Of a DNA stretch of 64,000 nt, positions 1 through 64,000 are shown one piece after another; position 1 is the stretch's first letter, and every line of letters begins with the position of its first letter. Source of the DNA: Caldifarciminota bacterium (lineage in GTDB: Bacteria; Hydrothermota; Tepidihabitantia; SM23-42); assembly GCA_020353055.1 (NCBI GenBank), contig CP070686.1:908218-972217 (forward strand), given 5' to 3'. Under the pieces are notes generated by a model, which was not told the DNA's origin, searched no databases, and saw nothing but the letters and a program-made list of their open reading frames with translations. The position numbers and the translations under genes were made by a program.

Positions 1-2208
1 GTTGAACTGAATATGATGCCCGTTCATGTTAAAATAGGCACGTATCAACGCAACGAGATTTCTTATCCCATCTTTGCCAGCAAGCAACTGTGGCGTGAAT
101 TTCTGATTCAGCAATGTACCACCGGTTCGTACATGATCCATCTTTGCCGCGGATTTAATGACCGATGTTGGCCCGTTCTTATCTGTACCCTGCACCGGAG
201 ATATGCCCTCTGAAAGTGGGGTGTACGCACGGCGGCCGTCAGCCGTTGCCCCGACCTTACTGCCAAAATAGACATGCACGGTCGTAGGCAACAGGTTTAT
301 CCTGAAATGTCCACCTTTCGCATTGGGTCTACCATCGACCGAATGGAAGAAAATCTCAAAAATCTGCTTCATGATCTTGTCCGCATAATCATCATCGTTT
401 CCGTACTTTGGCGTTTCATCCCACAGTATGCAACGTACTCGCTCAAAACCCTTGAAATCCTTGCGTAGTGCCTTCAACAACCGAGGCATGCCGATATCCT
501 TCTTATCGAACACATGAAATTTGATCGAGGTCAATGAATCGGTGATGCTTCCGATCCCAACCCCCTGTATATAGGAAGTGTTATAGCGCGCGCCGCCATT
601 GTGGTAGTCTTTTCCCCTGGCAATACAATCATCGATCAACGTCGACAAAAAGACTGCCGGCATATATTTGGCATATATGCGTTCGATCACCATGTTGCCC
701 TTAATCTTAATGTCGATGAAATGGTTTAATTGTCTTTCATACGCCGAAAACAGTTCATTGAAGCTTCTGAAACTTATCGGCTTGCCTGTACGCAGACCAA
801 GCATCCTGTTTGTTAGCGGGTCCTTGCCATTGTTCAGTGTAATTTCAAGGATTTTGACGAGGTTAAAATAGCCGGTAAGGATATAACTCTCTTTACCAAA
901 AGCACCGGTTTCGACGCATCCGCTTGCGCCACCATTACGTGCATCAACAACCGATTTGCCCTGTCTGACCATTTCCTGGACGATTTCATCGGCATTGAAA
1001 ATCGATGGCTGCCCGAAGCCGGTTCTAACTATCCTGAGGGCACGTTCCAAAAACTTATCAGGATTTTTGCTGCTCACCTGCACCATGGAACTCGGCTGTA
1101 ATATTCTCATCTCTTCGATAACATCAAGCATCATGTATGAAAGTTCGTTCACCGCGTTAGACCCGTCTGGTTTCAAACCTCCCAAGTTGATCAAACAGAA
1201 ATCCGTATATGTATTACTCTCTTGCGCCGTCACCCCCACTTTGGGAGGTGCGGGCTGATTATTAAATTTTATCCAGAACGCCTGGAGTAATTCGCTCGCT
1301 CGTTCTTTGGTCAAAACACCCGACGCAATATCTTTCCTGTAGAAAGGATAGAGATGCTGATCCAGCCTTCCCGGATTGAAAGAATCCCACGTATTGAACT
1401 CAGTAATAACACCAAGATGGACAAACCAATAGTATTGCAGCGCCTCCCAAAAGCTACGAGGCGCATGACCTGGTACCCAGTCACATATCCTGGCCATCTC
1501 CTTCAATTCCCTTCTTCGGATTGGAGATCTGGTTTTTCCGATCAACCGCCTGATTTTCCCTGCGCAGCGTCGCGCAAAAAATAGCAATGCATCAATGGCA
1601 ATGGACATAGCCGTAAGCTCTTCCCGTTTGTCCAACGCCTCGATATCGCCATAGAAATCGAGAGACCTGAGCCGTTCTTGAATCTTCTTCTTGAATTCAA
1701 GAAGCCCTTGCTTATATATCTTATCATCGAGTACGGTGTGGCCCGGAGCGCGTTGCTCCATAAATTCTGTAAACACCCCCGCCCGGTAAGCCTCCTGCCA
1801 GGCTTCATCAGTTTCACTGAATATCCGCTCGCGTATTGAGCGCCCTTTCCAGAAAGGAATGATGCGATCCTTGTAGATCTTGCGCGTGCGTTTGTCAACA
1901 CGGAATGCAACTTTTTCCCGACTGTTCAGAATGTCGAGGTCTGCAAGGCTGTGAATGCATATTTCAGGATACGTAGGTGTCGCCTTTGGTGCAGGACCCC
2001 TCTCACCAACGATGAGTTCATCATCGTCAATGAATATTCTCTTGTTTTTAAGTATATGCTCAAAAGCAAGTGCTCTTGCGACCGGCATCGAAACACGTTC
2101 GGCGATGTTTTTCTCATAGAATTCAGTTAACAAACGGGCACGTTCTGCTGAAACGTATGGCTCGACACGCAGACTTTTTGACCTGAGTTTCGCTATTCTC
2201 TCATTCAC
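1..2208 (-). CDS. hypD: Glycyl radical enzyme, trans-4-hydroxy-L-proline dehydratase type (3'-truncated)
   Basis: Radical dehydratase that converts trans-4-hydroxyproline to 1-pyrroline-5-carboxylate in the cytoplasm. 736 codons are open from a GTG at 2208, whose GTGA overlaps the activator stop; the C-terminal glycyl-radical loop lies beyond base 1. The thiyl Cys is C431 in ASGCVETGAFGKE, with the base E433 two residues on. F149, H157, D275, S331, D336, F337, C431, E433, Y447 and T642 all sit exactly three residues before the positions I recall for the Clostridioides difficile HypD active site (152, 160, 278, 334, 339, 340, 434, 436, 450, 645). That constant offset argues for HypD rather than pyruvate formate-lyase, choline lyase or glycerol dehydratase. 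The numbering is from memory and the radical Gly is not visible. The gene follows its activase, so the pair is translationally coupled. Confidence 0.9.
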   Translation of the reverse strand, partial: MNERIAKLRSKSLRVEPYVSAERARLLTEFYEKNIAERVSMPVARALAFEHILKNKRIFIDDDELIVGERGPAPKATPTYPEICIHSLADLDILNSREKVAFRVDKRTRKIYKDRIIPFWKGRSIRERIFSETDEAWQEAYRAGVFTEFMEQRAPGHTVLDDKIYKQGLLEFKKKIQERLRSLDFYGDIEALDKREELTAMSIAIDALLFFARRCAGKIRRLIGKTRSPIRRRELKEMARICDWVPGHAPRSFWEALQYYWFVHLGVITEFNTWDSFNPGRLDQHLYPFYRKDIASGVLTKERASELLQAFWIKFNNQPAPPKVGVTAQESNTYTDFCLINLGGLKPDGSNAVNELSYMMLDVIEEMRILQPSSMVQVSSKNPDKFLERALRIVRTGFGQPSIFNADEIVQEMVRQGKSVVDARNGGASGCVETGAFGKESYILTGYFNLVKILEITLNNGKDPLTNRMLGLRTGKPISFRSFNELFSAYERQLNHFIDIKIKGNMVIERIYAKYMPAVFLSTLIDDCIARGKDYHNGGARYNTSYIQGVGIGSITDSLTSIKFHVFDKKDIGMPRLLKALRKDFKGFERVRCILWDETPKYGNDDDYADKIMKQIFEIFFHSVDGRPNAKGGHFRINLLPTTVHVYFGSKVGATADGRRAYTPLSEGISPVQGTDKNGPTSVIKSAAKMDHVRTGGTLLNQKFTPQLLAGKDGIRNLVALIRAYFNMNGHHIQFN

Positions 2209-3032
2209 TCAAGATCTCCCGTCTCAACACGCAATCCGTACTGCCCAAACTTCTTGCTGAGGCTGCGAAGGATACCATCCGAAGGTGGTTCGACATCATC
2301 GAGTAAATATTCCCTCTTCATTCTCTTGTATTTATCCTTACACATATAATTATATGGCAATAAATGCATAGTATCAATACTCTTTAGGCCCTTCAAGAAT
2401 GTTCCGATGGCCCGCGTGTTTTCAGGCCTGTCCGTGATACCAGTAATAACGGGAAAACGCACCACTATTTTTGCACCACGTGCGGCGAGTTTCCTGAGGT
2501 TACTTAGAACCAACTCGCTGCCAACACCTGTATATCTTTCGTGTTCAACGTCATCCATAAGCTTGATATCGTATAGAAACAAATCAACATATTTCACAAT
2601 GCGCTCCAACGCAGACCAGGGTGCATGACCCGACGTATCCACTGCAGTGTGTATATTATGCTTCTTGCTCTCTTTAAGCAGGTAGAGCAGAAACTCTGAC
2701 TGCATCAGTGGCTCACCCCCTGAAAAGGTTACCCCACCGCCTGAATACCTGTAGAAAATATCGTCTTTTCTGACCTCGGCCATAACCTGTCTGACCGTAA
2801 ATTCATGTCCGATGATTCCTTTATCCTTTCCAAAGAACATGGCAGAAAATTTCCGGTCGCGAAAACGCCCAACTGTCTCAGGCTCTGGTTTTTGACTCTC
2901 CGGGTTCTGACACCATAAACACTTGAGTGGGCAGCCCTTCAAGAAAACAGTTGTTCTGATCCCCGGGCCATCATGTATGGCATATTTGACGACGTCGAAA
3001 ATAATTCCCTTTTTTACAATCGAGGACGGCAT
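2205..3032 (-). CDS. Glycyl radical enzyme activating enzyme (radical SAM)
   Basis: Radical SAM activase (275 aa) that would install the glycyl radical on the adjacent HypD-like enzyme using S-adenosylmethionine and a [4Fe-4S] cluster. The cluster motif CxxxCxxC is C34, C38, C41, preceded by HDGPGIRTTVFLKGC and followed by SGGEP at 104-108 (SAM binding). It lacks the Cys-rich two-cluster ferredoxin insert common in activases of this class: residues 42-103 contain no Cys, so its architecture resembles the compact pyruvate formate-lyase activase. The ATG at 3032 has no ribosome binding site, but a promoter -10 box ends 5 nt upstream, so the mRNA is probably leaderless. It is the first gene of a two-gene operon, with a GTGA overlap to the dehydratase. 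Confidence 0.93.
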   Translation of the reverse strand: MPSSIVKKGIIFDVVKYAIHDGPGIRTTVFLKGCPLKCLWCQNPESQKPEPETVGRFRDRKFSAMFFGKDKGIIGHEFTVRQVMAEVRKDDIFYRYSGGGVTFSGGEPLMQSEFLLYLLKESKKHNIHTAVDTSGHAPWSALERIVKYVDLFLYDIKLMDDVEHERYTGVGSELVLSNLRKLAARGAKIVVRFPVITGITDRPENTRAIGTFLKGLKSIDTMHLLPYNYMCKDKYKRMKREYLLDDVEPPSDGILRSLSKKFGQYGLRVETGDLE

Positions 3033-3037
3033 TTGAT

Positions 3038-3065
3038 ATTATCGATATTTTGAATAACCTGTCAA
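3038..3065 (-). promoter_or_regulatory. Promoter of the hypD-activase operon, probably leaderless
   Basis: On the minus strand TTGACA (3065-3060) and GATAAT (3043-3038) are separated by 16 bp. The activase ATG begins 5 nt after the -10 box, about where transcription should start, so the message probably lacks a 5' leader. Confidence 0.65.
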
Positions 3066-3090
3066 TCGCCCCGGAACTCTATTGAAAGTG

Positions 3091-3118
3091 TTGACATTGA
3101 GAGAAAAATGATTAATCT
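3091..3118 (+). promoter_or_regulatory. Promoter of the rhodanese gene
   Basis: TTGACA at 3091-3096, a 16-bp spacer and TAATCT at 3113-3118. It diverges from the hypD operon promoter. The leader is about 40 nt and ends in AAGGGGG before the ATG at 3165. Confidence 0.6.
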
Positions 3119-3164
3119 ATGGCACCTATGAGTAATACAGCTTATCACTAATTAAGGGGGCACG

Positions 3165-3623
3165 ATGAGAACAGCATCGAAAATATTCATAATTGCGGTG
3201 GCAATTCTCGCTCTGCCAGCTTTTATGACTGCGCAATGTACTGACAAGTGCGCTGGGTCTTGCTTGAAGAAAGCGGCCGAAACTTTCGTAAAATCCGTTC
3301 CTGGCAACGATATGTTTTTAATGCCAGTTGAGACGCTTGCGGAAATGGTTGACGCCGGCAAAAACGACTATATGATCCTGGATATCAGACCGCCCAAGCA
3401 CTATGCATCAGGTCACATCGACGGTTCTATTAACATACCTCTCCTAGTGCTTGTTGAGAAGTTGGATTCTGTTCCAACGGATAAGAAGATCGCGGTCATA
3501 TGTTCCCTGGATACCAATTCCGCTTTTGGTGTCGCGGTGCTGCGCATGCATAACCGCAACGCGTGGATAGTTGAAGGCGGCATATTCGGTTGGGAAGGAT
3601 TGGAACGACCGCTCATTAAATAA
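3165..3623 (+). CDS. Exported single-domain rhodanese-like protein
   Basis: Sulfurtransferase-type protein of 152 aa with an N-terminal signal peptide (about residues 1-23, ending before QCTDKCAGSC), so it acts in the periplasm. The rhodanese domain covers about residues 55-150, with the typical LDIRPPKHYASGHIDGSINIP strand-helix and the active-site Cys in VICSLDTNS. The active loop is not the classic CRxGxR, so thiosulfate activity is uncertain. Extra Cys residues follow the signal peptide (CTDKCAGSC) and might bind metal or form disulfides. AAGGGGG sits 5 nt before the ATG. It lies next to a second Cys-rich exported protein, which suggests a thiol or sulfur role, but this is inference. Confidence 0.85.
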   Translation: MRTASKIFIIAVAILALPAFMTAQCTDKCAGSCLKKAAETFVKSVPGNDMFLMPVETLAEMVDAGKNDYMILDIRPPKHYASGHIDGSINIPLLVLVEKLDSVPTDKKIAVICSLDTNSAFGVAVLRMHNRNAWIVEGGIFGWEGLERPLIK

Positions 3624-3648
3624 GTAAATAATGTTTCAAGAAATTCAG

Positions 3649-3682
3649 GGGCGCATCGATTGAATTCGATACGCCCTTTTTT
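3649..3682 (+). terminator. Intrinsic terminator after the rhodanese gene
   Basis: GGGCGcATCGA (3649-3659) pairs with TCGATaCGCCC (3666-3676) with one mismatch and a 6-nt loop, followed directly by a T run. Confidence 0.8.
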
Positions 3683-3700
3683 CTTCATTACTTTTTGCAC

Positions 3701-3728
3701 TTGACTTTGGCAAAACACTTTTTATAAT
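3701..3728 (+). promoter_or_regulatory. Promoter of the DUF2769 gene
   Basis: TTGACT (3701-3706), a 16-bp spacer and TATAAT (3723-3728). Transcription would start near 3735, just ahead of the GGGAGG ribosome binding site. Confidence 0.7.
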
Positions 3729-3750
3729 ATATATAGCAATGGGAGGACGT

Positions 3751-4119
3751 ATGACAAGGAGAGATTTTGTAAAATCAATCGCGACCGGTGCTGTAGCATT
3801 ATCCGCTGGTTTATTGGCTTTTGGTTGCGGTAAGAAGGAAACCCCAAAAGAAGAAAAGGCAGCCGAACCCGAAATGACCGATGAGCAGAAGCAAGAATAT
3901 GTATTTGCCAACTGCATCTGTGGTAAGTGCCCGAGCTGGGTAGAATGCGGTGAAAAAGGCGGCTTCTGTCTCGTTGGCAGGAGTGACTGTATAACTGAGA
4001 AAAAAGGCTGCATCTGCCCTGACTGCCCCGTTACAAAAAAAATGAGACTCAAGTGGGGATATTACTGCATTGAAGGAAGTGCACAATCGCTGATGGAAGC
4101 AGAAGCTAAAGCCGGATAG
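3751..4119 (+). CDS. DUF2769-like Cys-rich lipoprotein with RR-type signal
   Basis: 122-residue protein of unknown function. The N-terminus has TRRDFVKSIATGA, a hydrophobic stretch and LLAFGCGKK, which reads as a Tat-type signal with a lipoprotein Cys. A charged linker follows, then a Cys-rich domain: NCICGKCPSWVEC, CLVGRSDC, GCICPDCPV and a final YYC. This Cys pattern matches my memory of the DUF2769 family and suggests metal or Fe-S binding; a Tat signal would fit a cofactor loaded before export. I chose the ATG at 3751 because GGGAGG lies 4-5 nt before it; the ATG at 3739 precedes that ribosome binding site. It has its own promoter and a bidirectional terminator. Function unknown. Confidence 0.82.
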   Translation: MTRRDFVKSIATGAVALSAGLLAFGCGKKETPKEEKAAEPEMTDEQKQEYVFANCICGKCPSWVECGEKGGFCLVGRSDCITEKKGCICPDCPVTKKMRLKWGYYCIEGSAQSLMEAEAKAG

Positions 4120-4140
4120 AACTCTATATTACACGAAAAT

Positions 4141-4168
4141 AAGGAGGCCGAAATAGACCGGCCTCCTT
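4141..4168. terminator. Bidirectional terminator
   Basis: Perfect 10-bp stem AAGGAGGCCG / CGGCCTCCTT (4141-4150 and 4159-4168) with an 8-nt loop between two convergent genes, flanked by T-rich sequence on both strands. Confidence 0.85.
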
Positions 4169-4204
4169 TGTTATTAAGAAAATCTTTGATTGGAGCACTA
4201 CTCT

Positions 4205-5482
4205 TTATTTCAACAATACGCACATCTTTGTGCGCGTCGCGGTACCCGTGTTTAACCGGTAGAAATACACGCCATTAGGTAAGTTCTTACCACTAAAAGT
4301 GATGTTGTGATGACCAGCTGACATTTCTCTGTCCACCAGCGTTTCCACTTCCTGCCCGATTAGATCGTAAATAGCAAGTTTCACGCGGGCTGATTGGGGT
4401 AGGCTAAAACTTATCGAAGTCATATTGCTGAAGGGGTTTGGGCTGTTCTGTGCCAGGATGACATCGGTAAAGGGTTCCTCAGCAAAACCAACTGACTCTT
4501 CGATACCAGTTCCGCCGGTCGTCGTGTGGATAATCGTACCATCATAGCCAACTGCCCAACCTATATCCGCGTCGAGGAAGAAGAATCCATACAGATAATT
4601 ATTTGTCCCCGCATCCTGCATAACCCACGTCGCCCCGCCATCCGTCGTGTGCAGAATTGTTGCGTGCGTGTTATCACCACCCGAAATCCAGCCGGTTAAA
4701 GCATCGACAAATTGAATATGACTAAAATGATGGAGAGTACCCAGATACAGAGAATCCCACGTCGAACCGCCATTAGTAGTCCTCACCACCAATCCGTTCA
4801 CGCCAACTGCCCACGCGGTATCAGGGGTCACGGCATGGACAGCTGTAAATTCGCGTATGGTTCCGGATGTTTGCTGCGTCCATACTCCTCCTCCGTCAGT
4901 GGTATTGAATATCGCACCCGTCTCACCGGCCGCATAGCCGATATTTGCATCGAAGAAATGTATGCTGTGTAAAGCAAACTCATCATTCTGGTACAATTGC
5001 GTACTCCAACTACCGCCTCCATTGCTTGTGTACAAGATGTAGCGCGTTGGATCCGGACCCGGGAAACCTTCGGGTCTGCCTCCAGCCATCCACCCGTGAT
5101 CTTCATCTATGAAGTACATATCCCACAGATAGCCGTCTACGGTCGAATTCTGATCTGCCCATGTAGTTCCTGCGTCAGTAGTGTATCTTATCTGGCCAAA
5201 ATTGCCTGCTGCCCAACCTTCCTGCGTACTCACAAAATGTATTGAATAATAGTTAACAGATGGTGTGGGCTCGAGATCGACCCAATTATCACCGCCGTCA
5301 GTCGTATGGAAAATACTGTTGGTGATACTTGCTATCCAGCCGTTCTGGTTATCGGCGAAATGGACATCGAATAGTGGTTTATTGGTACCCGAAGTCTGAG
5401 TGAACCAACCTTGTGAAAATAGCAAACCAGGGACAATGAGCACCCATAGGAGTCTCATTTTTACATACAAAATACCCTTCAT
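4205..5482 (-). CDS. Secreted YCF48/BNR-type beta-propeller protein with type IX-like sorting domain
   Basis: Extracellular or surface protein of 425 aa. A signal peptide (about 1-24) is followed by roughly seven repeats of the form GWAAG..G.I..TTDGG..W, as in YCF48/photosystem-stability and sialidase-like BNR propellers (about residues 28-330). The last ~85 residues form a secretion-type C-terminal domain: NSPNPFSNMTSISF, IYDLIGQEVETLV, LPNGVYFYRL and the end KMCVLLK. AAGGGGG lies 8 nt before the ATG at 5482. The repeat family often acts as a scaffold, and no enzymatic residues are evident. It converges with the DUF2769 gene and lies downstream of the Tat-signal aminotransferase on the same strand. 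Confidence 0.88.
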   Translation of the reverse strand: MKGILYVKMRLLWVLIVPGLLFSQGWFTQTSGTNKPLFDVHFADNQNGWIASITNSIFHTTDGGDNWVDLEPTPSVNYYSIHFVSTQEGWAAGNFGQIRYTTDAGTTWADQNSTVDGYLWDMYFIDEDHGWMAGGRPEGFPGPDPTRYILYTSNGGGSWSTQLYQNDEFALHSIHFFDANIGYAAGETGAIFNTTDGGGVWTQQTSGTIREFTAVHAVTPDTAWAVGVNGLVVRTTNGGSTWDSLYLGTLHHFSHIQFVDALTGWISGGDNTHATILHTTDGGATWVMQDAGTNNYLYGFFFLDADIGWAVGYDGTIIHTTTGGTGIEESVGFAEEPFTDVILAQNSPNPFSNMTSISFSLPQSARVKLAIYDLIGQEVETLVDREMSAGHHNITFSGKNLPNGVYFYRLNTGTATRTKMCVLLK

Positions 5483-5585
5483 TTAACACCCCCTTAGAAA
5501 TTCAGCAATCAACATTCTAGCCTTTAATATTCTGACAATCGTGCCGCGGTATTGTTTATCGCGAATTTGAAATCGGCAGTCAGTT

Positions 5586-7004
5586 CTAGCGTATCACCGT
5601 AACACGGGTACTGGTTGCAAACTCACCCTGCATGAGATTTACTACATATACTCCCGATGCAACATTTCTTCCACGAACATCTCTACCATTCCAGACAATA
5701 TCGTGCACTCCCGGCGTCATGACACCATTAACCAAAGACTGAACCATTCTCCCCGCTGCATCATATATTACCAACCGTACGCGCTCAGCACCCAGCGTCG
5801 AAATCTGTATGGTACATTCACGCGTGAACGGATTCGGGCGTACTCGGTCAAGACCAAACATCGGTGGTCCATCCTTCAGTGAATTCTGTCCCAATATTTC
5901 TTGAAGGGCATATATAAACCCGTACATCTCATCTACCGTACCGGTAGAAACGCGAATATGGCGCGGCATTCCCCAGCCAACGCGTACCTGATAACCCCTG
6001 TTCGCGAGCTGTGATGCGACAGAAGTGGCGCTCATTCCGGTATCGAACATCATGAAGTTGGTCTCGGATGGGATGTACTCAAGATTCAAAGCGTGCAAAC
6101 CGTTCATTAAAACCTCTTTTGCATGGTCGTTCAGACTGACCGTATTGTCAACATGATCGCTGTCGTTGAGCGACGCAATCGCCGCCGCCTGCCCCAGCCT
6201 GCTCACCATTCCAATGTTCTGAGAAGACCCGATCATTGACGTATGCCCACCCGACGCTACTGAGTACCCGATGCGAACGCCGGCCAGGCCATACGCTTTG
6301 GAAAAAGTCCGTATTACTATCACGGGAAAACCGCCCGTAATATAACGCACACAACTCTCATAGTAAGGTGAATGAACATAATGATGATAGGCTTCATCTA
6401 CAACAACTATAATGCCGGGCGGAAGCGAGTTCATGAAGATTCGCATATCGTGCTTCGTAAAGATCGTCGCCAAAGGATTATTGGGATTCACTAGCGAGAT
6501 GAGCTTTGTATTCTCTGTTATTGCAGCCTTAATGAGACTCAGATCTATCATATAACGCTCATCGACCGGCACATGCACGACCGTTGCGCCGTTAGCTGCT
6601 GCCTCATAAGCCATCTGTGAGTAAGTCGGTGTAGCCGTGACCATCTCATCACCCGGATAAAGGAAAGCGTCCGCTACCAGACGGATAATCTCAGTTGCAC
6701 CTGTTCCTGCGCAGATCATGTTTGGACTCACATTGTGATGCTCGGCGATTTTCGTTTCAAGTGTTGAACTGAACCAATCTGGATAGCGATGGCCTTCATC
6801 GACCGCCTGTTTCATCGCTTCGCGGGCCAAATGCGATGGTCCCAAAGGATTTTCATTAAAACAGAGGCGGCCGAATGTATCACCAGATTCGGCAAATTCA
6901 AACGGATATGCCTTAATGCGACCGACACCGGGCAAGTACATGAAGCTCAAGCCAGCAACTGATGCTTGCAGGAATTCCCTTCGTGACATATGATTCTTGC
7001 CCAT
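5586..7004 (-). CDS. Exported PLP aminotransferase (HisC-like) with Tat signal and type IX-like sorting domain
   Basis: Class I/II aminotransferase of the histidinol-phosphate family, 472 aa. PLP residues are visible: N174 in NPNNP, D203 in VVDEAYHHY, Schiff-base K236 in RTFSKAYGLAG, R244, and the carboxylate-binding Arg in HIRVSTGT (about 351). The N-terminus is a twin-arginine signal (SRREFLQASVAGLSFMYL), so the enzyme is probably exported folded with its cofactor. Residues 385-472 are a secretion-type C-terminal domain: RPNPFTRECTI, IYDAAGRMV, ASGVYVVNL and a TRVTVIR end. A normal HisC is about 350 aa and ends before this. An extracytoplasmic aminotransferase is unusual; its substrate is unknown and it may be repurposed. 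It has its own promoter 90 bp upstream. Confidence 0.9.
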   Translation of the reverse strand: MGKNHMSRREFLQASVAGLSFMYLPGVGRIKAYPFEFAESGDTFGRLCFNENPLGPSHLAREAMKQAVDEGHRYPDWFSSTLETKIAEHHNVSPNMICAGTGATEIIRLVADAFLYPGDEMVTATPTYSQMAYEAAANGATVVHVPVDERYMIDLSLIKAAITENTKLISLVNPNNPLATIFTKHDMRIFMNSLPPGIIVVVDEAYHHYVHSPYYESCVRYITGGFPVIVIRTFSKAYGLAGVRIGYSVASGGHTSMIGSSQNIGMVSRLGQAAAIASLNDSDHVDNTVSLNDHAKEVLMNGLHALNLEYIPSETNFMMFDTGMSATSVASQLANRGYQVRVGWGMPRHIRVSTGTVDEMYGFIYALQEILGQNSLKDGPPMFGLDRVRPNPFTRECTIQISTLGAERVRLVIYDAAGRMVQSLVNGVMTPGVHDIVWNGRDVRGRNVASGVYVVNLMQGEFATSTRVTVIR

Positions 7005-7094
7005 GATATATTCTCCCGTTATCTGAATCCCCTAAAATCTCTATTGATTAAATAATTGTACTTTGGCCATTCACAAGCCCATTGGATACACTAT

Positions 7095-7122
7095 ATTATA
7101 AGAGCATCGTGAAACATGTCAA
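7095..7122 (-). promoter_or_regulatory. Promoter of the exported aminotransferase gene
   Basis: Minus strand TTGACA (7122-7117), a 16-bp spacer and TATAAT (7100-7095). The leader is about 85 nt, and the ATG at 7004 follows a GGGAG-like site. Confidence 0.75.
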
Positions 7123-7163
7123 TGGTGGAAATGAATAGAACAAGAATCAGTTCCTCTTAGAGA

Positions 7164-7189
7164 CCTGTAATAGCTTGCTTTCTTACAGG
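7164..7189. repeat. Inverted repeat in the divergent promoter region
   Basis: CCTGTAA (7164-7170) and TTACAGG (7183-7189) are exact inverted copies 12 nt apart, in the 287-bp space between the aminotransferase and the 13-repeat gene. It could be an operator or a hairpin. No clear promoter for the plus-strand gene was found in this space. Confidence 0.4.
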
Positions 7190-7291
7190 ATTGCCATATA
7201 ATACATTCTATAAGAACCAGAGATTTGACCGTACCTGTGATTCTTCTGTGACAATGATATTTAGCATATCGTAGAGAAATGGGAGGCAGAC

Positions 7292-9976
7292 ATGAAAAGC
7301 ATTACTGTAGAAGTACATTATCTCTTACTGATTTTCCTCGCCGCTGCAATCTCATATTCAGCGGAATCTCGTAGTAGAAGTCCTTTGTTATCATCTACGA
7401 CAGAAAATGCGTTTCTCATTGATACCACCGTAATGTATGCACATGCACGGGGCAATCAAGGTTGGCCATCGATTGCCGGTGACGGTGAAAATTACCTCGC
7501 CGTGTGGCATGACTCTCGTTGCTTCCCTCAACACGATATCTATTGTGCCAGAATCAATTCCAATGGTCATATTCTTGATTCTGCCGGCATTCGCGTTGCC
7601 ACGATTACACACGACAATGCGGGGTACTACTGCATCGGAACACCGGCAGTTTCTTACAATGGATCCCTGTATTTTGTCGTTTATCAGGACTGCCGCAATT
7701 TAGGGGAAACCGACATCTACGGCGTGCGCGTAACCCCGGGCGGTACCGTACTCGACCCTGATGGTATTGCCATTTCAACCGCACAAGGACACCAACAGTA
7801 TCCATGTATCGCATCCAATGGAACAGATTTCTTCGTAGTCTGGGAAGACAATCGTTATGGAAACACTGATATATACGGTGCCCGCGTGAGCCAAAATGGT
7901 GTTGTCGAGGATCCTGATGGTATCCAGATATGTAATGAAGCACACGGCCAAATATTGCCTTCGGTCGCCTGTAATGGAACCGACTACATGGCAGTATGGC
8001 AAGATGCACGCGATAGTATGAGCACTCAATATGATATATATGGAGCTCGTATTGCAGCAAATGGCGTTTTGCTGGATACAAACGGCATTGCGGTTTTTGC
8101 AGATACAGCCCTTCAAATCGAGCCTTCGATCACGTATGACGGTGCTAACTATTTCATCGTCTGGGAGGACCGACGAGTGCAAGTGCTATGCATCAAAGGT
8201 GCACGAGTAGATACGTCGGGGAACGTGCTTGATCCAGACGGCATCAGTATCTCCGGTATGCCTTCGATGATGGAATGGCAGCCATCGGTAATATTCAATG
8301 GTACAGACTATCTTGTCGTCTGGGCCGATGACCGTAATGGAACGTATCCAGATATCTACGGTGCACGAGTTGACCAGAACGGCAATGTCCTGGATACCGT
8401 GAATATTCCCATATCACTAACCGGAGGGATGAAAGAATTGCCAGCAGTAGCATCTAACGGAAATGGGTTTGTCGTAATATGGGAAGATGACCGTGATTAT
8501 CCCTCGGGTGATGTATATGGAGCACGCGTCAGTGCTGCCGGTACTGTACTCGACCCTCAGGGCTTTGATGTTACGACCGCTGTCGCCTTTCAAGATGAAC
8601 CTGGCATAGCCTACTGCGGAGAGAATTTCCTTGCCGCATGGGTGGAATATCGAAGCGGGATATATCTATCTGACATATACGGCGCGCGCGTAGATGCTAC
8701 TGGAAACATTCTCGATTCACCCAGTTTCATGATCTGCACAGATCAATTTGGGCAGTATTCTCCAGCCATTGCCTTTGACGGTACGAACTACTGTGTAGCG
8801 TGGACGCACAACATAGGAGGCGCATGGAGAATAAAAGGGGCACGGATATCTTCTTTGGGGATCGTATTGGACCCCGCGTACATTGATATTTCATCAGGAG
8901 GCAATGCGCTCTCACCAAACATTTCATCCAGCGGAGATGGCTTTTTGACAGTGTGGATTGACTACCGGAATAGTCTCACAAGTCCAGACATATATGGTTC
9001 CCGGATCGGATCTGCCGGCTATGTCCTGGATCCTACGGGGATCGCCATTTCAACGCTCGGCGGACTTGAATATAAACCTTCGGTGTGCTTCGGCGATATG
9101 TGTTATTTGATTGCATGGGAAGACATGCGGAACGGACCTTACGACATCTTTTGTGCAAGGATGGATACAAATGGTTTGTTAATTGACCCCAGCGGTATTG
9201 CGGTCGCGATAGCTGATCAACTCCAGAGAAATACGGCGATAGCATTCGACGGCACAAATTTCCTTGTCGTTTGGCAAGATAACAGAAATGGATCTTATGA
9301 TATATATGGCGCTCGCGTAGGTGAAAACGGTGTAGTACTTGACCCGGCAGGAATTTGTGTATCAGCCGCAATCGATGATCAAATCAATCCTTCAGTCGTT
9401 TTCGACGGAAATGATTTCATTGTCGTGTGGGAGGATTACAGAGATATACATTCAGATATCCACGGCGCAATCATCGACACGAGCGGCGCCGTTGTCGACA
9501 GTTTCATCGCCATTGCGCAACCAGGGCCTCAGCATTACCCCAAGCTCAGCCACGGTCCGGGTACCAAGACGATCCTAACATATTCTGGATGGACTGATCA
9601 TATCAACGCACATCCAGCAAATGCAATGCGAGTATGGGCGAAATTTCACCCAGAACTGGGCATCGAACATCATGAAGGATACACAGTTGCTGACACGCGA
9701 TATAACCTGTCTGTTTCGCCGAATCCCTTTTCGAAGCTGACCACGGTCAGCTTCAGCATTGAGCAGATCACAGAGCGCATAGAATTGAAAATCTACGACG
9801 TTGCGGGGCGATTGGTAAGGGATCTGTATTGCGCTATGCCCCATGCATCATGCGCTATGCACATTAGTTGGGGTGGCACAGACCAATACAATCGTCAGCT
9901 GCCAAGTGGTGTTTATTTCGTACAACTGAAATCGGGTGATAACACTGCGACCGAGAAAATACTATTGGTACGATAA
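7292..9976 (+). CDS. Secreted 13-repeat protein with type IX-like sorting domain
   Basis: Extracellular protein of 894 aa with a signal peptide (about 1-25). It contains thirteen tandem units of about 52 residues, each of the form PSVAFDGTNFLVVWQDNR...DIYGARV...G.VLDP.GI.IS, which should fold as beta-propeller blades or a beta-solenoid. The repeats diverge by point changes and keep the W-x-D-x-R and YGARV cores. A secretion-type C-terminal domain follows (SVSPNPFSKLTTVSF, IYDVAGRLV, LPSGVYFVQL and the end EKILLVR). Within that domain an extra segment, CAMPHASCAM, is encoded by a DNA direct repeat. GGGAGG lies 6 nt before the ATG. It may be an adhesin or a surface-layer component; no catalytic motif was seen. 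Confidence 0.88.
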   Translation: MKSITVEVHYLLLIFLAAAISYSAESRSRSPLLSSTTENAFLIDTTVMYAHARGNQGWPSIAGDGENYLAVWHDSRCFPQHDIYCARINSNGHILDSAGIRVATITHDNAGYYCIGTPAVSYNGSLYFVVYQDCRNLGETDIYGVRVTPGGTVLDPDGIAISTAQGHQQYPCIASNGTDFFVVWEDNRYGNTDIYGARVSQNGVVEDPDGIQICNEAHGQILPSVACNGTDYMAVWQDARDSMSTQYDIYGARIAANGVLLDTNGIAVFADTALQIEPSITYDGANYFIVWEDRRVQVLCIKGARVDTSGNVLDPDGISISGMPSMMEWQPSVIFNGTDYLVVWADDRNGTYPDIYGARVDQNGNVLDTVNIPISLTGGMKELPAVASNGNGFVVIWEDDRDYPSGDVYGARVSAAGTVLDPQGFDVTTAVAFQDEPGIAYCGENFLAAWVEYRSGIYLSDIYGARVDATGNILDSPSFMICTDQFGQYSPAIAFDGTNYCVAWTHNIGGAWRIKGARISSLGIVLDPAYIDISSGGNALSPNISSSGDGFLTVWIDYRNSLTSPDIYGSRIGSAGYVLDPTGIAISTLGGLEYKPSVCFGDMCYLIAWEDMRNGPYDIFCARMDTNGLLIDPSGIAVAIADQLQRNTAIAFDGTNFLVVWQDNRNGSYDIYGARVGENGVVLDPAGICVSAAIDDQINPSVVFDGNDFIVVWEDYRDIHSDIHGAIIDTSGAVVDSFIAIAQPGPQHYPKLSHGPGTKTILTYSGWTDHINAHPANAMRVWAKFHPELGIEHHEGYTVADTRYNLSVSPNPFSKLTTVSFSIEQITERIELKIYDVAGRLVRDLYCAMPHASCAMHISWGGTDQYNRQLPSGVYFVQLKSGDNTATEKILLVR
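9830..9860 (+). repeat. Short direct repeat inserted in the sorting-domain coding sequence
   Basis: TGCGCTATGC occurs at 9830-9839 and again at 9851-9860, separated by 11 nt. It keeps the reading frame and adds Cys-Ala-Met units to a loop that is short in the other sorting domains of this window. Confidence 0.7.
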
Positions 9977-9983
9977 AAAGATG

Positions 9984-10015
9984 GGAACGGGGGATTCCTA
10001 CCAATCCCCCGTTCC
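9984..10015. terminator. Hairpin terminator between convergent genes
   Basis: Perfect 13-bp stem GGAACGGGGGATT / AATCCCCCGTTCC (9984-9996 and 10003-10015) with a 6-nt loop. A T-rich tract follows on the minus strand, so it best fits the aspartyl-protease operon, but it may stop both genes. Confidence 0.75.
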
Positions 10016-10067
10016 TTCGCGTCTTCCAGGTATTGATGCAGGTCAATTCAGATAACGAGGACCTTTT

Positions 10068-11933
10068 TCAAAGAAGATTCTTTAGTGTCAATTGCTTCCC
10101 AAGGATCTTACCTCCACGTGATATCTCGACCATGTAAGTTGTGCCTTCCTTAGCTTTAAGCAGATTACGCAGAGCGATAAGTCCGTCAAAGTACTGGACA
10201 TCGATACCATTGACGGCATTGATGATATCCCCTTTCTGAAAACCAGCTTCATCTGCCGGAGTATTAGGTGAAACAAATACCACCTCAACATCATTGTCAT
10301 CATTATGATGGAATTGCAGGCCGCTCTTTGGCCGCGGAAATTCTGCGCCAAAATCCTCACCTTTTTCCAGTATCACTCGCTGATCATGGTAATCCAAATA
10401 GAGCACGAAATTTCTCAAGAATAAGTTACCTATGTTTCCTATTACGGTCTCTGCCGAAAACGCACCCGTCCCTTCTTCACGAGGGGTTCCAATCCACGGA
10501 TCCTTAATGACGAATCCACCGACCTCAACTGTTTTGTATTTCGATATTCTGCTGGTGGTGAAGCCTGCCGCATCGCCAGCCATTACGTCAAAACCATCTT
10601 TATCCAGCAGACCATGCTCTTTTGCGTAAGGAAAGTGAAAATCAAGATCAGGCGCTCCGATGTCCAAGTTCCATTTGCCAGAGTACTTGCCATCGACGGT
10701 TACCTGAAGGCCGAGCATGTTGCCCTGTAATGGTGAATCAAAGATTTCCCCTTTACCCGTATACTCGAACTTCTCAGGATCATAAAAGGAGATCGTTTGG
10801 TTAGCGTAGTCTATTTTCGTTACAAATCTTGAAAGGAAATCATAGCCGAGTACTCCAACCACATCCAATCCAAGAACCTTTTCAAATAGATGACGGAAAC
10901 TAAACACGGCCGCCTTCTGTTCTTTGAACGTAATGCTACCAACGGAATAGGCCGGCATCGTGGCAAAATAAAAGTCGACGACGCCTGAAGCACCCTGCCC
11001 TTTAATTGGCCCCTCAAACGCCAGACCCAACTCTGCTGCAAAACTTGAATCGATTACATTGACCGAAGCTCCACAGTCAAGCACCCAGAGCCGCTCCTTA
11101 CCCATGATGTTTACGGGCACATAGATGTGATTTTCAATGAATTGAACCGGATTATTCTCTGCGCTAACTCCGTTCTCGAAAGCGAAATCCTCGACATCCT
11201 CAGATGGTGGTTCGAAAAGCGTTCCATCAATATCGATGCCGAGTTTGTATGAAGAGTACGTAATAACAAATGTTTGGTCGGTCGGCAGTTGTCTTACGGT
11301 TTCGCTAAATGGTAGAATAAGACCATTGACTTTACGGAAATCCGCATACGAAATATGCCCCTCGCTGTCAGGTTTTATGATTTTCGTTCTCAGAAGATAG
11401 AAATTGACTTTGTCGTAGTAATTCAATTGAATATCCTGGTTTATCTTGTTAACTATCTTCACAACGTAACAATCTCTGCCTTCAATTTTTTCGACACCTT
11501 CAAATGTTACGGTGAAATATTCGGATTGAGGATTCAAATGTTCGTACTCTTCCATCAGCTTCCTTACTTTGCGCTCTTTCAAGGTGATTTCATCCCGCTG
11601 AATCAACAATTTTTCATTCGCATCGACGTACCAACTGAATTCACCGTTATCACCAGTGACGCTCGTTACTACTTTCAAATCTGTCTCCTGCCTCAACCTG
11701 AGCGGGCGTTCGCTCCATTGTTTGAATATCCCCTCGAGCCCAGCCGCCTCAATCAGAATCGAGCCTTCCTTGTACATCGTTCTTTGTGCCTTCAGGTTTC
11801 CCAGACCTCCAGTTGCCTCAAAATGCTTTTGGAGAATCTGATAGGGATCAGATAACAGCTGCTCGCTGTATACCGGCATCACCAAGCCGATCAGCACCAG
11901 AAGAATTGTCATCATGAATCTTCCAGACTTCAT
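10068..11933 (-). CDS. Exported retropepsin-like aspartyl protease domain protein with PDZ domain
   Basis: 621-aa exported protein (signal peptide about 1-23, ending VYS). Residues about 30-250 resemble an outer-membrane lipoprotein-sorting type beta domain. A bilobed aspartyl-protease region (about 265-520) has two active-site-like motifs, LDCGASVNVID and LDIGAPDLDF. In active retropepsins the motif is D[TS]GA, so the Thr/Ser is replaced by Cys and Ile; activity is therefore uncertain. The C-terminus (about 535-618) is a PDZ domain (SGLQFHH, PADEAGFQKGDIINAVNG). The start ATG at 11933 uses the AAAGGAGG lying inside the preceding small ORF. It is the third gene of an operon with an ArsR-type regulator, suggesting controlled envelope proteolysis or peptide binding (inference). 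Confidence 0.85.
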   Translation of the reverse strand: MKSGRFMMTILLVLIGLVMPVYSEQLLSDPYQILQKHFEATGGLGNLKAQRTMYKEGSILIEAAGLEGIFKQWSERPLRLRQETDLKVVTSVTGDNGEFSWYVDANEKLLIQRDEITLKERKVRKLMEEYEHLNPQSEYFTVTFEGVEKIEGRDCYVVKIVNKINQDIQLNYYDKVNFYLLRTKIIKPDSEGHISYADFRKVNGLILPFSETVRQLPTDQTFVITYSSYKLGIDIDGTLFEPPSEDVEDFAFENGVSAENNPVQFIENHIYVPVNIMGKERLWVLDCGASVNVIDSSFAAELGLAFEGPIKGQGASGVVDFYFATMPAYSVGSITFKEQKAAVFSFRHLFEKVLGLDVVGVLGYDFLSRFVTKIDYANQTISFYDPEKFEYTGKGEIFDSPLQGNMLGLQVTVDGKYSGKWNLDIGAPDLDFHFPYAKEHGLLDKDGFDVMAGDAAGFTTSRISKYKTVEVGGFVIKDPWIGTPREEGTGAFSAETVIGNIGNLFLRNFVLYLDYHDQRVILEKGEDFGAEFPRPKSGLQFHHNDDNDVEVVFVSPNTPADEAGFQKGDIINAVNGIDVQYFDGLIALRNLLKAKEGTTYMVEISRGGKILGKQLTLKNLL

Positions 11934-11936
11934 TCA

Positions 11937-12038
11937 TTACCTCCTTTCACCAAGAAATACGATGATCTTTTCAACGGGCAACATATTGTACGGATCAAAA
12001 ATATCGATGCGTTCAATATCTAAGAACTCCTCAAACAT
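11937..12038 (-). CDS. Putative 33-aa small protein between regulator and protease
   Basis: A 33-codon ORF starting MFEEFLDIERIDIF and ending FLGERR. It begins 3 nt after the regulator stop and has GAGGAGG at an ideal distance before its ATG. Its own end supplies the AAAGGAGG that serves the protease gene, so all three genes are translationally chained. No signal peptide; acidic N-terminus. It could be a true small protein or a translational coupler. Function unknown. Confidence 0.55.
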   Translation of the reverse strand: MFEEFLDIERIDIFDPYNMLPVEKIIVFLGERR

Positions 12039-12041
12039 GGA

Positions 12042-12626
12042 TTACCTCCTCTTTTTCTTCTTTGTCAAAGGATAGAAAACCAACACAAGTCTGTATTCTA
12101 CATCTCCCTTCTTATCCTCGGCAGCCGCGAATTCGTTGAGCATCTTATGGATTCTTTTCCGCATTTTCTTCAAGTTAGCGGGTGTCGTGCGGATATGCTT
12201 GCGTGCAAGCGTTACTTCTACTTCCCTTTTCTCAGGACAGATCAGTTTTTCTGAAATGCTCTCGTTGATCTCCCGCATCGTGTTCTCGAGCATCGTAGTG
12301 AACATTGCCCGGCATTCGCCCATCGCCTTTCTGCCGTTTTTCATCATCTCAAATAGGCTGCTATCGACCGAGAAGCGCTTTGCCACGGTACGGTAGTACT
12401 TTTCAAGAGTACCTCGTTTCTTCTGGGTCTTCACGAGTTTGATCAAGCCAACGTGCTCGAGCGCCTCCACATGGTGATAGAGTTTTGTGGGCTTCTGCCC
12501 GAGGACCTCTGCCGCCTGCTTTGCCGTCCTCGGCTTATCAGCAAACACTTCAACGAGCCTGGCCCGCAGGGGATGGGCGAAGACCTTTATCTGCTCGAGA
12601 TCCTTCAGAACCACCGTATCTTTCAT
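12042..12626 (-). CDS. ArsR-family winged-helix transcriptional regulator
   Basis: DNA-binding regulator of 194 aa, cytoplasmic. Residues 8-90 form an ArsR/HTH_20-type winged helix (HPLRARLVEVFADKPRTAKQ, GQKPTKLYHHVEALEHVGLI, then a basic wing). The C-terminal half is helical and ends in a basic tail. No Cys/His metal site of the SmtB kind is visible, so the signal is unknown. A GGAGG ribosome binding site precedes the ATG. It is first in an operon with the 33-aa ORF and the aspartyl-protease/PDZ protein. An inverted repeat 38-61 bp upstream may be its own operator. Confidence 0.88.
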   Translation of the reverse strand: MKDTVVLKDLEQIKVFAHPLRARLVEVFADKPRTAKQAAEVLGQKPTKLYHHVEALEHVGLIKLVKTQKKRGTLEKYYRTVAKRFSVDSSLFEMMKNGRKAMGECRAMFTTMLENTMREINESISEKLICPEKREVEVTLARKHIRTTPANLKKMRKRIHKMLNEFAAAEDKKGDVEYRLVLVFYPLTKKKKRR

Positions 12627-12663
12627 CTTTCCTCCTTTACTATCAATTATTCAATAGAAAACT

Positions 12664-12687
12664 AATATTCACTATATTTTGAATATT
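12664..12687. promoter_or_regulatory. Candidate operator for the ArsR-type regulator
   Basis: AATATTCA (12664-12671) and TGAATATT (12680-12687) form a perfect 8-bp inverted repeat with an 8-nt spacer, just upstream of the regulator start. The surrounding sequence is very AT-rich. This fits autoregulation but is unproven. Confidence 0.45.
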
Positions 12688-12747
12688 CAATTATATTATA
12701 ACAAAAAATCCCATTTTGTCAAGGGGTGAAATGAAGGAAAACAGGTA

Positions 12748-12775
12748 TTGACTTATCGTATATCAATATTATAAT
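12748..12775 (+). promoter_or_regulatory. Promoter of the esterase gene
   Basis: TTGACT (12748-12753), a 16-bp spacer and TATAAT (12770-12775). It implies a leader of about 220 nt before the ATG at 13004, unusually long for this window. Confidence 0.8.
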
Positions 12776-12823
12776 GAACCAGGAGTGCATGACTGAGTAG
12801 GACTGTAAAGCCGGAGGTGTAGA

Positions 12824-12892
12824 TTGAAGAAGTCAGTCACCTTGCCCATTCTACCTCACGGGAGTATTCACATTCACGAAAATGCAGTCTGA
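12824..12892 (+). CDS. Possible upstream leader ORF (22 aa) of the esterase transcript
   Basis: A TTG codon follows GGAGGTGTAGA, the identical 11-nt sequence that precedes the esterase ATG (12813-12823 and 12993-13003). It opens a 22-codon frame starting MKKSVTLPILPHGS and ending at TGA. A third GGAGGTG lies at 12897. The ORF may be a leader peptide or remnant of a duplicated start region; coding is uncertain. No riboswitch could be recognised in the rest of the leader (12776-13003). Confidence 0.25.
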   Translation: MKKSVTLPILPHGSIHIHENAV

Positions 12893-13003
12893 GAAAGGAG
12901 GTGCAAATCACAAAACTCAATCTTTGTAACCTAAGCGATTGACAGCATGTCAAAAGCGGTACGATAACTGTAGAAATACTAGTATATACGTAGGAGGTGT
13001 AGA

Positions 13004-14632
13004 ATGAAAAGGGTCCTTTCAGCCCTCGTAGCATGTATATGTTTCACCAGTGCAGCATATGCTGCAGGTACCGTATACGAAACGACTTTCTATAGTCCAT
13101 CATTAGTCAGAGAGTGTTCGGTACAGATATATCTTCCAGACGGCTATGATCCTATGGGAAGTACCCAATATCCAGTCATATACTTTTTGCACGGAGCGCT
13201 TGATAATCACATGGGGTATCCGTTCATTCTGGACATATTCGATACGATGATCGAAGGACAAATAATCGAGCCGGTCATCGTCATTAAACCGGACGGACGA
13301 AGCACACCGTACATTGTCAGCTGGTTCACAAACTCAATACTCAACGGTCTCTATGAAGAATGCATCGTGAGTGATCTGGTGAATTACGTTGAAACAAACT
13401 ACTCTGTAATATCTGACTCGAAATGCCGTTATGTTATGGGTCACTCGGCAGGAGGTTACGGTGCAATGACCCTGGGTCTCAAGCATCCCGGCGTTTTTTC
13501 ACGGCTTGCCGCTCACAGCGGCGTAATGGAATTCAACGTTCTGATCGTGGCCGCTCTTCCCGCACTTCTTGCAGAATATCCTCTGGGACCACCCTACATC
13601 TGGAATCCGTTTGCCGGATTCTTCTCAGGCATATTCTTCTCAATGGGAGCAGCATTCTCGCCCAATTTCCTCAACCCACCTTTTTACGTCGATCTCCCCC
13701 TCGATGAAAACGCACAGATAATTGCACCCATATGGCAACTATGGCTTCAGCACAACCCACCCACTTATGCCGCAGGGTTACCGCCAAATACAGAACCGGC
13801 GATATACTTCGATTGCGGCACCATGGATGAAATGGGATGCTATCCTCAGAATACAGTCTTCGCTGATATTCTTTCACAACTCAATATCGATCATGAATTC
13901 CAGGAATATGTTGGCGATCACTCCTCGGTACTACCCGAACGCTTTCCTATCAGTATCGCATTTCTAGTCGGTCTCAAGGCACATGTTTACTTCCAACCTA
14001 CAATCCTGCACCTTGGCAGCAGTGGCAGTTGGATCACCTGCCACATCGGACTGCCTGGTGATTATCTGGCCACTGATATCGATCCCTACTCGGTCGTACT
14101 CAATGAAATCAATGGAATGGTTCTTGACCCCCCACTGTGTCGTGAGGGACCGATCGAGATCTGTGAGTACCGTGGCGAATTGTGCCTCATGGTGAAATTC
14201 AACCGCCAGAACGTGATCGAGCACCTATATACAATGGGAGACGGCGGCAGGCAAACGGTTGAACTCGCCGTCGCCGGCGAACTCTTCAATGGCATACCGT
14301 TCCACGATGTCGGCGCACTCAACGTCACCGGCACGGGTGGACCGCAGGGCAATGAAGTGGCGCGCAATACAGGCGGAATTCTGTACAAGTGCACACCGAA
14401 TCCGTTCTCGACCACGACCGCTGTTCGATACGAAATTCCCAGTGAAACACATGTACGGATTGCAATCTACAATGCCGTCGGGCAGCGTGTCGTGACCCTG
14501 GTCGATGCTGCGCAAGAAGCAGGTTCTTACTCTGTATCCTGGGAAGGCACGAACCTCCCCAATGGTATCTACATTTGCACAATGGAAACTGACGGGCATA
14601 CCGAAACGCAGAAAATACTACTGATGAAGTAA
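13004..14632 (+). CDS. Secreted alpha/beta-hydrolase esterase with type IX-like sorting domain
   Basis: Extracellular serine esterase of 542 aa, related to the putative-esterase (esterase D/feruloyl esterase) family. Signal peptide MKRVLSALVACICFTSAAYA. The nucleophile Ser lies in YVMGHSAGGYGAM, the oxyanion region in YFLHGALDNH, a probable acid in DCGTMDE and the catalytic His in GDHSSVLPERF (hydrolase about residues 22-330). An Ig-like region follows, then a sorting domain (CTPNPFSTTTAVRY, IYNAVGQRVVTLV, LPNGIYICTM, end TQKILLMK). It has a strong promoter, a 220-nt leader and GGAGG before the ATG. The substrate is unknown; an acyl ester of polysaccharide or lipid is plausible. Confidence 0.9.
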   Translation: MKRVLSALVACICFTSAAYAAGTVYETTFYSPSLVRECSVQIYLPDGYDPMGSTQYPVIYFLHGALDNHMGYPFILDIFDTMIEGQIIEPVIVIKPDGRSTPYIVSWFTNSILNGLYEECIVSDLVNYVETNYSVISDSKCRYVMGHSAGGYGAMTLGLKHPGVFSRLAAHSGVMEFNVLIVAALPALLAEYPLGPPYIWNPFAGFFSGIFFSMGAAFSPNFLNPPFYVDLPLDENAQIIAPIWQLWLQHNPPTYAAGLPPNTEPAIYFDCGTMDEMGCYPQNTVFADILSQLNIDHEFQEYVGDHSSVLPERFPISIAFLVGLKAHVYFQPTILHLGSSGSWITCHIGLPGDYLATDIDPYSVVLNEINGMVLDPPLCREGPIEICEYRGELCLMVKFNRQNVIEHLYTMGDGGRQTVELAVAGELFNGIPFHDVGALNVTGTGGPQGNEVARNTGGILYKCTPNPFSTTTAVRYEIPSETHVRIAIYNAVGQRVVTLVDAAQEAGSYSVSWEGTNLPNGIYICTMETDGHTETQKILLMK

Positions 14633-14638
14633 AATAAA

Positions 14639-14670
14639 GGGCATCCAGCGCCTTTCGGTACTGGATGCCC
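14639..14670. terminator. Hairpin terminator after the esterase gene
   Basis: Perfect 10-bp stem GGGCATCCAG / CTGGATGCCC (14639-14648 and 14661-14670) with a 12-nt loop, between convergent genes. Confidence 0.75.
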
Positions 14671-14692
14671 AAACTTCTGAAGGCCGCTTTAG

Positions 14693-17047
14693 TTATTTCA
14701 GTAGTACGACCTTCTCAACAAACGTAGACTGCTCGGTTTCGAGTTTGACAAAGTAAATGCCGGCAGGGGTTTTTCTTCCGGCATTGTCCTTGCCGTCCCA
14801 CTGCAGCGATACAGCATTACCGGTAACCGATGCGAGATCATAAGACCTTACCAGACGTCCGCCTGCATCATAGATCGCGAGGGTAGATGCCGTATTGTCG
14901 TTAGCCAGCGAGAAGAAAATGCTCGTCCCGTTCTTAGCTACTGTCGGCACGATCTTCAGTACTGATTGTATATTGTTCGTGCCCGAGCCGTTTTCTGTAA
15001 TACCGATAAAGCTCGCCAGGTTACCGAGTTCCCATGCCAAAAGTGAAGGATCACCGGGACTCTCAGTCGGTATGCGGTAGAATTGAGCGAAGAGTCTCAG
15101 AGCATTGTAGGTTGTCGTGCTCAGGCCACTCAGATCGACCGAATCGACTGCCAAACTAGAATAGAAACCTGCCGCATTCCCGGGCAGGTCACCGTCCGGT
15201 ATCAACTGCCAGGTTGAACCATTGTTGTATTCAATCTGGATACCTACCGAATCACCTGCCGTAGCTTTGTACCACACCGCAGTGCCCCAGTTCGGACGGC
15301 TGTACATACCGGCGAGGTCGTCGAAAACAACCGGCACACTCGTAACAGTTCCATCGTTACCAGATGTAGTATAAGTATACCTCAATCCAACATTATCGCA
15401 TGCTCCTGCCCAGCCCCAGTGCGAGGCTGACGTGCTGTCACTGTAAAACCAGTTGAACTGAACAGAATCACACGGTAGATAAGATGTAAGGTCGATGGTT
15501 TCCGTACCGCTCGCGCTTGCTGCATATACAGCGATATCGACCCACGTTGTCCAGCTGCTTCCGGTAAAACGCCGCATCTTGACGCGCATCTTCTCCCCGG
15601 TTTCGTAGAGACGGAACCCGTAGCCGTAGACAATATCCAGGTCAGACGCGGCAGCGGGTATCGCGACCGCAGGCGAGATCAACTCTTCGTTGTAACTGAT
15701 CGAACCGCTCCCGGCATCGTCATCCGAATAGTAAGCGTACGCTGAACCATAATCTGGTGGAGTATAAGTACCGATATCGCCGGTCGTACCCACTGTCCAC
15801 TCGTACGGATCACTATTGCCATTGACAACAGTCCAGCCGGCCGGCATCGTACCGGTCTCAAAATCCTCAAAGAAGAACGTATCGATGAGCGTAGCGCCGC
15901 CGGGTATGATTATTATGCTGTCACCCACAACCGTCGTCGAGAAGAATAGACTCCCGCTGAACTGTTCGCCTTTGGTTTGATACCAACTGCAGGTGTTGTA
16001 GGGAAGGCCGGCAAGTACTGTGAGCGAAAGAGCATTGCTGTACGGCGTCCACATGCCCGTCCCGCCCGGGTCAGACGCACTAACCTTCCACCAGTACGTT
16101 TCATTGTTTGTAAGTGGCGACGGGAATGTAAAGTAGAAGTTGCTGCCGCTTGCATGCGGTGAACTCGTCGTGCTCTCCGGGCTGGTAAAATTCGGATCAG
16201 TATCCCACATAACCCGATACACTATGTCATCACCCTGCGGATCTAATGAATTAAGCACCAGAGTAGGCTGCGACTCCGGGACGCGAACACAGTTGAATGG
16301 TTGCACGACCGCGGGAATCGACGGTGCACCTACCAGGTCTGGCAGTTCAACGATACCTGCCTGAAAGACTTCTTTGTCGCCCGTATCCTCTTGAATCCAT
16401 GTATAGATCCGGCATCTGTCCTGATCCCAACCAATGGGGACATTGAACGAACGGTTGACTGTTATTGAATCACCAGAGGCAATAGTCACCGTCTCACCAA
16501 GTTCATCCGGCAGATAATCACGTGCAACATCGTTGTGCCACGTATCACCGTTGGGCGCTACGTAATAACAACTATCCTCAACGACAACAAAATATACCCT
16601 CGCGGTTATGCTTGCGGTCGAGTCATTCCTGAATTGCGCATATATCGTACCGTCACCGCGGTTCGGCATGTACATCCCCCACATTGTCACAGTTACCGGT
16701 GACGGTTGATTCATCCGGTTCGTTATCGCAGCCGAATACCCGGCTGATACTTGATCGCCGTCCACATAGCAGTCCGGAGTGTAGGTCACACCGTAGAAAT
16801 TGAAACCACGGTTCGCTCCTTCCGCGCAATAGAGTGGATAGGTGCCCACGAGATGAATCTCGACAAGCGCTACTCGATCAAGATAGGTTGCAGCTATTTG
16901 TGCCAGTTGACCACTGACAGATGTACAGGTCCCTCAGCCTTCCTGGTACATCTCTTCAACCAGCACCACGCGCTCGGCACCGAGCGCGGTGTTCAGAAAA
17001 CCCAGCCCCAGCAATAACGCCAGGCTTATCCCAACGACACACTTCAT
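14693..17047 (-). CDS. Candidate selenoprotein: secreted Omp28/thioredoxin-like protein with in-frame TGA (Sec38), adhesin-like domain and sorting domain
   Basis: 784 codons from the ATG at 17047 (AAGGAGG upstream, clear signal peptide 1-24) to 14693, broken only by TGA at 16936-16934 (codon 38). The protein reads across it: VVLVEEMYQEG-U-GTCTSVSGQLAQ, then ATYLDRVALVEIH and TPDCYVDG. This matches the start of Omp28-like thioredoxin-fold proteins, whose EEFTG..C..CP site has Cys where TGA falls, so the motif would be UxxC (U38, C41). A SECIS-like hairpin follows. Later parts: FnIII-like region (about 250-335), cleaved-adhesin-like domain (about 385-580) and a sorting domain ending VEKVVLLK. 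An ATG at 16849 would make a 718-aa product without signal peptide or redox site. A nonsense mutation is the main alternative. Confidence 0.8.
16902..16918 (-). promoter_or_regulatory. Candidate bacterial SECIS element
   Basis: After the TGA, a 15-nt spacer leads into GUCAGU-GGUCA-ACUGGC, a 6-bp stem (one U-G wobble) with apical loop GGUCA; the loop starts 22 nt after the TGA. The E. coli fdhF element, from memory, has a GGUC loop about 19 nt after UGA, so loop and spacing agree well. The fdhF bulged U is not obvious here. Confidence 0.6.
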
Positions 17048-17228
17048 AAAACCTCCTTTTGATACAATCCTGTTCAGCCCTAAGGACTTCCGTTTCCTTT
17101 ACCGATACGAAAAATCCCTCCGATACTATATTGATAATTCGGGACCTGTTATGAACGTACTATTGTAGACAATAACAAAACCTTCGTCAATAGTCAGATA
17201 AAAGTACAGAAAAGCAGCCCAACCCCTG

Positions 17229-17256
17229 TTGACTATTGGTATTGTTGCTTTATAAT
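17229..17256 (+). promoter_or_regulatory. Promoter of the CapA-like multidomain gene
   Basis: TTGACT (17229-17234), a 16-bp spacer and TATAAT (17251-17256). The ATG at 17276 would carry a leader of only about 13 nt with a weak ribosome site. Confidence 0.75.
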
Positions 17257-17275
17257 TACCATGTAAATAGAAGAT

Positions 17276-20200
17276 ATGAAGACCAATTCGATATCCTTCC
17301 TCATAATGGTCACCCTGGTATCGGTAATAATGACATCTATCTCGATTGCACAAAATTCGTACGGGAAGAGATCATTAAATATCCTGCGAGCCGATACGAT
17401 AGAAAATTTCGATGACGGCATCATACAACTCTTCTCGTATCCAAACGAGGATATGGATCCTGATGCTTGGGCACTCGACTCGCTCATCACCTACAACAAT
17501 TCCGCATTCTCGCTGAAGTTGTGGGGTAATACGTGGAAGATAGAAAGTATAGTACCGGTTACACTTGATACTGGTGATGTCTGGCAGGTTGCCGCCTATG
17601 TTGAAGTACTTGCCGAAATTCAGGGATTCGGATTGCGCGACACCGCCCACACCCTGCTCTATTCCTTTGCCGGAAGCCAACAACTGAATACTGAAGACTG
17701 GGTCACCGTGTATCAGGGAGCATTTGCCCAGCAGACCTGGAACAATTACCTGCTGCCCGTTGGTCAGGACTGGCTCGCCTATTATGGATATCTTCCCACC
17801 ATCACCGGTATAGTATTTATGAACGACCGTGATAATGATCCGGACGGCGTGGTCTATTTTGACAACATACTTGATATCACCCACGATCTACCTATGGTAC
17901 CACAAGTCACAATCGAATATGTTGCCGGTGATATTTACAGAGACGCCCACGGTAACAAACTAGTCGACATCCAGTTCTTCAGCACGGTAATCGACACAGA
18001 TTCATGGTATCATGATTATTTCTGGTACTTCGGAGACGACTCAACGAGCAATGAACCTGATCCTTATCACACCTACATTGTCGAGGATGATCATCCCTAT
18101 ACGGTGCTACTCGAAGTTGTCGATAGTACTAACCTGTGGGGGCGAGCAACCTGTCAGGTTACGGTGGATCCCGGACAAACGACATTTCCGTTGATAATGA
18201 ACTTCGTCGGTGATGTAATGCTTGCGCGACGGTATGAATATCCGGGTGGGATAATCCCGACGTTGGGCGTTGAAGCGATCTTCGAACCCACCCTTTCTCA
18301 TCTGGGAAACATCGCTGACATAACCGTGGCAAATCTCGAATGTCCACTGACCGACACTGGAATACCACATCCCACAAAGCCGATCATATTCAGAGGTTCT
18401 CCAGAGAACGTCGCCGGGTTGGTTTATGCCGGCGTCGATGTCGTTACAATAGCCAATAATCATATCATCGATTACGGGCTTGAGGGATTAAAGCAATCAC
18501 AGGCGGTTCTTGACTCGAATGACATTTCATACTCGGGAGCAGGCGCGAACGCCTACGAGGCTTATCTTCCCCTATTTGTTAACAAGAAAGGTACGAATAT
18601 CGCTTTCCTCGCGTCGAGTGAACGAACCGGGCAGTATGACAACTATCAACCGTATCTAAATGCCGGTTTCAACAAGCCTGGCTTTGCGAATTTGACCCAG
18701 TATGACATCTCGCGACAGATCCAGACCGTCCAGAACGATGCCGATGTCGTCGTCGTCGAGATGCATTCGGGTGATGAATACAATCCGATACCCGAATTTA
18801 GCAACAGGGACGAAAAAGACTTTGAAGAAGATGAAATGTATACGCCATTTCTCCTGACCCCAAGCAGGAGTGACATCGCTGACCGACGTCACGCAATAGA
18901 CGAAGGTGCTGATCTTGTTGTCTGCCATCACGTACATGTCTTACAGGGCTTGGAAGTTTATGATGGAAAACTAATCGCGCATTCACTGGGCGATTTCACG
19001 TTCGATCTGAACTACCCGGAAACATATCCTTCGATGATACTCAATGCGAAAATAGACAACAGGGGTATTTACGAATACCGTGTAGTACCCGTATACATAG
19101 ATGATTATATTCCCAGACGGGCACAGGGTGAGCTTGGATCATACATACTTGACTACCTCGCACGTCGCACTAAGGATTTGGATACATATCTCATTGTCGA
19201 CCGCGATAGTGTAACCGCACGAGTCATTCTCGACACAGTCGGTCTCACGTCGACTATAACAACCTTCAGCGATTCCCTGGCATTGCGCGAAGAAAACGGC
19301 TCATGGATATCAAATCCGCTCCGTTTGAATAAAGAAGCTGATATCTCTTCTATCATTACCATAAATCCCTATAGAAACTGGGAGTTCCGCCTTGGCAGGC
19401 AAACCGTCTGGTTCGGCAATTTTGAAGATGAAGGATGCACAATGTGGCTGCTTGACCATCCGGATGAATTCTACGATGACAGCATTTTCTATGCGGGTGC
19501 CAGGTCTTTGTGCCACTTCCGTTCGCAAAACAATGTCACAATCGCCACCCATCTCGAAAACCGCATGCCGTGTTACTCAGACACTACCGATTTCACGGTT
19601 TGCGGATACATCCGAACAGATAACGCGAATAATGCCGAGGTGATGATTCGGTTCTACCAATCGCGAACGAGTGGTATTTCCATAGGATCAGAGACCACTG
19701 GACAGCTCAGTGGTACCAACGACTGGGCTTTCTATTATACAAACTTCGTGCCTGCAAATGGCACTAACTTCATTGACGTGTGGCTGCGAAGCGAGGGTCC
19801 ACAATCGGGCGACGGCTACACCTGGTTTGATAATGTAGGCGTCATCGAATGGGAAGATTGGCAAATATTCAATACACCTGTGGACATCACAACACCAAAT
19901 GATTATTACTGGCTGCAAATAAAGACAGATGTTGAGACATTCAGTGCATCATTATCTTATGAAGAGAAACTCTATGATGTCCAGACGGAAGTACATGACT
20001 ATGAAACAAAGAATACGACCCTGACATCGCTGCGTTGTTTTCCCAACCCTGCAATTTCCACAATCACGTTCCAGTATTCTCTCGGCAAACCCGCAGATGT
20101 CAAATTGAGTGTATATAACATTCTCGGACAGGAAGTAAGGAGCTTGAGCACCGGTCATCAATCCGCAGGCAATAAGACAGTACAATGGGATGGGTATGAC

Positions 20201-20293
20201 AACCAAGGTCGACGCCTTGGCATGGGAATCTACTTCTGCCGGTTGCAGACAGGGAAACACACAACAGCTGAGAAAATAATCCTGTTGAGGTAG
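17276..20293 (+). CDS. Secreted multidomain CapA-family (PGA_cap) metallophosphatase-like protein with sorting domain
   Basis: Extracellular protein of 1005 aa with a signal peptide (1-25). A jelly-roll/carbohydrate-binding-like region (about 40-200) is followed by a PKD-like domain (about 208-298). The CapA domain (about 305-600) has NFVGDVMLARRYEY, VANLECPLTD, IANNHIIDYG, VVEMHSGDEY, CHHVHVLQGLEVY and HSLGDFTF. A second jelly-roll region (about 690-865) precedes a sorting domain (CFPNPAISTITFQY, VYNILGQEV, GMGIYFCRL, end AEKIILLR). CapA-type domains share the calcineurin-like phosphoesterase fold and are linked to poly-gamma-glutamate synthesis; here a secreted, multidomain form makes that role unlikely. 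Two small cytosolic genes follow at once. Confidence 0.88.
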   Translation: MKTNSISFLIMVTLVSVIMTSISIAQNSYGKRSLNILRADTIENFDDGIIQLFSYPNEDMDPDAWALDSLITYNNSAFSLKLWGNTWKIESIVPVTLDTGDVWQVAAYVEVLAEIQGFGLRDTAHTLLYSFAGSQQLNTEDWVTVYQGAFAQQTWNNYLLPVGQDWLAYYGYLPTITGIVFMNDRDNDPDGVVYFDNILDITHDLPMVPQVTIEYVAGDIYRDAHGNKLVDIQFFSTVIDTDSWYHDYFWYFGDDSTSNEPDPYHTYIVEDDHPYTVLLEVVDSTNLWGRATCQVTVDPGQTTFPLIMNFVGDVMLARRYEYPGGIIPTLGVEAIFEPTLSHLGNIADITVANLECPLTDTGIPHPTKPIIFRGSPENVAGLVYAGVDVVTIANNHIIDYGLEGLKQSQAVLDSNDISYSGAGANAYEAYLPLFVNKKGTNIAFLASSERTGQYDNYQPYLNAGFNKPGFANLTQYDISRQIQTVQNDADVVVVEMHSGDEYNPIPEFSNRDEKDFEEDEMYTPFLLTPSRSDIADRRHAIDEGADLVVCHHVHVLQGLEVYDGKLIAHSLGDFTFDLNYPETYPSMILNAKIDNRGIYEYRVVPVYIDDYIPRRAQGELGSYILDYLARRTKDLDTYLIVDRDSVTARVILDTVGLTSTITTFSDSLALREENGSWISNPLRLNKEADISSIITINPYRNWEFRLGRQTVWFGNFEDEGCTMWLLDHPDEFYDDSIFYAGARSLCHFRSQNNVTIATHLENRMPCYSDTTDFTVCGYIRTDNANNAEVMIRFYQSRTSGISIGSETTGQLSGTNDWAFYYTNFVPANGTNFIDVWLRSEGPQSGDGYTWFDNVGVIEWEDWQIFNTPVDITTPNDYYWLQIKTDVETFSASLSYEEKLYDVQTEVHDYETKNTTLTSLRCFPNPAISTITFQYSLGKPADVKLSVYNILGQEVRSLSTGHQSAGNKTVQWDGYDNQGRRLGMGIYFCRLQTGKHTTAEKIILLR

Positions 20294-20297
20294 CATA

Positions 20298-20750
20298 ATG
20301 AACAAGAAGAAAGAACTGCTTGCATACTGTGGACTATACTGTGGAGATTGTGCTGGATATTCCGGCGAGATTGCTGATGCAGCACAGAATTTAAGAGAAA
20401 TTACTCAACGTTATAAATTTGACCAAACGGCAAAAAATCTCTTTCCGAAGGAATTGAAAGATTACGATAAGTTTCGCGAGATGATAAATTTCATGACGCA
20501 ACTCAAATGCCCGAAGACCTGCCGATCAATAAACGGAAATGAGGTGAAATGCGAAATTTCGAAATGCTGCAGAGAAAAAGGATTCTATGCCTGTCATGAA
20601 TGCAGTACTTTTGAAATTTGCGACAAATTGAAAAATATGTCCGCACTGCACGGCGATTCCTGTGTCAAAAACCTAAAATCAATAAAAAAAATGGGTATTG
20701 ACTCATGGATTCGCGAGGGAAAACGATTCTGGTTTGCCGATGACGAATAG
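20298..20750 (+). CDS. DUF3795-like Cys-rich protein
   Basis: 150-residue cytoplasmic protein of the DUF3795 type, function unknown. It opens with LLAYCGLYCGDCAGYSGEI and has further Cys pairs (KCPKTCRS, KCEISKCCREKGFYACHEC, FEICDKL), suggesting zinc or Fe-S binding. The start ATG at 20298 is 4 nt after the CapA stop, with GAGGT overlapping that gene's end, so it is probably translated from the same mRNA. The family is common in anaerobes. Confidence 0.85.
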   Translation: MNKKKELLAYCGLYCGDCAGYSGEIADAAQNLREITQRYKFDQTAKNLFPKELKDYDKFREMINFMTQLKCPKTCRSINGNEVKCEISKCCREKGFYACHECSTFEICDKLKNMSALHGDSCVKNLKSIKKMGIDSWIREGKRFWFADDE

Positions 20751-20801
20751 TGCCGTCGGAGATAGCGTTATATTTGCTGCACCATCCTTGAGGAGGTCAG
20801 G

Positions 20802-21122
20802 ATGAGTCTGATGACAATCGTATCTATGACGCCTCTTGGCAAAGGCGAGAGTGTTAGCCGTCATGTAGCCAAGGTGGTGGATATCATTGACAGATCTGGA
20901 ATTCCGTATGTTGCCACCCCTATGCGAACGATCATCGAAGGCGAAACCTGGGATGATATTATGGAAGTGCTCAAGAATGGCTTTCAGGCTATAACAGAGG
21001 ATTGCACCAGGGTATCAGTCTTCATGAAGATCGATTATCGAAAGGGAAAGTCAGGGCGTATCAAGTCGAAAATTGACTCCCTGGAAGAGAAATTGAGTAG
21101 AGACCTGATAAGAAATAGCTAA
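20802..21122 (+). CDS. MTH1187/YqgV-type thiamine-binding protein (DUF77)
   Basis: Small cytosolic protein of 106 aa with a ferredoxin-like fold. It matches the MTH1187/YqgV family by size and by SMTPLGKGESVSRHV, GIPYVATPMRTIIEGETWDDIME and the acidic/basic C-terminus. Members bind thiamine or a related ligand as tetramers. GAGGAGG precedes the ATG by 7 nt. It sits 51 bp after the DUF3795 gene on the same strand. No thiamine biosynthesis gene is in the window. Confidence 0.88.
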   Translation: MSLMTIVSMTPLGKGESVSRHVAKVVDIIDRSGIPYVATPMRTIIEGETWDDIMEVLKNGFQAITEDCTRVSVFMKIDYRKGKSGRIKSKIDSLEEKLSRDLIRNS

Positions 21123-21192
21123 AGATAACATCTGCCAATCAATAAATTCCACTAATACGGTTAATGTATAAGAGAACGTAAAATGATGCTAT

Positions 21193-24100
21193 TTAGAAGT
21201 GAAAATCCTCTTCATTCAAAACTTCCAAACAGGCTTTCACGACGCTGAAGTCATAGAGTATTTTATCGTTCGCTGTTATTTCGGCAATCGCCTGATCCCT
21301 GCCACGTGCAGGTCGATATGGGCGATGTGCCATCATTGATTCAACGACATCGGCGACCGCCAGGATCTTTGCTTCCATCATAATATCACTCCCCTTGATG
21401 CCCATTGGATATCCTGAACCATCAAGCCTTTCGTGATGTTGGAACACGATCTCCGCCACTTGCCACGGAAATTCTATTGTCCTCAGTATATCATAGCCGA
21501 CAAGTACGTGGTCTTTTACGAGAGCGAATTCGGCATCGCTCAAACTGCTCGGTTTGTTGAGTATTCCCGCCGGAACATTGATCTTGCCGATATCGTGCAC
21601 CAGCGCTGCAACATGTAATCCCTCTTTCTGATGATCGGGTAATTCCATTCTTTTAGAGATCGCATCAGCCAGAACGGCAACGCGGTGCTGGTGGCCAGCA
21701 GTGTAGGGATCACGTTTTTCGACGGCCGATGTCAAAGCATTGATTGTGTCTTCAAGAACTTTCTGCATCCTGTCGTAACTTCTGCGTAATTCCTCCTGCG
21801 TTCGCTTATATTCGGTAATGTCTCTGGCGATACCGAGAACGACCGTCTTACCGTCGATTCTGACTGGATATGTTCTTATGCCAACAATCGTTCTACTACC
21901 GTCTTTTCGTGCGTATGTGAATTCATCTGGACCGGTCCTCTGCCCCGTTGCGTTACGAGCCAGCAGTGCCTGCGCCTTGGGTATCTGGTCGATAGATAGC
22001 AATTTGGCTTCGGCAAAACTTTTGCCGACAAGTTCATTTTTTTCGTAGCCGGTTATCTCCTCCATCGCCTTGTTACCATCCAAGAAATGTCCTTTCAAAT
22101 CGGTCAGGAAGTACCCATCCGGTGCATATTCAAATAGTAATTTCAATCTCTCCTCCGAACTTTTTATTTCCTCTTCGGCTCGTCTCCGCTGGGTCACATC
22201 CCAGATGTAAGAGCGAGTACCAATGATATTACCATTATCCTTTAGTGCGATTGCATCACACTCAAGATACACTATGTTGCGGTCCCTCTGGATTCCTCTG
22301 AATTCGTGTCTGATGGTCTCGAGCTTCCCTTCAAGAAATTCCTGACGAACTTTGGATACGCGATCATAGTCATCGGGATGCACGATCGATTTCAGATCCA
22401 TTTTCCCGACTTCTTCCATAGAATATCCAAGAAGTTCGGCAAATCTCTTGTTGTAATAACTGAATTTTCCTCGTCGGTCAATTAGTAATATTGCCGCCCC
22501 GGCCTTCTCAACCAAATCCCTATAGCGTTCCTTGGATTCACGCAGCTTCGTTTCTGCCTCTTTCCGCTCACTGATATCGCGCACGACACCCTGAATCACT
22601 TTTGCATCGCCAACATCGAAAAGACGTGCTGAAACCTCTGCAGGAAATATCTCGCCGTTCTTCTTTTTGAAATAAGTTTCGAAATTGACAAACCCATTCT
22701 TCGAGATATCTTTGAAAGCCTGAGCCGATTTTGCCAGTTGGTCGGCAGGATGAAGTTTTTCAATTGTCATTTTGAGAATTTCCACCTTCTTATACCCGAA
22801 GAGATTCTCTACACGATTATTCACATCTGTGATATTACCTTCCAGATCATGTATGAAGATTGCATCATTAGAATTCTGAAAAAGGTTACGGTATTTCTCT
22901 TCGCTTTCCTGCAATGTCCTTTCAGATAACTTGCGCGCACTGATATCACGCGTAGTAACGATAAACGCCTGGGGATTACCCCCTTCATCCCTTATTAGCG
23001 ATGCGTTGACCTCGCCTTCGAATCGGCTACCGTCCTTTCTCAATAGTCTGTATTCACAATTCCTGGTCATGCCATGTTCCAGCGTTCTCTTTATGTTCGC
23101 CGCAGCTCTACCTTGATCGGTCGGATCGACAAGCACCATCCCGTTCTTTCCAATCATCTCCTCAGGTTTCTCATAACCATGAAGTTTTAACGTCTCGTTT
23201 GATACAAAAGTTATTTTCCCCTCCAGATCGGTAACCACCACGGATTCGGGTGTCGTGTTCACCAGTGTTCGATATCTCTCCTCTGATCGTTTCAGTTCAC
23301 GCCCGGACTCCTTGCGCGCGGTAATGTTACGATAGATAGCATAGATTCCGACTTGTTTCTGGTTAATCATGATGGGTGATGCCAGCACCGACACATCGAT
23401 CATGTTGCCACACTTACACTTGCGTACGGCTTCCATAACCACGCTTTCGCCATTCCCCGCACGCTCGGTTATCGACCGGGCATCCTCAAGAAATTCGTCA
23501 GGTACTATCAGGTCATCGATTGACTTACCGGTTGCCTCTTCAGAAGTGTATCCGAATATTCTACTGAACTCATTGTTTACACGTTGCACCAAACCATCAC
23601 CGTCAAGCATAGCAATACCTTCCTGTGCGCTCGCGAACAATTGCTCGAGATAACCTTTTTCGATTATCAACGACCTCTGCACCTCTTCACGCGCCTTTAC
23701 TTCTTGTTCCAGATCGTAGTACGTTCTCGCATTTCTCAGCGCGGTCGCGGCATACGTCGCAAGGACTTCGGTCACGACCAGATCACTCTCGGTGAAGGGG
23801 ATGCCGGACCGATCAAGACACATCGCCCCAATGATCAAACCATCAACGATAAACGGTGCCGTGATCGCGTGTTCATTCTCCTCATCCGGCGTACCGGGAA
23901 TATGCTGCCCACGGGGATCACTGCCCGTGTCATTGAATATCATCGCCTTCCTGGCCTTAATCGCCTTACCCGTAAAACTCGTATTGATATCCAGTGGTGT
24001 TGCCAAGATTGCCTTCTCATAAGGAGGGTCGATCGCAACAACTGGTTTGAGGGTTCTTTTGTCGCTTTCGAGCAGGTAGATTGCACAACCATCAGCTCGT

Positions 24101-24627
24101 ACCATATCACGTGCGCTCGAGGCGATACGAGTAAGAACCTCCTTTATATCCAAACTCTCCACTAGATAGCGTGCGTTTTCCAGCATTTCCTTCTGGTAAG
24201 TTGTCGTTCTTCTCAGAATTTCCTCTACCTTTCTATTTTCCGAGCAATCCGTGAATGCCACGAAATATCCGATAATCTCGTCCTGCCGTGTTCTCCTGAC
24301 AAGCGTTGAGATATTAACCGGGATCACAGATTCACTATTGCTCTTAATATCACATGAGAAATTACGTACAAACCCATTTCGAAGCGTTTGTCGCTGGAGT
24401 TCATTAATCTCTTCCTTATTTGTGAAGAAGTCGGCGAGCAATCTGCCGACAAGCGCGTCTTTTGAAGAATGGAGCATTTCTTCCAATGTCTTATCGAGAT
24501 CCAATATCACACCCAGAGGACTAATATATGCAAGCGGCGTTGGCAGGAACGCCCAAATGTCCTTTATGTAGTGTTCGAATTCAACAACGGAACCATCCGT
24601 AGCATTATTGTGAGATGCTCCTCTCAA
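21193..24627 (-). CDS. Multi-PAS/GAF sensor with HD-GYP cyclic-di-GMP phosphodiesterase domain
   Basis: Cytosolic signalling protein of 1144 aa. Domain order: PAS (about 18-130), GAF (about 150-315), then five more PAS units (about 325-440, 450-570, 575-690, 695-815, 820-935), and an HD-GYP domain (about 945-1140). Catalytic motifs are present: HQHRVAVLADAI, LVHDIGKINVP and HHERLDGSGYPMGIKG, so it should hydrolyse c-di-GMP. No transmembrane segment is visible, so it senses cytosolic signals, perhaps redox or small ligands via PAS and GAF. The start lies 3 nt after the stop of the 199-aa partner protein, showing translational coupling. Confidence 0.93.
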   Translation of the reverse strand: MRGASHNNATDGSVVEFEHYIKDIWAFLPTPLAYISPLGVILDLDKTLEEMLHSSKDALVGRLLADFFTNKEEINELQRQTLRNGFVRNFSCDIKSNSESVIPVNISTLVRRTRQDEIIGYFVAFTDCSENRKVEEILRRTTTYQKEMLENARYLVESLDIKEVLTRIASSARDMVRADGCAIYLLESDKRTLKPVVAIDPPYEKAILATPLDINTSFTGKAIKARKAMIFNDTGSDPRGQHIPGTPDEENEHAITAPFIVDGLIIGAMCLDRSGIPFTESDLVVTEVLATYAATALRNARTYYDLEQEVKAREEVQRSLIIEKGYLEQLFASAQEGIAMLDGDGLVQRVNNEFSRIFGYTSEEATGKSIDDLIVPDEFLEDARSITERAGNGESVVMEAVRKCKCGNMIDVSVLASPIMINQKQVGIYAIYRNITARKESGRELKRSEERYRTLVNTTPESVVVTDLEGKITFVSNETLKLHGYEKPEEMIGKNGMVLVDPTDQGRAAANIKRTLEHGMTRNCEYRLLRKDGSRFEGEVNASLIRDEGGNPQAFIVTTRDISARKLSERTLQESEEKYRNLFQNSNDAIFIHDLEGNITDVNNRVENLFGYKKVEILKMTIEKLHPADQLAKSAQAFKDISKNGFVNFETYFKKKNGEIFPAEVSARLFDVGDAKVIQGVVRDISERKEAETKLRESKERYRDLVEKAGAAILLIDRRGKFSYYNKRFAELLGYSMEEVGKMDLKSIVHPDDYDRVSKVRQEFLEGKLETIRHEFRGIQRDRNIVYLECDAIALKDNGNIIGTRSYIWDVTQRRRAEEEIKSSEERLKLLFEYAPDGYFLTDLKGHFLDGNKAMEEITGYEKNELVGKSFAEAKLLSIDQIPKAQALLARNATGQRTGPDEFTYARKDGSRTIVGIRTYPVRIDGKTVVLGIARDITEYKRTQEELRRSYDRMQKVLEDTINALTSAVEKRDPYTAGHQHRVAVLADAISKRMELPDHQKEGLHVAALVHDIGKINVPAGILNKPSSLSDAEFALVKDHVLVGYDILRTIEFPWQVAEIVFQHHERLDGSGYPMGIKGSDIMMEAKILAVADVVESMMAHRPYRPARGRDQAIAEITANDKILYDFSVVKACLEVLNEEDFHF

Positions 24628-24630
24628 AAC

Positions 24631-25230
24631 TCAATTCTCCCAATGGACCAAAAATTCATGGCGTGAATCGCCATTACATACGCAGGATGTCTCTTCTATC
24701 ATCACGTTTGATTTGGGAAACATGAACTTGAATAGCCGCCCAAAATAACCTTCCAGATACTTGCAGTAAACAGGATGAAGGGTGAATTCGTACAAGTGGA
24801 TGACCGCATGTCTTTTTTCTTCATCAAGTGAAACCGCTTCCAGGCGGCCTATATCATAATGCTTTGTCCAGTAATCAGGCGCATGGCTAAAAGCCACTTG
24901 TGGGGAAACAAAGAATTTCATGAAGAGTTTGACTATAAAGGAATGTTTGGGCGCCGTGTCACCCATTGCCTTAATCTCACCGTCTGACCAGCCAAACACG
25001 TCTTTCATTACCAGCAGGGATAGAGCCCGCAATCCAAGCGACATCCATTCCATGGAGCTCACCCTTTCGTAATCCAGTTCCTTTCCTAAATCGCGTATGG
25101 CTGCTTCGACTTTCTTCAATCCGCTGCTGCCGCATCTATTCCTTATGTACTCCGCATCCGTCTCGAAAGCCGCACCACGGACTTGACCCTTTACGGACAA
25201 AAGCTGCTCAGCATCCTCCCTGGACAACAT
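24631..25230 (-). CDS. Possible V4R/DUF2378-like sensory partner of the HD-GYP protein
   Basis: 199-aa cytosolic protein. The N-terminus is helical; the C-terminal half has a FKFMFPKSNVMIEETSC strand followed by CVCNGDSRHEFLVHW, which resembles the end of V4R/heme-NO-binding-related or DUF2378 domains, where a Cys-rich turn binds a ligand or metal. Assignment is weak and from pattern memory. GGAG precedes the ATG. It is encoded immediately before the HD-GYP sensor, with 3 nt between, so it probably supplies a signal to it. An array of GTAC half-sites lies upstream. Confidence 0.7.
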   Translation of the reverse strand: MLSREDAEQLLSVKGQVRGAAFETDAEYIRNRCGSSGLKKVEAAIRDLGKELDYERVSSMEWMSLGLRALSLLVMKDVFGWSDGEIKAMGDTAPKHSFIVKLFMKFFVSPQVAFSHAPDYWTKHYDIGRLEAVSLDEEKRHAVIHLYEFTLHPVYCKYLEGYFGRLFKFMFPKSNVMIEETSCVCNGDSRHEFLVHWEN

Positions 25231-25270
25231 AAACGCTCCTTTTATCTAAATAAATTGTCTATTTGGTTTT

Positions 25271-25303
25271 GTACTTGCGTACTCGAACCCAGTACATGAG
25301 TAC
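25271..25303. promoter_or_regulatory. Paired GTAC-N4-GTAC sites, candidate operator
   Basis: GTAC occurs at 25271, 25279, 25292 and 25300. This gives two GTAC-N4-GTAC units whose starts are 21 bp apart, two helical turns, 41-73 bp upstream of the HD-GYP operon. The regularity suggests cooperative binding by a dimeric regulator. Confidence 0.5.
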
Positions 25304-25458
25304 TTGATTCCTATGCGGTCAAACAAAATATACTGGGCAAAAGCCAAATGTCAAGTGTTTTTTAACGCATACCTGGAAGTCGATCCAGGGCCATGAAGAC
25401 AAGCGCAACCCTGGTGCGAAAAATTCCAATCACACCAGGCTGCCAAGATAGAGTTACC

Positions 25459-26136
25459 CTACCGTGTTTTTGTGAGAAAATCGGTCGCTTTCTTTATGTC
25501 CTGGCTCTTGGATATCAAGAAAACAGTATCACCTTCTTCAACGACATTACTGCCTCTTGGGATCAAGAAATCTCCTGTGTCTTCACGGTATATGCCGACA
25601 AATACGACATCTCTGGGGAATCTCCTCTTTTCGGTTATCTCTCTTATCTTCATACCAATGCTCTGGGCACTTTTCGGGACTTTTACGGCATAAACTTGTG
25701 CTTTACCGCCACCAAGCGTCGTCACCTTCTTGACTTTTGGCTGTTCGACTTCCATGATTATCTGATTCACAAGCAGATCAGACATCCTTACTATCGTTGT
25801 GACTCCAGCCAGCATATATGCCTCTGCATAACGAGGATTTCTCAAGCGCGCCACGATGCGGGGAATACCCAAGCTCTTAGCCAGCAGCGCACAGGCAATG
25901 TTATCCGCGGCCTCTCTCATCAAGCAAAGGATCACATCGGCCTTTATGGCTCCTGCCTTCTCTAGGGTATGGATGTCGGTTGCGTTACCGTTGATAGTCA
26001 GCGCACCGGTTTCGGCATATATTGATTCACAAACGCGAGGGTCCTTGTCAATCACCACGATATCATGTTTACTGGCAACAAGCACTTTCGTAACCTCGTG
26101 CCCGATTATTCCTGCCCCAGCTATGATTATGTACAT
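25459..26136 (-). CDS. trkA: Trk potassium uptake regulatory subunit TrkA
   Basis: Cytosolic NAD(H)/nucleotide-binding subunit of the Trk K+ transporter, 225 aa. A Rossmann RCK_N domain (1-120, GAGIIGHEV, acidic ribose binder D35 in VVIDKD) is followed by an RCK_C domain (about 140-220). The ATG at 26136 has GGAGG 7 nt upstream; an in-frame TTG at 26139 is too close to it. It is downstream of trkH with a 22-bp gap, in the same operon. Half the length of E. coli TrkA, so it should act as a tetramer of single RCK units. Confidence 0.93.
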   Translation of the reverse strand: MYIIIAGAGIIGHEVTKVLVASKHDIVVIDKDPRVCESIYAETGALTINGNATDIHTLEKAGAIKADVILCLMREAADNIACALLAKSLGIPRIVARLRNPRYAEAYMLAGVTTIVRMSDLLVNQIIMEVEQPKVKKVTTLGGGKAQVYAVKVPKSAQSIGMKIREITEKRRFPRDVVFVGIYREDTGDFLIPRGSNVVEEGDTVFLISKSQDIKKATDFLTKTR

Positions 26137-26158
26137 CAACTAACCTCCATTCTTGATA

Positions 26159-27682
26159 TTATGAAAGCCAAACCTTCCGACTGAAAATCAACAGCACCGG
26201 CAATATTTCCAGACGTCCTGCAAGCATACCAAAGATGTAGATGATCTTTATTAGCGGATGTAGATTTGCCATCGTGCTGGTCGGTATGTAACAAGGACCG
26301 ATATTACCCAGCGCGCTGAACATACCGCTGAATGCGCTATAGGAATCAATATTGGATAACATTGCTGTAATAACACCTCCGATAACAAGAAGTAAGATCC
26401 AGGCGAAGAATAAACCGCTGATTCGATAGACCTCGTTTGTTTCAACCGGTTTCTTGTCAACGATGATAGTAGATACTGTTCGTGCCGGAGTCCTCAGCCG
26501 AAAGATTTCTCGCTGGATTAACTTCATTAGAACGCTAATACGGAAGACCTTGATACCACCACCTGTTGAACCTACACAACCGCCTATCACCATCATCACC
26601 AAGAAGAGTTGTCTGGCTAAGTGACCGAAAAACGCCCCTCCTATGTCTCGCGTGCCAAATCCGGTTGTCGTCAAGATCGATACAACTTGAAAAATAACAT
26701 AACGAAAATTCTCCTCGATACCACGCATTAATCCACCGCTACCAGCTTGGATTACCCCTATAAACCCTATCTTTAAAAACCGCTCCGCTAGAATCAAAAT
26801 AACAAAAATCCCAATAAGCGTCCACCAGTATTTCATCTCGATATTATCGAACAAACTCCTGATATTACCGCGCAATACACGGTAGTGGACCAAGAAATTC
26901 GTACCACCCACAAGCATACCAATAATGAGAATGTATTCCATCCAAATGTAGTTGGAAAAGCCAGCGGTGCGGTAGTAGTCAATACTTGTATCGTAAGGCG
27001 AGAAGCCACCCGTCGACAATGCGGTGAAGCTATGACATACGCTGTCAAAAAGGGGCATGCCGACCGAGAATAGACTTATAACTATCAATAAGGTAAAAGC
27101 CGCGTATATCCCCCATAGTATCTTCAACGTATGGGATAAACCGGGCACCGGTCGTTCCATCTCGATCTTATGGCTCTCTGCACCGAACAATCTATGCGCA
27201 CTACTCCCACGGTACGTCACGGTTAGAAAGAAAGTAAGAATCCCCAACCCGCCTATCCATTGGGTCATACTCCGCCAGAACAAAATGCATTTAGGCATAC
27301 TGTCAAGTCCGGTAAACATCGTTATGCCAGTGGTCGTGAAGCCGCTCATGGCTTCGAAAAACCCATCCAGATACGTGGCATTGACCCCGATCACAAAAGG
27401 AAGGGCACCAACCGCTGAAAACCCCAACCAACCCAGGCTGCAGGTTAGCATCGCGCCGTAGTTATTCATACTGCCTGACCGGAAAATGGCCCGGAGTGCT
27501 AAACCCAGGAAGAACGTCATAATACTAGGTATCAAGAATGCCAATACGTTTGTCGCCCACAGTCCATTATTATCAAAAAGCAATACTACTACGAGAGGAA
27601 AAAGCAAAAATGCCCCAAGTACCATGAGTACCGAGCCGAGAGCGTTGAAAACAATGTTTACAGTATCAAAGCGATTGCGCAT
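26159..27682 (-). CDS. trkH: Trk potassium uptake channel subunit TrkH
   Basis: Inner-membrane K+ channel subunit of 507 aa with at least ten transmembrane segments and four selectivity-filter-like repeats, for example SGFTTTGITMF, LSTGGFSPYDTS, TTTGFGTRD and ALGNIGPC. The GCVGSTGGGIKVFR segment is the intramembrane region typical of TrkH. The ATG at 27682 follows AGAAAGG. It is the first gene of the trkH-trkA operon. It should import K+ with gating by the cytosolic TrkA ring. Confidence 0.94.
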   Translation of the reverse strand: MRNRFDTVNIVFNALGSVLMVLGAFLLFPLVVVLLFDNNGLWATNVLAFLIPSIMTFFLGLALRAIFRSGSMNNYGAMLTCSLGWLGFSAVGALPFVIGVNATYLDGFFEAMSGFTTTGITMFTGLDSMPKCILFWRSMTQWIGGLGILTFFLTVTYRGSSAHRLFGAESHKIEMERPVPGLSHTLKILWGIYAAFTLLIVISLFSVGMPLFDSVCHSFTALSTGGFSPYDTSIDYYRTAGFSNYIWMEYILIIGMLVGGTNFLVHYRVLRGNIRSLFDNIEMKYWWTLIGIFVILILAERFLKIGFIGVIQAGSGGLMRGIEENFRYVIFQVVSILTTTGFGTRDIGGAFFGHLARQLFLVMMVIGGCVGSTGGGIKVFRISVLMKLIQREIFRLRTPARTVSTIIVDKKPVETNEVYRISGLFFAWILLLVIGGVITAMLSNIDSYSAFSGMFSALGNIGPCYIPTSTMANLHPLIKIIYIFGMLAGRLEILPVLLIFSRKVWLS

Positions 27683-27941
27683 TCAGTGACCTTTCTCTGG
27701 ACACTAGACCCATCTCCCCCTGCCAATGAATGATGAATATCGACGGTTAGTTCATGCTGCAACAAATTTTCGAATTGCACAGAATGTAACATACTGTGGA
27801 TTATACGAATACGAAATTAATATGTCAAGTCACCGATGGAATGCTAAGTGCCATCGCATCGGCAGTGAATATAACAATAAACTAATCACGGTCTATTGTT
27901 GTCAGAGTAGTTGAAAGCAAATTGCGGAGCACAATTTAGAC

Positions 27942-27966
27942 AACCGAGACATGGTGCTCGGTTTTG
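27942..27966 (+). terminator. Terminator-like hairpin in the 337-bp trkH/transglycosylase gap
   Basis: AACCGAG (27942-27948) pairs with CTCGGTT (27957-27963) and is followed by a T-rich tract. It lies on the plus strand upstream of the lytic transglycosylase gene, where no coding gene precedes it, so it may end a small RNA or be an attenuator. No promoter for such an RNA could be identified between 27683 and 27940; the rest of this gap shows only a short GATGG/CCATC palindrome near 27834. Confidence 0.35.
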
Positions 27967-28019
27967 TTATTATAATGATAATACGTAACAATAAGGACAA
28001 TTAAGGAGGATTTAAGATA

Positions 28020-28631
28020 ATGAAGCAAATTGGAGTAAGAATCGCGGTCGGCGCGTTGATATCGGTAATGGCAGTGTTCTCATGGCAAGTGGTCATGTTA
28101 CGGCAAAATCTTCTGGAAAAAATGGAGACCGTTAATCTGATGATCTCGAAATATGAGGCAAAAGCTCAGTTCGTCGATGAATATCTGCCCACGGTCAAAG
28201 AATACGCCGAATCCGAAATAACGGCGAAGAGAATTCTGGCTGCTGTTTACGAAAACAGCATACAATATGACATACAGCCTGAGCTAATACTTTCGGTGAT
28301 ATTGGTTGAGTCCGAATTCAATCCAGATGCATCCAGCAATGCAGGGGCGATCGGACTGATGCAAATCATGCCTGTTACAGGCGTATATGTTGGCAGAAGC
28401 CTGGGCTACTCGATCAAGAGTGAACGCGAATTGTACGATATTGAAAAGAACATCAAGATCGGGGTCGTTTTCCTCAAGGAATGCATAGAACGATTGGGTG
28501 AGCAAAGAGGTTTAGGTTATTACTACGCGGGACGATACACTCAGCACTACAACAGGTACACGGCTAAGATCGATGCCGCGAAGGAATTATGGGCACCGGA
28601 TGTCGCAAGTTTGACTTATAATCTGCAGTAG
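28020..28631 (+). CDS. Membrane-anchored lytic transglycosylase (SLT domain)
   Basis: Peptidoglycan lytic transglycosylase, 203 aa, anchored by an N-terminal helix (about 7-27) with the catalytic domain in the periplasm. A coiled segment leads to the SLT domain (about 75-190). The catalytic Glu is in VILVESEFNP, followed by SSNAGAIGLMQIMP and later YYYAGRYTQHYNRY. AAGGAGG precedes the ATG by about 8 nt. It converges with the BAT operon. A role in wall remodelling is typical. Confidence 0.92.
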   Translation: MKQIGVRIAVGALISVMAVFSWQVVMLRQNLLEKMETVNLMISKYEAKAQFVDEYLPTVKEYAESEITAKRILAAVYENSIQYDIQPELILSVILVESEFNPDASSNAGAIGLMQIMPVTGVYVGRSLGYSIKSERELYDIEKNIKIGVVFLKECIERLGEQRGLGYYYAGRYTQHYNRYTAKIDAAKELWAPDVASLTYNLQ

Positions 28632-28651
28632 TCGAAGTGAAATGATTGTTT

Positions 28652-29380
28652 TCAGAAAATATATTCCAATGTATTAGTCGGAACCCAGCCACCGATGCCG
28701 CCCGGCAGCTGAATAAGGGCGTAGCCACCACGGGTCTCCCGCACGCTCACCTCGGCCCCGTCGTGTACGACAATGATTTCTTTGTAGTTACCGCCTGGAC
28801 CACTGGTGGCGCTAACTTCAGGAGCAACAACCACCGCGTAAGAACCTGTAATCTCCGCTCGCCATGACTGCCAGCTGATGGAGAAGAACAGGCACAAGAC
28901 TATAACGCCAATGAATGCATAAAGAAATATCTTTCTCCGATATATCAACAAGAGCGACAGGAGTAAAATTGAAAACAAGAAAAGTGATGTTGCCAGGAGC
29001 TGAGTCTCAAACAGCGAAACGAATCGGAAGATCTTCGACAAAAGCGCCAGAATTGGACTCCGCATATCTGCTATCCTGTCCACCCGATAGTTGCGTGCGA
29101 AGTCAAGATTATACGCGATATCGTCATCGCGAGGAGAAAGGAAATGTGCCTTACGAAAATTCAGTATTGCTTTACCAAGCATACCGCGCTTGAAGTAGCT
29201 GTTACCAAGGTTGTAAAAGACCCTTGAATTCGTTATCTCCTCACTGACCTGTTCATAAGCAACAATGGCTTCACCATATTTCCCCTGCTGGTAGTATGCA
29301 TTCCCTTTTCTATACAGTTCATTTGAGTTCAAATCAAATTGAGCAAGAAGCAAAAAAGCACAAATGGATGCAGTGGTCAT
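28652..29380 (-). CDS. batE: BatE-like TPR/SH3 membrane protein
   Basis: Last gene of the BAT operon, 242 aa. A short signal peptide is followed by TPR repeats (about 18-95, NELYRKGNAYYQQGKYGEAI, RVFYNLGNSYFKRG), two transmembrane helices (about 128-175) and a bacterial SH3-like domain (about 180-240) with GPGGNYKEIIVVHDGAEV and GGIGGWVPTN. Its ATG overlaps the BatD stop by 4 nt. It probably assembles with BatA-D at the membrane; the exact function of the system remains unclear. Confidence 0.88.
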   Translation of the reverse strand: MTTASICAFLLLAQFDLNSNELYRKGNAYYQQGKYGEAIVAYEQVSEEITNSRVFYNLGNSYFKRGMLGKAILNFRKAHFLSPRDDDIAYNLDFARNYRVDRIADMRSPILALLSKIFRFVSLFETQLLATSLFLFSILLLSLLLIYRRKIFLYAFIGVIVLCLFFSISWQSWRAEITGSYAVVVAPEVSATSGPGGNYKEIIVVHDGAEVSVRETRGGYALIQLPGGIGGWVPTNTLEYIF

Positions 29381-31128
29381 AGTCTACTGATCAATTTCTT
29401 TGCCTTTTCATATAATACGCCGGGATCATCGCATTTCGTGTCTGGTGAAAACCGCATATCACACTGAGCAAGAAGATATTCCAATTCGGCAATCTTGTCT
29501 TCTTCGATTTCTCTATCCCGTAGTGCCTCGATTATGCTCTCATTGGTAAGGGCCCCCACTTCGAGATTGTAGCGATCACCAATATACCCCAGAAGCACCC
29601 TTGAGAGTGCCGCGTGAAATTCTTTTTCCCTATTCTTCACAAGATGCCGTCTGGCTTCATTAAGACGACTTTTCAATAACCTGCTCGATCTAACCTTACG
29701 GGCGTATGCACGGTCGGATAAGAGCCGAGATTGATGCCGTCTATACAGAAGCGACAGGCCGATCATTACAAACGCAAATGTATAAGGAAAAAGCAGCCAC
29801 CAACCAGCCGACATCCTCTGGTTAGCAAGATGAAGAACATCTGGTTTTATGTACCTTATGTCACTACCAGTGACTTTCAGCCCACCGGTCTGAGCAAGCT
29901 CGACCGCTGAAGCTGTTTGCGTGGCAGTGAATTTCAACGTACTCGTCTCCACGGTCTCATACCTTCTCGCTTTGGGATTGAAAAATGCAATCTTGATAGC
30001 GGGGACGATATGCTCACCATCGGTCTGTGGAATCAGAGGATAGTTGAATTCCTTGTAACCCTGAAAACGATTATCGGCAAAGCGCACGCTCTCTTTTATC
30101 TCCGGATTGAGGATCTTCACCCCCGGTATGTCTGGGATTGCAGGTTTCTCAAGGAGTTTGATATTCCCCGATCCGGCGATTCTTACCGTCAAATTGATGG
30201 GTTCTGCAGCATCGGACAAGTCTCTATCGAGAGAGGATGTAATTGAGAATTCACCAACACCGCCGGTGAATTCACCCGGTCTGTTTTCGGTCGGCAGCGG
30301 GATTACGGTAATGAATAACGGGGCGGATTCCAGCACCATTGTTTTGGTCGTGCCAAAGAAATCAAAAAAATCGCGAGGTGATTGCAGAACCGCAATATTG
30401 AGTTTCATGGGCGATATTCGGAGCTGACCGCTTGTCACCGGAAACAAAGCCGTCTTCTTTAATTGGCAATAATCGTACAACACACCATCTATGGTCCGTC
30501 TTTTGAATTCTATTCTTTGTGCGTCGAAAATTGGTTCAACCCAGAACCCGTTGAAAGAGGGAAGTTCACCAAGACTCATGTCAGCTAGCCTGAGTCGCGT
30601 GTAAAGGGTATATTCAACTATCACCTGCTCACCCTGGTATACGCTCTTGCGATTTGTCGTCGCGGATAATTTGAGATCGCCTTCCGGAACCTCGCCGCCG
30701 GTTGATGGAAGCGGTGATTTAGGCTGAGAGGGCGCAGTGCCACTCTTCAGCACATTTATGCTTATCGGGTTCGTCTTGTATACTTCACCCCCGAACTCCA
30801 GTTCACAAGGTCCGATGACGGATTCACCGACACTCCTGGGATAAAGCGTGTAAATGAAGTTGATCAACTGGCGCCTAACCGATTTGCCGCCAGCCATCTG
30901 AATACTCGTTGACTGTGAAGTCGACGTTCCTCCGATATTGAAATCAGGAAGAGCTGGTAGTTTTGGATTAGCAATCTGACCAAGTTCTTCACCCTCAACG
31001 ACCAATGTCAGTATGACAGGTTCGCCAAGTCCTGCTTCGGTCCTGTCAACCGATGCCACAAATCTAATCTCTCCGGCGAGGAGCACTGTTGGGAAGAGCA
31101 GAAGGAATCTACCAATCCTTTTCAACAC
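29377..31128 (-). CDS. batD: BatD oxygen-tolerance protein
   Basis: Membrane-anchored periplasmic protein of 583 aa. A signal peptide (LKRIGRFLLLFPTVLLAG) is followed by the BatD beta-domains (about 20-430), a transmembrane helix (about 455-475, LLFPYTFAFVMIGLSLLY) and a cytosolic helical tail. The start is taken as the GTG at 31128 because it lies 9-10 nt after AAAGGAAAG and just before the signal peptide. An in-frame ATG upstream at 31287 would add about 53 basic residues that overlap BatC coding in another frame. The gene overlaps batC by 20 nt. Confidence 0.88.
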   Translation of the reverse strand: MLKRIGRFLLLFPTVLLAGEIRFVASVDRTEAGLGEPVILTLVVEGEELGQIANPKLPALPDFNIGGTSTSQSTSIQMAGGKSVRRQLINFIYTLYPRSVGESVIGPCELEFGGEVYKTNPISINVLKSGTAPSQPKSPLPSTGGEVPEGDLKLSATTNRKSVYQGEQVIVEYTLYTRLRLADMSLGELPSFNGFWVEPIFDAQRIEFKRRTIDGVLYDYCQLKKTALFPVTSGQLRISPMKLNIAVLQSPRDFFDFFGTTKTMVLESAPLFITVIPLPTENRPGEFTGGVGEFSITSSLDRDLSDAAEPINLTVRIAGSGNIKLLEKPAIPDIPGVKILNPEIKESVRFADNRFQGYKEFNYPLIPQTDGEHIVPAIKIAFFNPKARRYETVETSTLKFTATQTASAVELAQTGGLKVTGSDIRYIKPDVLHLANQRMSAGWWLLFPYTFAFVMIGLSLLYRRHQSRLLSDRAYARKVRSSRLLKSRLNEARRHLVKNREKEFHAALSRVLLGYIGDRYNLEVGALTNESIIEALRDREIEEDKIAELEYLLAQCDMRFSPDTKCDDPGVLYEKAKKLISRL

Positions 31129-31744
31129 TTTCTTTCCTTTCCTCGATGCGTGACTTCTCCAGATTTTCCTTTTCTTTGCTCTGCATTGCCTGGAGCACAC
31201 GCTCTGCCTGTTCCTTACCGATCTCACCTTCATCTGGCTGACGCTGCTCTTCTGGTGGTGGTTGCTGCTGCTGTTGTGTCGAATCACTCTGCGGTTGATT
31301 CTGCAGTTGTTCCTTCAGTCTGAGACAAAATTCCAGATTCTGCTTGGCCGCCATATCATTTGGATTTGCCAGAAGCGACATTTTGTATGCGTCGATAGAG
31401 GCATCCAACTTTCCCTTTCTGAATTGACAGTTACCTAAATTGTAGAAAACGTCGGATTGAAATGTCCGTACCTTTTCAAGAAACCCGAGTTGAAACTCGC
31501 CGGCCGCTTCATCATACTTTCCTATTCTATACAGAACGCGACCAATATTGTAATGAATCTTGGGGTTATCAGGCTCCTGGACCAGTGCTTTTTGATAATT
31601 CTCTAATGCCTCTTCGTATTCTCCCTTGCGTTCAAGGTAATTACCCCTTCGCATATTCGACCCAACATCAGACCATGCCGCAGAGACAATAACCAATACC
31701 GCACATAGAGTAAATTTCATGAGAAAATTCCCTCTCTTGATCAT
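31109..31744 (-). CDS. batC: BatC-like TPR protein
   Basis: Exported TPR protein of about 211 aa. A signal peptide (MKFTLCAVLVIVSAAWS) is followed by three TPR units (GNYLERKGEYEEALENYQKA, PKIHYNIGRVLYRIGKYDEA, VFYNLGNCQFRKGKLDASI) and a Gln/Pro-rich acidic tail (about 150-211). Start candidates are ATG 31744 and ATG 31720; the second puts the signal peptide at the very N-terminus. It overlaps the batD start. It would provide a protein-interaction scaffold for the BAT complex. Confidence 0.82.
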   Translation of the reverse strand: MIKRGNFLMKFTLCAVLVIVSAAWSDVGSNMRRGNYLERKGEYEEALENYQKALVQEPDNPKIHYNIGRVLYRIGKYDEAAGEFQLGFLEKVRTFQSDVFYNLGNCQFRKGKLDASIDAYKMSLLANPNDMAAKQNLEFCLRLKEQLQNQPQSDSTQQQQQPPPEEQRQPDEGEIGKEQAERVLQAMQSKEKENLEKSRIEERKESVEKDW

Positions 31745-31861
31745 ATCACCCTTCTTTGTTTGGCTTTCCGAGCGTACATCGTACGATATCGCCATTGCTC
31801 GCCGGGACTACCGGCGGCGATAAACGGAAGGACATACCGGCGACCATATAACAGTCAATTA

Positions 31862-32872
31862 TTAGATATTCAGCCATCTCCCCTTTCGGTCATTCATTAA
31901 TATCCCCAAGAACATAAAGATGAATGCCGGGAACAAAAAATACTGATAACGCTCTTCATATTCAACGTACTCACCACCACCGATATCCTTCTTCCTTATT
32001 TTATCGAGTTCACCAATTAGTCGATCCATATAGACACCTTCGGTCCTGAAGTACCTGCCATCGGTCGCCTTCGCTAAGAGAATGAGCAGCCTCTCGGTGA
32101 GCCGTGACATTACTATTTTCTCGTCCTTGTCCTTCTTGTATGAAACGAAATTTCCCTGCTCATCGAACTCAGGTACTGGGGATCCCTCGAGCGTTCCCAT
32201 GCCAACCGCAAATAACTTAACGCCCTGATCTTTAATACCACTGATCGCCTTAAAAGGATCGCCAACAAGATTATCCCCATCAGTAAAAAGTACCATTGCT
32301 TTGTATGTATCTTCTTTTGGGTTGAACAAGGAACCGGAAATGGAAATCGCTTTTTGCAGATCCGTACCCGGTTTCGGTACTACGTCCGGCGAAATGATGT
32401 CGAGAAAGAGCTTAGCGGCCTCAAGATCGGTTGTCAGAGGACACATGACATAACATTCTCCAGCAAAAGCAGTGATGCCTACTCTGTTCCCGGACAACTC
32501 ATCCAATAGCACCTGGATCTCGGTTTTTGCCCGTTCAAGCCGGCTCGGCTTTATGTCCTGGGCCAACATGCTCTTGGATGCATCCAGTGCAACCACGATA
32601 TCAATACCCTTACCTTCGTATATCTGTAGCTTCTCGCCCCATTTCGGACGGGCAAACGCGATGACGAGAAACACATATCCAAAGACAAGCAGCAACGGCT
32701 GCAATAATTGAAGACGCCTGTCCACGGACTTGGTTATCTTCGGAATCACCTCATCATCGGCAAAAGTCCTGAGCCGGTTTATTCTGCGAAGTAGATAGAA
32801 GATCGCGGCGGCAATCATAACCGGAACCAGAAGCAATAAATATAGATATTGAGGCGAAGCCCATTTGATCAA
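31862..32872 (-). CDS. batB: BatB-like von Willebrand factor A membrane protein
   Basis: 336 aa, with N-terminal transmembrane helices (about 8-28 and 58-76), a VWA domain (about 90-285) and a C-terminal helix (about 310-328). The metal-ion-dependent adhesion site reads DASKSM with later T and D residues (TTDLEAA, LFTDGDN). The gene overlaps batA by 4 nt. Part of the MoxR-linked VWA module found in Bacteroidetes and relatives, proposed to aid envelope protein assembly or metal insertion. Confidence 0.9.
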   Translation of the reverse strand: MIKWASPQYLYLLLLVPVMIAAAIFYLLRRINRLRTFADDEVIPKITKSVDRRLQLLQPLLLVFGYVFLVIAFARPKWGEKLQIYEGKGIDIVVALDASKSMLAQDIKPSRLERAKTEIQVLLDELSGNRVGITAFAGECYVMCPLTTDLEAAKLFLDIISPDVVPKPGTDLQKAISISGSLFNPKEDTYKAMVLFTDGDNLVGDPFKAISGIKDQGVKLFAVGMGTLEGSPVPEFDEQGNFVSYKKDKDEKIVMSRLTERLLILLAKATDGRYFRTEGVYMDRLIGELDKIRKKDIGGGEYVEYEERYQYFLFPAFIFMFLGILMNDRKGRWLNI

Positions 32873-33846
32873 GGCAATCTCCTCAAGAATACAAAACTAA
32901 ACACCATATTACCGAGAAACAGCAGGACTGCAACCCTCATAAAATCAGCCGCCTTATCATCATGTACTGTGTGTTGGATCATTTTGAAGGTCGTCGGTTC
33001 CATTTTATCTATCTCCTCATACGTTGTCCTCAGAGCCGCCGCATCAGAAGCAAGAAAAGCGTGCCCGCCCGTAATGTTCGCGATTTCATTCAATATATCC
33101 ATGTCAAAGTCAATTTCAACCTGCGTATAAGTGCGACCGAATACTTGATGGTCGACCGGATAGGGAACCAGACCCTTGGTGCCGACACCTATGCAGTATA
33201 CTCTGATGCCAAAGGCCTGCGCGATCTTGGCTGCGCTTGCCGGATCAATCTCACCCCGATTATTCACCCCATCGGTAAGCAGAATAATCGTTTTCTGCTG
33301 CGCCCGTGAATTCTTTAGCCGATTAACTGCAGTGGCCAAACCCGCCCCTATCGCAGTACCATCCTCGAGTAAACCGAAATCTACATAGTCCATTAGATTC
33401 TTGAGGACCAAGTGGTCCAAAGTCAACGGGCACTGCGTCAGAGCATCCGCTGCAAAAACGACCAGGCCAATTCGGTCACCCTTGCGCTTTTCAATAAATT
33501 CCTTTGCCCTTTCCTTGGCAACGTGAAGACGATTCTTGGGTTGAAAATCCTCCGCTCTCATAGAAGTCGATATGTCCAGACATAGCAGAATATCGACTCC
33601 GCGCGTTTCGATCTCTTCGTATACACGTCCCTCTTGCGGTCGAGCGAGGCTAACAGCGAACAGAATGAGCACAAGCATGTTCAGAAACGCTGGTAGATGG
33701 TGCATTACCTTACCCCGCAAGCCCGTGCTTTTCAGAAAAGAAATATCTGAGAAAACAATTGCCGAATACCTTTTTCTAAATTCAAAGTATATTAGCGGTA
33801 CGAGCAATATGAGCAAAAGCAAGAACCACGGGCTGGCAAATCTCAT
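32869..33846 (-). CDS. batA: BatA-like von Willebrand factor A membrane protein
   Basis: 325 aa, paralogous to BatB. Transmembrane helices are near residues 7-22 and 55-72 and at the C-terminus (about 303-322). The VWA domain (about 84-285) has the MIDAS DISTSMRAED and LLTDGVNNRG. ATG overlaps by 4 nt with the preceding BatI-like gene. It should sit in the inner membrane with its VWA domain in the periplasm or cytosol facing MoxR. Confidence 0.9.
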   Translation of the reverse strand: MRFASPWFLLLLILLVPLIYFEFRKRYSAIVFSDISFLKSTGLRGKVMHHLPAFLNMLVLILFAVSLARPQEGRVYEEIETRGVDILLCLDISTSMRAEDFQPKNRLHVAKERAKEFIEKRKGDRIGLVVFAADALTQCPLTLDHLVLKNLMDYVDFGLLEDGTAIGAGLATAVNRLKNSRAQQKTIILLTDGVNNRGEIDPASAAKIAQAFGIRVYCIGVGTKGLVPYPVDHQVFGRTYTQVEIDFDMDILNEIANITGGHAFLASDAAALRTTYEEIDKMEPTTFKMIQHTVHDDKAADFMRVAVLLFLGNMVFSFVFLRRLP

Positions 33847-34718
33847 TTCTTCTCCTGGACCGTATCTTCAGGCTTTGTTCTGCTGACCAGATCCTTTGCT
33901 TTTTCAATCGCAGATGTGATCTCATCCCCGGGTGGAACATATTTAGCATATTTCACCATATCGGCACGTGTGAAAAATCTATTGAATTCGTCGCGTTGTG
34001 GCACTCTGAGTATTCTTAGATTATCGACAATTTCCGTCGTTGTCTGCTCCGCGGCACTAAATTCGAATCTTCGTTCTAAATATCTTTTCAGGATTTCTGA
34101 TAATGCGTAGTAGTACTTCTTTATCATCCCCCTTGTCAGCCAGTCCTCCACCGGTATTCGCTCCAGCGCCAAGAATGCCTCAACCCAGGGCTGTGGTAAA
34201 GGACGCGCGAATGCTTTCGCTTTCCTTAGTTTTTTGACAAAATGATACGCTGCGTATCCGATCGCAGCAATGATCAATAGTAACGCACCAACAATCAGAG
34301 GTTTGAAATTTGGAAATCTAACAGCATCTTTGATATCGTTAATATCCTGCATGTCAGCGGGTAACACGCTGGTCACACTGATGTCAATCGAATTTGAAAA
34401 TAACGTATCAGGCATGCTGTCGCCAAGCATTGTACACTTGAACGCAGGAATCCTCAGCTCTCCCGTATCGAAAGCAACCAAACGATACCGATAGACATTT
34501 CGGACTATGCCCCCTTCTTCGACCCTCTGACTCCCTTGATGTATGAGTGCAAACGGCTCTAACCCATCGACTAACGGCTCTGATAATTCCACATCACGAG
34601 GATGCAAAACAGTAACCACAATCTCAAAAGGATCGCCAACGGTCAGCGTTTTACTGATATCTTTTATATCGAGTTCTGCGTTAATTTGAATTTGCGCGAG
34701 AAACAGCAGAATTATCAC
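33843..34718 (-). CDS. BatI-like/DUF4381-type membrane protein
   Basis: 291 aa. A very short signal peptide (MIILLFLAQIQINA) is followed by a beta-rich domain (about 18-135), a transmembrane helix (about 143-163) and a cytosolic helical domain (LEERRFEFSAAEQTTTEIV-like region). It occupies the place between the DUF58 and BatA genes taken by BatI/DUF4381 proteins in other BAT operons. It overlaps the DUF58 gene by 4 nt (ATGA). Confidence 0.82.
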   Translation of the reverse strand: MIILLFLAQIQINAELDIKDISKTLTVGDPFEIVVTVLHPRDVELSEPLVDGLEPFALIHQGSQRVEEGGIVRNVYRYRLVAFDTGELRIPAFKCTMLGDSMPDTLFSNSIDISVTSVLPADMQDINDIKDAVRFPNFKPLIVGALLLIIAAIGYAAYHFVKKLRKAKAFARPLPQPWVEAFLALERIPVEDWLTRGMIKKYYYALSEILKRYLERRFEFSAAEQTTTEIVDNLRILRVPQRDEFNRFFTRADMVKYAKYVPPGDEITSAIEKAKDLVSRTKPEDTVQEKK

Positions 34719-35608
34719 CGGTATCTCTTTGCTCGTTCTTGAAAGAACTTGTGAAGTTTCGGCGTGAAATCGTCCATTGTCTGAAGATCAATACTATCTA
34801 TTCCTAAGGATTTTAGAAGTTGCTGTCTTCCGTGGACCTGCTGCAAGCGGTGCGCCCGATAAGCATCTAATAGTTTGCGTTCTCCTGTATCAATAGTCAC
34901 GATCTCCCCGGTTTCGGCATCTTCCAACAATACAAGCCCGATACGTGGTAACATATCCTCGACCGGATCGTTGATGGAAATAGCCACAAAATCGTGCCGT
35001 TGTGCAACAACGCCCATCGGTATGCGTAATTTCTCAGGTTCGAATCCACTGCCAATGAAATCACTGACAAAAAATAGTATTGCTCGTCGTTTGAGTATGT
35101 TCATGAGAAACTCAAGGGCCAAAATAGGATCTGTACCCTTACTCTGTGGTTCGAAGAAAAGAATATCGCGCACCAAACGTAAAACATGAAATCTTCCTTT
35201 CTTTGGGGGTACATATTTTTCCACTCGGTCGGTAAAGAACATAAGACCAACCTTATCGTTGTTCCGTACCGCCGAGAAAGCAAGTGTCGCCGCTATCTCA
35301 GCAGCTTGCTCAATCTTGAACTGTTTACGAGTGCTGAAGTGACCCGAACCAGAAGCATCAACACAAAGGATAACGATCAGTTCCCGGTCCTCTGCGAATT
35401 TCTTTACGTACGGCCTTCCCATACGGGCGGTGACTTTCCAGTCTATCGTCCTAACATCATCCCCTGGCAAGTATTCACGGACGTCGAGGAATTCCACTCC
35501 AGTTCCCTTAAACGTCGACTTGTACTCACCCGCGAACATGGTATTCACAAGCTTCTTCGTTCTTATCTCTATCTGCCGAATTTTTTTTAGAAACTCAGTC
35601 GCTAACAT
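34715..35608 (-). CDS. DUF58 domain protein of the BAT operon
   Basis: 297 aa, cytosolic. Contains the DUF58 core FKGTGVEFLDVREYLPGDD followed by VRTIDWKVTARMGRPYVKKF and a VWA-like ILCVDASGSGHFSTR. DUF58 proteins accompany MoxR ATPases, probably as partners that link the ATPase to VWA proteins. It is the second gene of the operon, 26 bp after moxR. Confidence 0.93.
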   Translation of the reverse strand: MLATEFLKKIRQIEIRTKKLVNTMFAGEYKSTFKGTGVEFLDVREYLPGDDVRTIDWKVTARMGRPYVKKFAEDRELIVILCVDASGSGHFSTRKQFKIEQAAEIAATLAFSAVRNNDKVGLMFFTDRVEKYVPPKKGRFHVLRLVRDILFFEPQSKGTDPILALEFLMNILKRRAILFFVSDFIGSGFEPEKLRIPMGVVAQRHDFVAISINDPVEDMLPRIGLVLLEDAETGEIVTIDTGERKLLDAYRAHRLQQVHGRQQLLKSLGIDSIDLQTMDDFTPKLHKFFQERAKRYR

Positions 35609-35634
35609 GCAGAAATAGAGTAATTTCTCATCAC

Positions 35635-36633
35635 TTACGGCACCTCGATACCGGCCAGGATCTTTTGTACTACATCATCGGTCGTTACCTCTTCGGCTTC
35701 TGCCTCGTAGGTAAGTATAATGCGATGTCTAAGAATATCTGTAGCCAACTCTTTGATATCTTCAGGTATTACAAACCCACGACGTTTCAGAAACGCCAAT
35801 GCCCGCGCAGTGGTCGCCAGATATATCGATGCCCTCGGTGACGCACCGTATCGTATCAGACCCTTTATTTCATCAAGACCGTATTCCTCTGGCTGCCGCG
35901 TGGCAAAAACAATATCGAGGATGTAATCCTTTATTTTATCGTCGATATAGATCTTTCTAGACAATTCACGGGCCCTAATTATCGCTTTGGGATTGATGAC
36001 CGCCTTGATTACCGGCTCGCCTGATACTGCTATCTGTTCCATGATCTCTTTCTCTTCGGCCTTGTTCGGATAAGTAATCTTTATTTTCAGAAGAAATCTG
36101 TCGATCTGGGCCTCGGGTAAAGGATAGGTACCTTCCTGTTCAATAGGATTCTGGGTAGCAAGCACCATAAATGGATCATCCAGCTTAAAGCTGGCTTCGC
36201 CAATGGTAACCTGCCTTTCTTGCATTGCTTCCAGCAATGCGCTCTGAACCTTGGGCGGTGTCCTGTTTATCTCATCGGCAAGGATGAGGTTGGCGAATAT
36301 TGGTCCCTTACTCACCGTGAATTCATTTGTGCGCTGGTTATAGATCATCGTACCGACGATGTCGGCTGGAAGCAGATCCGGGGTGAACTGAATACGGTGG
36401 AATTTCGTCCTTATGGCACTTGCCAGCGTACGTACCGCATAGGTCTTGGCCAAACCGGGAACACCTTCAATGAGTATATGCCCGTTGGCAATCAGACCAA
36501 CGAGCAACCTCGATACGAGATATTTCTGCCCAATAATTGCCTTACTTACCTCTTTCGTTACGGTCTGTACAATGATGCTCTCTTTTTCGATTTCCTCATG
36601 TATTCTCTTTATCTCATCTCTAACCTCTTGCAT
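35635..36633 (-). CDS. MoxR-family AAA+ ATPase
   Basis: Cytosolic AAA+ chaperone-like ATPase of 332 aa, first gene of the BAT operon. Walker A is EGVPGLAKT (about 57-65), Walker B LILADEINRTPP, sensor 1 VLATQNPIEQEGTYPLPEAQIDRF, and a sensor-2-containing lid follows. GAGGAGG precedes the ATG at 36633. It should act on the VWA proteins encoded downstream. Confidence 0.95.
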   Translation of the reverse strand: MQEVRDEIKRIHEEIEKESIIVQTVTKEVSKAIIGQKYLVSRLLVGLIANGHILIEGVPGLAKTYAVRTLASAIRTKFHRIQFTPDLLPADIVGTMIYNQRTNEFTVSKGPIFANLILADEINRTPPKVQSALLEAMQERQVTIGEASFKLDDPFMVLATQNPIEQEGTYPLPEAQIDRFLLKIKITYPNKAEEKEIMEQIAVSGEPVIKAVINPKAIIRARELSRKIYIDDKIKDYILDIVFATRQPEEYGLDEIKGLIRYGASPRASIYLATTARALAFLKRRGFVIPEDIKELATDILRHRIILTYEAEAEEVTTDDVVQKILAGIEVP

Positions 36634-36802
36634 AGTTCCTCCTCAAACTGATATATCAAAACCCGCTCAAATCTATAGATAATTCATTTTTTTGACAACG
36701 AAAATTCACCAAGGGTTTATCAATAATGCGTTCAACGTCCTGCGTCCATATTCTACCCGAAAATCTGACGCTGACAAGAGAGAATACTTAAAAAGGTCTA
36801 TA

Positions 36803-37435
36803 TTATTTAAGCAATATTACCTTATCCTGTAAATAAGCACCCTTGAAATAGGCTCTTATGAAATACACTCCTGGCGCGGCTGGAATACCGACAGCATCGA
36901 TGCCATCCCATGTCGATGTATAGTTCCCCGCCACCGTTTCCAGGTCCATCAGACTCATCACGAAGTGTCCCGCAGAATTGTATACAGCAATCTTTAGAGG
37001 ACCGGCAGAATTCACTGAGTAGTCTATTTTAACGGTCTGTGTGAATGGGTTCGGATACGCCGCCAATGAACTGATGCCATTTGGCACCGCTATTTCTATC
37101 TCATCGATCCCAACAGGCGCGACAGTGATCAATCCGATCATGCCAAGTGTCCAGTGAGGGGTGCAATAATATGGAAAAACACCACTCGAATCAAAGTGGA
37201 AGGTAAATGAATCATTGGGCGGCATTAGTCCCGAATCCCAGTACCCATCAGGCACGCCGCTTACCCCGCTGGTCGTCGTATGAGTAAGTGCACTCGTGTT
37301 TACCCAGAGAACGCTATCGCCTTCAGTAATATTCAAGGTATCGGGTTCATATGCCACGCCGATCATATTCACCTGATGAGTAGCACCAAAAACAAGCGTA
37401 GATAACATCAAGAACAAAACACCACTGTACTTCAT
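36803..37435 (-). CDS. Secreted cupredoxin with type IX-like sorting domain
   Basis: 210 aa. Signal peptide MKYSGVLFLMLSTLVFG, then a plastocyanin-like domain (about 20-106). Copper ligands are visible: His in ALTHTTTSG, Cys and His in YYCTPHWTLGM, and Met as the last residue of that motif. A short linker joins a sorting domain (AAYPNPFTQTVKI, VYNSAGHFVMSL, AAPGVYFIRA, end QDKVILLK). A type 1 copper protein delivered to the cell surface could carry electrons outside the outer membrane. It is 57 bp downstream of the terminator of the DOMON operon and probably separately transcribed. Confidence 0.9.
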   Translation of the reverse strand: MKYSGVLFLMLSTLVFGATHQVNMIGVAYEPDTLNITEGDSVLWVNTSALTHTTTSGVSGVPDGYWDSGLMPPNDSFTFHFDSSGVFPYYCTPHWTLGMIGLITVAPVGIDEIEIAVPNGISSLAAYPNPFTQTVKIDYSVNSAGPLKIAVYNSAGHFVMSLMDLETVAGNYTSTWDGIDAVGIPAAPGVYFIRAYFKGAYLQDKVILLK

Positions 37436-37492
37436 TACTACCCCCTTTCATTCAATTAGACAGTGCTTAGGGGTGATGCGTTTAAAAGAAAA

Positions 37493-37515
37493 GCCCTGCG
37501 CATGATGCGCAGGGC
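37493..37515 (-). terminator. Intrinsic terminator of the DOMON operon
   Basis: Perfect 10-bp stem GCCCTGCGCA / TGCGCAGGGC with a 3-nt loop. On the minus strand it is followed by TTTTCTTTT, directly after the second DOMON gene. Confidence 0.9.
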
Positions 37516-37542
37516 GGGTAGATCTTGATACCAGGATATCGT

Positions 37543-38070
37543 CTAAATGTCAATCTCCGTGGTGACCCTTACCGTGTGCAGCGCGTCGAAATCATCATCC
37601 GTACCCCAGGCGAGAATAACCACGTAAGACTCCCCTACGACGAGCACTTGATCCTGGAGATCACCTGAGTCAAGTGGAATGGTAAAACTAATCTCTGTAA
37701 TACCGGCGTCCTCGGTTCCAGCAATGTCTGCAACGTCATTCGTACCACCGAGAGTCGTGTCTGGTGCATGAGAGTGAAGACCCGTGCCCACATCGTCACG
37801 AACATACGCAGTATCGTTGACTACGTAGCCGATAATGATGTTTGCATCCTGCATACCGACGGTTGGATCGAAACCCACAGCAACCCAACCAACGGTCGTT
37901 GCGCTAACCTTCACCAGCAGACTATCCTCCGCATTGTTTGTCTTCCACATCAATGTAATGTCGCTCACCGTCTTGGTTTTGTAGCCGTCTACTGTGTCCT
38001 CATCTCCACCACAGCCTACAATCATTGCTGCCACCAGCAAGACTGCCAGCCCTATTCCAAAGAACTTCAT
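37543..38070 (-). CDS. DOMON-domain lipoprotein, copy 2
   Basis: 175-aa lipoprotein: signal peptide with lipobox AMIVGC (Cys at about 20), then a single DOMON-type domain (about 30-170) with LMWKTNNAEDSLLVKVSATTVGWVAVGFDP, MQDANIIIGYV and EISFTIPLDSGD. DOMON domains bind heme or sugar and often belong to electron-transfer proteins. It is about 60 percent similar by eye to the upstream copy and clearly arose by tandem duplication. An axial Met and His typical of heme DOMONs are partly present (GMQDANII, HSHAPDT). GGGAGG precedes the ATG. Confidence 0.82.
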   Translation of the reverse strand: MKFFGIGLAVLLVAAMIVGCGGDEDTVDGYKTKTVSDITLMWKTNNAEDSLLVKVSATTVGWVAVGFDPTVGMQDANIIIGYVVNDTAYVRDDVGTGLHSHAPDTTLGGTNDVADIAGTEDAGITEISFTIPLDSGDLQDQVLVVGESYVVILAWGTDDDFDALHTVRVTTEIDI

Positions 38071-38124
38071 GTATTACCTCCCTTGGACTTGATTACACCT
38101 AGATCCGTGGGGACGGTATGATAG

Positions 38125-38649
38125 TTACAGTTCGATCTCTGTCGAAGCATATACCTCGGGTGCATAGGCGTGGCTATCGTTATTGCCCCACGCGAGGAAA
38201 ACGAGATAAGATTCTCCAACTTCAAGAACAACGTCGTTAGGATCACCAGAATCGAGGGGAATCGTAAAAGTGATTTCTGTCCCCCCGTTTTCGGTACCGG
38301 CTTTATCAGCGACATCATCGGTGCCGTTAAAAGTGGTATCGGGTAAGTAAGCTTCCTCACCCGTTCCGATATTATCCTGAATGTAGACCGTATCACTGAC
38401 GACATAACCTGTGATTATGTTCGCATTTTGAAGACCACTGAGTGGATCAATATCAAAACCTACAAGCACCATGCCAACGGTTGTTGCGCTCACCTTAACG
38501 AGCAGACTATCCTGGCTACCATTGATCTTCCAGCTCAGAGTGATCCCTTGGACCGTCTTGCTTTCGTAACCACCATCATCATCACCACCGCAGCCAACCA
38601 TTACTGCTGCTGCAAGTAGAACTGCCAGCCCTATTCCTAGGTACTTCAT
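38125..38649 (-). CDS. DOMON-domain lipoprotein, copy 1
   Basis: 174-aa lipoprotein paralogous to the next gene: signal peptide MKYLGIGLAVLLAAAVMVGC, then a DOMON-type domain (ITLSWKINGSQDSLLVKVSA, GLQNANIITGYV, EITFTIPLDSGD). The start at 38649 is chosen for GGGAGG 7 nt upstream and for the signal peptide; a longer start at 38673 would add eight residues and overlap the barrel gene. The pair are in one operon 54 bp apart. Confidence 0.82.
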   Translation of the reverse strand: MKYLGIGLAVLLAAAVMVGCGGDDDGGYESKTVQGITLSWKINGSQDSLLVKVSATTVGMVLVGFDIDPLSGLQNANIITGYVVSDTVYIQDNIGTGEEAYLPDTTFNGTDDVADKAGTENGGTEITFTIPLDSGDPNDVVLEVGESYLVFLAWGNNDSHAYAPEVYASTEIEL

Positions 38650-38669
38650 ATCATACCTCCCTTTTTCCG

Positions 38670-39422
38670 TCAAAACCTTAGGAGACGCTGAATGTTGAAC
38701 CCGATATAGACGTCATTAGTCGTGGTTCCCAACATCAATCGCCTCGGACCTGTGTTCCAGCCATTACTGATCTGCAACATGAAACGATGACCATCCGTAT
38801 CGACCCGCAGACCCGTCGCAAAGTAATTTTCTGGCCCCGTGACCGCCTCTTCTTCCTCCAAAACCGGATAGTACTCACCGATCAGACTAATGCGTTCGAT
38901 CGGTCCGAACCACCAATCAAAACCCGCTTGGAGGCCAACACCCAATCCGAATTTCTCATTGTAGCCATCATAGCCAAAATTGACTACGGGCGAAAAGAAG
39001 TTTGCGATCCGGTAACTCTGTACCGCGATGCTATAGAAGAAATTGCCGTTTCTCTCACCGCCACGCTCAAAATTGAAATATTGCATATCCACCTGAAGCA
39101 TGAGAAATATCTGAGGTACGTGATAAGCGTAGGTAGCGCCGACTTTGTACTCACCCTCATGGGTCGTGTACGCCGCATTTAGCTCAAACCTACGGAACAT
39201 TGCGTATCTCAAACCGAAGTTGACATTTGCCCCGAAATCAAGTCCGAAGAAATTCTCAATAGGCTCTTCGGTCAACACCCCTCTGAATCTGTGCTGTACT
39301 TCGAAAAGCAATGACTTGCCATCAAGATTTGATGGCACCCTGAGATTCAACATACTTGTCTCAAAAGCAAGCAGTTGCGAACCCACAGCCAAAATGATTA
39401 CCGTTAAGACGATCTTTCTCAT
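38670..39422 (-). CDS. DUF5777-like outer-membrane beta-barrel protein
   Basis: 250 aa with signal peptide (MRKIVLTVIILAVGSQLLA). The rest is rich in alternating hydrophobic strands ending in an aromatic residue (LLRF), with LFEVQHRFRGVL near the start and SNGWNTGPRRLMLGT near the end, which I associate with DUF5777. It should form a small barrel in the outer membrane. It is encoded 22 bp after the Ig-like periplasmic protein and before two DOMON lipoproteins, suggesting a porin-lipoprotein complex that carries electrons or a ligand across the envelope (inference). Confidence 0.78.
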   Translation of the reverse strand: MRKIVLTVIILAVGSQLLAFETSMLNLRVPSNLDGKSLLFEVQHRFRGVLTEEPIENFFGLDFGANVNFGLRYAMFRRFELNAAYTTHEGEYKVGATYAYHVPQIFLMLQVDMQYFNFERGGERNGNFFYSIAVQSYRIANFFSPVVNFGYDGYNEKFGLGVGLQAGFDWWFGPIERISLIGEYYPVLEEEEAVTGPENYFATGLRVDTDGHRFMLQISNGWNTGPRRLMLGTTTNDVYIGFNIQRLLRF

Positions 39423-39444
39423 TAGATACTCCCGGATCGGCTAC

Positions 39445-39807
39445 TCATTCCGTTCCTTCTTCGGGCTGCTCTGCGCTGATAATCACCTCGGATTTTTTCC
39501 TACCAGATATATTGCAGTACGCAATCACGGCAACCTTATCACCTTCTTCAACATCCTTTACCTTATACATCACCTCATGCTGTTCGCCGTCAATCTGACG
39601 GGTAAATGTCTGTTCTATTCGCTTCTTTCCGTTCACTTCAACGACCACCTTGTTAACATAGTGCTTAGATGCGTTGTTTACGCTGTGCTCTATCACGGCG
39701 CTGAGAATTCCTGCATCACTATCATATTCCAATTCGACGTTTTTGGGCGGATGAGCGAAGAGCGGTACAGCCATCAGCAATATTAAAGCAGCGACGCATG
39801 CTTTCAT
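39445..39807 (-). CDS. Small periplasmic Ig-like protein
   Basis: 120 aa. Signal peptide MKACVAALILLMAVPLFA is followed by a beta-sandwich (HPPKNVELEYDSDAGILSAVIEHS, YVNKVVVEVNGK) with an acidic tail. It resembles the superoxide-reductase-like/desulfoferrodoxin fold family without its iron ligands. The start at 39807 has GAAGGGGG upstream; an in-frame ATG at 39822 precedes that site. It follows the two-helix membrane gene with a small overlap or 12-nt gap. Role unknown. Confidence 0.78.
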   Translation of the reverse strand: MKACVAALILLMAVPLFAHPPKNVELEYDSDAGILSAVIEHSVNNASKHYVNKVVVEVNGKKRIEQTFTRQIDGEQHEVMYKVKDVEEGDKVAVIAYCNISGRKKSEVIISAEQPEEGTE

Positions 39808-39818
39808 AATAACCCCCT

Positions 39819-40001
39819 TCATAAATAGTTGTAAAATATCACAAGCCCCAAATGTATAGAAGCAGCTATCATAGCGATCAATGCAACCAGCTTGTGGTAC
39901 TTTACCTTGAGCTTAATAACCCGCGTCCCGGTCAAAACCGCGAGTAACATGAATCCGAAGCTCACTATGCCCAACGGCATGATGAGGCCGGTTAAATCCA
40001 T
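39819..40001 (-). CDS. Small two-helix membrane protein (possible cytochrome b561-like anchor)
   Basis: 60 aa: two transmembrane helices (about 6-25 and 37-57). His residues at 36 (KYHKLVALIAM) and 48 (AASIHLGLVI) lie at one face of helix 2, reminiscent of the heme-b ligands of cytochrome b561 or ferric reductase-like proteins, but one helix is not enough to bind heme. GAGGAGG precedes the ATG at 40001. It is first in the operon with the Ig-like, barrel and DOMON genes, so it may be the inner-membrane link. Confidence 0.7.
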   Translation of the reverse strand: MDLTGLIMPLGIVSFGFMLLAVLTGTRVIKLKVKYHKLVALIAMIAASIHLGLVIFYNYL

Positions 40002-40029
40002 AGGCTTTACCTCCTCACTTTACTCAATA

Positions 40030-40057
40030 AGTATAAATATTACTACTTAATTGTCAA
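40030..40057 (-). promoter_or_regulatory. Promoter of the DOMON/DUF5777 operon
   Basis: Minus strand TTGACA (40057-40052), a 16-bp spacer and TATACT (40035-40030). It gives a leader of about 20 nt containing the GAGGAGG site. Confidence 0.8.
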
Positions 40058-40122
40058 TATATATCTGAACATGATCTGAAATTATGTCATACGAAGACTG
40101 TATGGGTGGTTGTAGCTTGGTG

Positions 40123-40683
40123 CTATTTGCCCTTGATCAATGAAAATGCTTCGGCACGTGTAGCGGCAGAACGCATAACTCCACGGATCGCCGAGGTTAC
40201 GGTCAGCGTGCCCGGTTTCTTCACCCCAATCATCGAAAGACACAGGTGTTCTGCTTCGATAATGACCATAACACCCATCGGTGAGAGATTTGCCATCAGG
40301 AAATCAGCTATTTCGTGGGTCAATCTTTCTTGCAGCAGCGGTCTCCTGGCCATGACATCGATCACTCTCACCAAACTGGAAAACCCGGTGATCTTATTCT
40401 CCTTGGGGATATATACTACATGGGCCTTGCCAAAAAAAGGCAGCAGGTGATGCTCACAGATCGAATAGAAAGGAATGTCCTTGATGATTATCATCTCATC
40501 TTCGTTCTTTGTCTTGTACGTCTTCAGCTCTTTCTTCGGATCCTTTCGGACACCCGAGAATATCTCCTCGTACATACAGGCAACACGGCGCGGGGTGTCC
40601 TTCAACCCATCGCGGCCCTTGTTCTCGCCGATCGCGCTCAGTATATCACTTACTGCTTTTTCTATCTTTTTTTTGTCGATCAT
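40123..40683 (-). CDS. folE: GTP cyclohydrolase I
   Basis: First enzyme of folate (and queuosine or tetrahydropterin) biosynthesis: GTP to 7,8-dihydroneopterin triphosphate. 186 aa, the normal length. Zinc ligands C76 and H79 lie in CEHHLLPF and C148 in AEHLC. The substrate motifs GKAHVVYIP and [14 protein letters not shown] are present. It overlaps the ftsH end by 38 nt, so it is the last gene of the tilS-hpt-ftsH-folE operon. Decamer, cytosolic. Confidence 0.95.
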
Positions 40684-42505
40684 CTTTTAATATACTGTCT
40701 ATCTCTTCACCCGACAATATCTCCTTTTCAAGGAGCGTTTTGGCCAGAATCTTGAGTTTACTCAGATTCTTCTTGACAATTGATTCCGCTTTCCTCTCGG
40801 CCACATCGACGATCTGCTTGATCTCTTCATCAATCTCCCGCGCCGTTGTTTCAGAATAATCACGATGCATGCCGATCTCGCGGCCGAGAAAGATCTCCTC
40901 CTGCTTCTCTCCATAGGTAAGGGGACCAAGCTTATCGCTCATGCCCCACTCACAAACCATCTTCCTGGCTAACTTCGTTGCCTTTTCGATATCATTACCA
41001 GCACCGGTGGAGAGATCGCCAAGGATAAGCTTTTCCGCAGCCCTTCCACCGAGCATGAATGCGAGCTGGTTCATACAATACGCCTTAGAGTATGTCCTGC
41101 GTTCATCAATCGGCAACGCCTGGGTCAATCCCAATGCCATACCACGCGGGATTATCGTAACCTTGTGTATCGGATCCATACCCGGCAGGGACTTACCAAC
41201 GAGTACATGACCGCATTCATGACACGCGATGAGCTTCTTCTCATCCTCAGATATCAACAAACTCTTACGCTCAACACCCATCAAGATCTTGTCTTTTGCA
41301 TCCTCGAATTCGGCCATCGTAACCTTCTCTTTGTCACGTCGCGCTGCCAGCAGGGCCGCTTCATTGACCATGTTGGAAAGATCAGCCCCTGAAAAACCAG
41401 GTGTGCCGCGTGCCAGGACATTCAGATCGACGCTTTCATCAATGGGTGTCTTACGTGTGTGCACTTTTAAAATCCCCAAACGACCACGAATGTCGGGTCG
41501 GTCCAGCACAACGACCCGGTCAAACCTGCCGGGCCTCAATAATGCAGGATCGAGGATATCCGGACGGTTTGTCGCTGCCATCAATATTACACCCTCGTTC
41601 ACCTCAAATCCATCCATCTCAACGAGCAGTTGATTCAACGTCTGTTCGCGTTCATCGTGACCACCGCCCAAACCAGCGCCACGTAACCTTCCGACCGCAT
41701 CGATCTCATCGATGAATATGATACAAGGCGAATTCTTCTTAGCCTGATCAAACAAATCCCTCACCCGTGATGCACCGACGCCGACGAACATTTCCACAAA
41801 ATCCGAACCACTTATGGAGATAAATGGTACGCCTGCCTCGCCGGCCACTGCCCTGGCCATCAGCGTTTTGCCAGTACCGGGCGGCCCGAGCAGTAAAACA
41901 CCTTTGGGAATGCGTCCACCTAAACGTGTGAATTTTCTTGGGGCCTTCAGGAATTCTATGACTTCGGTCAATTCCTCCTTTGCTTCATCCACTCCCGCAA
42001 CATCTTTGAATGTAACATTCAATCTGCTCTCGAGAAGAACCTTGGCGCGACTGCGCCCAAACCCGAGTGCACGATTCTGTCCGGACTGCATTTGCCGGAT
42101 GAAGAATATCCACACGCCTATCAGGAGCAGCCACGGTAATACACTCACGAGAATACCTCCCCACCCCGATTTCTGCTTCACGGTGACCGTCACATTGTAC
42201 TTGACCAATTCGTTAGCCAGGGCAGGATCATCGAACGGGATCAAGGTGGCGAATTCAGAAAATGCTCCTTTGTCCTCGACATTAATCGCTGTTTTCAACT
42301 TACCTTTGATAGATTTTTCGGTTATTGTAACTTCGGTAACATTTTTCTGACGCAACTCCTGGAGAAACAATGAATACGGAATATCAGCACTCTTGCCTCC
42401 GCGGTTCGAAAATTGTAATACAACATACAACGGAATGGCAATGATGAGCACCCAAACCAATATCGTCGTAATTGCATTCCGCTTCGTCGGTGGTTTATTA
42501 ATCAT
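40646..42505 (-). CDS. ftsH: ATP-dependent zinc metalloprotease FtsH
   Basis: Membrane-anchored AAA+ protease of 619 aa that degrades misfolded and regulatory proteins. Helix 1 (about 13-30), an extracytoplasmic domain, helix 2 (about 118-136), AAA domain with Walker A GPPGTGKT (207-214), Walker B IIFIDEID (about 262-269), arginine finger region and protease site HECGH (429-433); the usual HEAGH has Ala in place of Cys. Zinc and active Glu are therefore intact. It overlaps hpt by 8 nt at its start, in the order tilS-hpt-ftsH common in bacteria. Confidence 0.97.
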
Positions 42506-43004
42506 CTAAAACTCCTATATATTTTAAGTTTCGGTAACGGTTGTCAAAATCCAGCCCGTAGCCGACAACGAACAATCCCGGAATTGTAAAACCAACATAT
42601 TTCAACGGCACCTCGACCACGCGTCTTTCTTCCTTATTCAGCAACGAGCAGACGACTATACTACGCGGCTTTCGAGTGTGCAAATTATCAAGTATGTATT
42701 TGACAGTACGCCCCGTGTCAATAATATCCTCAACCAGAATCACATCACGATCCTCGATATTCAAAGAAAGGTCATGAGTAATTCGAACCACACCGCTCGA
42801 TTCGGTTCCATTATAACTATGTATAGACAGAAAATCAACTTCCACAGGAATATCTATTTCCCTCAGCAGATCGGCGAGGAACATGAAAGCGCCTTTCAAT
42901 ACGCCGATCAGGACAGGGTTTCGGTCCTTGTACTCCGCATTTATGAGCCGTCCGATTTGCGCAACTTTTTTCTTTATGTCATCATCTTTTATTAATATGT
43001 TCAT
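42498..43004 (-). CDS. hpt: Hypoxanthine phosphoribosyltransferase
   Basis: Purine-salvage enzyme of 168 aa that makes IMP/GMP from hypoxanthine or guanine with PRPP. The PRPP motif is [13 protein letters not shown] (about 92-104); the N-terminal region contains [13 protein letters not shown] and the C-terminal region [18 protein letters not shown], as in bacterial Hpt. The start at 43004 (MNILIKDDD) fits the family length; a longer frame to 43145 reads tilS sequence in another frame. It overlaps tilS by 23 nt and ftsH by 8 nt. Confidence 0.95.
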
Positions 43005-44358
43005 ATTCCACCGCCAGAATATTCTTCGTCTTGTCGCCCACGAATCCCCGGTAAGCACGCTTGAAACCAATAACCCAAAGTATGCCTTTCTGATCACAGA
43101 GCAACAATGTCTCATCGCGCTTGCGGGGTACAATCCTCTGCTCACTGAAAACTTTCTTCAACTTCTTCCTGCCCACTTTCGTCTCTATCGTATCGCCCGG
43201 CTTCTTGTTTCTGACGTAGAGCGGTAAACTGAGTTGGGACAAATCAAAAATCTCTCGATTTCGTGCCATTTTTCTCTTGCCATATTCTTTGCCAACCCCT
43301 ATTTTTAAAAGATAGTCACCTATTGACAGGGAGCTACTATTTATATCGACAGTCTTCCGGACAGTCCTTTCGGGGCTCGCATGTCCAATCACTATACTCT
43401 CATACTCACGTTGAGCATACAACCCCTTTGGCAGACTTATTTTCTTGCTGTGCTCTTTATCTGTTAGACTGACAATTGCGTAGTAATGTTTACTTTCGTA
43501 GCCCTCAAGACTTCCGCACAGTTCTTCTATCACTTTCATTACCAGTCGAATTGTGACCGGGTTATTATAGCGCATAAGGGTATTTATGTCAAGGACAGCA
43601 CATTCTTTTTCAATCTTGACTACTTTCTTGTATACCTTTTTTGCATTTTTCCATATATATTCATCGTCATACTTCAGGATCTGACACTCTCTTCTGATCG
43701 TTTCGTGCATTTCTGGATTCAGTTTTAGAAGAACCGGCAGCACCTTCATCCGCATGATATTACGGCGGTATTCAAGTGACTGATTTGATCTATCAATGAC
43801 ATAGCGGAGTCGTCTGACTTTAAGGTAATTCAGAATATCAGCTTTTTTGCAGTTCAATAAGGGTCTGACGAACGGGGGTCGATGTGCCGGAATAGACCTC
43901 AGTCCAGCCGTTCCGCTACCCCGCAGCAAATTGAGCAAGAATGTCTCAACAAGATCATCGAGATTATGCCCGAGTACGATGCGCTCAGCACCTGTCTTCT
44001 CCAGATGTAACCTCAGTGCATCGTAACGTGCAGCCCTCGCGGCGGCTTCTACGCCAAGCCCTTTTTTCTTGATTCTGACTGGCAGAATTTTGCATTCGGC
44101 TCTGTACCGTTCCGCATATTCCTTTGCTATCGCTTCTTCCCGCCGTAGCATACGCTGCGGGCGTAGACCATGATTGACATAGACTAACTCAAAATCGATT
44201 GTATCCTTGTATATATTATGAAGCACATCCAGCAGGCACACTGAATCCGGACCCGAAGAAAACCCTATCAGCGCCTTCGATACATTTGCGAACATCCCGT
44301 ATTCTTCGATTGTCGCTTCCACTTTCTTCATCAAGCTATCTGATATCGAAGGGCTCAT
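42982..44358 (-). CDS. tilS: tRNA(Ile)-lysidine synthetase
   Basis: Cytosolic enzyme of 458 aa that modifies the wobble C of the AUA-reading tRNA-Ile. The PP-loop motif reads GFSSGPDSVC (about 32-41), with the more usual SGGxDS changed to SSGPDS. Further motifs VYVNHGLRP and VLGHNLDDLVETFLLNLLRG are typical. The C-terminal domain is also present, so it is full length. It is preceded by a strong promoter whose -10 box ends 5 nt before the ATG, so the mRNA appears leaderless. First gene of the tilS-hpt-ftsH-folE operon. Confidence 0.93.
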   Translation of the reverse strand: MSPSISDSLMKKVEATIEEYGMFANVSKALIGFSSGPDSVCLLDVLHNIYKDTIDFELVYVNHGLRPQRMLRREEAIAKEYAERYRAECKILPVRIKKKGLGVEAAARAARYDALRLHLEKTGAERIVLGHNLDDLVETFLLNLLRGSGTAGLRSIPAHRPPFVRPLLNCKKADILNYLKVRRLRYVIDRSNQSLEYRRNIMRMKVLPVLLKLNPEMHETIRRECQILKYDDEYIWKNAKKVYKKVVKIEKECAVLDINTLMRYNNPVTIRLVMKVIEELCGSLEGYESKHYYAIVSLTDKEHSKKISLPKGLYAQREYESIVIGHASPERTVRKTVDINSSSLSIGDYLLKIGVGKEYGKRKMARNREIFDLSQLSLPLYVRNKKPGDTIETKVGRKKLKKVFSEQRIVPRKRDETLLLCDQKGILWVIGFKRAYRGFVGDKTKNILAVEYEHINKR

Positions 44359-44363
44359 CCTAT

Positions 44364-44391
44364 ATTATATATGTATTGCGTGAATTGACAA
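44364..44391 (-). promoter_or_regulatory. Leaderless promoter of tilS operon
   Basis: TTGTCA (44391-44386), a 16-bp spacer and TATAAT (44369-44364). The tilS ATG starts 5 nt after the -10 box. Confidence 0.75.
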
Positions 44392-44463
44392 TGTGCTTGA
44401 TCATTTCTTTCTCCAAGCCTTCAGTCAAACATCGCTAATATGAAACCTGGATACGCCTGAGGA

Positions 44464-45114
44464 TTATTTCTTTTGGCGGAGATCGGATTCCAACTGTTTT
44501 TCAATCTGCGTCAACATTTCCATCAGACCTGCTATTGCATGAAGTTGGTCGGGGAATTCACCCAACATATTTTCCAGTGCCCTCTTGGACAACCTAATAC
44601 CTTTCCTTATTACACTTACTGTCCCTTCCTCTTCGATTGTGCTGATCTCATCATCGAGAAAATCATCAATGAATCCGGAGACCAGCCTCCCGGACTTTGC
44701 CGCGATGAGCGTATGATACCAGACCAGGTCATCATAATCCGGTCTGGCGTTCTCCGGAATGCCAATTTTTTCCAATTTCTTGGTGAAGGCATTCGCTTCC
44801 TCAAAATACTTGTATGCCAATCGGTAGACCACGTACTCTTTGGGATCGACCTCTGGCATCTCTTCATTTTCTGCGCTATCCAGACTAATACCATATTCCT
44901 GGGCAGCCTTTTTTATCATCTTTTCGGTTCTACTGAAGATTTGTTTCAAGTCATTCATGAATATCTCAGGGTCGTATGGATCTTCGCCCTTACGGTAATG
45001 ATCTAGAAGCCTTTCCTGGTCATCCCTAAAAACCCTGCAGTTCTCCTTCTCATCACAGCGATCACACCGGTAATCGCAGTAGTTGAATGGTGGAGGTTTG
45101 AATTTATCGCTCAT
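44464..45114 (-). CDS. Uncharacterised cytosolic protein with N-terminal Cys cluster
   Basis: 216 aa, not recognised. Near the N-terminus Cys residues 13, 17, 20 and 26 form Cx3Cx2Cx5C (YCDYRCDRCDEKENC), a likely zinc or Fe-S site. The rest is alpha-helical and acidic, with no signal peptide or membrane helix. The -10 box of a promoter ends 5 nt before the ATG, with no ribosome binding site, so the mRNA looks leaderless. Single gene between tilS and the rhomboid protease. Function unknown; a helical regulatory or metal-sensing role is possible. Confidence 0.75.
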   Translation of the reverse strand: MSDKFKPPPFNYCDYRCDRCDEKENCRVFRDDQERLLDHYRKGEDPYDPEIFMNDLKQIFSRTEKMIKKAAQEYGISLDSAENEEMPEVDPKEYVVYRLAYKYFEEANAFTKKLEKIGIPENARPDYDDLVWYHTLIAAKSGRLVSGFIDDFLDDEISTIEEEGTVSVIRKGIRLSKRALENMLGEFPDQLHAIAGLMEMLTQIEKQLESDLRQKK

Positions 45115-45119
45115 AGTTC

Positions 45120-45148
45120 AGTATACGTTGCCACAGCAAGAAAGTCAA
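45120..45148 (-). promoter_or_regulatory. Leaderless promoter of the Cys-cluster gene
   Basis: TTGACT (45148-45143), a 17-bp spacer and TATACT (45125-45120). The ATG at 45114 begins 5 nt after the -10 box. It is the only 17-bp spacer in the set found here. Confidence 0.6.
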
Positions 45149-45214
45149 TCTCCTGCGGAGCACGGTTTGCACTCTTTTCATACCTGTTCTTCTTGCGGAG
45201 AGAAAACAACTTGC

Positions 45215-46615
45215 TCAAGGCTGCAGCCACCCGGGATATTCTTTGCGCAAGTATGCGAGCGCATTCCTGGCCATCACTTCATCTTTCAGATGGTTTCTGA
45301 ACAGCAGATGCACCCGGTGGATTGCTTTTGGCCTGACCGGGCTCGCTTGGTGAATCTGAATATGCATGCCGTATAATTGTACCGCTTCTTCGTATTTGTT
45401 GGAACGTTCGTAGAAATTCGCGAGTCTGTACAGAGTTTTTTCCGAAAACCATGCCAAGTTCTGCTTTGCCTTCACTTCATCGTGTATCGAAAATATTAGA
45501 TCGTCATTTTCCGTTCGCAGCGCAACGTCCATGGTCTTCTCATACATTGACCTCGCGCCATCATCATTACCGTTTTCGTAATACAATCGTGCCAAAATCA
45601 GTGGTGCATCATGGTTAAGATGCTCTTCGTCGATAACCTGACGAAGTAATGGAATTGCATCGGTCAGATTTTCCATATCCAGAAGCCTGCTTGCTTCCTT
45701 CATCTTCGGCGACATCTTCAATTTCTCAAAACTGTCTTCTACCATCGGTTCGATATATTTCTTTTCAACACCCAGGAACTTAAACGAAACACCCATTGCC
45801 GCACCGAACACAAATCCGCCGATATGAGCCCAGTAAGCAGTTCCCGATTCTGCCCCCCAACTTGCACCAAGAATCTGTTGTATAAACCATATCGGAAGTG
45901 CAATCCCGGCATAAATCGAGAAAACGCCGTAGTAAGGTTTGATAAAAAAAAGGAAAAAGTATGCAAAGCGAACCTTAGTCTTGAAGTGGCGTATCATGAA
46001 GGCTCCCATGATACCCGCGATCGCCCCCGAAGCACCGATCAAAGGAATCGTGCTCTTTGGGAAAGCCAGACCGTGGAATATTCCTGCGACAAGACCGGCA
46101 AACACATATAGGCCCAGAAAGACCTTCCAACTCCAATCGTCTTCGATGTTGCACCCAACGAGCCAGAGAAACAGCATATTAAAAAGAAGATGAAAGAAGT
46201 TTGCATGTATGAACATAGAAGAGAACAGCTTGAAGAAATCGAATCGGGCAGGTGTGAAACCAAATCTATTGAACACCATCTGGTCGCTCTTCTCAGTAAA
46301 ACTCTCATACAGACGCCTCCACTGCCGGTAGTCTTCGGTGCCAATCGGAATGACCTCACCGTCAAGAATCTGGCTGCGGATTTTGTCGTAATTTAACTCA
46401 TTTAGCAGAGCGGGGTCGGTTTCTATCAACTGATACGTGTAATGCGATTCAATATCCAGCATTCTTTCATTGAGTCGCTGCAATTCCGTCATCTGCCCGC
46501 CAACGATCAATGCTGTGACAATCCATATGATGGAATTGATGGCAATCAATCCAATCGTCACATACGGAAGTCGTCTAACCCCCTCTTCGCTGCCAACCGG
46601 AATAATGAAGAACAT
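45215..46615 (-). CDS. Rhomboid-family intramembrane serine protease with C-terminal TPR-like region
   Basis: 466 aa. Six or more transmembrane helices in residues about 15-260, with the nucleophile Ser in LIGASGAIAGIMGAF and the catalytic His in YWAHIGGFVFGAAMG. Between the first helix and the core is an extracytoplasmic loop (about 40-120). The C-terminal ~190 residues are helical repeat-like (LLRQVIDEEHLNHDAPLILARLYYENGNDDGARSMYEKTM), probably TPR and cytosolic. The start MFFIIPVGSEEG at 46615 is chosen because a promoter -10 box ends 8 nt upstream; a longer frame reads through the tRNA remnant and is rejected. Confidence 0.88.
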   Translation of the reverse strand: MFFIIPVGSEEGVRRLPYVTIGLIAINSIIWIVTALIVGGQMTELQRLNERMLDIESHYTYQLIETDPALLNELNYDKIRSQILDGEVIPIGTEDYRQWRRLYESFTEKSDQMVFNRFGFTPARFDFFKLFSSMFIHANFFHLLFNMLFLWLVGCNIEDDWSWKVFLGLYVFAGLVAGIFHGLAFPKSTIPLIGASGAIAGIMGAFMIRHFKTKVRFAYFFLFFIKPYYGVFSIYAGIALPIWFIQQILGASWGAESGTAYWAHIGGFVFGAAMGVSFKFLGVEKKYIEPMVEDSFEKLKMSPKMKEASRLLDMENLTDAIPLLRQVIDEEHLNHDAPLILARLYYENGNDDGARSMYEKTMDVALRTENDDLIFSIHDEVKAKQNLAWFSEKTLYRLANFYERSNKYEEAVQLYGMHIQIHQASPVRPKAIHRVHLLFRNHLKDEVMARNALAYLRKEYPGWLQP

Positions 46616-46623
46616 CAAATGGA

Positions 46624-46651
46624 ATATAACAGAAATTGGCAAATTTGTCAA
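46624..46651 (-). promoter_or_regulatory. Near-leaderless promoter of the rhomboid gene
   Basis: TTGACA (46651-46646), a 16-bp spacer and TTATAT (46629-46624). The ATG at 46615 lies 8 nt after the -10 box, so the leader is at most 1-2 nt. It is divergent from the tRNA promoter. Confidence 0.55.
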
Positions 46652-46660
46652 CAAAAAATC

Positions 46661-46688
46661 TTGACTCGACCTCGATTCTGTATATAAT
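46661..46688 (+). promoter_or_regulatory. Promoter of the tRNA-Asp locus
   Basis: TTGACT (46661-46666), a 16-bp spacer and TATAAT (46683-46688). It starts transcription about 8 nt later at the 5' half of the broken tRNA-Asp. Confidence 0.8.
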
Positions 46689-46696
46689 GCTTTTAT

Positions 46697-46800
46697 GGGG
46701 TCGTAGTTCAGCCTGGCCCCATAACTTCCGGAAACGCTGCTTCCGTGAAGTTGATGAGGGTCCCGTTTTGCCCTGCAAAACGGGGATAGAACGCCTGCCT
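46697..46800 (+). pseudogene. tRNA-Asp 5' half, interrupted in the D-loop by a 70-nt hairpin insert
   Basis: Bases 46697-46716 are identical to the first 20 of the intact tRNA (acceptor stem and D-arm up to the D-loop GG). A 70-nt insert follows (46717-46786), then 46787-46800 match tRNA positions 22-35 (rest of D-arm and anticodon stem). The match stops inside the anticodon arm. The insert folds into ACTTCCGGAA/TTCCGtGAAGT and TCCCGTTTTGC/GCAAAACGGgGA hairpins. It is driven by the promoter just upstream and cannot give a functional tRNA unless the insert is removed. Confidence 0.8.
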
Positions 46801-46835
46801 CTTGTATCACATTGGGGTCGGCGCAGCATAATGAC

Positions 46836-46910
46836 GGGGTCGTAGTTCAGCCTGGTTAGAACGCCTGCCTGTCACGCAGGAGGTCGCGAGTTCAACTCTC
46901 GTCGGCCCCG
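46836..46910 (+). tRNA. tRNA-Asp (GTC)
   Basis: 75 nt, cloverleaf intact. Acceptor GGGGTCG pairs with CGGCCCC and discriminator G follows; D-arm AGTTCAGCCTGGTTAGAAC; anticodon arm GCCTGCCTGTCACGCAGG with anticodon GTC; T-arm CGCGAGTTCAACTCTCG. No CCA is encoded. A T run follows. Transcription would come from the promoter at 46661-46688, reading through the remnant first. Confidence 0.96.
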
Positions 46911-46989
46911 CTTTTTTTCGAGATGCCATACTATGTCTATATTCTATGCAGTTCGAAAGACAGTTGAATCTATCATATCAAACAATGAT

Positions 46990-47059
46990 GGTCGCGAGTT
47001 TCCCGTCCCGCACAGCGGGACGAGGATCCACGGAACGGGACAACTCTCGTCGGCCTCGC
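46990..47059 (+). pseudogene. tRNA-Asp 3' half, interrupted in the T-loop by a 40-nt hairpin insert
   Basis: 46990-47000 match the tRNA 3' half up to the T-loop GTT. A 40-nt insert follows (47001-47040), then 47041-47059 match the remainder of T-loop, T-stem and acceptor 3' strand except one base, and a T run follows. The insert contains CGTCCCGC/GCGGGACG and begins TCCCGT and ends ACGGGA, as does the 5' insert's second hairpin (TCCCGT...ACGGGGA). Confidence 0.75.
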
Positions 47060-47079
47060 TTTTTTTTCTCTTCGAAAAA

Positions 47080-47481
47080 ATGATCCACAGACTTAAACGC
47101 TTTTCACATCATATAGTATTATCGACGTTATGTATCATCATCACGACAACATCTCTCAGTTGTGTATCTGATGCAATAACTGCAATCCCTACACCCGTTC
47201 TGATCTCACCTGAAGACGGTTCGACAGTATCTCAAGACCCACCACTTTTTATCTGGCACAGTGTTGATGGTATCGCAGGGTATAATTTACAGGTGACAGA
47301 CGACACTTTCGGAAACCTCGACGCGATAATCATTGATATTTCGTGCCACCCCGACACCAACTTCTTGCCTTCAATGGTGTTTGGCAGCGGTTCATACAAC
47401 TGGCGGGTACAGGCAGTGGAAGGTGGTTGAGGCGGTGGAGTCGGGGATTGGTCTGATCCTTTCAATTTTGCAGTGCAATAA
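47080..47481 (+). pseudogene. FnIII-like lipoprotein fragment with in-frame TGA
   Basis: Frame from ATG 47080 encodes a lipoprotein (signal ending LSC) with one Ig/FnIII-like domain (PVLISPEDGSTVSQDPPLFIWHSVDGIAGYNLQV, YNWRVQAVEGG). TGA at 47428-47430 interrupts it, but the frame continues GGGVGDWSDPFNFAVQ to a TAA at 47479-47481, which is the expected last strand of this fold. The gap is a loop of Gly codons, so a G-to-T change in a GGA codon would explain it. No ribosome binding site is evident before the ATG. A recoded stop is less likely, despite a hairpin after the TGA. Confidence 0.55.
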
Positions 47482-47570
47482 AACGTTTTACTCGCGATTA
47501 CCCTACAATAACAAAATTTACTAAATGCCCTGCCGACTAGCCTTTCGCTATGATATGTCCTGTAAGGATG

Positions 47571-48350
47571 TTATCTGTCTTCCGACCGTGCCAGCTGCCT
47601 GATAATCTCCTCAACCAATCTACTAGAATTCTCTGCGGCATGAACAACGAAGGTCTGAAAATCAATATCTGCATCTTCGTTGGCTAGATCGCTCAGCGAA
47701 CGGATGATCAGAAATGGAACATCATATGCTGAACAGACTTGCGCCACTGCCGCCCCCTCCATTTCCACACAGTCGGCATTGAAGACCCGTTCAATCCAGA
47801 GGCGTTTTGCCTCGCTCGATATGAATTGATCACCGGTGGCTATCCGTCCAAGAATGACCTCGGGCATCCTCCCCTCTATCTTCATCTCATCAATCACCGG
47901 AACTAACTCAACCTTCTCCCCTGCATCCAAGGCAAGCCTAATGAGATAACTGTCTGCAGGAAAACCTATGGTGTCAAAAGGGATAAAACTATCTGGTAGG
48001 ATCTGTCCAAAATCGTGGTGCACAACTTCTTTTGATATTACTATATCACCCACTTCGAGCACTGGGTTTATGCCACCCGCGACCCCTGTGAAGATAATCA
48101 ATTCAACGCCGTAACCCATAATGAATGTCTGGGCGGTTTGAGTCGACGCCACCTTACCCACACCGGCCTCGGCTAAAACACATGGCACGTCAAATATGCT
48201 CCCGATCTTGTATGTCTTCATGCCTATCGTATCGATTCTTTCGATCTTCATAACATCGTCGATCAACTCTACTTCCACTTCCATAGCACCCATGACACCG
48301 ATCATCTTTGTTTCTTGCGTCAAAAGCAGAAAGATCATGCAGGCATACAT
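47571..48350 (-). CDS. 5'-methylthioadenosine/S-adenosylhomocysteine nucleosidase-like, possibly exported
   Basis: Nucleoside phosphorylase-fold enzyme of 259 aa hydrolysing MTA and SAH. Motifs: MIGVMGAMEVEVELI at the start, ELIIFTGVAGGINPVLEVGDIVIS, ADCVEMEGAAVAQVC with the ribose Glu and FLIIRSLSDLA with the catalytic Asp. The first 15 residues (MYACMIFLLLTQETK) are extra to the usual start. GGAGG lies 4 nt before the ATG at 48350, so they appear to be translated; they resemble a very short signal peptide, but the internal ATG at 48305 is possible. Last gene of a four-gene operon with a phosphoesterase, a permease and an ASADH-like protein. Confidence 0.85.
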   Translation of the reverse strand: MYACMIFLLLTQETKMIGVMGAMEVEVELIDDVMKIERIDTIGMKTYKIGSIFDVPCVLAEAGVGKVASTQTAQTFIMGYGVELIIFTGVAGGINPVLEVGDIVISKEVVHHDFGQILPDSFIPFDTIGFPADSYLIRLALDAGEKVELVPVIDEMKIEGRMPEVILGRIATGDQFISSEAKRLWIERVFNADCVEMEGAAVAQVCSAYDVPFLIIRSLSDLANEDADIDFQTFVVHAAENSSRLVEEIIRQLARSEDR

Positions 48351-48386
48351 AAAACCTCCGGCTATACTATTATCGGATATAACCCT

Positions 48387-48920
48387 TCAATCATGTCTAA
48401 AAGTACGTTCAATGAGTATCGCAGCATCAACTAATTTGTATATACGAACCAGCATACGTTTGATCGACAACTCGACAAAAGCAAAAGTTGGAGGAAACCC
48501 TCGTTTATCTTCATTCTTCAGATGCCCCGGGTTGATGAATATAATCTTATCTTCCTCTTTTATTTCAGGCACATGAGTATGACCGTAAAGAACGACGTCG
48601 GCCCGCCGGCCACGAATGATATCCTCAGGCCTCAGATCCTCGGGCAGATCATTCGGATGAGAAGATATTGTGTGGGAGAGTAAGAAGCGCCATCCGACCA
48701 CATTTTTAACAACCCGGTTCGGTATTTCCTTTTCCGTGTAGAGATTGCTAAACACACCCGGTACGCGCACGAAATCCAATTCTCCTATCTCATCTGGATC
48801 AGTATAGTCATCCCCCAGATGAATGAACAGGCTGACACCCTGACCTTTAAGAAAATCTACCGCTCTGCTCAAGTTGGTGACATGCCTATGTGTATCGCTG
48901 AAAATTCCTATTTTCAGCAT
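48387..48920 (-). CDS. YfcE/MJ0936-type metallophosphoesterase
   Basis: Cytosolic calcineurin-like phosphoesterase of 177 aa. Metal ligands in FSDTHRH, HLGDDYTD, PGVFSN (Asn changed to the usual GNCD position), SHTISSHP and YGHTHVPE. The NCD motif is replaced by PGVFSN, so one ligand may be altered. Substrate unknown; related enzymes act on simple phosphodiesters. It is 11 bp downstream of the permease gene. Confidence 0.87.
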   Translation of the reverse strand: MLKIGIFSDTHRHVTNLSRAVDFLKGQGVSLFIHLGDDYTDPDEIGELDFVRVPGVFSNLYTEKEIPNRVVKNVVGWRFLLSHTISSHPNDLPEDLRPEDIIRGRRADVVLYGHTHVPEIKEEDKIIFINPGHLKNEDKRGFPPTFAFVELSIKRMLVRIYKLVDAAILIERTFRHD

Positions 48921-48931
48921 ATCCTTATCTT

Positions 48932-50110
48932 CTACACCAGAACAAACGAAAGAATCAATAACAAGAAAAAGATGATTGCAGTTGGAATGATCAGTAGTTT
49001 CAAGAAATCTTTCATTTGGACTTTGAAGTATTCAAGTGAAACGCCAACGCACGGGTGTACCGGCGAAATTACGTACCCGAAAAAGATACTTGAATATGTG
49101 ACGGCGAATGTAATCGGAGTAATTGCACTATGAGTCAAATATACCGGAAGGATTATCGATGAAGGAAGAATTATTCTACCAGTAGCCACGCCCAACGCGA
49201 AACCGGCTACGACACATAGCGTTAGTGGCGGTAACGGGATGGAGCCGATAAGCGAAGCGGCATTTGACGCCCTGAAAATATTCAGGAAAATGAACATCCC
49301 GATGATGATGAGCGTAAAGTTCCAGGCTTTCATCTTCCGTGCGATACGCAAGACATTTAACCTGGATTGGCTCACCAGAATAGAGATACCAAAGGCAGTG
49401 GCAACACCTATCAAGGTCGCCAATTCCTTCACTGGTAGATGAAAAAATCTCTTGAGAGAAAAGTCAAGTACTGGAGCGACCAGCACGATGGCAAGGGGAA
49501 CCAGCAATCCCTTGAGAGAGAAAGGATCTTCATAATCAATGCGCCCGTGCACTTTTCGCAACAGGAACATGTAACCTAAAAGGAGCGCGAAGGCGAATGT
49601 TGGTAATAGATAGAGTGCGGCATTGTATACATTGAGATTGACTATTTTCGCCGATGCAATAAGTGCGGAACTGAGGGGGTAGATCAGAACGAACAGATGG
49701 CGAAACCAATCGTTTATTGCCACCTTGAGATCATCCCTCACTCCGGCACCTCCTTTTTCAAGGATCGGAGCCGAAAGCAGTGCGCCGCCCGGCATGGGCA
49801 GTAGACCCATCATCGCCGGGGCAAGAGCCATGACGCCCTTCTTACCGATACGCATATTGTTCACCAAATCGTCCATCCGTCCGCTTTCCTTCATCGCCCC
49901 ACCGATCATTGGAATAAAACCCATGGCTAGACCAAGCAACAGCACAGAAGGATCAATCACGGTGCGCCAGATCAGCTGAAGAGTCATCTGAACCGGAAGC
50001 GTGAAAAAACCAAGAATGAGTGCACCGCAGAAAAGAGCAAGAGGAAGGCTCCGCCGTGCCACGAACAAAATGGCCAACAGAGATATGATGAACCCCATCC
50101 AGGTCAGCAT
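48932..50110 (-). CDS. DUF401 family membrane transporter-like protein
   Basis: 392 aa, hydrophobic throughout with about ten or more transmembrane helices. It has the paired segments IPMIGGAMKESGRMDDLV and LLPMPGGALLSAPIL typical of the DUF401/citrate-type permease superfamily, and SHAITPITFAVTYSSIFFGYVISPVHPC near the end. Substrate unknown. A weak AGGAG lies 11 nt before the ATG at 50110. It is 53 bp after the ASADH-like gene and overlaps none. Confidence 0.85.
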   Translation of the reverse strand: MLTWMGFIISLLAILFVARRSLPLALFCGALILGFFTLPVQMTLQLIWRTVIDPSVLLLGLAMGFIPMIGGAMKESGRMDDLVNNMRIGKKGVMALAPAMMGLLPMPGGALLSAPILEKGGAGVRDDLKVAINDWFRHLFVLIYPLSSALIASAKIVNLNVYNAALYLLPTFAFALLLGYMFLLRKVHGRIDYEDPFSLKGLLVPLAIVLVAPVLDFSLKRFFHLPVKELATLIGVATAFGISILVSQSRLNVLRIARKMKAWNFTLIIIGMFIFLNIFRASNAASLIGSIPLPPLTLCVVAGFALGVATGRIILPSSIILPVYLTHSAITPITFAVTYSSIFFGYVISPVHPCVGVSLEYFKVQMKDFLKLLIIPTAIIFFLLLILSFVLV

Positions 50111-50163
50111 GTCTCTGATCGCTCCTGCTGGTTATGTATTGTCATGCTGTTATCGGGAAGAGA

Positions 50164-51156
50164 TTACAGAAGCAACTCGGCGATTTGCACTGCATTGAGT
50201 GCCGAACCTTTACGCAAATTGTCGGTCGCGATCCACAACGCCAAGCCATTCTCGAATACCTTGTCCTGTCTTATCCGTCCGACAAACACATCATCCTTGC
50301 CTGTGACATTTTCTGGCATAGGATATTCATCATCATGATCAAAGATTTTTACCCCTGGTGCCTTTTTCAATATTTTCCTGGCGTCTTTGACTGTGATATG
50401 GTCTTCAAACCCCGCATAGACAACCATGCAGCTGCCGCGCTTTACTGGGACCCAAACGGCGGTTATCCCGAGCTGAATTTCTTCGGTGTTGAGTATACTT
50501 TGGACTTCTTTCGTAAGCACTGCCTCATCCTCGGTATCACCAGCGCCGGTAAAATCCCCCACCTGGGGTATGAGATTGCCCCCGATCTTGTAAGGGAAGA
50601 AACTATCATCAGCCTTCGCAACTTCGTTACCAACCGCAAGGTACTCATACTCGTATGACAGTTCTCTGAGCGCGTCCTGTCCGAGATCGGAAACGGCAGC
50701 AAAAGCAGTGCCGTGCAGACATCTCAGTCGAAATTCCTCATGCAGAGGATAGGTAGCCATGAGTAATTGTATGGTCGTCGGGCTCGGGTTTGCGATCACT
50801 GTCCTATGCGCTGTTAAGGTATCGGGGTTCACCTCGGGTATCACCTGCTTGACGTCAGGAGCAAAACTAAAAGCTCTCGAACAATCAATGACACTGGCCT
50901 TCTTCTTGAATTCTAAAACTGCCGCCCGCGCTCTGACCTTATCCAGGCAGCAGAATACAATGTCAACTTGGTCAGCGAACAGATCATACTCACGGTGGAC
51001 CTCTATCAGTCTGTCCTTGAAAACAATCGGTTCCCCAAACTCCTCGCTGGCACTCATGAAATATATTTCTTCTGCGGGGTAGTTGCGCTGCTCCAATATC
51101 CTGACCAATTCATTACCATGCAAACTATCAACACCCAACACAGCAATGTTTTTCAT
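50164..51156 (-). CDS. Aspartate-semialdehyde dehydrogenase-like protein lacking catalytic Cys and His
   Basis: 330 aa, matches ASADH along its length: NADP-fold start MKNIAVLGVDSLHGNELVRIL, then the active-site segment VIANPSPTTIQLLMATYPLH and the C-terminal AVWVPVKRGSCM. In real ASADH these read ANP-N-C-x-T and RxPVxRGH; here the catalytic Cys is P126 and the His is S242. So it should be an inactive paralog, like USG-1 in gamma-proteobacteria. Predicted leaderless: -10 box 6 nt before the ATG. First gene in the operon with DUF401, phosphoesterase and nucleosidase. Confidence 0.9.
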   Translation of the reverse strand: MKNIAVLGVDSLHGNELVRILEQRNYPAEEIYFMSASEEFGEPIVFKDRLIEVHREYDLFADQVDIVFCCLDKVRARAAVLEFKKKASVIDCSRAFSFAPDVKQVIPEVNPDTLTAHRTVIANPSPTTIQLLMATYPLHEEFRLRCLHGTAFAAVSDLGQDALRELSYEYEYLAVGNEVAKADDSFFPYKIGGNLIPQVGDFTGAGDTEDEAVLTKEVQSILNTEEIQLGITAVWVPVKRGSCMVVYAGFEDHITVKDARKILKKAPGVKIFDHDDEYPMPENVTGKDDVFVGRIRQDKVFENGLALWIATDNLRKGSALNAVQIAELLL

Positions 51157-51162
51157 GGACCT

Positions 51163-51190
51163 ATTATATCGTAATGAAGTGACAAGTCAA
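51163..51190 (-). promoter_or_regulatory. Leaderless promoter of the ASADH-like operon
   Basis: TTGACT (51190-51185), a 16-bp spacer and TATAAT (51168-51163), with the ATG at 51156 following 6 nt later. Confidence 0.78.
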
Positions 51191-51226
51191 TATACGCCAC
51201 TTTTGAATTGAATCGTATATGAAGAA

Positions 51227-52273
51227 TTAGGGATCTTGTTGTTTTGCCGGACTCAGCACTATGGAACCACTCGCAGTAATATGGGGTGCCGATTCAGGAA
51301 AATCTTCCGCCGACAATCGTGCGATCAACCTTGCTGAGTTGTGCAGTTTGTCGATCAAAAGTGGATGGCCTGATTTTTGCAGAGCAGAAATTATCTCTCC
51401 GTGCATGAACGCGCCCGTCGAATCGACTATGACTTTCAAAATCGGCGCGTAACCCCGTTCGTCTGCTACGTTAAATCCCCAAGTGCAGAAGTTTCCCAGG
51501 CTGTAGGCAATCAGTCTGTCATTATAGACTTCAATTGCGCGCGGCACATGCGGTCCATGTCCCCAAACGAAATCTGCGCCACTGTCAACTACCGCCCGGG
51601 CAAATTCAACGACATTGCCGCGCGGCTGACCCAGGAAATACTCAAATGTGTCGCGGGTATGCAGATATCCCAAACCCTCACCACCACCGTGGAAGGAAAC
51701 AATCACGATATCATTCTCTTTTGCCAATTGCGCGACCTTACGCTGAGCACCCTGAACATTGGTGATCAAATCCGCTCCCGGTGAAGTTGCAAAACACGCG
51801 ATTGCCAGGCTTGTGCCATTTATTTCGAAGTGACCGACCCTACCACCCGGCCCGCCATATGCAATGCCGCAGTCAGTCAATTTCCTCATCGTTGACTCGG
51901 TACCTTGAAGGCCGAAATCATTCATATGGTTATTGGCCAAATTCATGAAATCAAAGCCGGCATCTACCAAATTATGCGTGTAAGAGGGTGGTGTTCTGAA
52001 AGCGTAGACTTTACCCTTCTTCGTTTTCTTCGCGCAGACCCCTCCTTCCAGAATCACTCCTTCAAGGTTTCCTACCGTCAAATCTGCTGCCCCGAGAACC
52101 TCGGCAACATCTTTATAGAGATCGGTCCCGTTGTTTGGCGGCAGCATATCTATAGGATAATTCGATCCCATCATGATATCACCCACTGCAATGATCGTTA
52201 ACGAATCCCCATCACTGAACGAGAAACAGAGCAAAAGTATTAAAATGGAATAGAAATGCGGTCGGTTAATCAA
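51227..52273 (-). CDS. Exported CapA-family (PGA_cap) protein
   Basis: 348 aa with a signal peptide (about 1-22). CapA motifs: IIAVGDIMMGSNYP, TVGNLEGVILEGG, MNLANNHMNDFGLQG, IVIVSFHGGGEGLGY, WGHGPHVPRAIEVYNDR and YSLGNFCTWG. The fold is calcineurin-like with a metal site. It overlaps the upstream peptidase gene by 8 nt, so they are co-expressed. Single-domain, unlike the large CapA protein at 17276. Confidence 0.9.
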   Translation of the reverse strand: MINRPHFYSILILLLCFSFSDGDSLTIIAVGDIMMGSNYPIDMLPPNNGTDLYKDVAEVLGAADLTVGNLEGVILEGGVCAKKTKKGKVYAFRTPPSYTHNLVDAGFDFMNLANNHMNDFGLQGTESTMRKLTDCGIAYGGPGGRVGHFEINGTSLAIACFATSPGADLITNVQGAQRKVAQLAKENDIVIVSFHGGGEGLGYLHTRDTFEYFLGQPRGNVVEFARAVVDSGADFVWGHGPHVPRAIEVYNDRLIAYSLGNFCTWGFNVADERGYAPILKVIVDSTGAFMHGEIISALQKSGHPLLIDKLHNSARLIARLSAEDFPESAPHITASGSIVLSPAKQQDP

Positions 52274-53186
52274 AAATTACTTCTGAGTTACTGATGTATT
52301 TGTATGGATTTATCTTCATCCCCGACACACGCACCTCATAATGGAGGTGGGGAGAAATTGACCGACCAGTCGAACCGACTCGTGCGATCACCTGGCCACG
52401 TTTGACAGGCTCATTGTATCTGACAAGGATTTTCTGACAGTGTGCGTAGGCAGTCTTAAAACCAAATCCGTGATCGACGATCACGGTCCAACCATAGCCG
52501 CCTAACCAACCAGCATAGCTCACAAAACCATCCGCCGTCGCTAATATTCTCGTGCCTCGCGGCGCGCCGATATCGAGTCCCCAGTGCATACGCACATCAC
52601 GGTCGATCGGATCGACCCGATAGCCGTAGCCCGAGCATATCCTGCATCCAGGAAGAGGGTGTACCGAAGGCGTGTGCGACCATAAATACAGATTATCTTC
52701 GATCTGTTCATGAATATCACGCAGGCTCGTTTGACGCAGGTAGTATTTCCCTTTCAGGACATCAACCGACTCGTAGATCTCATCAATAATACGTTGCGTA
52801 TTTCGATTGGCGATATGGGGACGATCTTCAGTTTGTTTACCACCGATACCCATTGACCAGATGTCCGGATGAATGTGTGCCATTTGCCAGTAGGTGCGCT
52901 CGCGGTTATCCTGAGTGATGTGCTGATCAAAAGACTTCTGGGTCCGTCTCAAGGAAACATTTATCGATTCGAGTTTCGCAACCAGATTCTTATTCTCACG
53001 TTCTACTTTAGTGAGATGCATTTTCACAAACGTACGTCTTGTGCTGTTGACGAACAATACGATCGTCGATACGGTGGCGGTGATAAAAAATCCAGCGAGA
53101 ATATAAAAGAGGATTATCGGCAGTCTCAGTGTTCTGAGGAGATTTCGTTTCTTCGATACAAGAATTACCTCAAGACGGTTTTCCAT
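52266..53186 (-). CDS. Membrane-anchored M23 peptidase (LytM-like)
   Basis: 306 aa. An N-terminal transmembrane helix (about 21-45), a coiled-coil segment (about 57-95) and a C-terminal M23 domain (about 175-290). Zinc and catalytic residues: HxxxD in MHWGLDIG, and HLHYEVR near the end. It cuts peptidoglycan peptide bridges or activates amidases. The -10 box lies 6 nt before the ATG at 53186, so leaderless. Divergent from uppS. Confidence 0.93.
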   Translation of the reverse strand: MENRLEVILVSKKRNLLRTLRLPIILFYILAGFFITATVSTIVLFVNSTRRTFVKMHLTKVERENKNLVAKLESINVSLRRTQKSFDQHITQDNRERTYWQMAHIHPDIWSMGIGGKQTEDRPHIANRNTQRIIDEIYESVDVLKGKYYLRQTSLRDIHEQIEDNLYLWSHTPSVHPLPGCRICSGYGYRVDPIDRDVRMHWGLDIGAPRGTRILATADGFVSYAGWLGGYGWTVIVDHGFGFKTAYAHCQKILVRYNEPVKRGQVIARVGSTGRSISPHLHYEVRVSGMKINPYKYISNSEVIFD

Positions 53187-53192
53187 TATGTG

Positions 53193-53220
53193 ATTATATA
53201 CAGATATCGGTTTTTGTCAA
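53193..53220 (-). promoter_or_regulatory. Leaderless promoter of the M23 peptidase gene
   Basis: TTGACA (53220-53215), a 16-bp spacer and TATAAT (53198-53193). The ATG at 53186 starts 6 nt after the -10 box. Confidence 0.78.
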
Positions 53221-53350
53221 TGATATAAAGTTCATAATCAGGGAGCAGGCGTAGTTTTGACATGTTACAAAGAATTTCGCTACCAGCGACGCGACCTTGC
53301 AATTCCCACGTAATTTCGACAATATTTTCATAAGATACCGAGCCAAATGG

Positions 53351-53378
53351 TTGACAAAGCGATACCCGAAGGTATAAT
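53351..53378 (+). promoter_or_regulatory. Leaderless promoter of uppS
   Basis: TTGACA (53351-53356), a 16-bp spacer and TATAAT (53373-53378). ATG occurs both directly after the box (53379) and 6 nt on (53385). Only the second lies at the expected transcription start, so it is the likely start codon. Confidence 0.8.
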
Positions 53379-53384
53379 ATGGCC

Positions 53385-54089
53385 ATGCAAGAGCCGGTCC
53401 ACGTGGCGATCATCATGGATGGAAATGGGCGCTGGGCAAGGAAGCGCGGCCTACCCAGGGTCATAGGTCACCGTCAAGGCGTGGAGTCAGTGAGGACGGT
53501 CGTCAAGACATCCACCAATATTGGAGTGAAATACCTGACTCTATATACCTTTTCTACAGAAAATTGGCAGCGCCCGGAGGAAGAAGTTCAGACCCTGATG
53601 AATATGCTCGAGGAAATGCTCGTGAAGGAAACCCCCGAACTCAGCAAAAATAATGTCCGTATAAATGCGATTGGACGTCTGGATGCTCTATATGAGAATG
53701 CGCGCAGTGCGTTGCGTGAATCAATCGATGAGACCAAAAACAATACCGGCCTAGTGTTGACACTCTGCCTTAACTACGGCAGCCGCGGTGAGATAGTTGA
53801 CGCGGTGAAGAAAATTGTCGAGAAAGAACGAGAAAAAGGCATCGACCTCGCCAATTTTCACGAAGAAGACTTTGCATCATATCTGTATGACCCCGCCCTC
53901 CCTGAACCAGATTTGATGATCCGCACCGGTTCAGAAAAAAGGGAGCGCATTTCGAATTTCTTGCTCTGGCAAATCGCCTATACCGAAGTATATTTTACCA
54001 AAACACTTTGGCCTGATTTTCGAGAAAGGGAATACACCGCAGCCATTGATTCTTTTAAGCAAAGGGAGCGTTTGTTTGGCCGTGTCTGA
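53385..54089 (+). CDS. uppS: Undecaprenyl diphosphate synthase
   Basis: cis-Prenyltransferase of 234 aa that builds the C55 lipid carrier for peptidoglycan. Catalytic D12 in IMDGNGRWA, then GHRQGVESVRTVV, TLYTFSTENWQRP and C-terminal DLMIRTGSEKRERISNFLLWQ. The LWQ and RTGxExR features are full. The ATG at 53385 fits the usual length and the predicted leaderless start; two residues more are possible. It is first in the uppS-cdsA-rarA-GGR operon. Confidence 0.96.
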   Translation: MQEPVHVAIIMDGNGRWARKRGLPRVIGHRQGVESVRTVVKTSTNIGVKYLTLYTFSTENWQRPEEEVQTLMNMLEEMLVKETPELSKNNVRINAIGRLDALYENARSALRESIDETKNNTGLVLTLCLNYGSRGEIVDAVKKIVEKEREKGIDLANFHEEDFASYLYDPALPEPDLMIRTGSEKRERISNFLLWQIAYTEVYFTKTLWPDFREREYTAAIDSFKQRERLFGRV

Positions 54090-54879
54090 CCTGAAGAAGA
54101 GAACCATAACCGGGATAGCCCTGATCGTTGCGATTGTATTTTTTATATGGGTAGATCGCATTTTTCTGCCGATCTTCATGCTCGCATTTGTAACATTTGC
54201 CAGCAACGAGTATTTCAGGTTCTGGCACCGAAAAGATATCTATCCGCACACGCTTGCCGTGTTATTCCCGATCTACGCAATCACACTCCTTGTCTATTAT
54301 GAAACACCACTCGTTCTCCCTATGTTCATCCTCCTCATCTTCGTTTGTATCCTGTCGATCATACGTTTCCCTGGTGCGCGCCGCACCCAGAATTTCCTCG
54401 CCGAGGTTGCCGCTGGATTCTTTGGCACTGTCTATCTGTCGATTCTACCCGTAACTATCATTTTGCTGCGCAAAATCAGCTTTGCAATCTGTATGATGCC
54501 CTTCATCCTGACCTGGCTGTATGACACATTTGCATATTTTGTTGGCAGCGCAATCGGAAAACATCATCTTGCTCCGAAGCTCAGCCCGAAGAAGACATGG
54601 GAAGGAACCATTCTCGCCCTGCCTCTCACCTTCCCTTTCACCCTCTTCTTGAGTCGCATATGGTATCCGGATTTTGGCGTATTCGATTCGATCGTGATCA
54701 CGGCCGGGATCGGCGTTCTTGGCACACTCGGAGACCTCTTTGAATCCGGGATGAAAAGAGAGGTTGGACTGAAAGACGCATCAAATGTTTTCCCTGGACA
54801 TGGCGGTTTTCTCGACCGCATCGATTCCCTCATATTTAGTATACCATTCTTCTATATGTATTTGATAACAACTTCATGA
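54076..54879 (+). CDS. cdsA: Phosphatidate cytidylyltransferase
   Basis: Integral-membrane enzyme of 267 aa making CDP-diacylglycerol. About eight transmembrane helices. The CdsA signature reads SPKKTWEGT, GDLFESGMKRE, KDASNVFPGHGGFLDRIDSL with the conserved Asp pair. TTG at 54076 or GTG at 54082 is likely the start; AAAGGGAG lies 6 nt upstream of TTG. The start lies inside the uppS 3' end (14-nt overlap). Confidence 0.92.
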   Translation: MAVSDLKKRTITGIALIVAIVFFIWVDRIFLPIFMLAFVTFASNEYFRFWHRKDIYPHTLAVLFPIYAITLLVYYETPLVLPMFILLIFVCILSIIRFPGARRTQNFLAEVAAGFFGTVYLSILPVTIILLRKISFAICMMPFILTWLYDTFAYFVGSAIGKHHLAPKLSPKKTWEGTILALPLTFPFTLFLSRIWYPDFGVFDSIVITAGIGVLGTLGDLFESGMKREVGLKDASNVFPGHGGFLDRIDSLIFSIPFFYMYLITTS

Positions 54880-56084
54880 CCGCAAAAACACCGTTGGCTG
54901 ACCGTATGCGCCCGGAGAAATTTGACGAGGTACTAGGGCAAGATCACTTGTTGGGTACCGGCCGGCCGATAACTCGGCAGATCGAGGAGCGAAGATTATT
55001 TTCGATGGTCCTCTTTGGCCCTCCCGGCAGCGGGAAGACAACTATCGCCCGACTACTGGCGCAGAAATTTGAAGCCGACTTCGTATCCTTCTCAGCCGCC
55101 ACGAGTGGGATCGTTGAAATCAAGAAATTCATGGGGGAAGCAGCCAAGCGAAAGCAATTATACAATCGCGAGACGATTATCTTCATCGATGAAATTCATC
55201 GCTTCAACCGAGCACAGCAGGATGCCTTTCTACCGTACCTGGAAAAAGGCACGATCACGCTGATCGGCGCCACAACCGAAAATCCTTCGTTCGAACTCAA
55301 TTCCAGTCTGATATCCAGGATCAAAGTCTATATGCTCTACCCACTATCATTTGAAAACATCAAATCTATACTAATGAAAACTCTGAAATCAAACAAAGGA
55401 TTTTCTGACAAGTTAAAGATTGACGATAATGCACTCGACTTCATTGCCAACATATCCGACGGTGATGCACGTGTTGCATTGAACGCTCTCGAACTCTCGG
55501 GTCTGGCATCGAAGGAGAAATGCATCGACCTGAAAACAGCCGAGGAGGTCGTACAGCGCAAGGCGCTGCGCTACGACAAAGCCGGTGAAGAGCACTATAA
55601 TCTGATCTCTGCCTTGCATAAATCTCTGCGGGGATCAGACCCGGATGCTGCACTTTACTGGCTCGCACGGATGCTCGAAGCCGGTGAAGATCCGCTCTAC
55701 ATAGCACGGCGTCTTATCCGCTTCGCGGTTGAGGACATCGGCATGGCCGATTCCCAAGCGCTGCTGATCGCAATCGCGGCAAAGGATGCAATCCATTTCA
55801 TAGGTCGGCCCGAGGGGGATCTTGCACTTGCGGAATGTGTTGCCTACCTTGCGCGTGCCCCAAAAAACAATAGCCTGTACCTTGGATATGAAGAGGCAAA
55901 AAAGGATGCCCTGGAAACGCATGCCGAACCCGTACCCCTGCACATTCGTAATGCGCCTACTCCTTTGATGAAAAAGCTGGGCTATGGCAAGGGCTACAAG
56001 TACCCCCACGATTACCCGCAGGCAAAGGTAGACCAGGAATATCTGCCAAAGAAACTCAAGAATAAGAAATACCTAAAGGAATAA
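54876..56084 (+). CDS. rarA: Replication-associated recombination protein RarA (MgsA) AAA ATPase
   Basis: 402 aa, cytosolic ATPase at stalled forks. Walker A GPPGSGKTT (about 48-56), Walker B IIFIDEIHRFNRAQQD (about 99-106), sensor 1 LIGATTENPSF, and the MgsA C-terminal tetramerisation domain (about 290-400). The ATG overlaps the cdsA stop by 4 nt (ATGA). Length is typical. Confidence 0.95.
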   Translation: MTAKTPLADRMRPEKFDEVLGQDHLLGTGRPITRQIEERRLFSMVLFGPPGSGKTTIARLLAQKFEADFVSFSAATSGIVEIKKFMGEAAKRKQLYNRETIIFIDEIHRFNRAQQDAFLPYLEKGTITLIGATTENPSFELNSSLISRIKVYMLYPLSFENIKSILMKTLKSNKGFSDKLKIDDNALDFIANISDGDARVALNALELSGLASKEKCIDLKTAEEVVQRKALRYDKAGEEHYNLISALHKSLRGSDPDAALYWLARMLEAGEDPLYIARRLIRFAVEDIGMADSQALLIAIAAKDAIHFIGRPEGDLALAECVAYLARAPKNNSLYLGYEEAKKDALETHAEPVPLHIRNAPTPLMKKLGYGKGYKYPHDYPQAKVDQEYLPKKLKNKKYLKE

Positions 56085-56098
56085 CCACCATTTGGTCT

Positions 56099-57241
56099 AT
56101 GAGTCGCAACTATGACCTGATCATAATCGGGGCCGGACCAGCCGGTTCTGCAGCAGCCGCTGCTGCATCAGAAGAAGGTGTTTCCGTGCTCATGCTCGAA
56201 GAGCATGCAGAGATCGGCTCACCTCTTGCATGTGCCGAGGGTTTGTCACGTAGCACAATCAAAGGATATCTTGATATCAAATCCGAATGGATTTCGCAGA
56301 AACTATCTGGTTCAATCATCCGGGATCCCGGTGGTAAAGAATTCACGATAGAATATCCTAACGTTGGCTGGGTACTGAATCGAAAAGTATTTGATCCGGC
56401 AATTGCAGAATTCGCTGAAAGCAAAGGTGCGGTCATAAAGAAATCAGCTAAGGCCGTTGGCATACAGGATAATGAAGTGATCGTGAGTAGAAACGGAAAG
56501 ACAAGAACCTATAAGTTCAAGTACCTCATCGGAGCGGATGGTGTCGCTTCGAATGTTGGACGCTGGATGGGAATAGACACACGGATGAGTTTAAGCGAGA
56601 TAGAGATATGCGCCGAATACCTGCTGAGCAAGATAAATACCAACCCCGAATACGCCTATCTGATATTCGGCAGCAGCTATGCACCCGGCGGCTATGCGTG
56701 GATATTTCCCAAATCAACCACTTCGGCAAATGTCGGGCTGGGCATCTCACCGCTGAAGACAAAGAAAAAACCCAAGCAACTGCTCGACCATTGGGTAAGG
56801 CAGGAATTTCCGGATGCCAGAATCGAAGAGCGGATCTTCAGTGGGGTGCCGGCAAAGGTTCTGAAGAGATTTTCTGGTAGGAGTTTCTGTTTGGTCGGCG
56901 ATGCGGCACGTCTGGCCGATCCGCTCAGCGGTGCGGGCATCGCCAATGGAATCAAATCCGGTTTCATTGCTGGCCGCAACGCTGCCGCTATCATCAGGGG
57001 GAGAAAAGATAACCTCGAGTCCGAGATACGAGCTGAGATCTTGAACGAGATCGAATGGCATCATCGTGTACGTAAGGTCTATCTGAAGCTAACCGACAAT
57101 GATTTTCAGACTATCTTTAGAATTGCCGAAAAGATATTCCGCGGCAAACCGGTCAAAGATATTAACACGCGGCAACTTGTAAGACAAATCTTGCTCGCGT
57201 CACCGCATCTGCTTGGACTGGGATTCAGGCTCTTGCTGTAG
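56099..57241 (+). CDS. Geranylgeranyl reductase family FAD-dependent oxidoreductase
   Basis: 380 aa, cytosolic flavoprotein. FAD-binding GAGPAGSAAAAAASEEG (about 10-26), then RKVFDPAIAEFAESKG, YLIGADGVAS and the second FAD motif VGDAARLADPLSGAGIANGIKSG. It has the typical GGR family hallmarks, so it should reduce isoprenoid double bonds, as in archaeal lipids or menaquinone side chains. It is 15 bp after rarA in the uppS operon, which supports an isoprenoid role, but the substrate is unknown. Confidence 0.9.
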   Translation: MSRNYDLIIIGAGPAGSAAAAAASEEGVSVLMLEEHAEIGSPLACAEGLSRSTIKGYLDIKSEWISQKLSGSIIRDPGGKEFTIEYPNVGWVLNRKVFDPAIAEFAESKGAVIKKSAKAVGIQDNEVIVSRNGKTRTYKFKYLIGADGVASNVGRWMGIDTRMSLSEIEICAEYLLSKINTNPEYAYLIFGSSYAPGGYAWIFPKSTTSANVGLGISPLKTKKKPKQLLDHWVRQEFPDARIEERIFSGVPAKVLKRFSGRSFCLVGDAARLADPLSGAGIANGIKSGFIAGRNAAAIIRGRKDNLESEIRAEILNEIEWHHRVRKVYLKLTDNDFQTIFRIAEKIFRGKPVKDINTRQLVRQILLASPHLLGLGFRLLL

Positions 57242-57253
57242 ATAACAACACCG

Positions 57254-57288
57254 GAAAAGTAATCAAGAAATCATTACTTTTCTTTTTT
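57254..57288 (+). terminator. Intrinsic terminator of the uppS operon
   Basis: GAAAAGTAAT (57254-57263) pairs with ATTACTTTTC (57273-57282) with a 9-nt loop and is followed by six T. Confidence 0.85.
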
Positions 57289-57657
57289 CTTCTCCGGCTC
57301 TCTCTTCTCTCTTTGCGGTACTTCGGGTTGCTTCTTTTTTGTCTGTTCGATTTTCTTCTTGTCGATCAACTCTTTGTATTTTGATTTTTTTGTCTTTATG
57401 TTCTGAAAATCATCTTCACGGCGGTCGTTAACACCGTTCGAATTCGAATCCTGGAATCTATCTTGCTCTCTATCATTCTTTTGAACAACGGTCGTTCTCT
57501 GTGTCCGCGTTCCGCGCGAACCGGTCCGCGGCGACGTCTGCTTTGCCTCGACCTTGACCCCGGACTTCTTTTCTTCTTCCGAATTGCCCTGACGTGGAAC
57601 TTGCTCTATCGCAAGCAGCATACTCGCCATGAACAAAAGTAACATAAATTTCTTCAT
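57274..57657 (-). CDS. Exported charged low-complexity protein
   Basis: 127 aa, not recognised. Signal peptide MKKFMLLLFMASMLLA, then a strongly charged, disordered region rich in Lys, Glu, Arg and Gln. It carries DSNSNGVNDRREDD, similar to calcium-binding type 3 or dockerin-like loops (DxNxNGxxD). Ends in a run of Lys and Glu. It is last in a four-gene envelope cluster with PEGA, Trp/Tyr-rich and FnIII proteins. Low sequence complexity limits inference. Confidence 0.65.
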   Translation of the reverse strand: MKKFMLLLFMASMLLAIEQVPRQGNSEEEKKSGVKVEAKQTSPRTGSRGTRTQRTTVVQKNDREQDRFQDSNSNGVNDRREDDFQNIKTKKSKYKELIDKKKIEQTKKKQPEVPQREKREPEKKKEK

Positions 57658-57707
57658 CTTTTACCTCGCAAAATTATAAGCATATCATTTCTCATGTCAA
57701 CACCCTT

Positions 57708-58319
57708 TCAGAGTCTAACATGTACCTTGCGCTTCTCACCTGCATTCAACGAAACCTCGCGCCGCAATGTCCGGTATCCTGCCTTCTTCACTTCGACCAG
57801 GTATTCACCGGACTTCAATACGATTGCACGCGGCGTTTCTCCGGCATATTCTCGATCGCCCGTTTCTATATCCGTCACGTAGATTCGACAACGGGGCGGA
57901 AGGCTCACGATTATTAGTTCAGCAGGCTCTGCTTCTTTGATCTCGATGTCTATGACTTCGGTAACGATATCCGGTCCTTCGTCATTGAGCGCCGGCAAAC
58001 GGTTTGTGGACGCAACTGCGATGATCGTCTCTACGCCTGTGGGTCCGCTCACCCGATAATCATAATCGGCATAGTCAGGAGGTAATTGGTAAACTTGACC
58101 GCCACGCACCCACCCGTTATCATCCTGTGGGGGGAAGAGCCGTGTTACCCCTCCCCCCTGCTCGACATTATATACAGCGAGATAGCATGATTGATTCGCT
58201 GAGAAATATATCGTCAAAAAGTCACCTGGATTGTAGGGCGCACCCTCGTGGTCGGTCCACAGCGAAACCTCGAGTGGTGCGCCAGCCGTAATGAGTGAAA
58301 TCAGAAGAACGAAGAACAT
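57708..58319 (-). CDS. Exported DUF4384 plus PEGA domain protein
   Basis: 203 aa. A short signal peptide (MFFVLLISLITAG) is followed by a DUF4384-like beta domain (about 15-110; TIYFSANQSCYLAVYNVEQGG, RLFPPQDDNGWV) and a PEGA domain (about 130-203; PAELIIVSLPPRC, AGETPRAIVLKSGEYLVEVKKAGY). Such proteins bind surface components or assist outer-membrane sensing. It is 2 bp after the Trp/Tyr-rich gene, so part of the same operon. Confidence 0.85.
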   Translation of the reverse strand: MFFVLLISLITAGAPLEVSLWTDHEGAPYNPGDFLTIYFSANQSCYLAVYNVEQGGGVTRLFPPQDDNGWVRGGQVYQLPPDYADYDYRVSGPTGVETIIAVASTNRLPALNDEGPDIVTEVIDIEIKEAEPAELIIVSLPPRCRIYVTDIETGDREYAGETPRAIVLKSGEYLVEVKKAGYRTLRREVSLNAGEKRKVHVRL

Positions 58320-58321
58320 CC

Positions 58322-59416
58322 TTACCTCGTGTTTTCCGTTGAGTAAAATCGGTCATCACGCGGATTACGTGAGCCGCTCGGTCGTCGCTCCTGCGGTCTC
58401 TGAGATTGGGGCGTGCTTTTTCGATTATCAGTCCTGGGTTTCTCGCTTTTTTCCTCTTTGCGATCCGGAGTCCTGACCTCGACTTCCTTGCGACCCTTTG
58501 ATCTCTCTGAACTCTGAGACGATGGACGCTCTTCCTTTCTGTCAGTACGCTCAACGCGCTGACCTGGCCGGCCCGGAGAAACGGGCTGGCTGTTTCTCTG
58601 ACTCTTGCTTTCCTTCTTAATACGCGATGGCGTCTGAACGCGTGTTTGTTCCTGCGGTTTACTCGATTTTGTATTCCTGCTCTCAGTTTGCACGCGAGCC
58701 TGGCTCCCTGTACTCATTCTTGTGTTACTATTCGTGTTGCTATTCATCCTAGTTTCATTTGTCCTGGCAATGGGTCTCTCGCGCCCTGCTAGTTCATTGA
58801 TATCAATATTCATGTCTTTAATGCCATGCTGTCGGTTCTTGGTAGCGATCTCCCGGTTGACCTGCTTAACATAGTTCGTCCGCATCCTCTCAAGGTTACC
58901 ACTGCGCTGCTCTCTTTCAACACGTGCGAAGAGTTCAGGATCATTCTGCCTGGTCAGGTTCATGATTTGATTTTCCTGATACGGCAGGTTGATCTCACGC
59001 GGTGGCTTTTCTGGAAGATATATGCCATTTGTCCTTGCCTTTACACGTAGTACATGGTATGAGTAAGGCAAACGGTAACGGACATACTGGCCGTAGCGTG
59101 GCCTGTACCACCATGTGCCGTGGTCATACCAAACGACGTAGAATCCGGCATAGAAGAAATCCATATGGAAGTGATGACACCAGTGGCATCGCGACCAATA
59201 CCAATCCCACCACCATGGATACCACCATACGAAGCGAACGCAATAATATCCGTATGGCATGTATACCCAATAACCATTATACCAGTAATCGTTGTACCAG
59301 TATTCGTCATAGTAGCCGGGCTCGTTATAGTCATAAGTATAGTAGATGTTGGTAATGTTGTCGGCAAACATCGGTACAACGGCAAGGAATAATAAAAGAA
59401 ATAATGAACGTTTCAT
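58322..59416 (-). CDS. Exported aromatic-rich protein with disordered basic tail
   Basis: 364 aa, not recognised. After the signal peptide (1-18) residues 22-118 are extremely rich in Tyr and Trp: YYDEYWYNDYWYNGYW, WWYPWWWDWYWS and CHWCHHFHMDFFYAGFY. A CxxC and many His suggest metal binding or insertion into a lipid or wall layer. Residues 150-364 are disordered, rich in Arg, Ser, Asn and Gln. Similar domains (DUF6600-type) have Tyr/Pro/Trp repeats. The C-terminus could bind polyanions such as nucleic acid or lipopolysaccharide. Co-transcribed with the PEGA and FnIII genes. Confidence 0.7.
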   Translation of the reverse strand: MKRSLFLLLFLAVVPMFADNITNIYYTYDYNEPGYYDEYWYNDYWYNGYWVYMPYGYYCVRFVWWYPWWWDWYWSRCHWCHHFHMDFFYAGFYVVWYDHGTWWYRPRYGQYVRYRLPYSYHVLRVKARTNGIYLPEKPPREINLPYQENQIMNLTRQNDPELFARVEREQRSGNLERMRTNYVKQVNREIATKNRQHGIKDMNIDINELAGRERPIARTNETRMNSNTNSNTRMSTGSQARVQTESRNTKSSKPQEQTRVQTPSRIKKESKSQRNSQPVSPGRPGQRVERTDRKEERPSSQSSERSKGRKEVEVRTPDRKEEKSEKPRTDNRKSTPQSQRPQERRPSGSRNPRDDRFYSTENTR

Positions 59417-59417
59417 C

Positions 59418-60197
59418 TTAGCCTCCTTGGTTCATTACTAATTCCGGGTTACCCGGATCGATCTGGTAAGCCCAGTCGAATACTACCGAGTACGTACCCA
59501 AAGCAATCACACGGAATTTTGCATAGTGATTATCCCATGTGTGCATAATGTAGGTATGCCCCGGTATTGCCTCAACCTTACCGGTCACAGACCAGCCCTG
59601 CTGAGGTGCGTAGGTTATTTCATCAAATGACGAAGTATAACCGAAATCCTGGATCAAACCGGCCGGATGTCCTACGTAGAAACAATAAGCCTGCTCGATT
59701 TCATCATAACCGTAGTAGAAATCGCAAGTCGGGTAGTCGTATGCTACGATACTGTAGGCGCTGAATTTCCAACCAGCATAGTCAGGGTAGATAGTGTAGT
59801 CGAACACCTGCTCATCAAAACCTTCTGGCCGCGGAGTATCATAAACTATCTCGTATGATAACTCGCTCTCGTTACCGTCATAGTCGAAAGATGTCACCGC
59901 ATAATAATATGTCTGACCATTGATCAATCCGTAATCAAGGAAGTAATCGAGATTTGTTTCACCGATCTCGTAGTAGAGACCAAAGGGTTCGAGACTACGG
60001 TAGATACGATAGCCGGCAAGGTCATGTTCGGTATTCTGATACCAGACGAGGAGCACTTCCTCATCACCGGTTATCGACCTCAAGCCCCTGGGCACCGCGG
60101 GCGGTTCGTTGTCAAGGCTTTCAAATGAACAGCCAGCCAGCCCCAGCAGGCCGCTAATTACTATCATGTTTAGGAAGATTTTTGCTCTTTTCATCAT
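59418..60197 (-). CDS. FnIII-domain lipoprotein
   Basis: 259 aa. Signal with lipobox GLAGC (Cys about 23), then a fibronectin type III domain (about 32-122; PAVPRGLRSITGDEEVLLVW, AGYRIYRSLEPFG, YYYAVTSFDYDGNESE), followed by an unclassified beta-rich region with many Tyr. It is first in the four-gene operon, with AGAGGTG before the ATG at 60197. Likely a periplasmic or outer-membrane facing anchor. Confidence 0.82.
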   Translation of the reverse strand: MMKRAKIFLNMIVISGLLGLAGCSFESLDNEPPAVPRGLRSITGDEEVLLVWYQNTEHDLAGYRIYRSLEPFGLYYEIGETNLDYFLDYGLINGQTYYYAVTSFDYDGNESELSYEIVYDTPRPEGFDEQVFDYTIYPDYAGWKFSAYSIVAYDYPTCDFYYGYDEIEQAYCFYVGHPAGLIQDFGYTSSFDEITYAPQQGWSVTGKVEAIPGHTYIMHTWDNHYAKFRVIALGTYSVVFDWAYQIDPGNPELVMNQGG

Positions 60198-60283
60198 TCA
60201 CCTCTGCCATATATAATAGCATATACTGTGCCAGGTGAAAGTGATGAAATTTCGGAACAAATCAATATATTGGTGCCCAAATC

Positions 60284-60300
60284 TTGTGCGTTATGCACAA
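60284..60300. repeat. Palindrome upstream of the envelope operon
   Basis: TTGTGC (60284-60289) and GCACAA (60295-60300) with a 5-nt loop; a further GTGCAC lies at 60306. No promoter was found between 60198 and 60485, so the palindrome could be an operator or hairpin. Confidence 0.35.
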
Positions 60301-60485
60301 AAATGGTGCACTCGGGGACAGGCATAACATTCTTAACATTTTGTCTGCTCTGCATGCGCTAACACCGATTTGCATACAGATTAAGATAATCGTAAGAACT
60401 GTGTGTAAAATATGAATTCCGCGGTCAAGACGGACCGATTCAACGCCAACCTCTCACATTCTCAACTTCTGAAATTACTGCGGTA

Positions 60486-60959
60486 CTAGAGTTTCACGAG
60501 TCGTTTTTCAAACTCCACTACAATATGCTTCTTGCCCTTCCTTGCGACCTTGTGTCCTTCTTTCTGGAGGAGTTTCTTTTGCACATCTACGCCACCCGGG
60601 TATTTTTCGTTGATGACGCCACCGGTTTTGAGCGTACGCCAGAAGGGTGTAATACGCTTTTTCCCATCTTGCCAGGCTTCATGCGCAGCATGTGCCGCCA
60701 CCCAGGCAAAGACACCGCACGTAATGGGGCAGCCAATCGTGGCCTTATGTTTTTTTGCCAGGTAATCGCGTATCTCGTTGATCGTGATGAGTTTCCCCTT
60801 CGGTACTTTTCTCATGAGTTCATCAACTTCTATTGGCGCCGGGATTACTACTGTGCCACCGCCCCATTTCTTACTCATCTTTTCACTTATTTCTATTACT
60901 TTGGGCAAACCCTTGCTGTCATACAGTTTATCATGCCACGATTTTCGTTTCTTGGCCAT
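60486..60959 (-). CDS. MGMT-family alkyltransferase-like DNA-binding protein
   Basis: 157 aa with the C-terminal DNA-binding domain fold of O6-alkylguanine-DNA methyltransferase. Recognisable: MRKVPKGKLITINEIRDYLAKKH, TIGCPITCGVFAWVAAHAAHEA and RTLKTGGVINEKYPGG. The PCHR active site is absent, replaced by PITCGV, with a Cys close by, so alkyl transfer is uncertain. It may act as an alkyltransferase-like damage flag or as an unrelated winged-helix regulator. It is 23 bp downstream of the LEA14 gene on the same strand. Confidence 0.85.
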   Translation of the reverse strand: MAKKRKSWHDKLYDSKGLPKVIEISEKMSKKWGGGTVVIPAPIEVDELMRKVPKGKLITINEIRDYLAKKHKATIGCPITCGVFAWVAAHAAHEAWQDGKKRITPFWRTLKTGGVINEKYPGGVDVQKKLLQKEGHKVARKGKKHIVVEFEKRLVKL

Positions 60960-60982
60960 GTATCCCCCCTGTACTACAAATA

Positions 60983-61426
60983 CTAATTCAATTCGATACT
61001 AACCGGATAACTTATTTCCCCCAATATCGTACTGATGTATGCACGTGCGTCGATGCGATAGGCTGCCGAACCCAATCTCATTGCCTCGGCCAGCGCTTGC
61101 CCGATCGTATTGTACTCAAGGGTGATCGTCGTTGTGAATTGCTCAGATTTCTTGGCTGCAACCGTAACAGTTTCTCCGGTCGTACCGTTAAAGACCTGCG
61201 TGTTGTTTGCGTAGAATTTGTATACAAATTTATCAAGTACCGCATCAACATTGTTCGGGTTATCTACCTTTATGTCAAAATCCAGTTTGAGATTATTGAA
61301 TGTAAAGGAATGTGGTCTTACTGAGACGAGCAAGAACCTGCACTCCTTTATGGCCAGCCGTTCCTTAATGCTGGCACAGGAAAGAACCAGAGATAATAGG
61401 GCGATAAAAACTAATATTCTCTTCAT
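60983..61426 (-). CDS. LEA14-like (LEA_2) lipoprotein
   Basis: 147 aa. Signal with lipobox VLSC (Cys about 17), then a beta-sandwich LEA_2 domain (PHSFTFNNLKLDFDIKVDNPNNVDAVLDKFVYKFYANN). LEA_2 proteins are common in archaea and bacteria and relate to desiccation stress, though function is unclear. The ATG at 61426 follows a promoter -10 box by 6 nt, so it is probably leaderless. Confidence 0.88.
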   Translation of the reverse strand: MKRILVFIALLSLVLSCASIKERLAIKECRFLLVSVRPHSFTFNNLKLDFDIKVDNPNNVDAVLDKFVYKFYANNTQVFNGTTGETVTVAAKKSEQFTTTITLEYNTIGQALAEAMRLGSAAYRIDARAYISTILGEISYPVSIELN

Positions 61427-61432
61427 GCTGTT

Positions 61433-61460
61433 ACTATAACAACACCTGAAGAAAAGTCAA
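61433..61460 (-). promoter_or_regulatory. Leaderless promoter of the LEA14-like gene
   Basis: TTGACT (61460-61455), a 16-bp spacer and TATAGT (61438-61433). The ATG at 61426 is 6 nt after the -10 box. Confidence 0.75.
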
Positions 61461-61535
61461 CAAGGAGACGATTGTTTCGGAGGCCGTTTATTGACAAACG
61501 GGGGGAGCTCATTGCTTCTCAAACCCCGAATTTTC

Positions 61536-61563
61536 TTGACTTCAGTCTTTTCCTGGCTATAAT
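61536..61563 (+). promoter_or_regulatory. Promoter of the P5C dehydrogenase operon
   Basis: TTGACT (61536-61541), a 16-bp spacer and TATAAT (61558-61563). Leader of about 13 nt carrying AAGGAGG. Confidence 0.82.
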
Positions 61564-61582
61564 GCGAATGTAAGGAGGCTTG

Positions 61583-63187
61583 ATGAAACAATTCAAAACA
61601 GAGAAATACACTGATTTCACAAAAGCAGTAAATCGAAAGAAGATGGAGAAAGCGATTACCCACGTTGAATCCAAATTCGGCAAGGAATACAGCATAATAA
61701 TCGGCGGCGAAAGGATTAGATTAGACAAAAAATTTCATTCATATAACCCATCTCAAAAGGGTGAAGTTATCGGTACCTTCCAGAAAGCAGATGAGCCGAC
61801 GGCGGAGCGCGCCATGCAGGTCGCGTTGAAAACTTTCGAGGCCTGGCGATATACCCCAGCTAAAACCAGGGCAGGTTATCTGTTCAAAATGGCCAATATC
61901 ATGCGCCGTCGTCGCTTTGAGCTGAACGCCTGGATGGTCCTTGAAGAAGGCAAGAATTGGCTTGAAGCCGATGCTGACACTGCCGAGGCAATAGATTTTT
62001 GTGATTATTATGCCCTTGAGGCCTTAAGATATGACAAAGGGCCGAAGCTCTACAAATATCCGGGGGAAATCAATAAACAGGTCTACATTCCACTGGGTGC
62101 AGGTATAGTAATTCCACCCTGGAATTTTCCTCTGGCAATTTTGACCGGTATGACAACCGCGGCATTCGTCAGCGGCAATACCGTGATTCTGAAACCATCA
62201 AGCGACTCGCCGGGAATTGCGGCTATCTTTATGGAGATTGTAGAAGAAGCAAAGGTCCCCGTAGGCGTTGTCAATTTTCTTACAGGACCCGGCGCAATAG
62301 CAGGTGATTACCTGGTTCGACATCCAAAAACACGGTTCGTTGCATTCACGGGTTCAAAACCTGTTGGCCTGCGTATTGTTGAGCAAGCAGGTAAGACACA
62401 GCCTGGCCAAATTTGGATCAAGAGAGTCGTTGCTGAGATGGGCGGGAAGGATTTGATAATTGTGGATTCAGAAGCGGATATCGACAGTGCTGTAGCAGGT
62501 GTAAGAACTTCGGCATTCGGATTTCAGGGACAGAAATGTTCCGCCTGCTCGCGTTTAATCCTTGATGACAAGATCTATGACCAGTTCATGAAGAAATTCA
62601 TCCCGACGGTTGAAGCAATAACCGTTGGTCCGACAAAAGACAACAGTAATTACATGGGACCCGTGATCAACGAGTCTGCCTACAATTCGATACTTGAATA
62701 TATCAAAATCGGCAAATCTGAAGGGACTTGTGTCAGCGGCGGAGAACCAGCACCGGGTGACGGATGGTTCATAAGACCGACGGTCATTACCGACATCGCA
62801 AGCAAACACAGGATATTCCAGGAAGAGATCTTCGGTCCGGTACTCGGTGTCACACGAGCGAGGGACTTTGAACATGCAATACAACTAGCCAATGACTCGG
62901 AATATGGACTCACCGGTGCCGTCTATACGAAGAATAAGAAGAAAATAGAAAAGGCAAAGCGAGAAGTCTTTGTCGGCAACCTATACATTAACCGCAAATG
63001 CACCGGCGCTCTGGTCGGTATCCAACCGTTTGGCGGCTTTAACATGTCCGGAACCGACTCCAAAGCCGGCGGTCCTGATTATCTCATGCTTTTCACACAG
63101 GCAAAAGCGATCGCCGAATACATCGGCTCCAGGAAAACGTCCAAGAAGACTCCACGCAGAGCTGCCAAGAGGAAACGGAGAAAGTAG
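61583..63187 (+). CDS. L-glutamate gamma-semialdehyde (1-pyrroline-5-carboxylate) dehydrogenase
   Basis: NAD(P)-dependent aldehyde dehydrogenase of 534 aa, RocA/PutA-C type, turning P5C/glutamate semialdehyde into glutamate. Catalytic Glu in VVAEMGGKDLIIVD and Cys in GFQGQKCSACSRLI (with the family-diagnostic GQKCSACSR), NAD site FTGSKPVGL, WNFPLAILTG. The basic tail KTSKKTPRRAAKRKRRK at the end is not usual. The ATG at 61583 has AAGGAGG upstream; the adjacent TTG at 61580 is too close. The stop overlaps the glutamine synthetase GTG by one base, so the two genes are coupled. Confidence 0.94.
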   Translation: MKQFKTEKYTDFTKAVNRKKMEKAITHVESKFGKEYSIIIGGERIRLDKKFHSYNPSQKGEVIGTFQKADEPTAERAMQVALKTFEAWRYTPAKTRAGYLFKMANIMRRRRFELNAWMVLEEGKNWLEADADTAEAIDFCDYYALEALRYDKGPKLYKYPGEINKQVYIPLGAGIVIPPWNFPLAILTGMTTAAFVSGNTVILKPSSDSPGIAAIFMEIVEEAKVPVGVVNFLTGPGAIAGDYLVRHPKTRFVAFTGSKPVGLRIVEQAGKTQPGQIWIKRVVAEMGGKDLIIVDSEADIDSAVAGVRTSAFGFQGQKCSACSRLILDDKIYDQFMKKFIPTVEAITVGPTKDNSNYMGPVINESAYNSILEYIKIGKSEGTCVSGGEPAPGDGWFIRPTVITDIASKHRIFQEEIFGPVLGVTRARDFEHAIQLANDSEYGLTGAVYTKNKKKIEKAKREVFVGNLYINRKCTGALVGIQPFGGFNMSGTDSKAGGPDYLMLFTQAKAIAEYIGSRKTSKKTPRRAAKRKRRK

Positions 63188-64000
63188 TGATCGATACCAT
63201 ATTCAAGAGGGTCGAAAAAGAAAAAGTCAGGTTCATTGATCTCTGGTTTTCAGACGTGCTTGGCTCGGTGAAGAACGAAACGATCCCTATTCAGCATTTG
63301 AAGAAAACCTTGAAAGAAGGTATCTGGTTTGACGGTTCTTCGGTTGAGGGATTTGGTCGCATCTTCGAAAGTGACATGTATCTTAAACCAGATCCCAAGA
63401 CCTTCGCCATTATTCCGAGAGATGAGGAGAAGACCGCGCGATTCATCTGCGACGTTTATGCACCTGACCACAAACCAGCCCCGGTCGATCCACGTTGTAT
63501 CCTTAAAGCGAATCTGGACTTGCTTCATAAGAAGGGCATGGAATTCTACGTTGGCGCTGAACTGGAATTCTATCTATTCAAACGCGACGGTGATAAGGTA
63601 ATGGCTTTGCCGCATGACCGCGTCGGTTATTTTGATCTCGGTGGTGACCTCGGTTTGAAAATAAGAAAGACAATGTGCGACCGTCTACAGGAATATGATA
63701 TCCAACTCGAGGCCGGACATCATGAAGTAGGTAAAGGGCAACATGAGATCGATCTTCTATACACCGACGCTCTGACCCTCGCCGACAACATAATCACGGC
63801 CCGCATGGTAATCAAACAGGTTGCCGAAGAATACGGTTTGTTCGCGACTTTCATGCCCAAACCGCTATTCGGAGCACCGGGCAATGGAATGCATATCCAC
63901 CAAAGCATATTCAAAAACTCTAAGAATCTTTTCGCCGACGCTAAAGACGATTACGGACTCTCCGAATTGGCCTACGGCTATCTCTCTGGTGTGCTCAAAT
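63187..64000 (+). CDS. glnA: Glutamine synthetase type I (3'-truncated)
   Basis: First 271 codons of a type I glutamine synthetase; GTG at 63187 overlaps the previous TAG (TAGTG). Starting MIDTIFKRVEKEKVRFIDLWF, it has DGSSVEGFGRIFESDMYLKPD, the metal/substrate region GAELEFYLF, EAGHHEVGKGQHEIDL and the ATP/metal HIHQSIF. The gene continues past 64000, so the adenylylation and C-terminal regions are not visible. It would use glutamate from the P5C dehydrogenase to assimilate ammonium. Confidence 0.95.
   Translation, partial: MIDTIFKRVEKEKVRFIDLWFSDVLGSVKNETIPIQHLKKTLKEGIWFDGSSVEGFGRIFESDMYLKPDPKTFAIIPRDEEKTARFICDVYAPDHKPAPVDPRCILKANLDLLHKKGMEFYVGAELEFYLFKRDGDKVMALPHDRVGYFDLGGDLGLKIRKTMCDRLQEYDIQLEAGHHEVGKGQHEIDLLYTDALTLADNIITARMVIKQVAEEYGLFATFMPKPLFGAPGNGMHIHQSIFKNSKNLFADAKDDYGLSELAYGYLSGVLK

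Follow-up and report, generated by a model that had tools for sequence, protein, structure and literature searches.

The window analysed here, 64,000 nucleotides long, spans bases 908218-972217 of a 2.69 Mb genome that is assembled as a single contig. A 784-codon frame begins on its minus strand with an ATG at 17047 and closes with a TAA at 14695-14693; it is crossed by a single internal stop, the TGA of codon 38 (Table 1). A sequence-only reading had proposed this frame as a candidate new selenoprotein, with a signal peptide and a ribosome site upstream of the one TGA (16936-16934); the frame was reproduced. The placement of the TGA at the first Cys of a CxxC motif, giving U-G-T-C, is borne out by the translation, in which the codon lies in the context VEEMYQEG-U-GTC, and by the homologous codons described below. 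Several homologs are likewise preceded by ribosome sites resembling AAGGAGG, and the signal peptide would probably be cleaved between ALG and AE. The gene is flanked by genes for a PGA_cap protein (window 17276-20293) and a putative esterase (13004-14632), both of which end in T9SS-type sorting domains.

Table 1. Features of the putative selenoprotein gene, in window coordinates
Feature	Position	Strand	Basis or remark
Putative selenoprotein gene	14693..17047	(-)	784 codons including one predicted Sec TGA; TAA end; translated with TGA=U
TGA codon 38, read as Sec, first residue of U-G-T-C	16934..16936	(-)	Homolog column: TGA 105, TGT/TGC 28
Ribosome-binding site AAGGAGG	17052..17058	(-)	4 nt before ATG; read from sequence
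Signal peptide, residues 1-23	16979..17047	(-)	Sequence; aligned homologs also with hydrophobic N-terminus
Resolving Cys 41 of UxxC	16925..16927	(-)	TGT or TGC in 133/133 homologs
Putative SECIS hairpin	16902..16918	(-)	Stem 16918-16913 with 16907-16902; apical loop GGUCA 16912-16908
Thioredoxin-fold domain, residues 25-118	16694..16975	(-)	AlphaFold2 model, Foldseek, profile matches
Omp28 (PF11551) match, residues 84-230	16358..16798	(-)	35.6 bits, cut-off 34.9
Cleaved_Adhesin domain (PF07675), residues 392-474	15626..15874	(-)	25.5 bits, cut-off 21.4
C-terminal FlgD_ig / type IX (Por_Secre_tail) sorting domain, residues 706-781	14705..14932	(-)	PF13860, TIGR04183

Twenty TGAs in the window were listed as candidates for read-through, and two of the 20 combine a Cys at redox-motif spacing with an open continuation. 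The continuation is long only at the TGA of codon 38, where it extends for 746 codons versus 111 at the other Cys-spaced TGA.

With the first 240 codons as query, relatives were found in 93 of 147 genomes of the phylum (WOR-3/Stahlbacteria). The genome under study holds at least five copies of the family, and the five found each carry one TGA. We extracted and aligned 134 places, 133 of them readable at the site, and at the position of codon 38 the alignment shows an exchange between predicted Sec and Cys: the codon is TGA in 105 homologs, TGT in 20 and TGC in 8, with no other residue and neither TAA nor TAG in any of the 133. Homologs with Cys at this position, for which the sequence-only reading had suggested a search, thus number 28. 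Cys 41, the second half of the pair, is invariant in two alignments (A2 and A3).

Lone in-frame stops are a common artefact of metagenome-derived genomes, and the TGA could on that account be a real stop, arising from sequencing error, nonsense mutation or the decay of a pseudogene, with everything downstream of it dead. The same TGA is, however, kept in 105 homologs from 55 genomes, far more often than chance would allow, TAA or TAG takes its place in no homolog, and the 700 codons behind it evolve with a dN/dS of about 0.06. The latter value comes from comparison with the ortholog in genome G089, which is 90% identical over the first 240 codons and has the same TGA: codons 39-240 have a dN/dS of 0.058 and the codons after them one of 0.065, at a dS of 0.6-1.1. 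These values indicate purifying selection, and hence that the stretch downstream of the TGA is translated and serves a function. Pseudogene and sequencing error were rejected on the conservation of the TGA and of the downstream codons, and we regard the chance that the codon is a genuine stop as negligible.

The sequence-only reading was right that no selA, selB, selC or selD lies in the window; the sel genes lie at a distance of about 0.45 Mb, on the contig that also holds the window, and the machinery that it had proposed to look for is complete. The selB gene occupies 450209-452089 (SelB, 346 bits against a cut-off of 242) and is adjoined by selA (SelA, 551 bits), with a tRNA-Sec gene at 448326-448415 (75 bits; called by ARAGORN as tRNA-SeC, anticodon TCA) and selD at 461771-462676 (SelD, 324 bits). 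This selD has an in-frame TGA of its own near the N-terminus (MMENKKKGILATVKCAGUASK). PMC13188914 lists SelD among verified selenoproteins and gives its motif as UxxK, which the CAGUASK of the present SelD fits, so that the genome would contain a second, independent Sec gene. Just downstream of selD lies a 90-aa frame, again with an in-frame TGA (...KDEIISSUKAVITASGGG...; L186:874-1143, minus strand; record G000:C1, at about 461 kb), which has no NCBIfam match and is a possible further selenoprotein.

Across the phylum, the TGA form of the family and the Sec machinery occur together. TGA forms are present in 55 genomes, and selB or tRNA-Sec was detected in 52 of these; the three genomes in which both are missing are 66-90% complete and lie in 170-760 contigs. 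Cys forms alone are found in 15 genomes, none of which has Sec machinery (Fisher p 1e-12, a value that ignores kinship). In several relatives, though not in the present genome, selB has a member of the family no more than about 15 kb away. Members a few kb from selB or tRNA-Sec were seen on G093:C59, G076:C1, G067:C48 and G094:C151, the distance to tRNA-Sec in G093 being 170 bp, and this closeness suggests that the family is linked with the Sec machinery.

Behind the TGA, the sequence-only reading had described a hairpin with a GGUCA loop at a spacing typical of bacterial SECIS elements, and the fold is indeed present: a stem of 6-7 bp beginning 15 nt after the TGA and a 5-nt loop beginning 21 nt after it, with an MFE of -8.6 kcal/mol. 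The published bSECIS model calls for a loop of 3-9 nt, a stem of 4-16 bp, a G in the first two loop positions, a loop 16-37 nt after the UGA and an MFE of -7.5 or lower (PMC13188914), and the window hairpin falls within every one of these limits. An Rfam search of the hairpin site gave no match. The stability of the single hairpin was rejected as evidence in its own right, at z = +0.41 against dinucleotide shuffles, no better than the shuffled sequences.

Pairing is nevertheless conserved across the TGA homologs. In 82 TGA sequences of the window type a mean of 5.24 of six pairs can form, versus 2.98 (sd 0.13) after synonymous recoding, and all six form in 41 of the 82, versus at most 8 when the sequences are recoded with the protein preserved. 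The paired fraction is 87.9% in register and 14-53% with one arm slid, and pair 24/30 has switched nine times along the tree between C-G and T-A, changes of the compensatory kind; in about 10 of the 82 sequences pairing in this stem register is poor. Mean MFE z is -1.77, versus -0.07 in the Cys homologs, which show no pairing excess. A second type of hairpin, with the loop AGGU and placed two bases further on, has all seven pairs in 14 of 22 sequences (null maximum 3) and a weaker MFE excess (mean z -0.77). Between the window gene and its G089 ortholog, codons 42-51, which lie over the hairpin, have accumulated no synonymous change at a dS of about 0.6. Support for the putative SECIS element is therefore comparative, coming from the homologs and not from the stability of the hairpin itself.

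These observations also bear on the idea that the UGA is decoded as a standard amino acid, through suppression or recoding, or that the two parts of the frame are translated separately. Decoding as a standard amino acid is difficult to reconcile with homologs in which the alternative is always Cys, with the company that TGA forms keep with selB and tRNA-Sec, with the N-terminal TGA of SelD in the same genome and with the conserved SECIS-type hairpin behind the codon, while separate translation would cut the thioredoxin fold behind its first strand. We consider either version very improbable. Of the three observations that the sequence-only reading had named as refuting it (no homolog with Cys at the site, no Sec machinery, a TGA missing elsewhere), none was made. 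The internal TGA almost certainly encodes selenocysteine, the only reading that fits the sequence evidence, and we infer that Sec is actually incorporated: codon 38 would be read by means of SelA, SelB, SelD and tRNA-Sec, with the hairpin downstream as the signal.

The protein that would result is a predicted exported, thioredoxin-like protein with several further domains. The AlphaFold2 model shows a thioredoxin fold for residues 25-118 (pLDDT 95.7, pTM 0.85), in which the UxxC stands directly before helix 1 and an invariant Pro 91 occupies the cis-Pro region. Foldseek returned clear thioredoxin matches for this 94-aa domain, and a profile search matched it to 2axo and 1fo5; a Foldseek search with a 351-aa model was uninformative, most of its matches being to beta domains, transglutaminases among them, at TM-scores below 0.35. 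Modelling also shows a beta-rich part after the thioredoxin domain, in the region of the Omp28 match. The Omp28/thioredoxin-like assignment made from the sequence is thus supported, with PF11551 marginally over its gathering score. So is the type IX-like sorting domain proposed for the C-terminus: the profile matches show a domain of this kind (PF13860 45.6 bits, cut-off 27; TIGR04183 31.6 bits, cut-off 23), and SprA, the type IX translocon, is encoded in the genome (390 bits, cut-off 200). Since type IX-type tails also match FlgD_ig, surface delivery is no more than a probable reading of the tail.

Based on these features, we suggest that the signal peptide would carry the protein across the inner membrane and that the Omp28-type beta domain and the type IX-type tail would place it at the outer surface. 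There, with the thioredoxin CxxC turned into UxxC, Sec 38 would attack and Cys 41 would resolve the resulting selenenyl-sulfide, and the role of the protein would most likely be that of a thiol/disulfide (selenol) oxidoreductase in which the selenol and Cys 41 exchange. Alternatively, the domain into which Sec is inserted might bind metals, metalloids or selenium, or trap them, or might work at the surface as a redox switch of a structural kind. Such a role would be in keeping with the expansion of the family in G067, a genome with seven TGA copies, and with the position of some copies near other secreted T9SS-tailed proteins; but oxidoreductases usually have the very arrangement seen here, with the UxxC placed just before helix 1 and an invariant proline in the cis-Pro region, and we think the alternative unlikely. 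An exported, Sec-decoded protein of thioredoxin fold that most likely acts as an oxidoreductase at the outer surface is the explanation that we hold, taken as a whole, with high confidence; Sec decoding is nearly certain from the comparisons, whereas surface display and redox activity are inferred.

To trace the history of the Sec site, a quick tree was built with IQ-TREE from the 133 sequences; the site itself was left out, the search was short, the root was drawn at the midpoint and sampling was by similarity to the window gene. Eight changes between Sec and Cys are needed on this tree, at least five of them forced by well-supported branches, versus 26 with shuffled labels. The tree divides into a mixed part, with 26 Sec and 28 Cys copies, and another side of 79 copies, all of them Sec (support 98), in which the window gene sits. 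Its close relatives are mostly about 350 aa long, with the same kind of tail. A scan of 85,000 named genomes, for which the alignment of the clade served as query, had WOR-3 loci almost exclusively at the top of its similarity ranking, and among them every short-form locus had the TGA. A search of viral contigs gave no match. One WOR-3-like TGA copy, L176 (LKUE01000313.1), comes from a contig of 3.1 kb that is assigned to Desulfuromonas sp. SDB, and represents either a transfer or a misbinned contig.

Further genes recur around members of the family. A third thioredoxin-like type, of about 250 aa, with a lipoprotein-like N-terminus and a TGA at the same site (e.g. FTEDGU..C), is encoded a few genes downstream of some of them (L151:3301-4053, L155:6741-7496, L162:6170-6901, also L161, L166 and L169). 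A secreted protein that is about 190 aa long and begins ...NGDFEQ.L..GW recurs behind family members (L152:5407-5970, L155:4686-5246, L161:4607-5179, L169:4420-4983, L170:5253-5840, L173:4022-4591), often with a T9SS-tailed protein after it; the three copies scanned had no Pfam or NCBIfam match. In Planctomycetota, three copies of the Omp28-like type, each with a TGA, stand in tandem in L183, and L184:2893-5367 and L185:2923-5418 encode an Omp28-like domain with an in-frame TGA, fused to a further region that matches multiheme cytochromes and the UshA-like selenoprotein model NF041198.

The exported thioredoxin-like family is largely unrecognised and often multi-copy, and one of its branches is known only in the selenium form. 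Its distribution suggests that uncultured WOR-3 bacteria use selenium in a whole set of exported proteins, with up to seven copies per genome. We raise, as a tentative proposal that we rate at somewhat under an even chance, that WOR-3 cells carry out selenium-dependent redox chemistry at their surface, that the duplicated, type IX-delivered clade is Sec-obligate (79 of 79 copies, no reversion to Cys seen), and that the Sec machinery persists in these genomes on account of the extracellular function of the clade and not through chance retention. Such genes are truncated by annotation pipelines that take every TGA as a stop. Searches that depend on Cys homologs, a limit stated for deep-Sep (PMC12013277), can miss Sec-only clades such as that of the window gene. 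The family puts surface selenium chemistry within reach of tests with cloned genes.

Among known systems, the nearest is NF045500, 'Omp28-related selenoprotein', which is the GOS_C of the 2026 catalogue and has a UxxC motif (PMC13188914); GOS_C dates from 2008, when the GOS data yielded 74 of its sequences with Sec and 312 with Cys (PMC2398784). What was called a candidate new selenoprotein therefore stands as a selenium reading and is less new than proposed, being one of at least five copies in its genome, a member of a phylum-wide family and related to a selenoprotein already named. The likeness is considerable: both are Omp28-like, with a thioredoxin-like fold, a UxxC motif and both Sec and Cys forms. 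All 25 relatives tested match NF045500, weakly (best E 7.7e-17), and the thioredoxin and beta region of the window protein does so significantly (40 bits, E 2e-10, for its first 351 aa; 37 bits for the whole protein). These matches would allow the window protein to be seen as a plain member of the NF045500/GOS_C family, yet the curated cut-off is 200 bits, the best E among the 25 relatives is equivalent to a score well short of that, other relatives reach at most 106 bits, the match of the window protein ends at position 271 of the 377 in the model and the C-terminus differs, with a T9SS/FlgD_ig tail on a protein whose own clade is Sec only. Plain membership is accordingly improbable, and filing the window protein under NF045500 was rejected on its score. 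A search for true NF045500 members via planctomycete and other genomes returned sub-threshold relatives only.

Other families share parts of this architecture. NF033782, the Omp28 family outer membrane lipoprotein, is also matched by 25 of the 25 relatives tested (best E 4e-21), but the window protein scores 31-34 bits against a cut-off of 150 and has Sec in place of Cys. Thioredoxins (1fo5) and Atu2684 (2axo) have the same fold and the redox pair in the same place; unlike them, the window protein has a predicted attacking Sec, is predicted to be exported and has beta domains and a sorting tail fused to it. SaoT, the HUIPC-motif protein and other thioredoxin-like selenoproteins (PMC13188914) also combine this fold with UxxC but are separate families for which NCBIfam has distinct models (NF040730, NF047660), and these gave no match to the window protein at E 0.01. 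Among the papers searched, none dealt with Omp28 and selenoproteins together, and none made a relevant connection between selenoproteins and type IX secretion. The window protein can thus be understood as belonging to a kind already known from NF045500/GOS_C, within which its family forms a separate, large branch with an architecture of its own and a clade that is apparently Sec-obligate.
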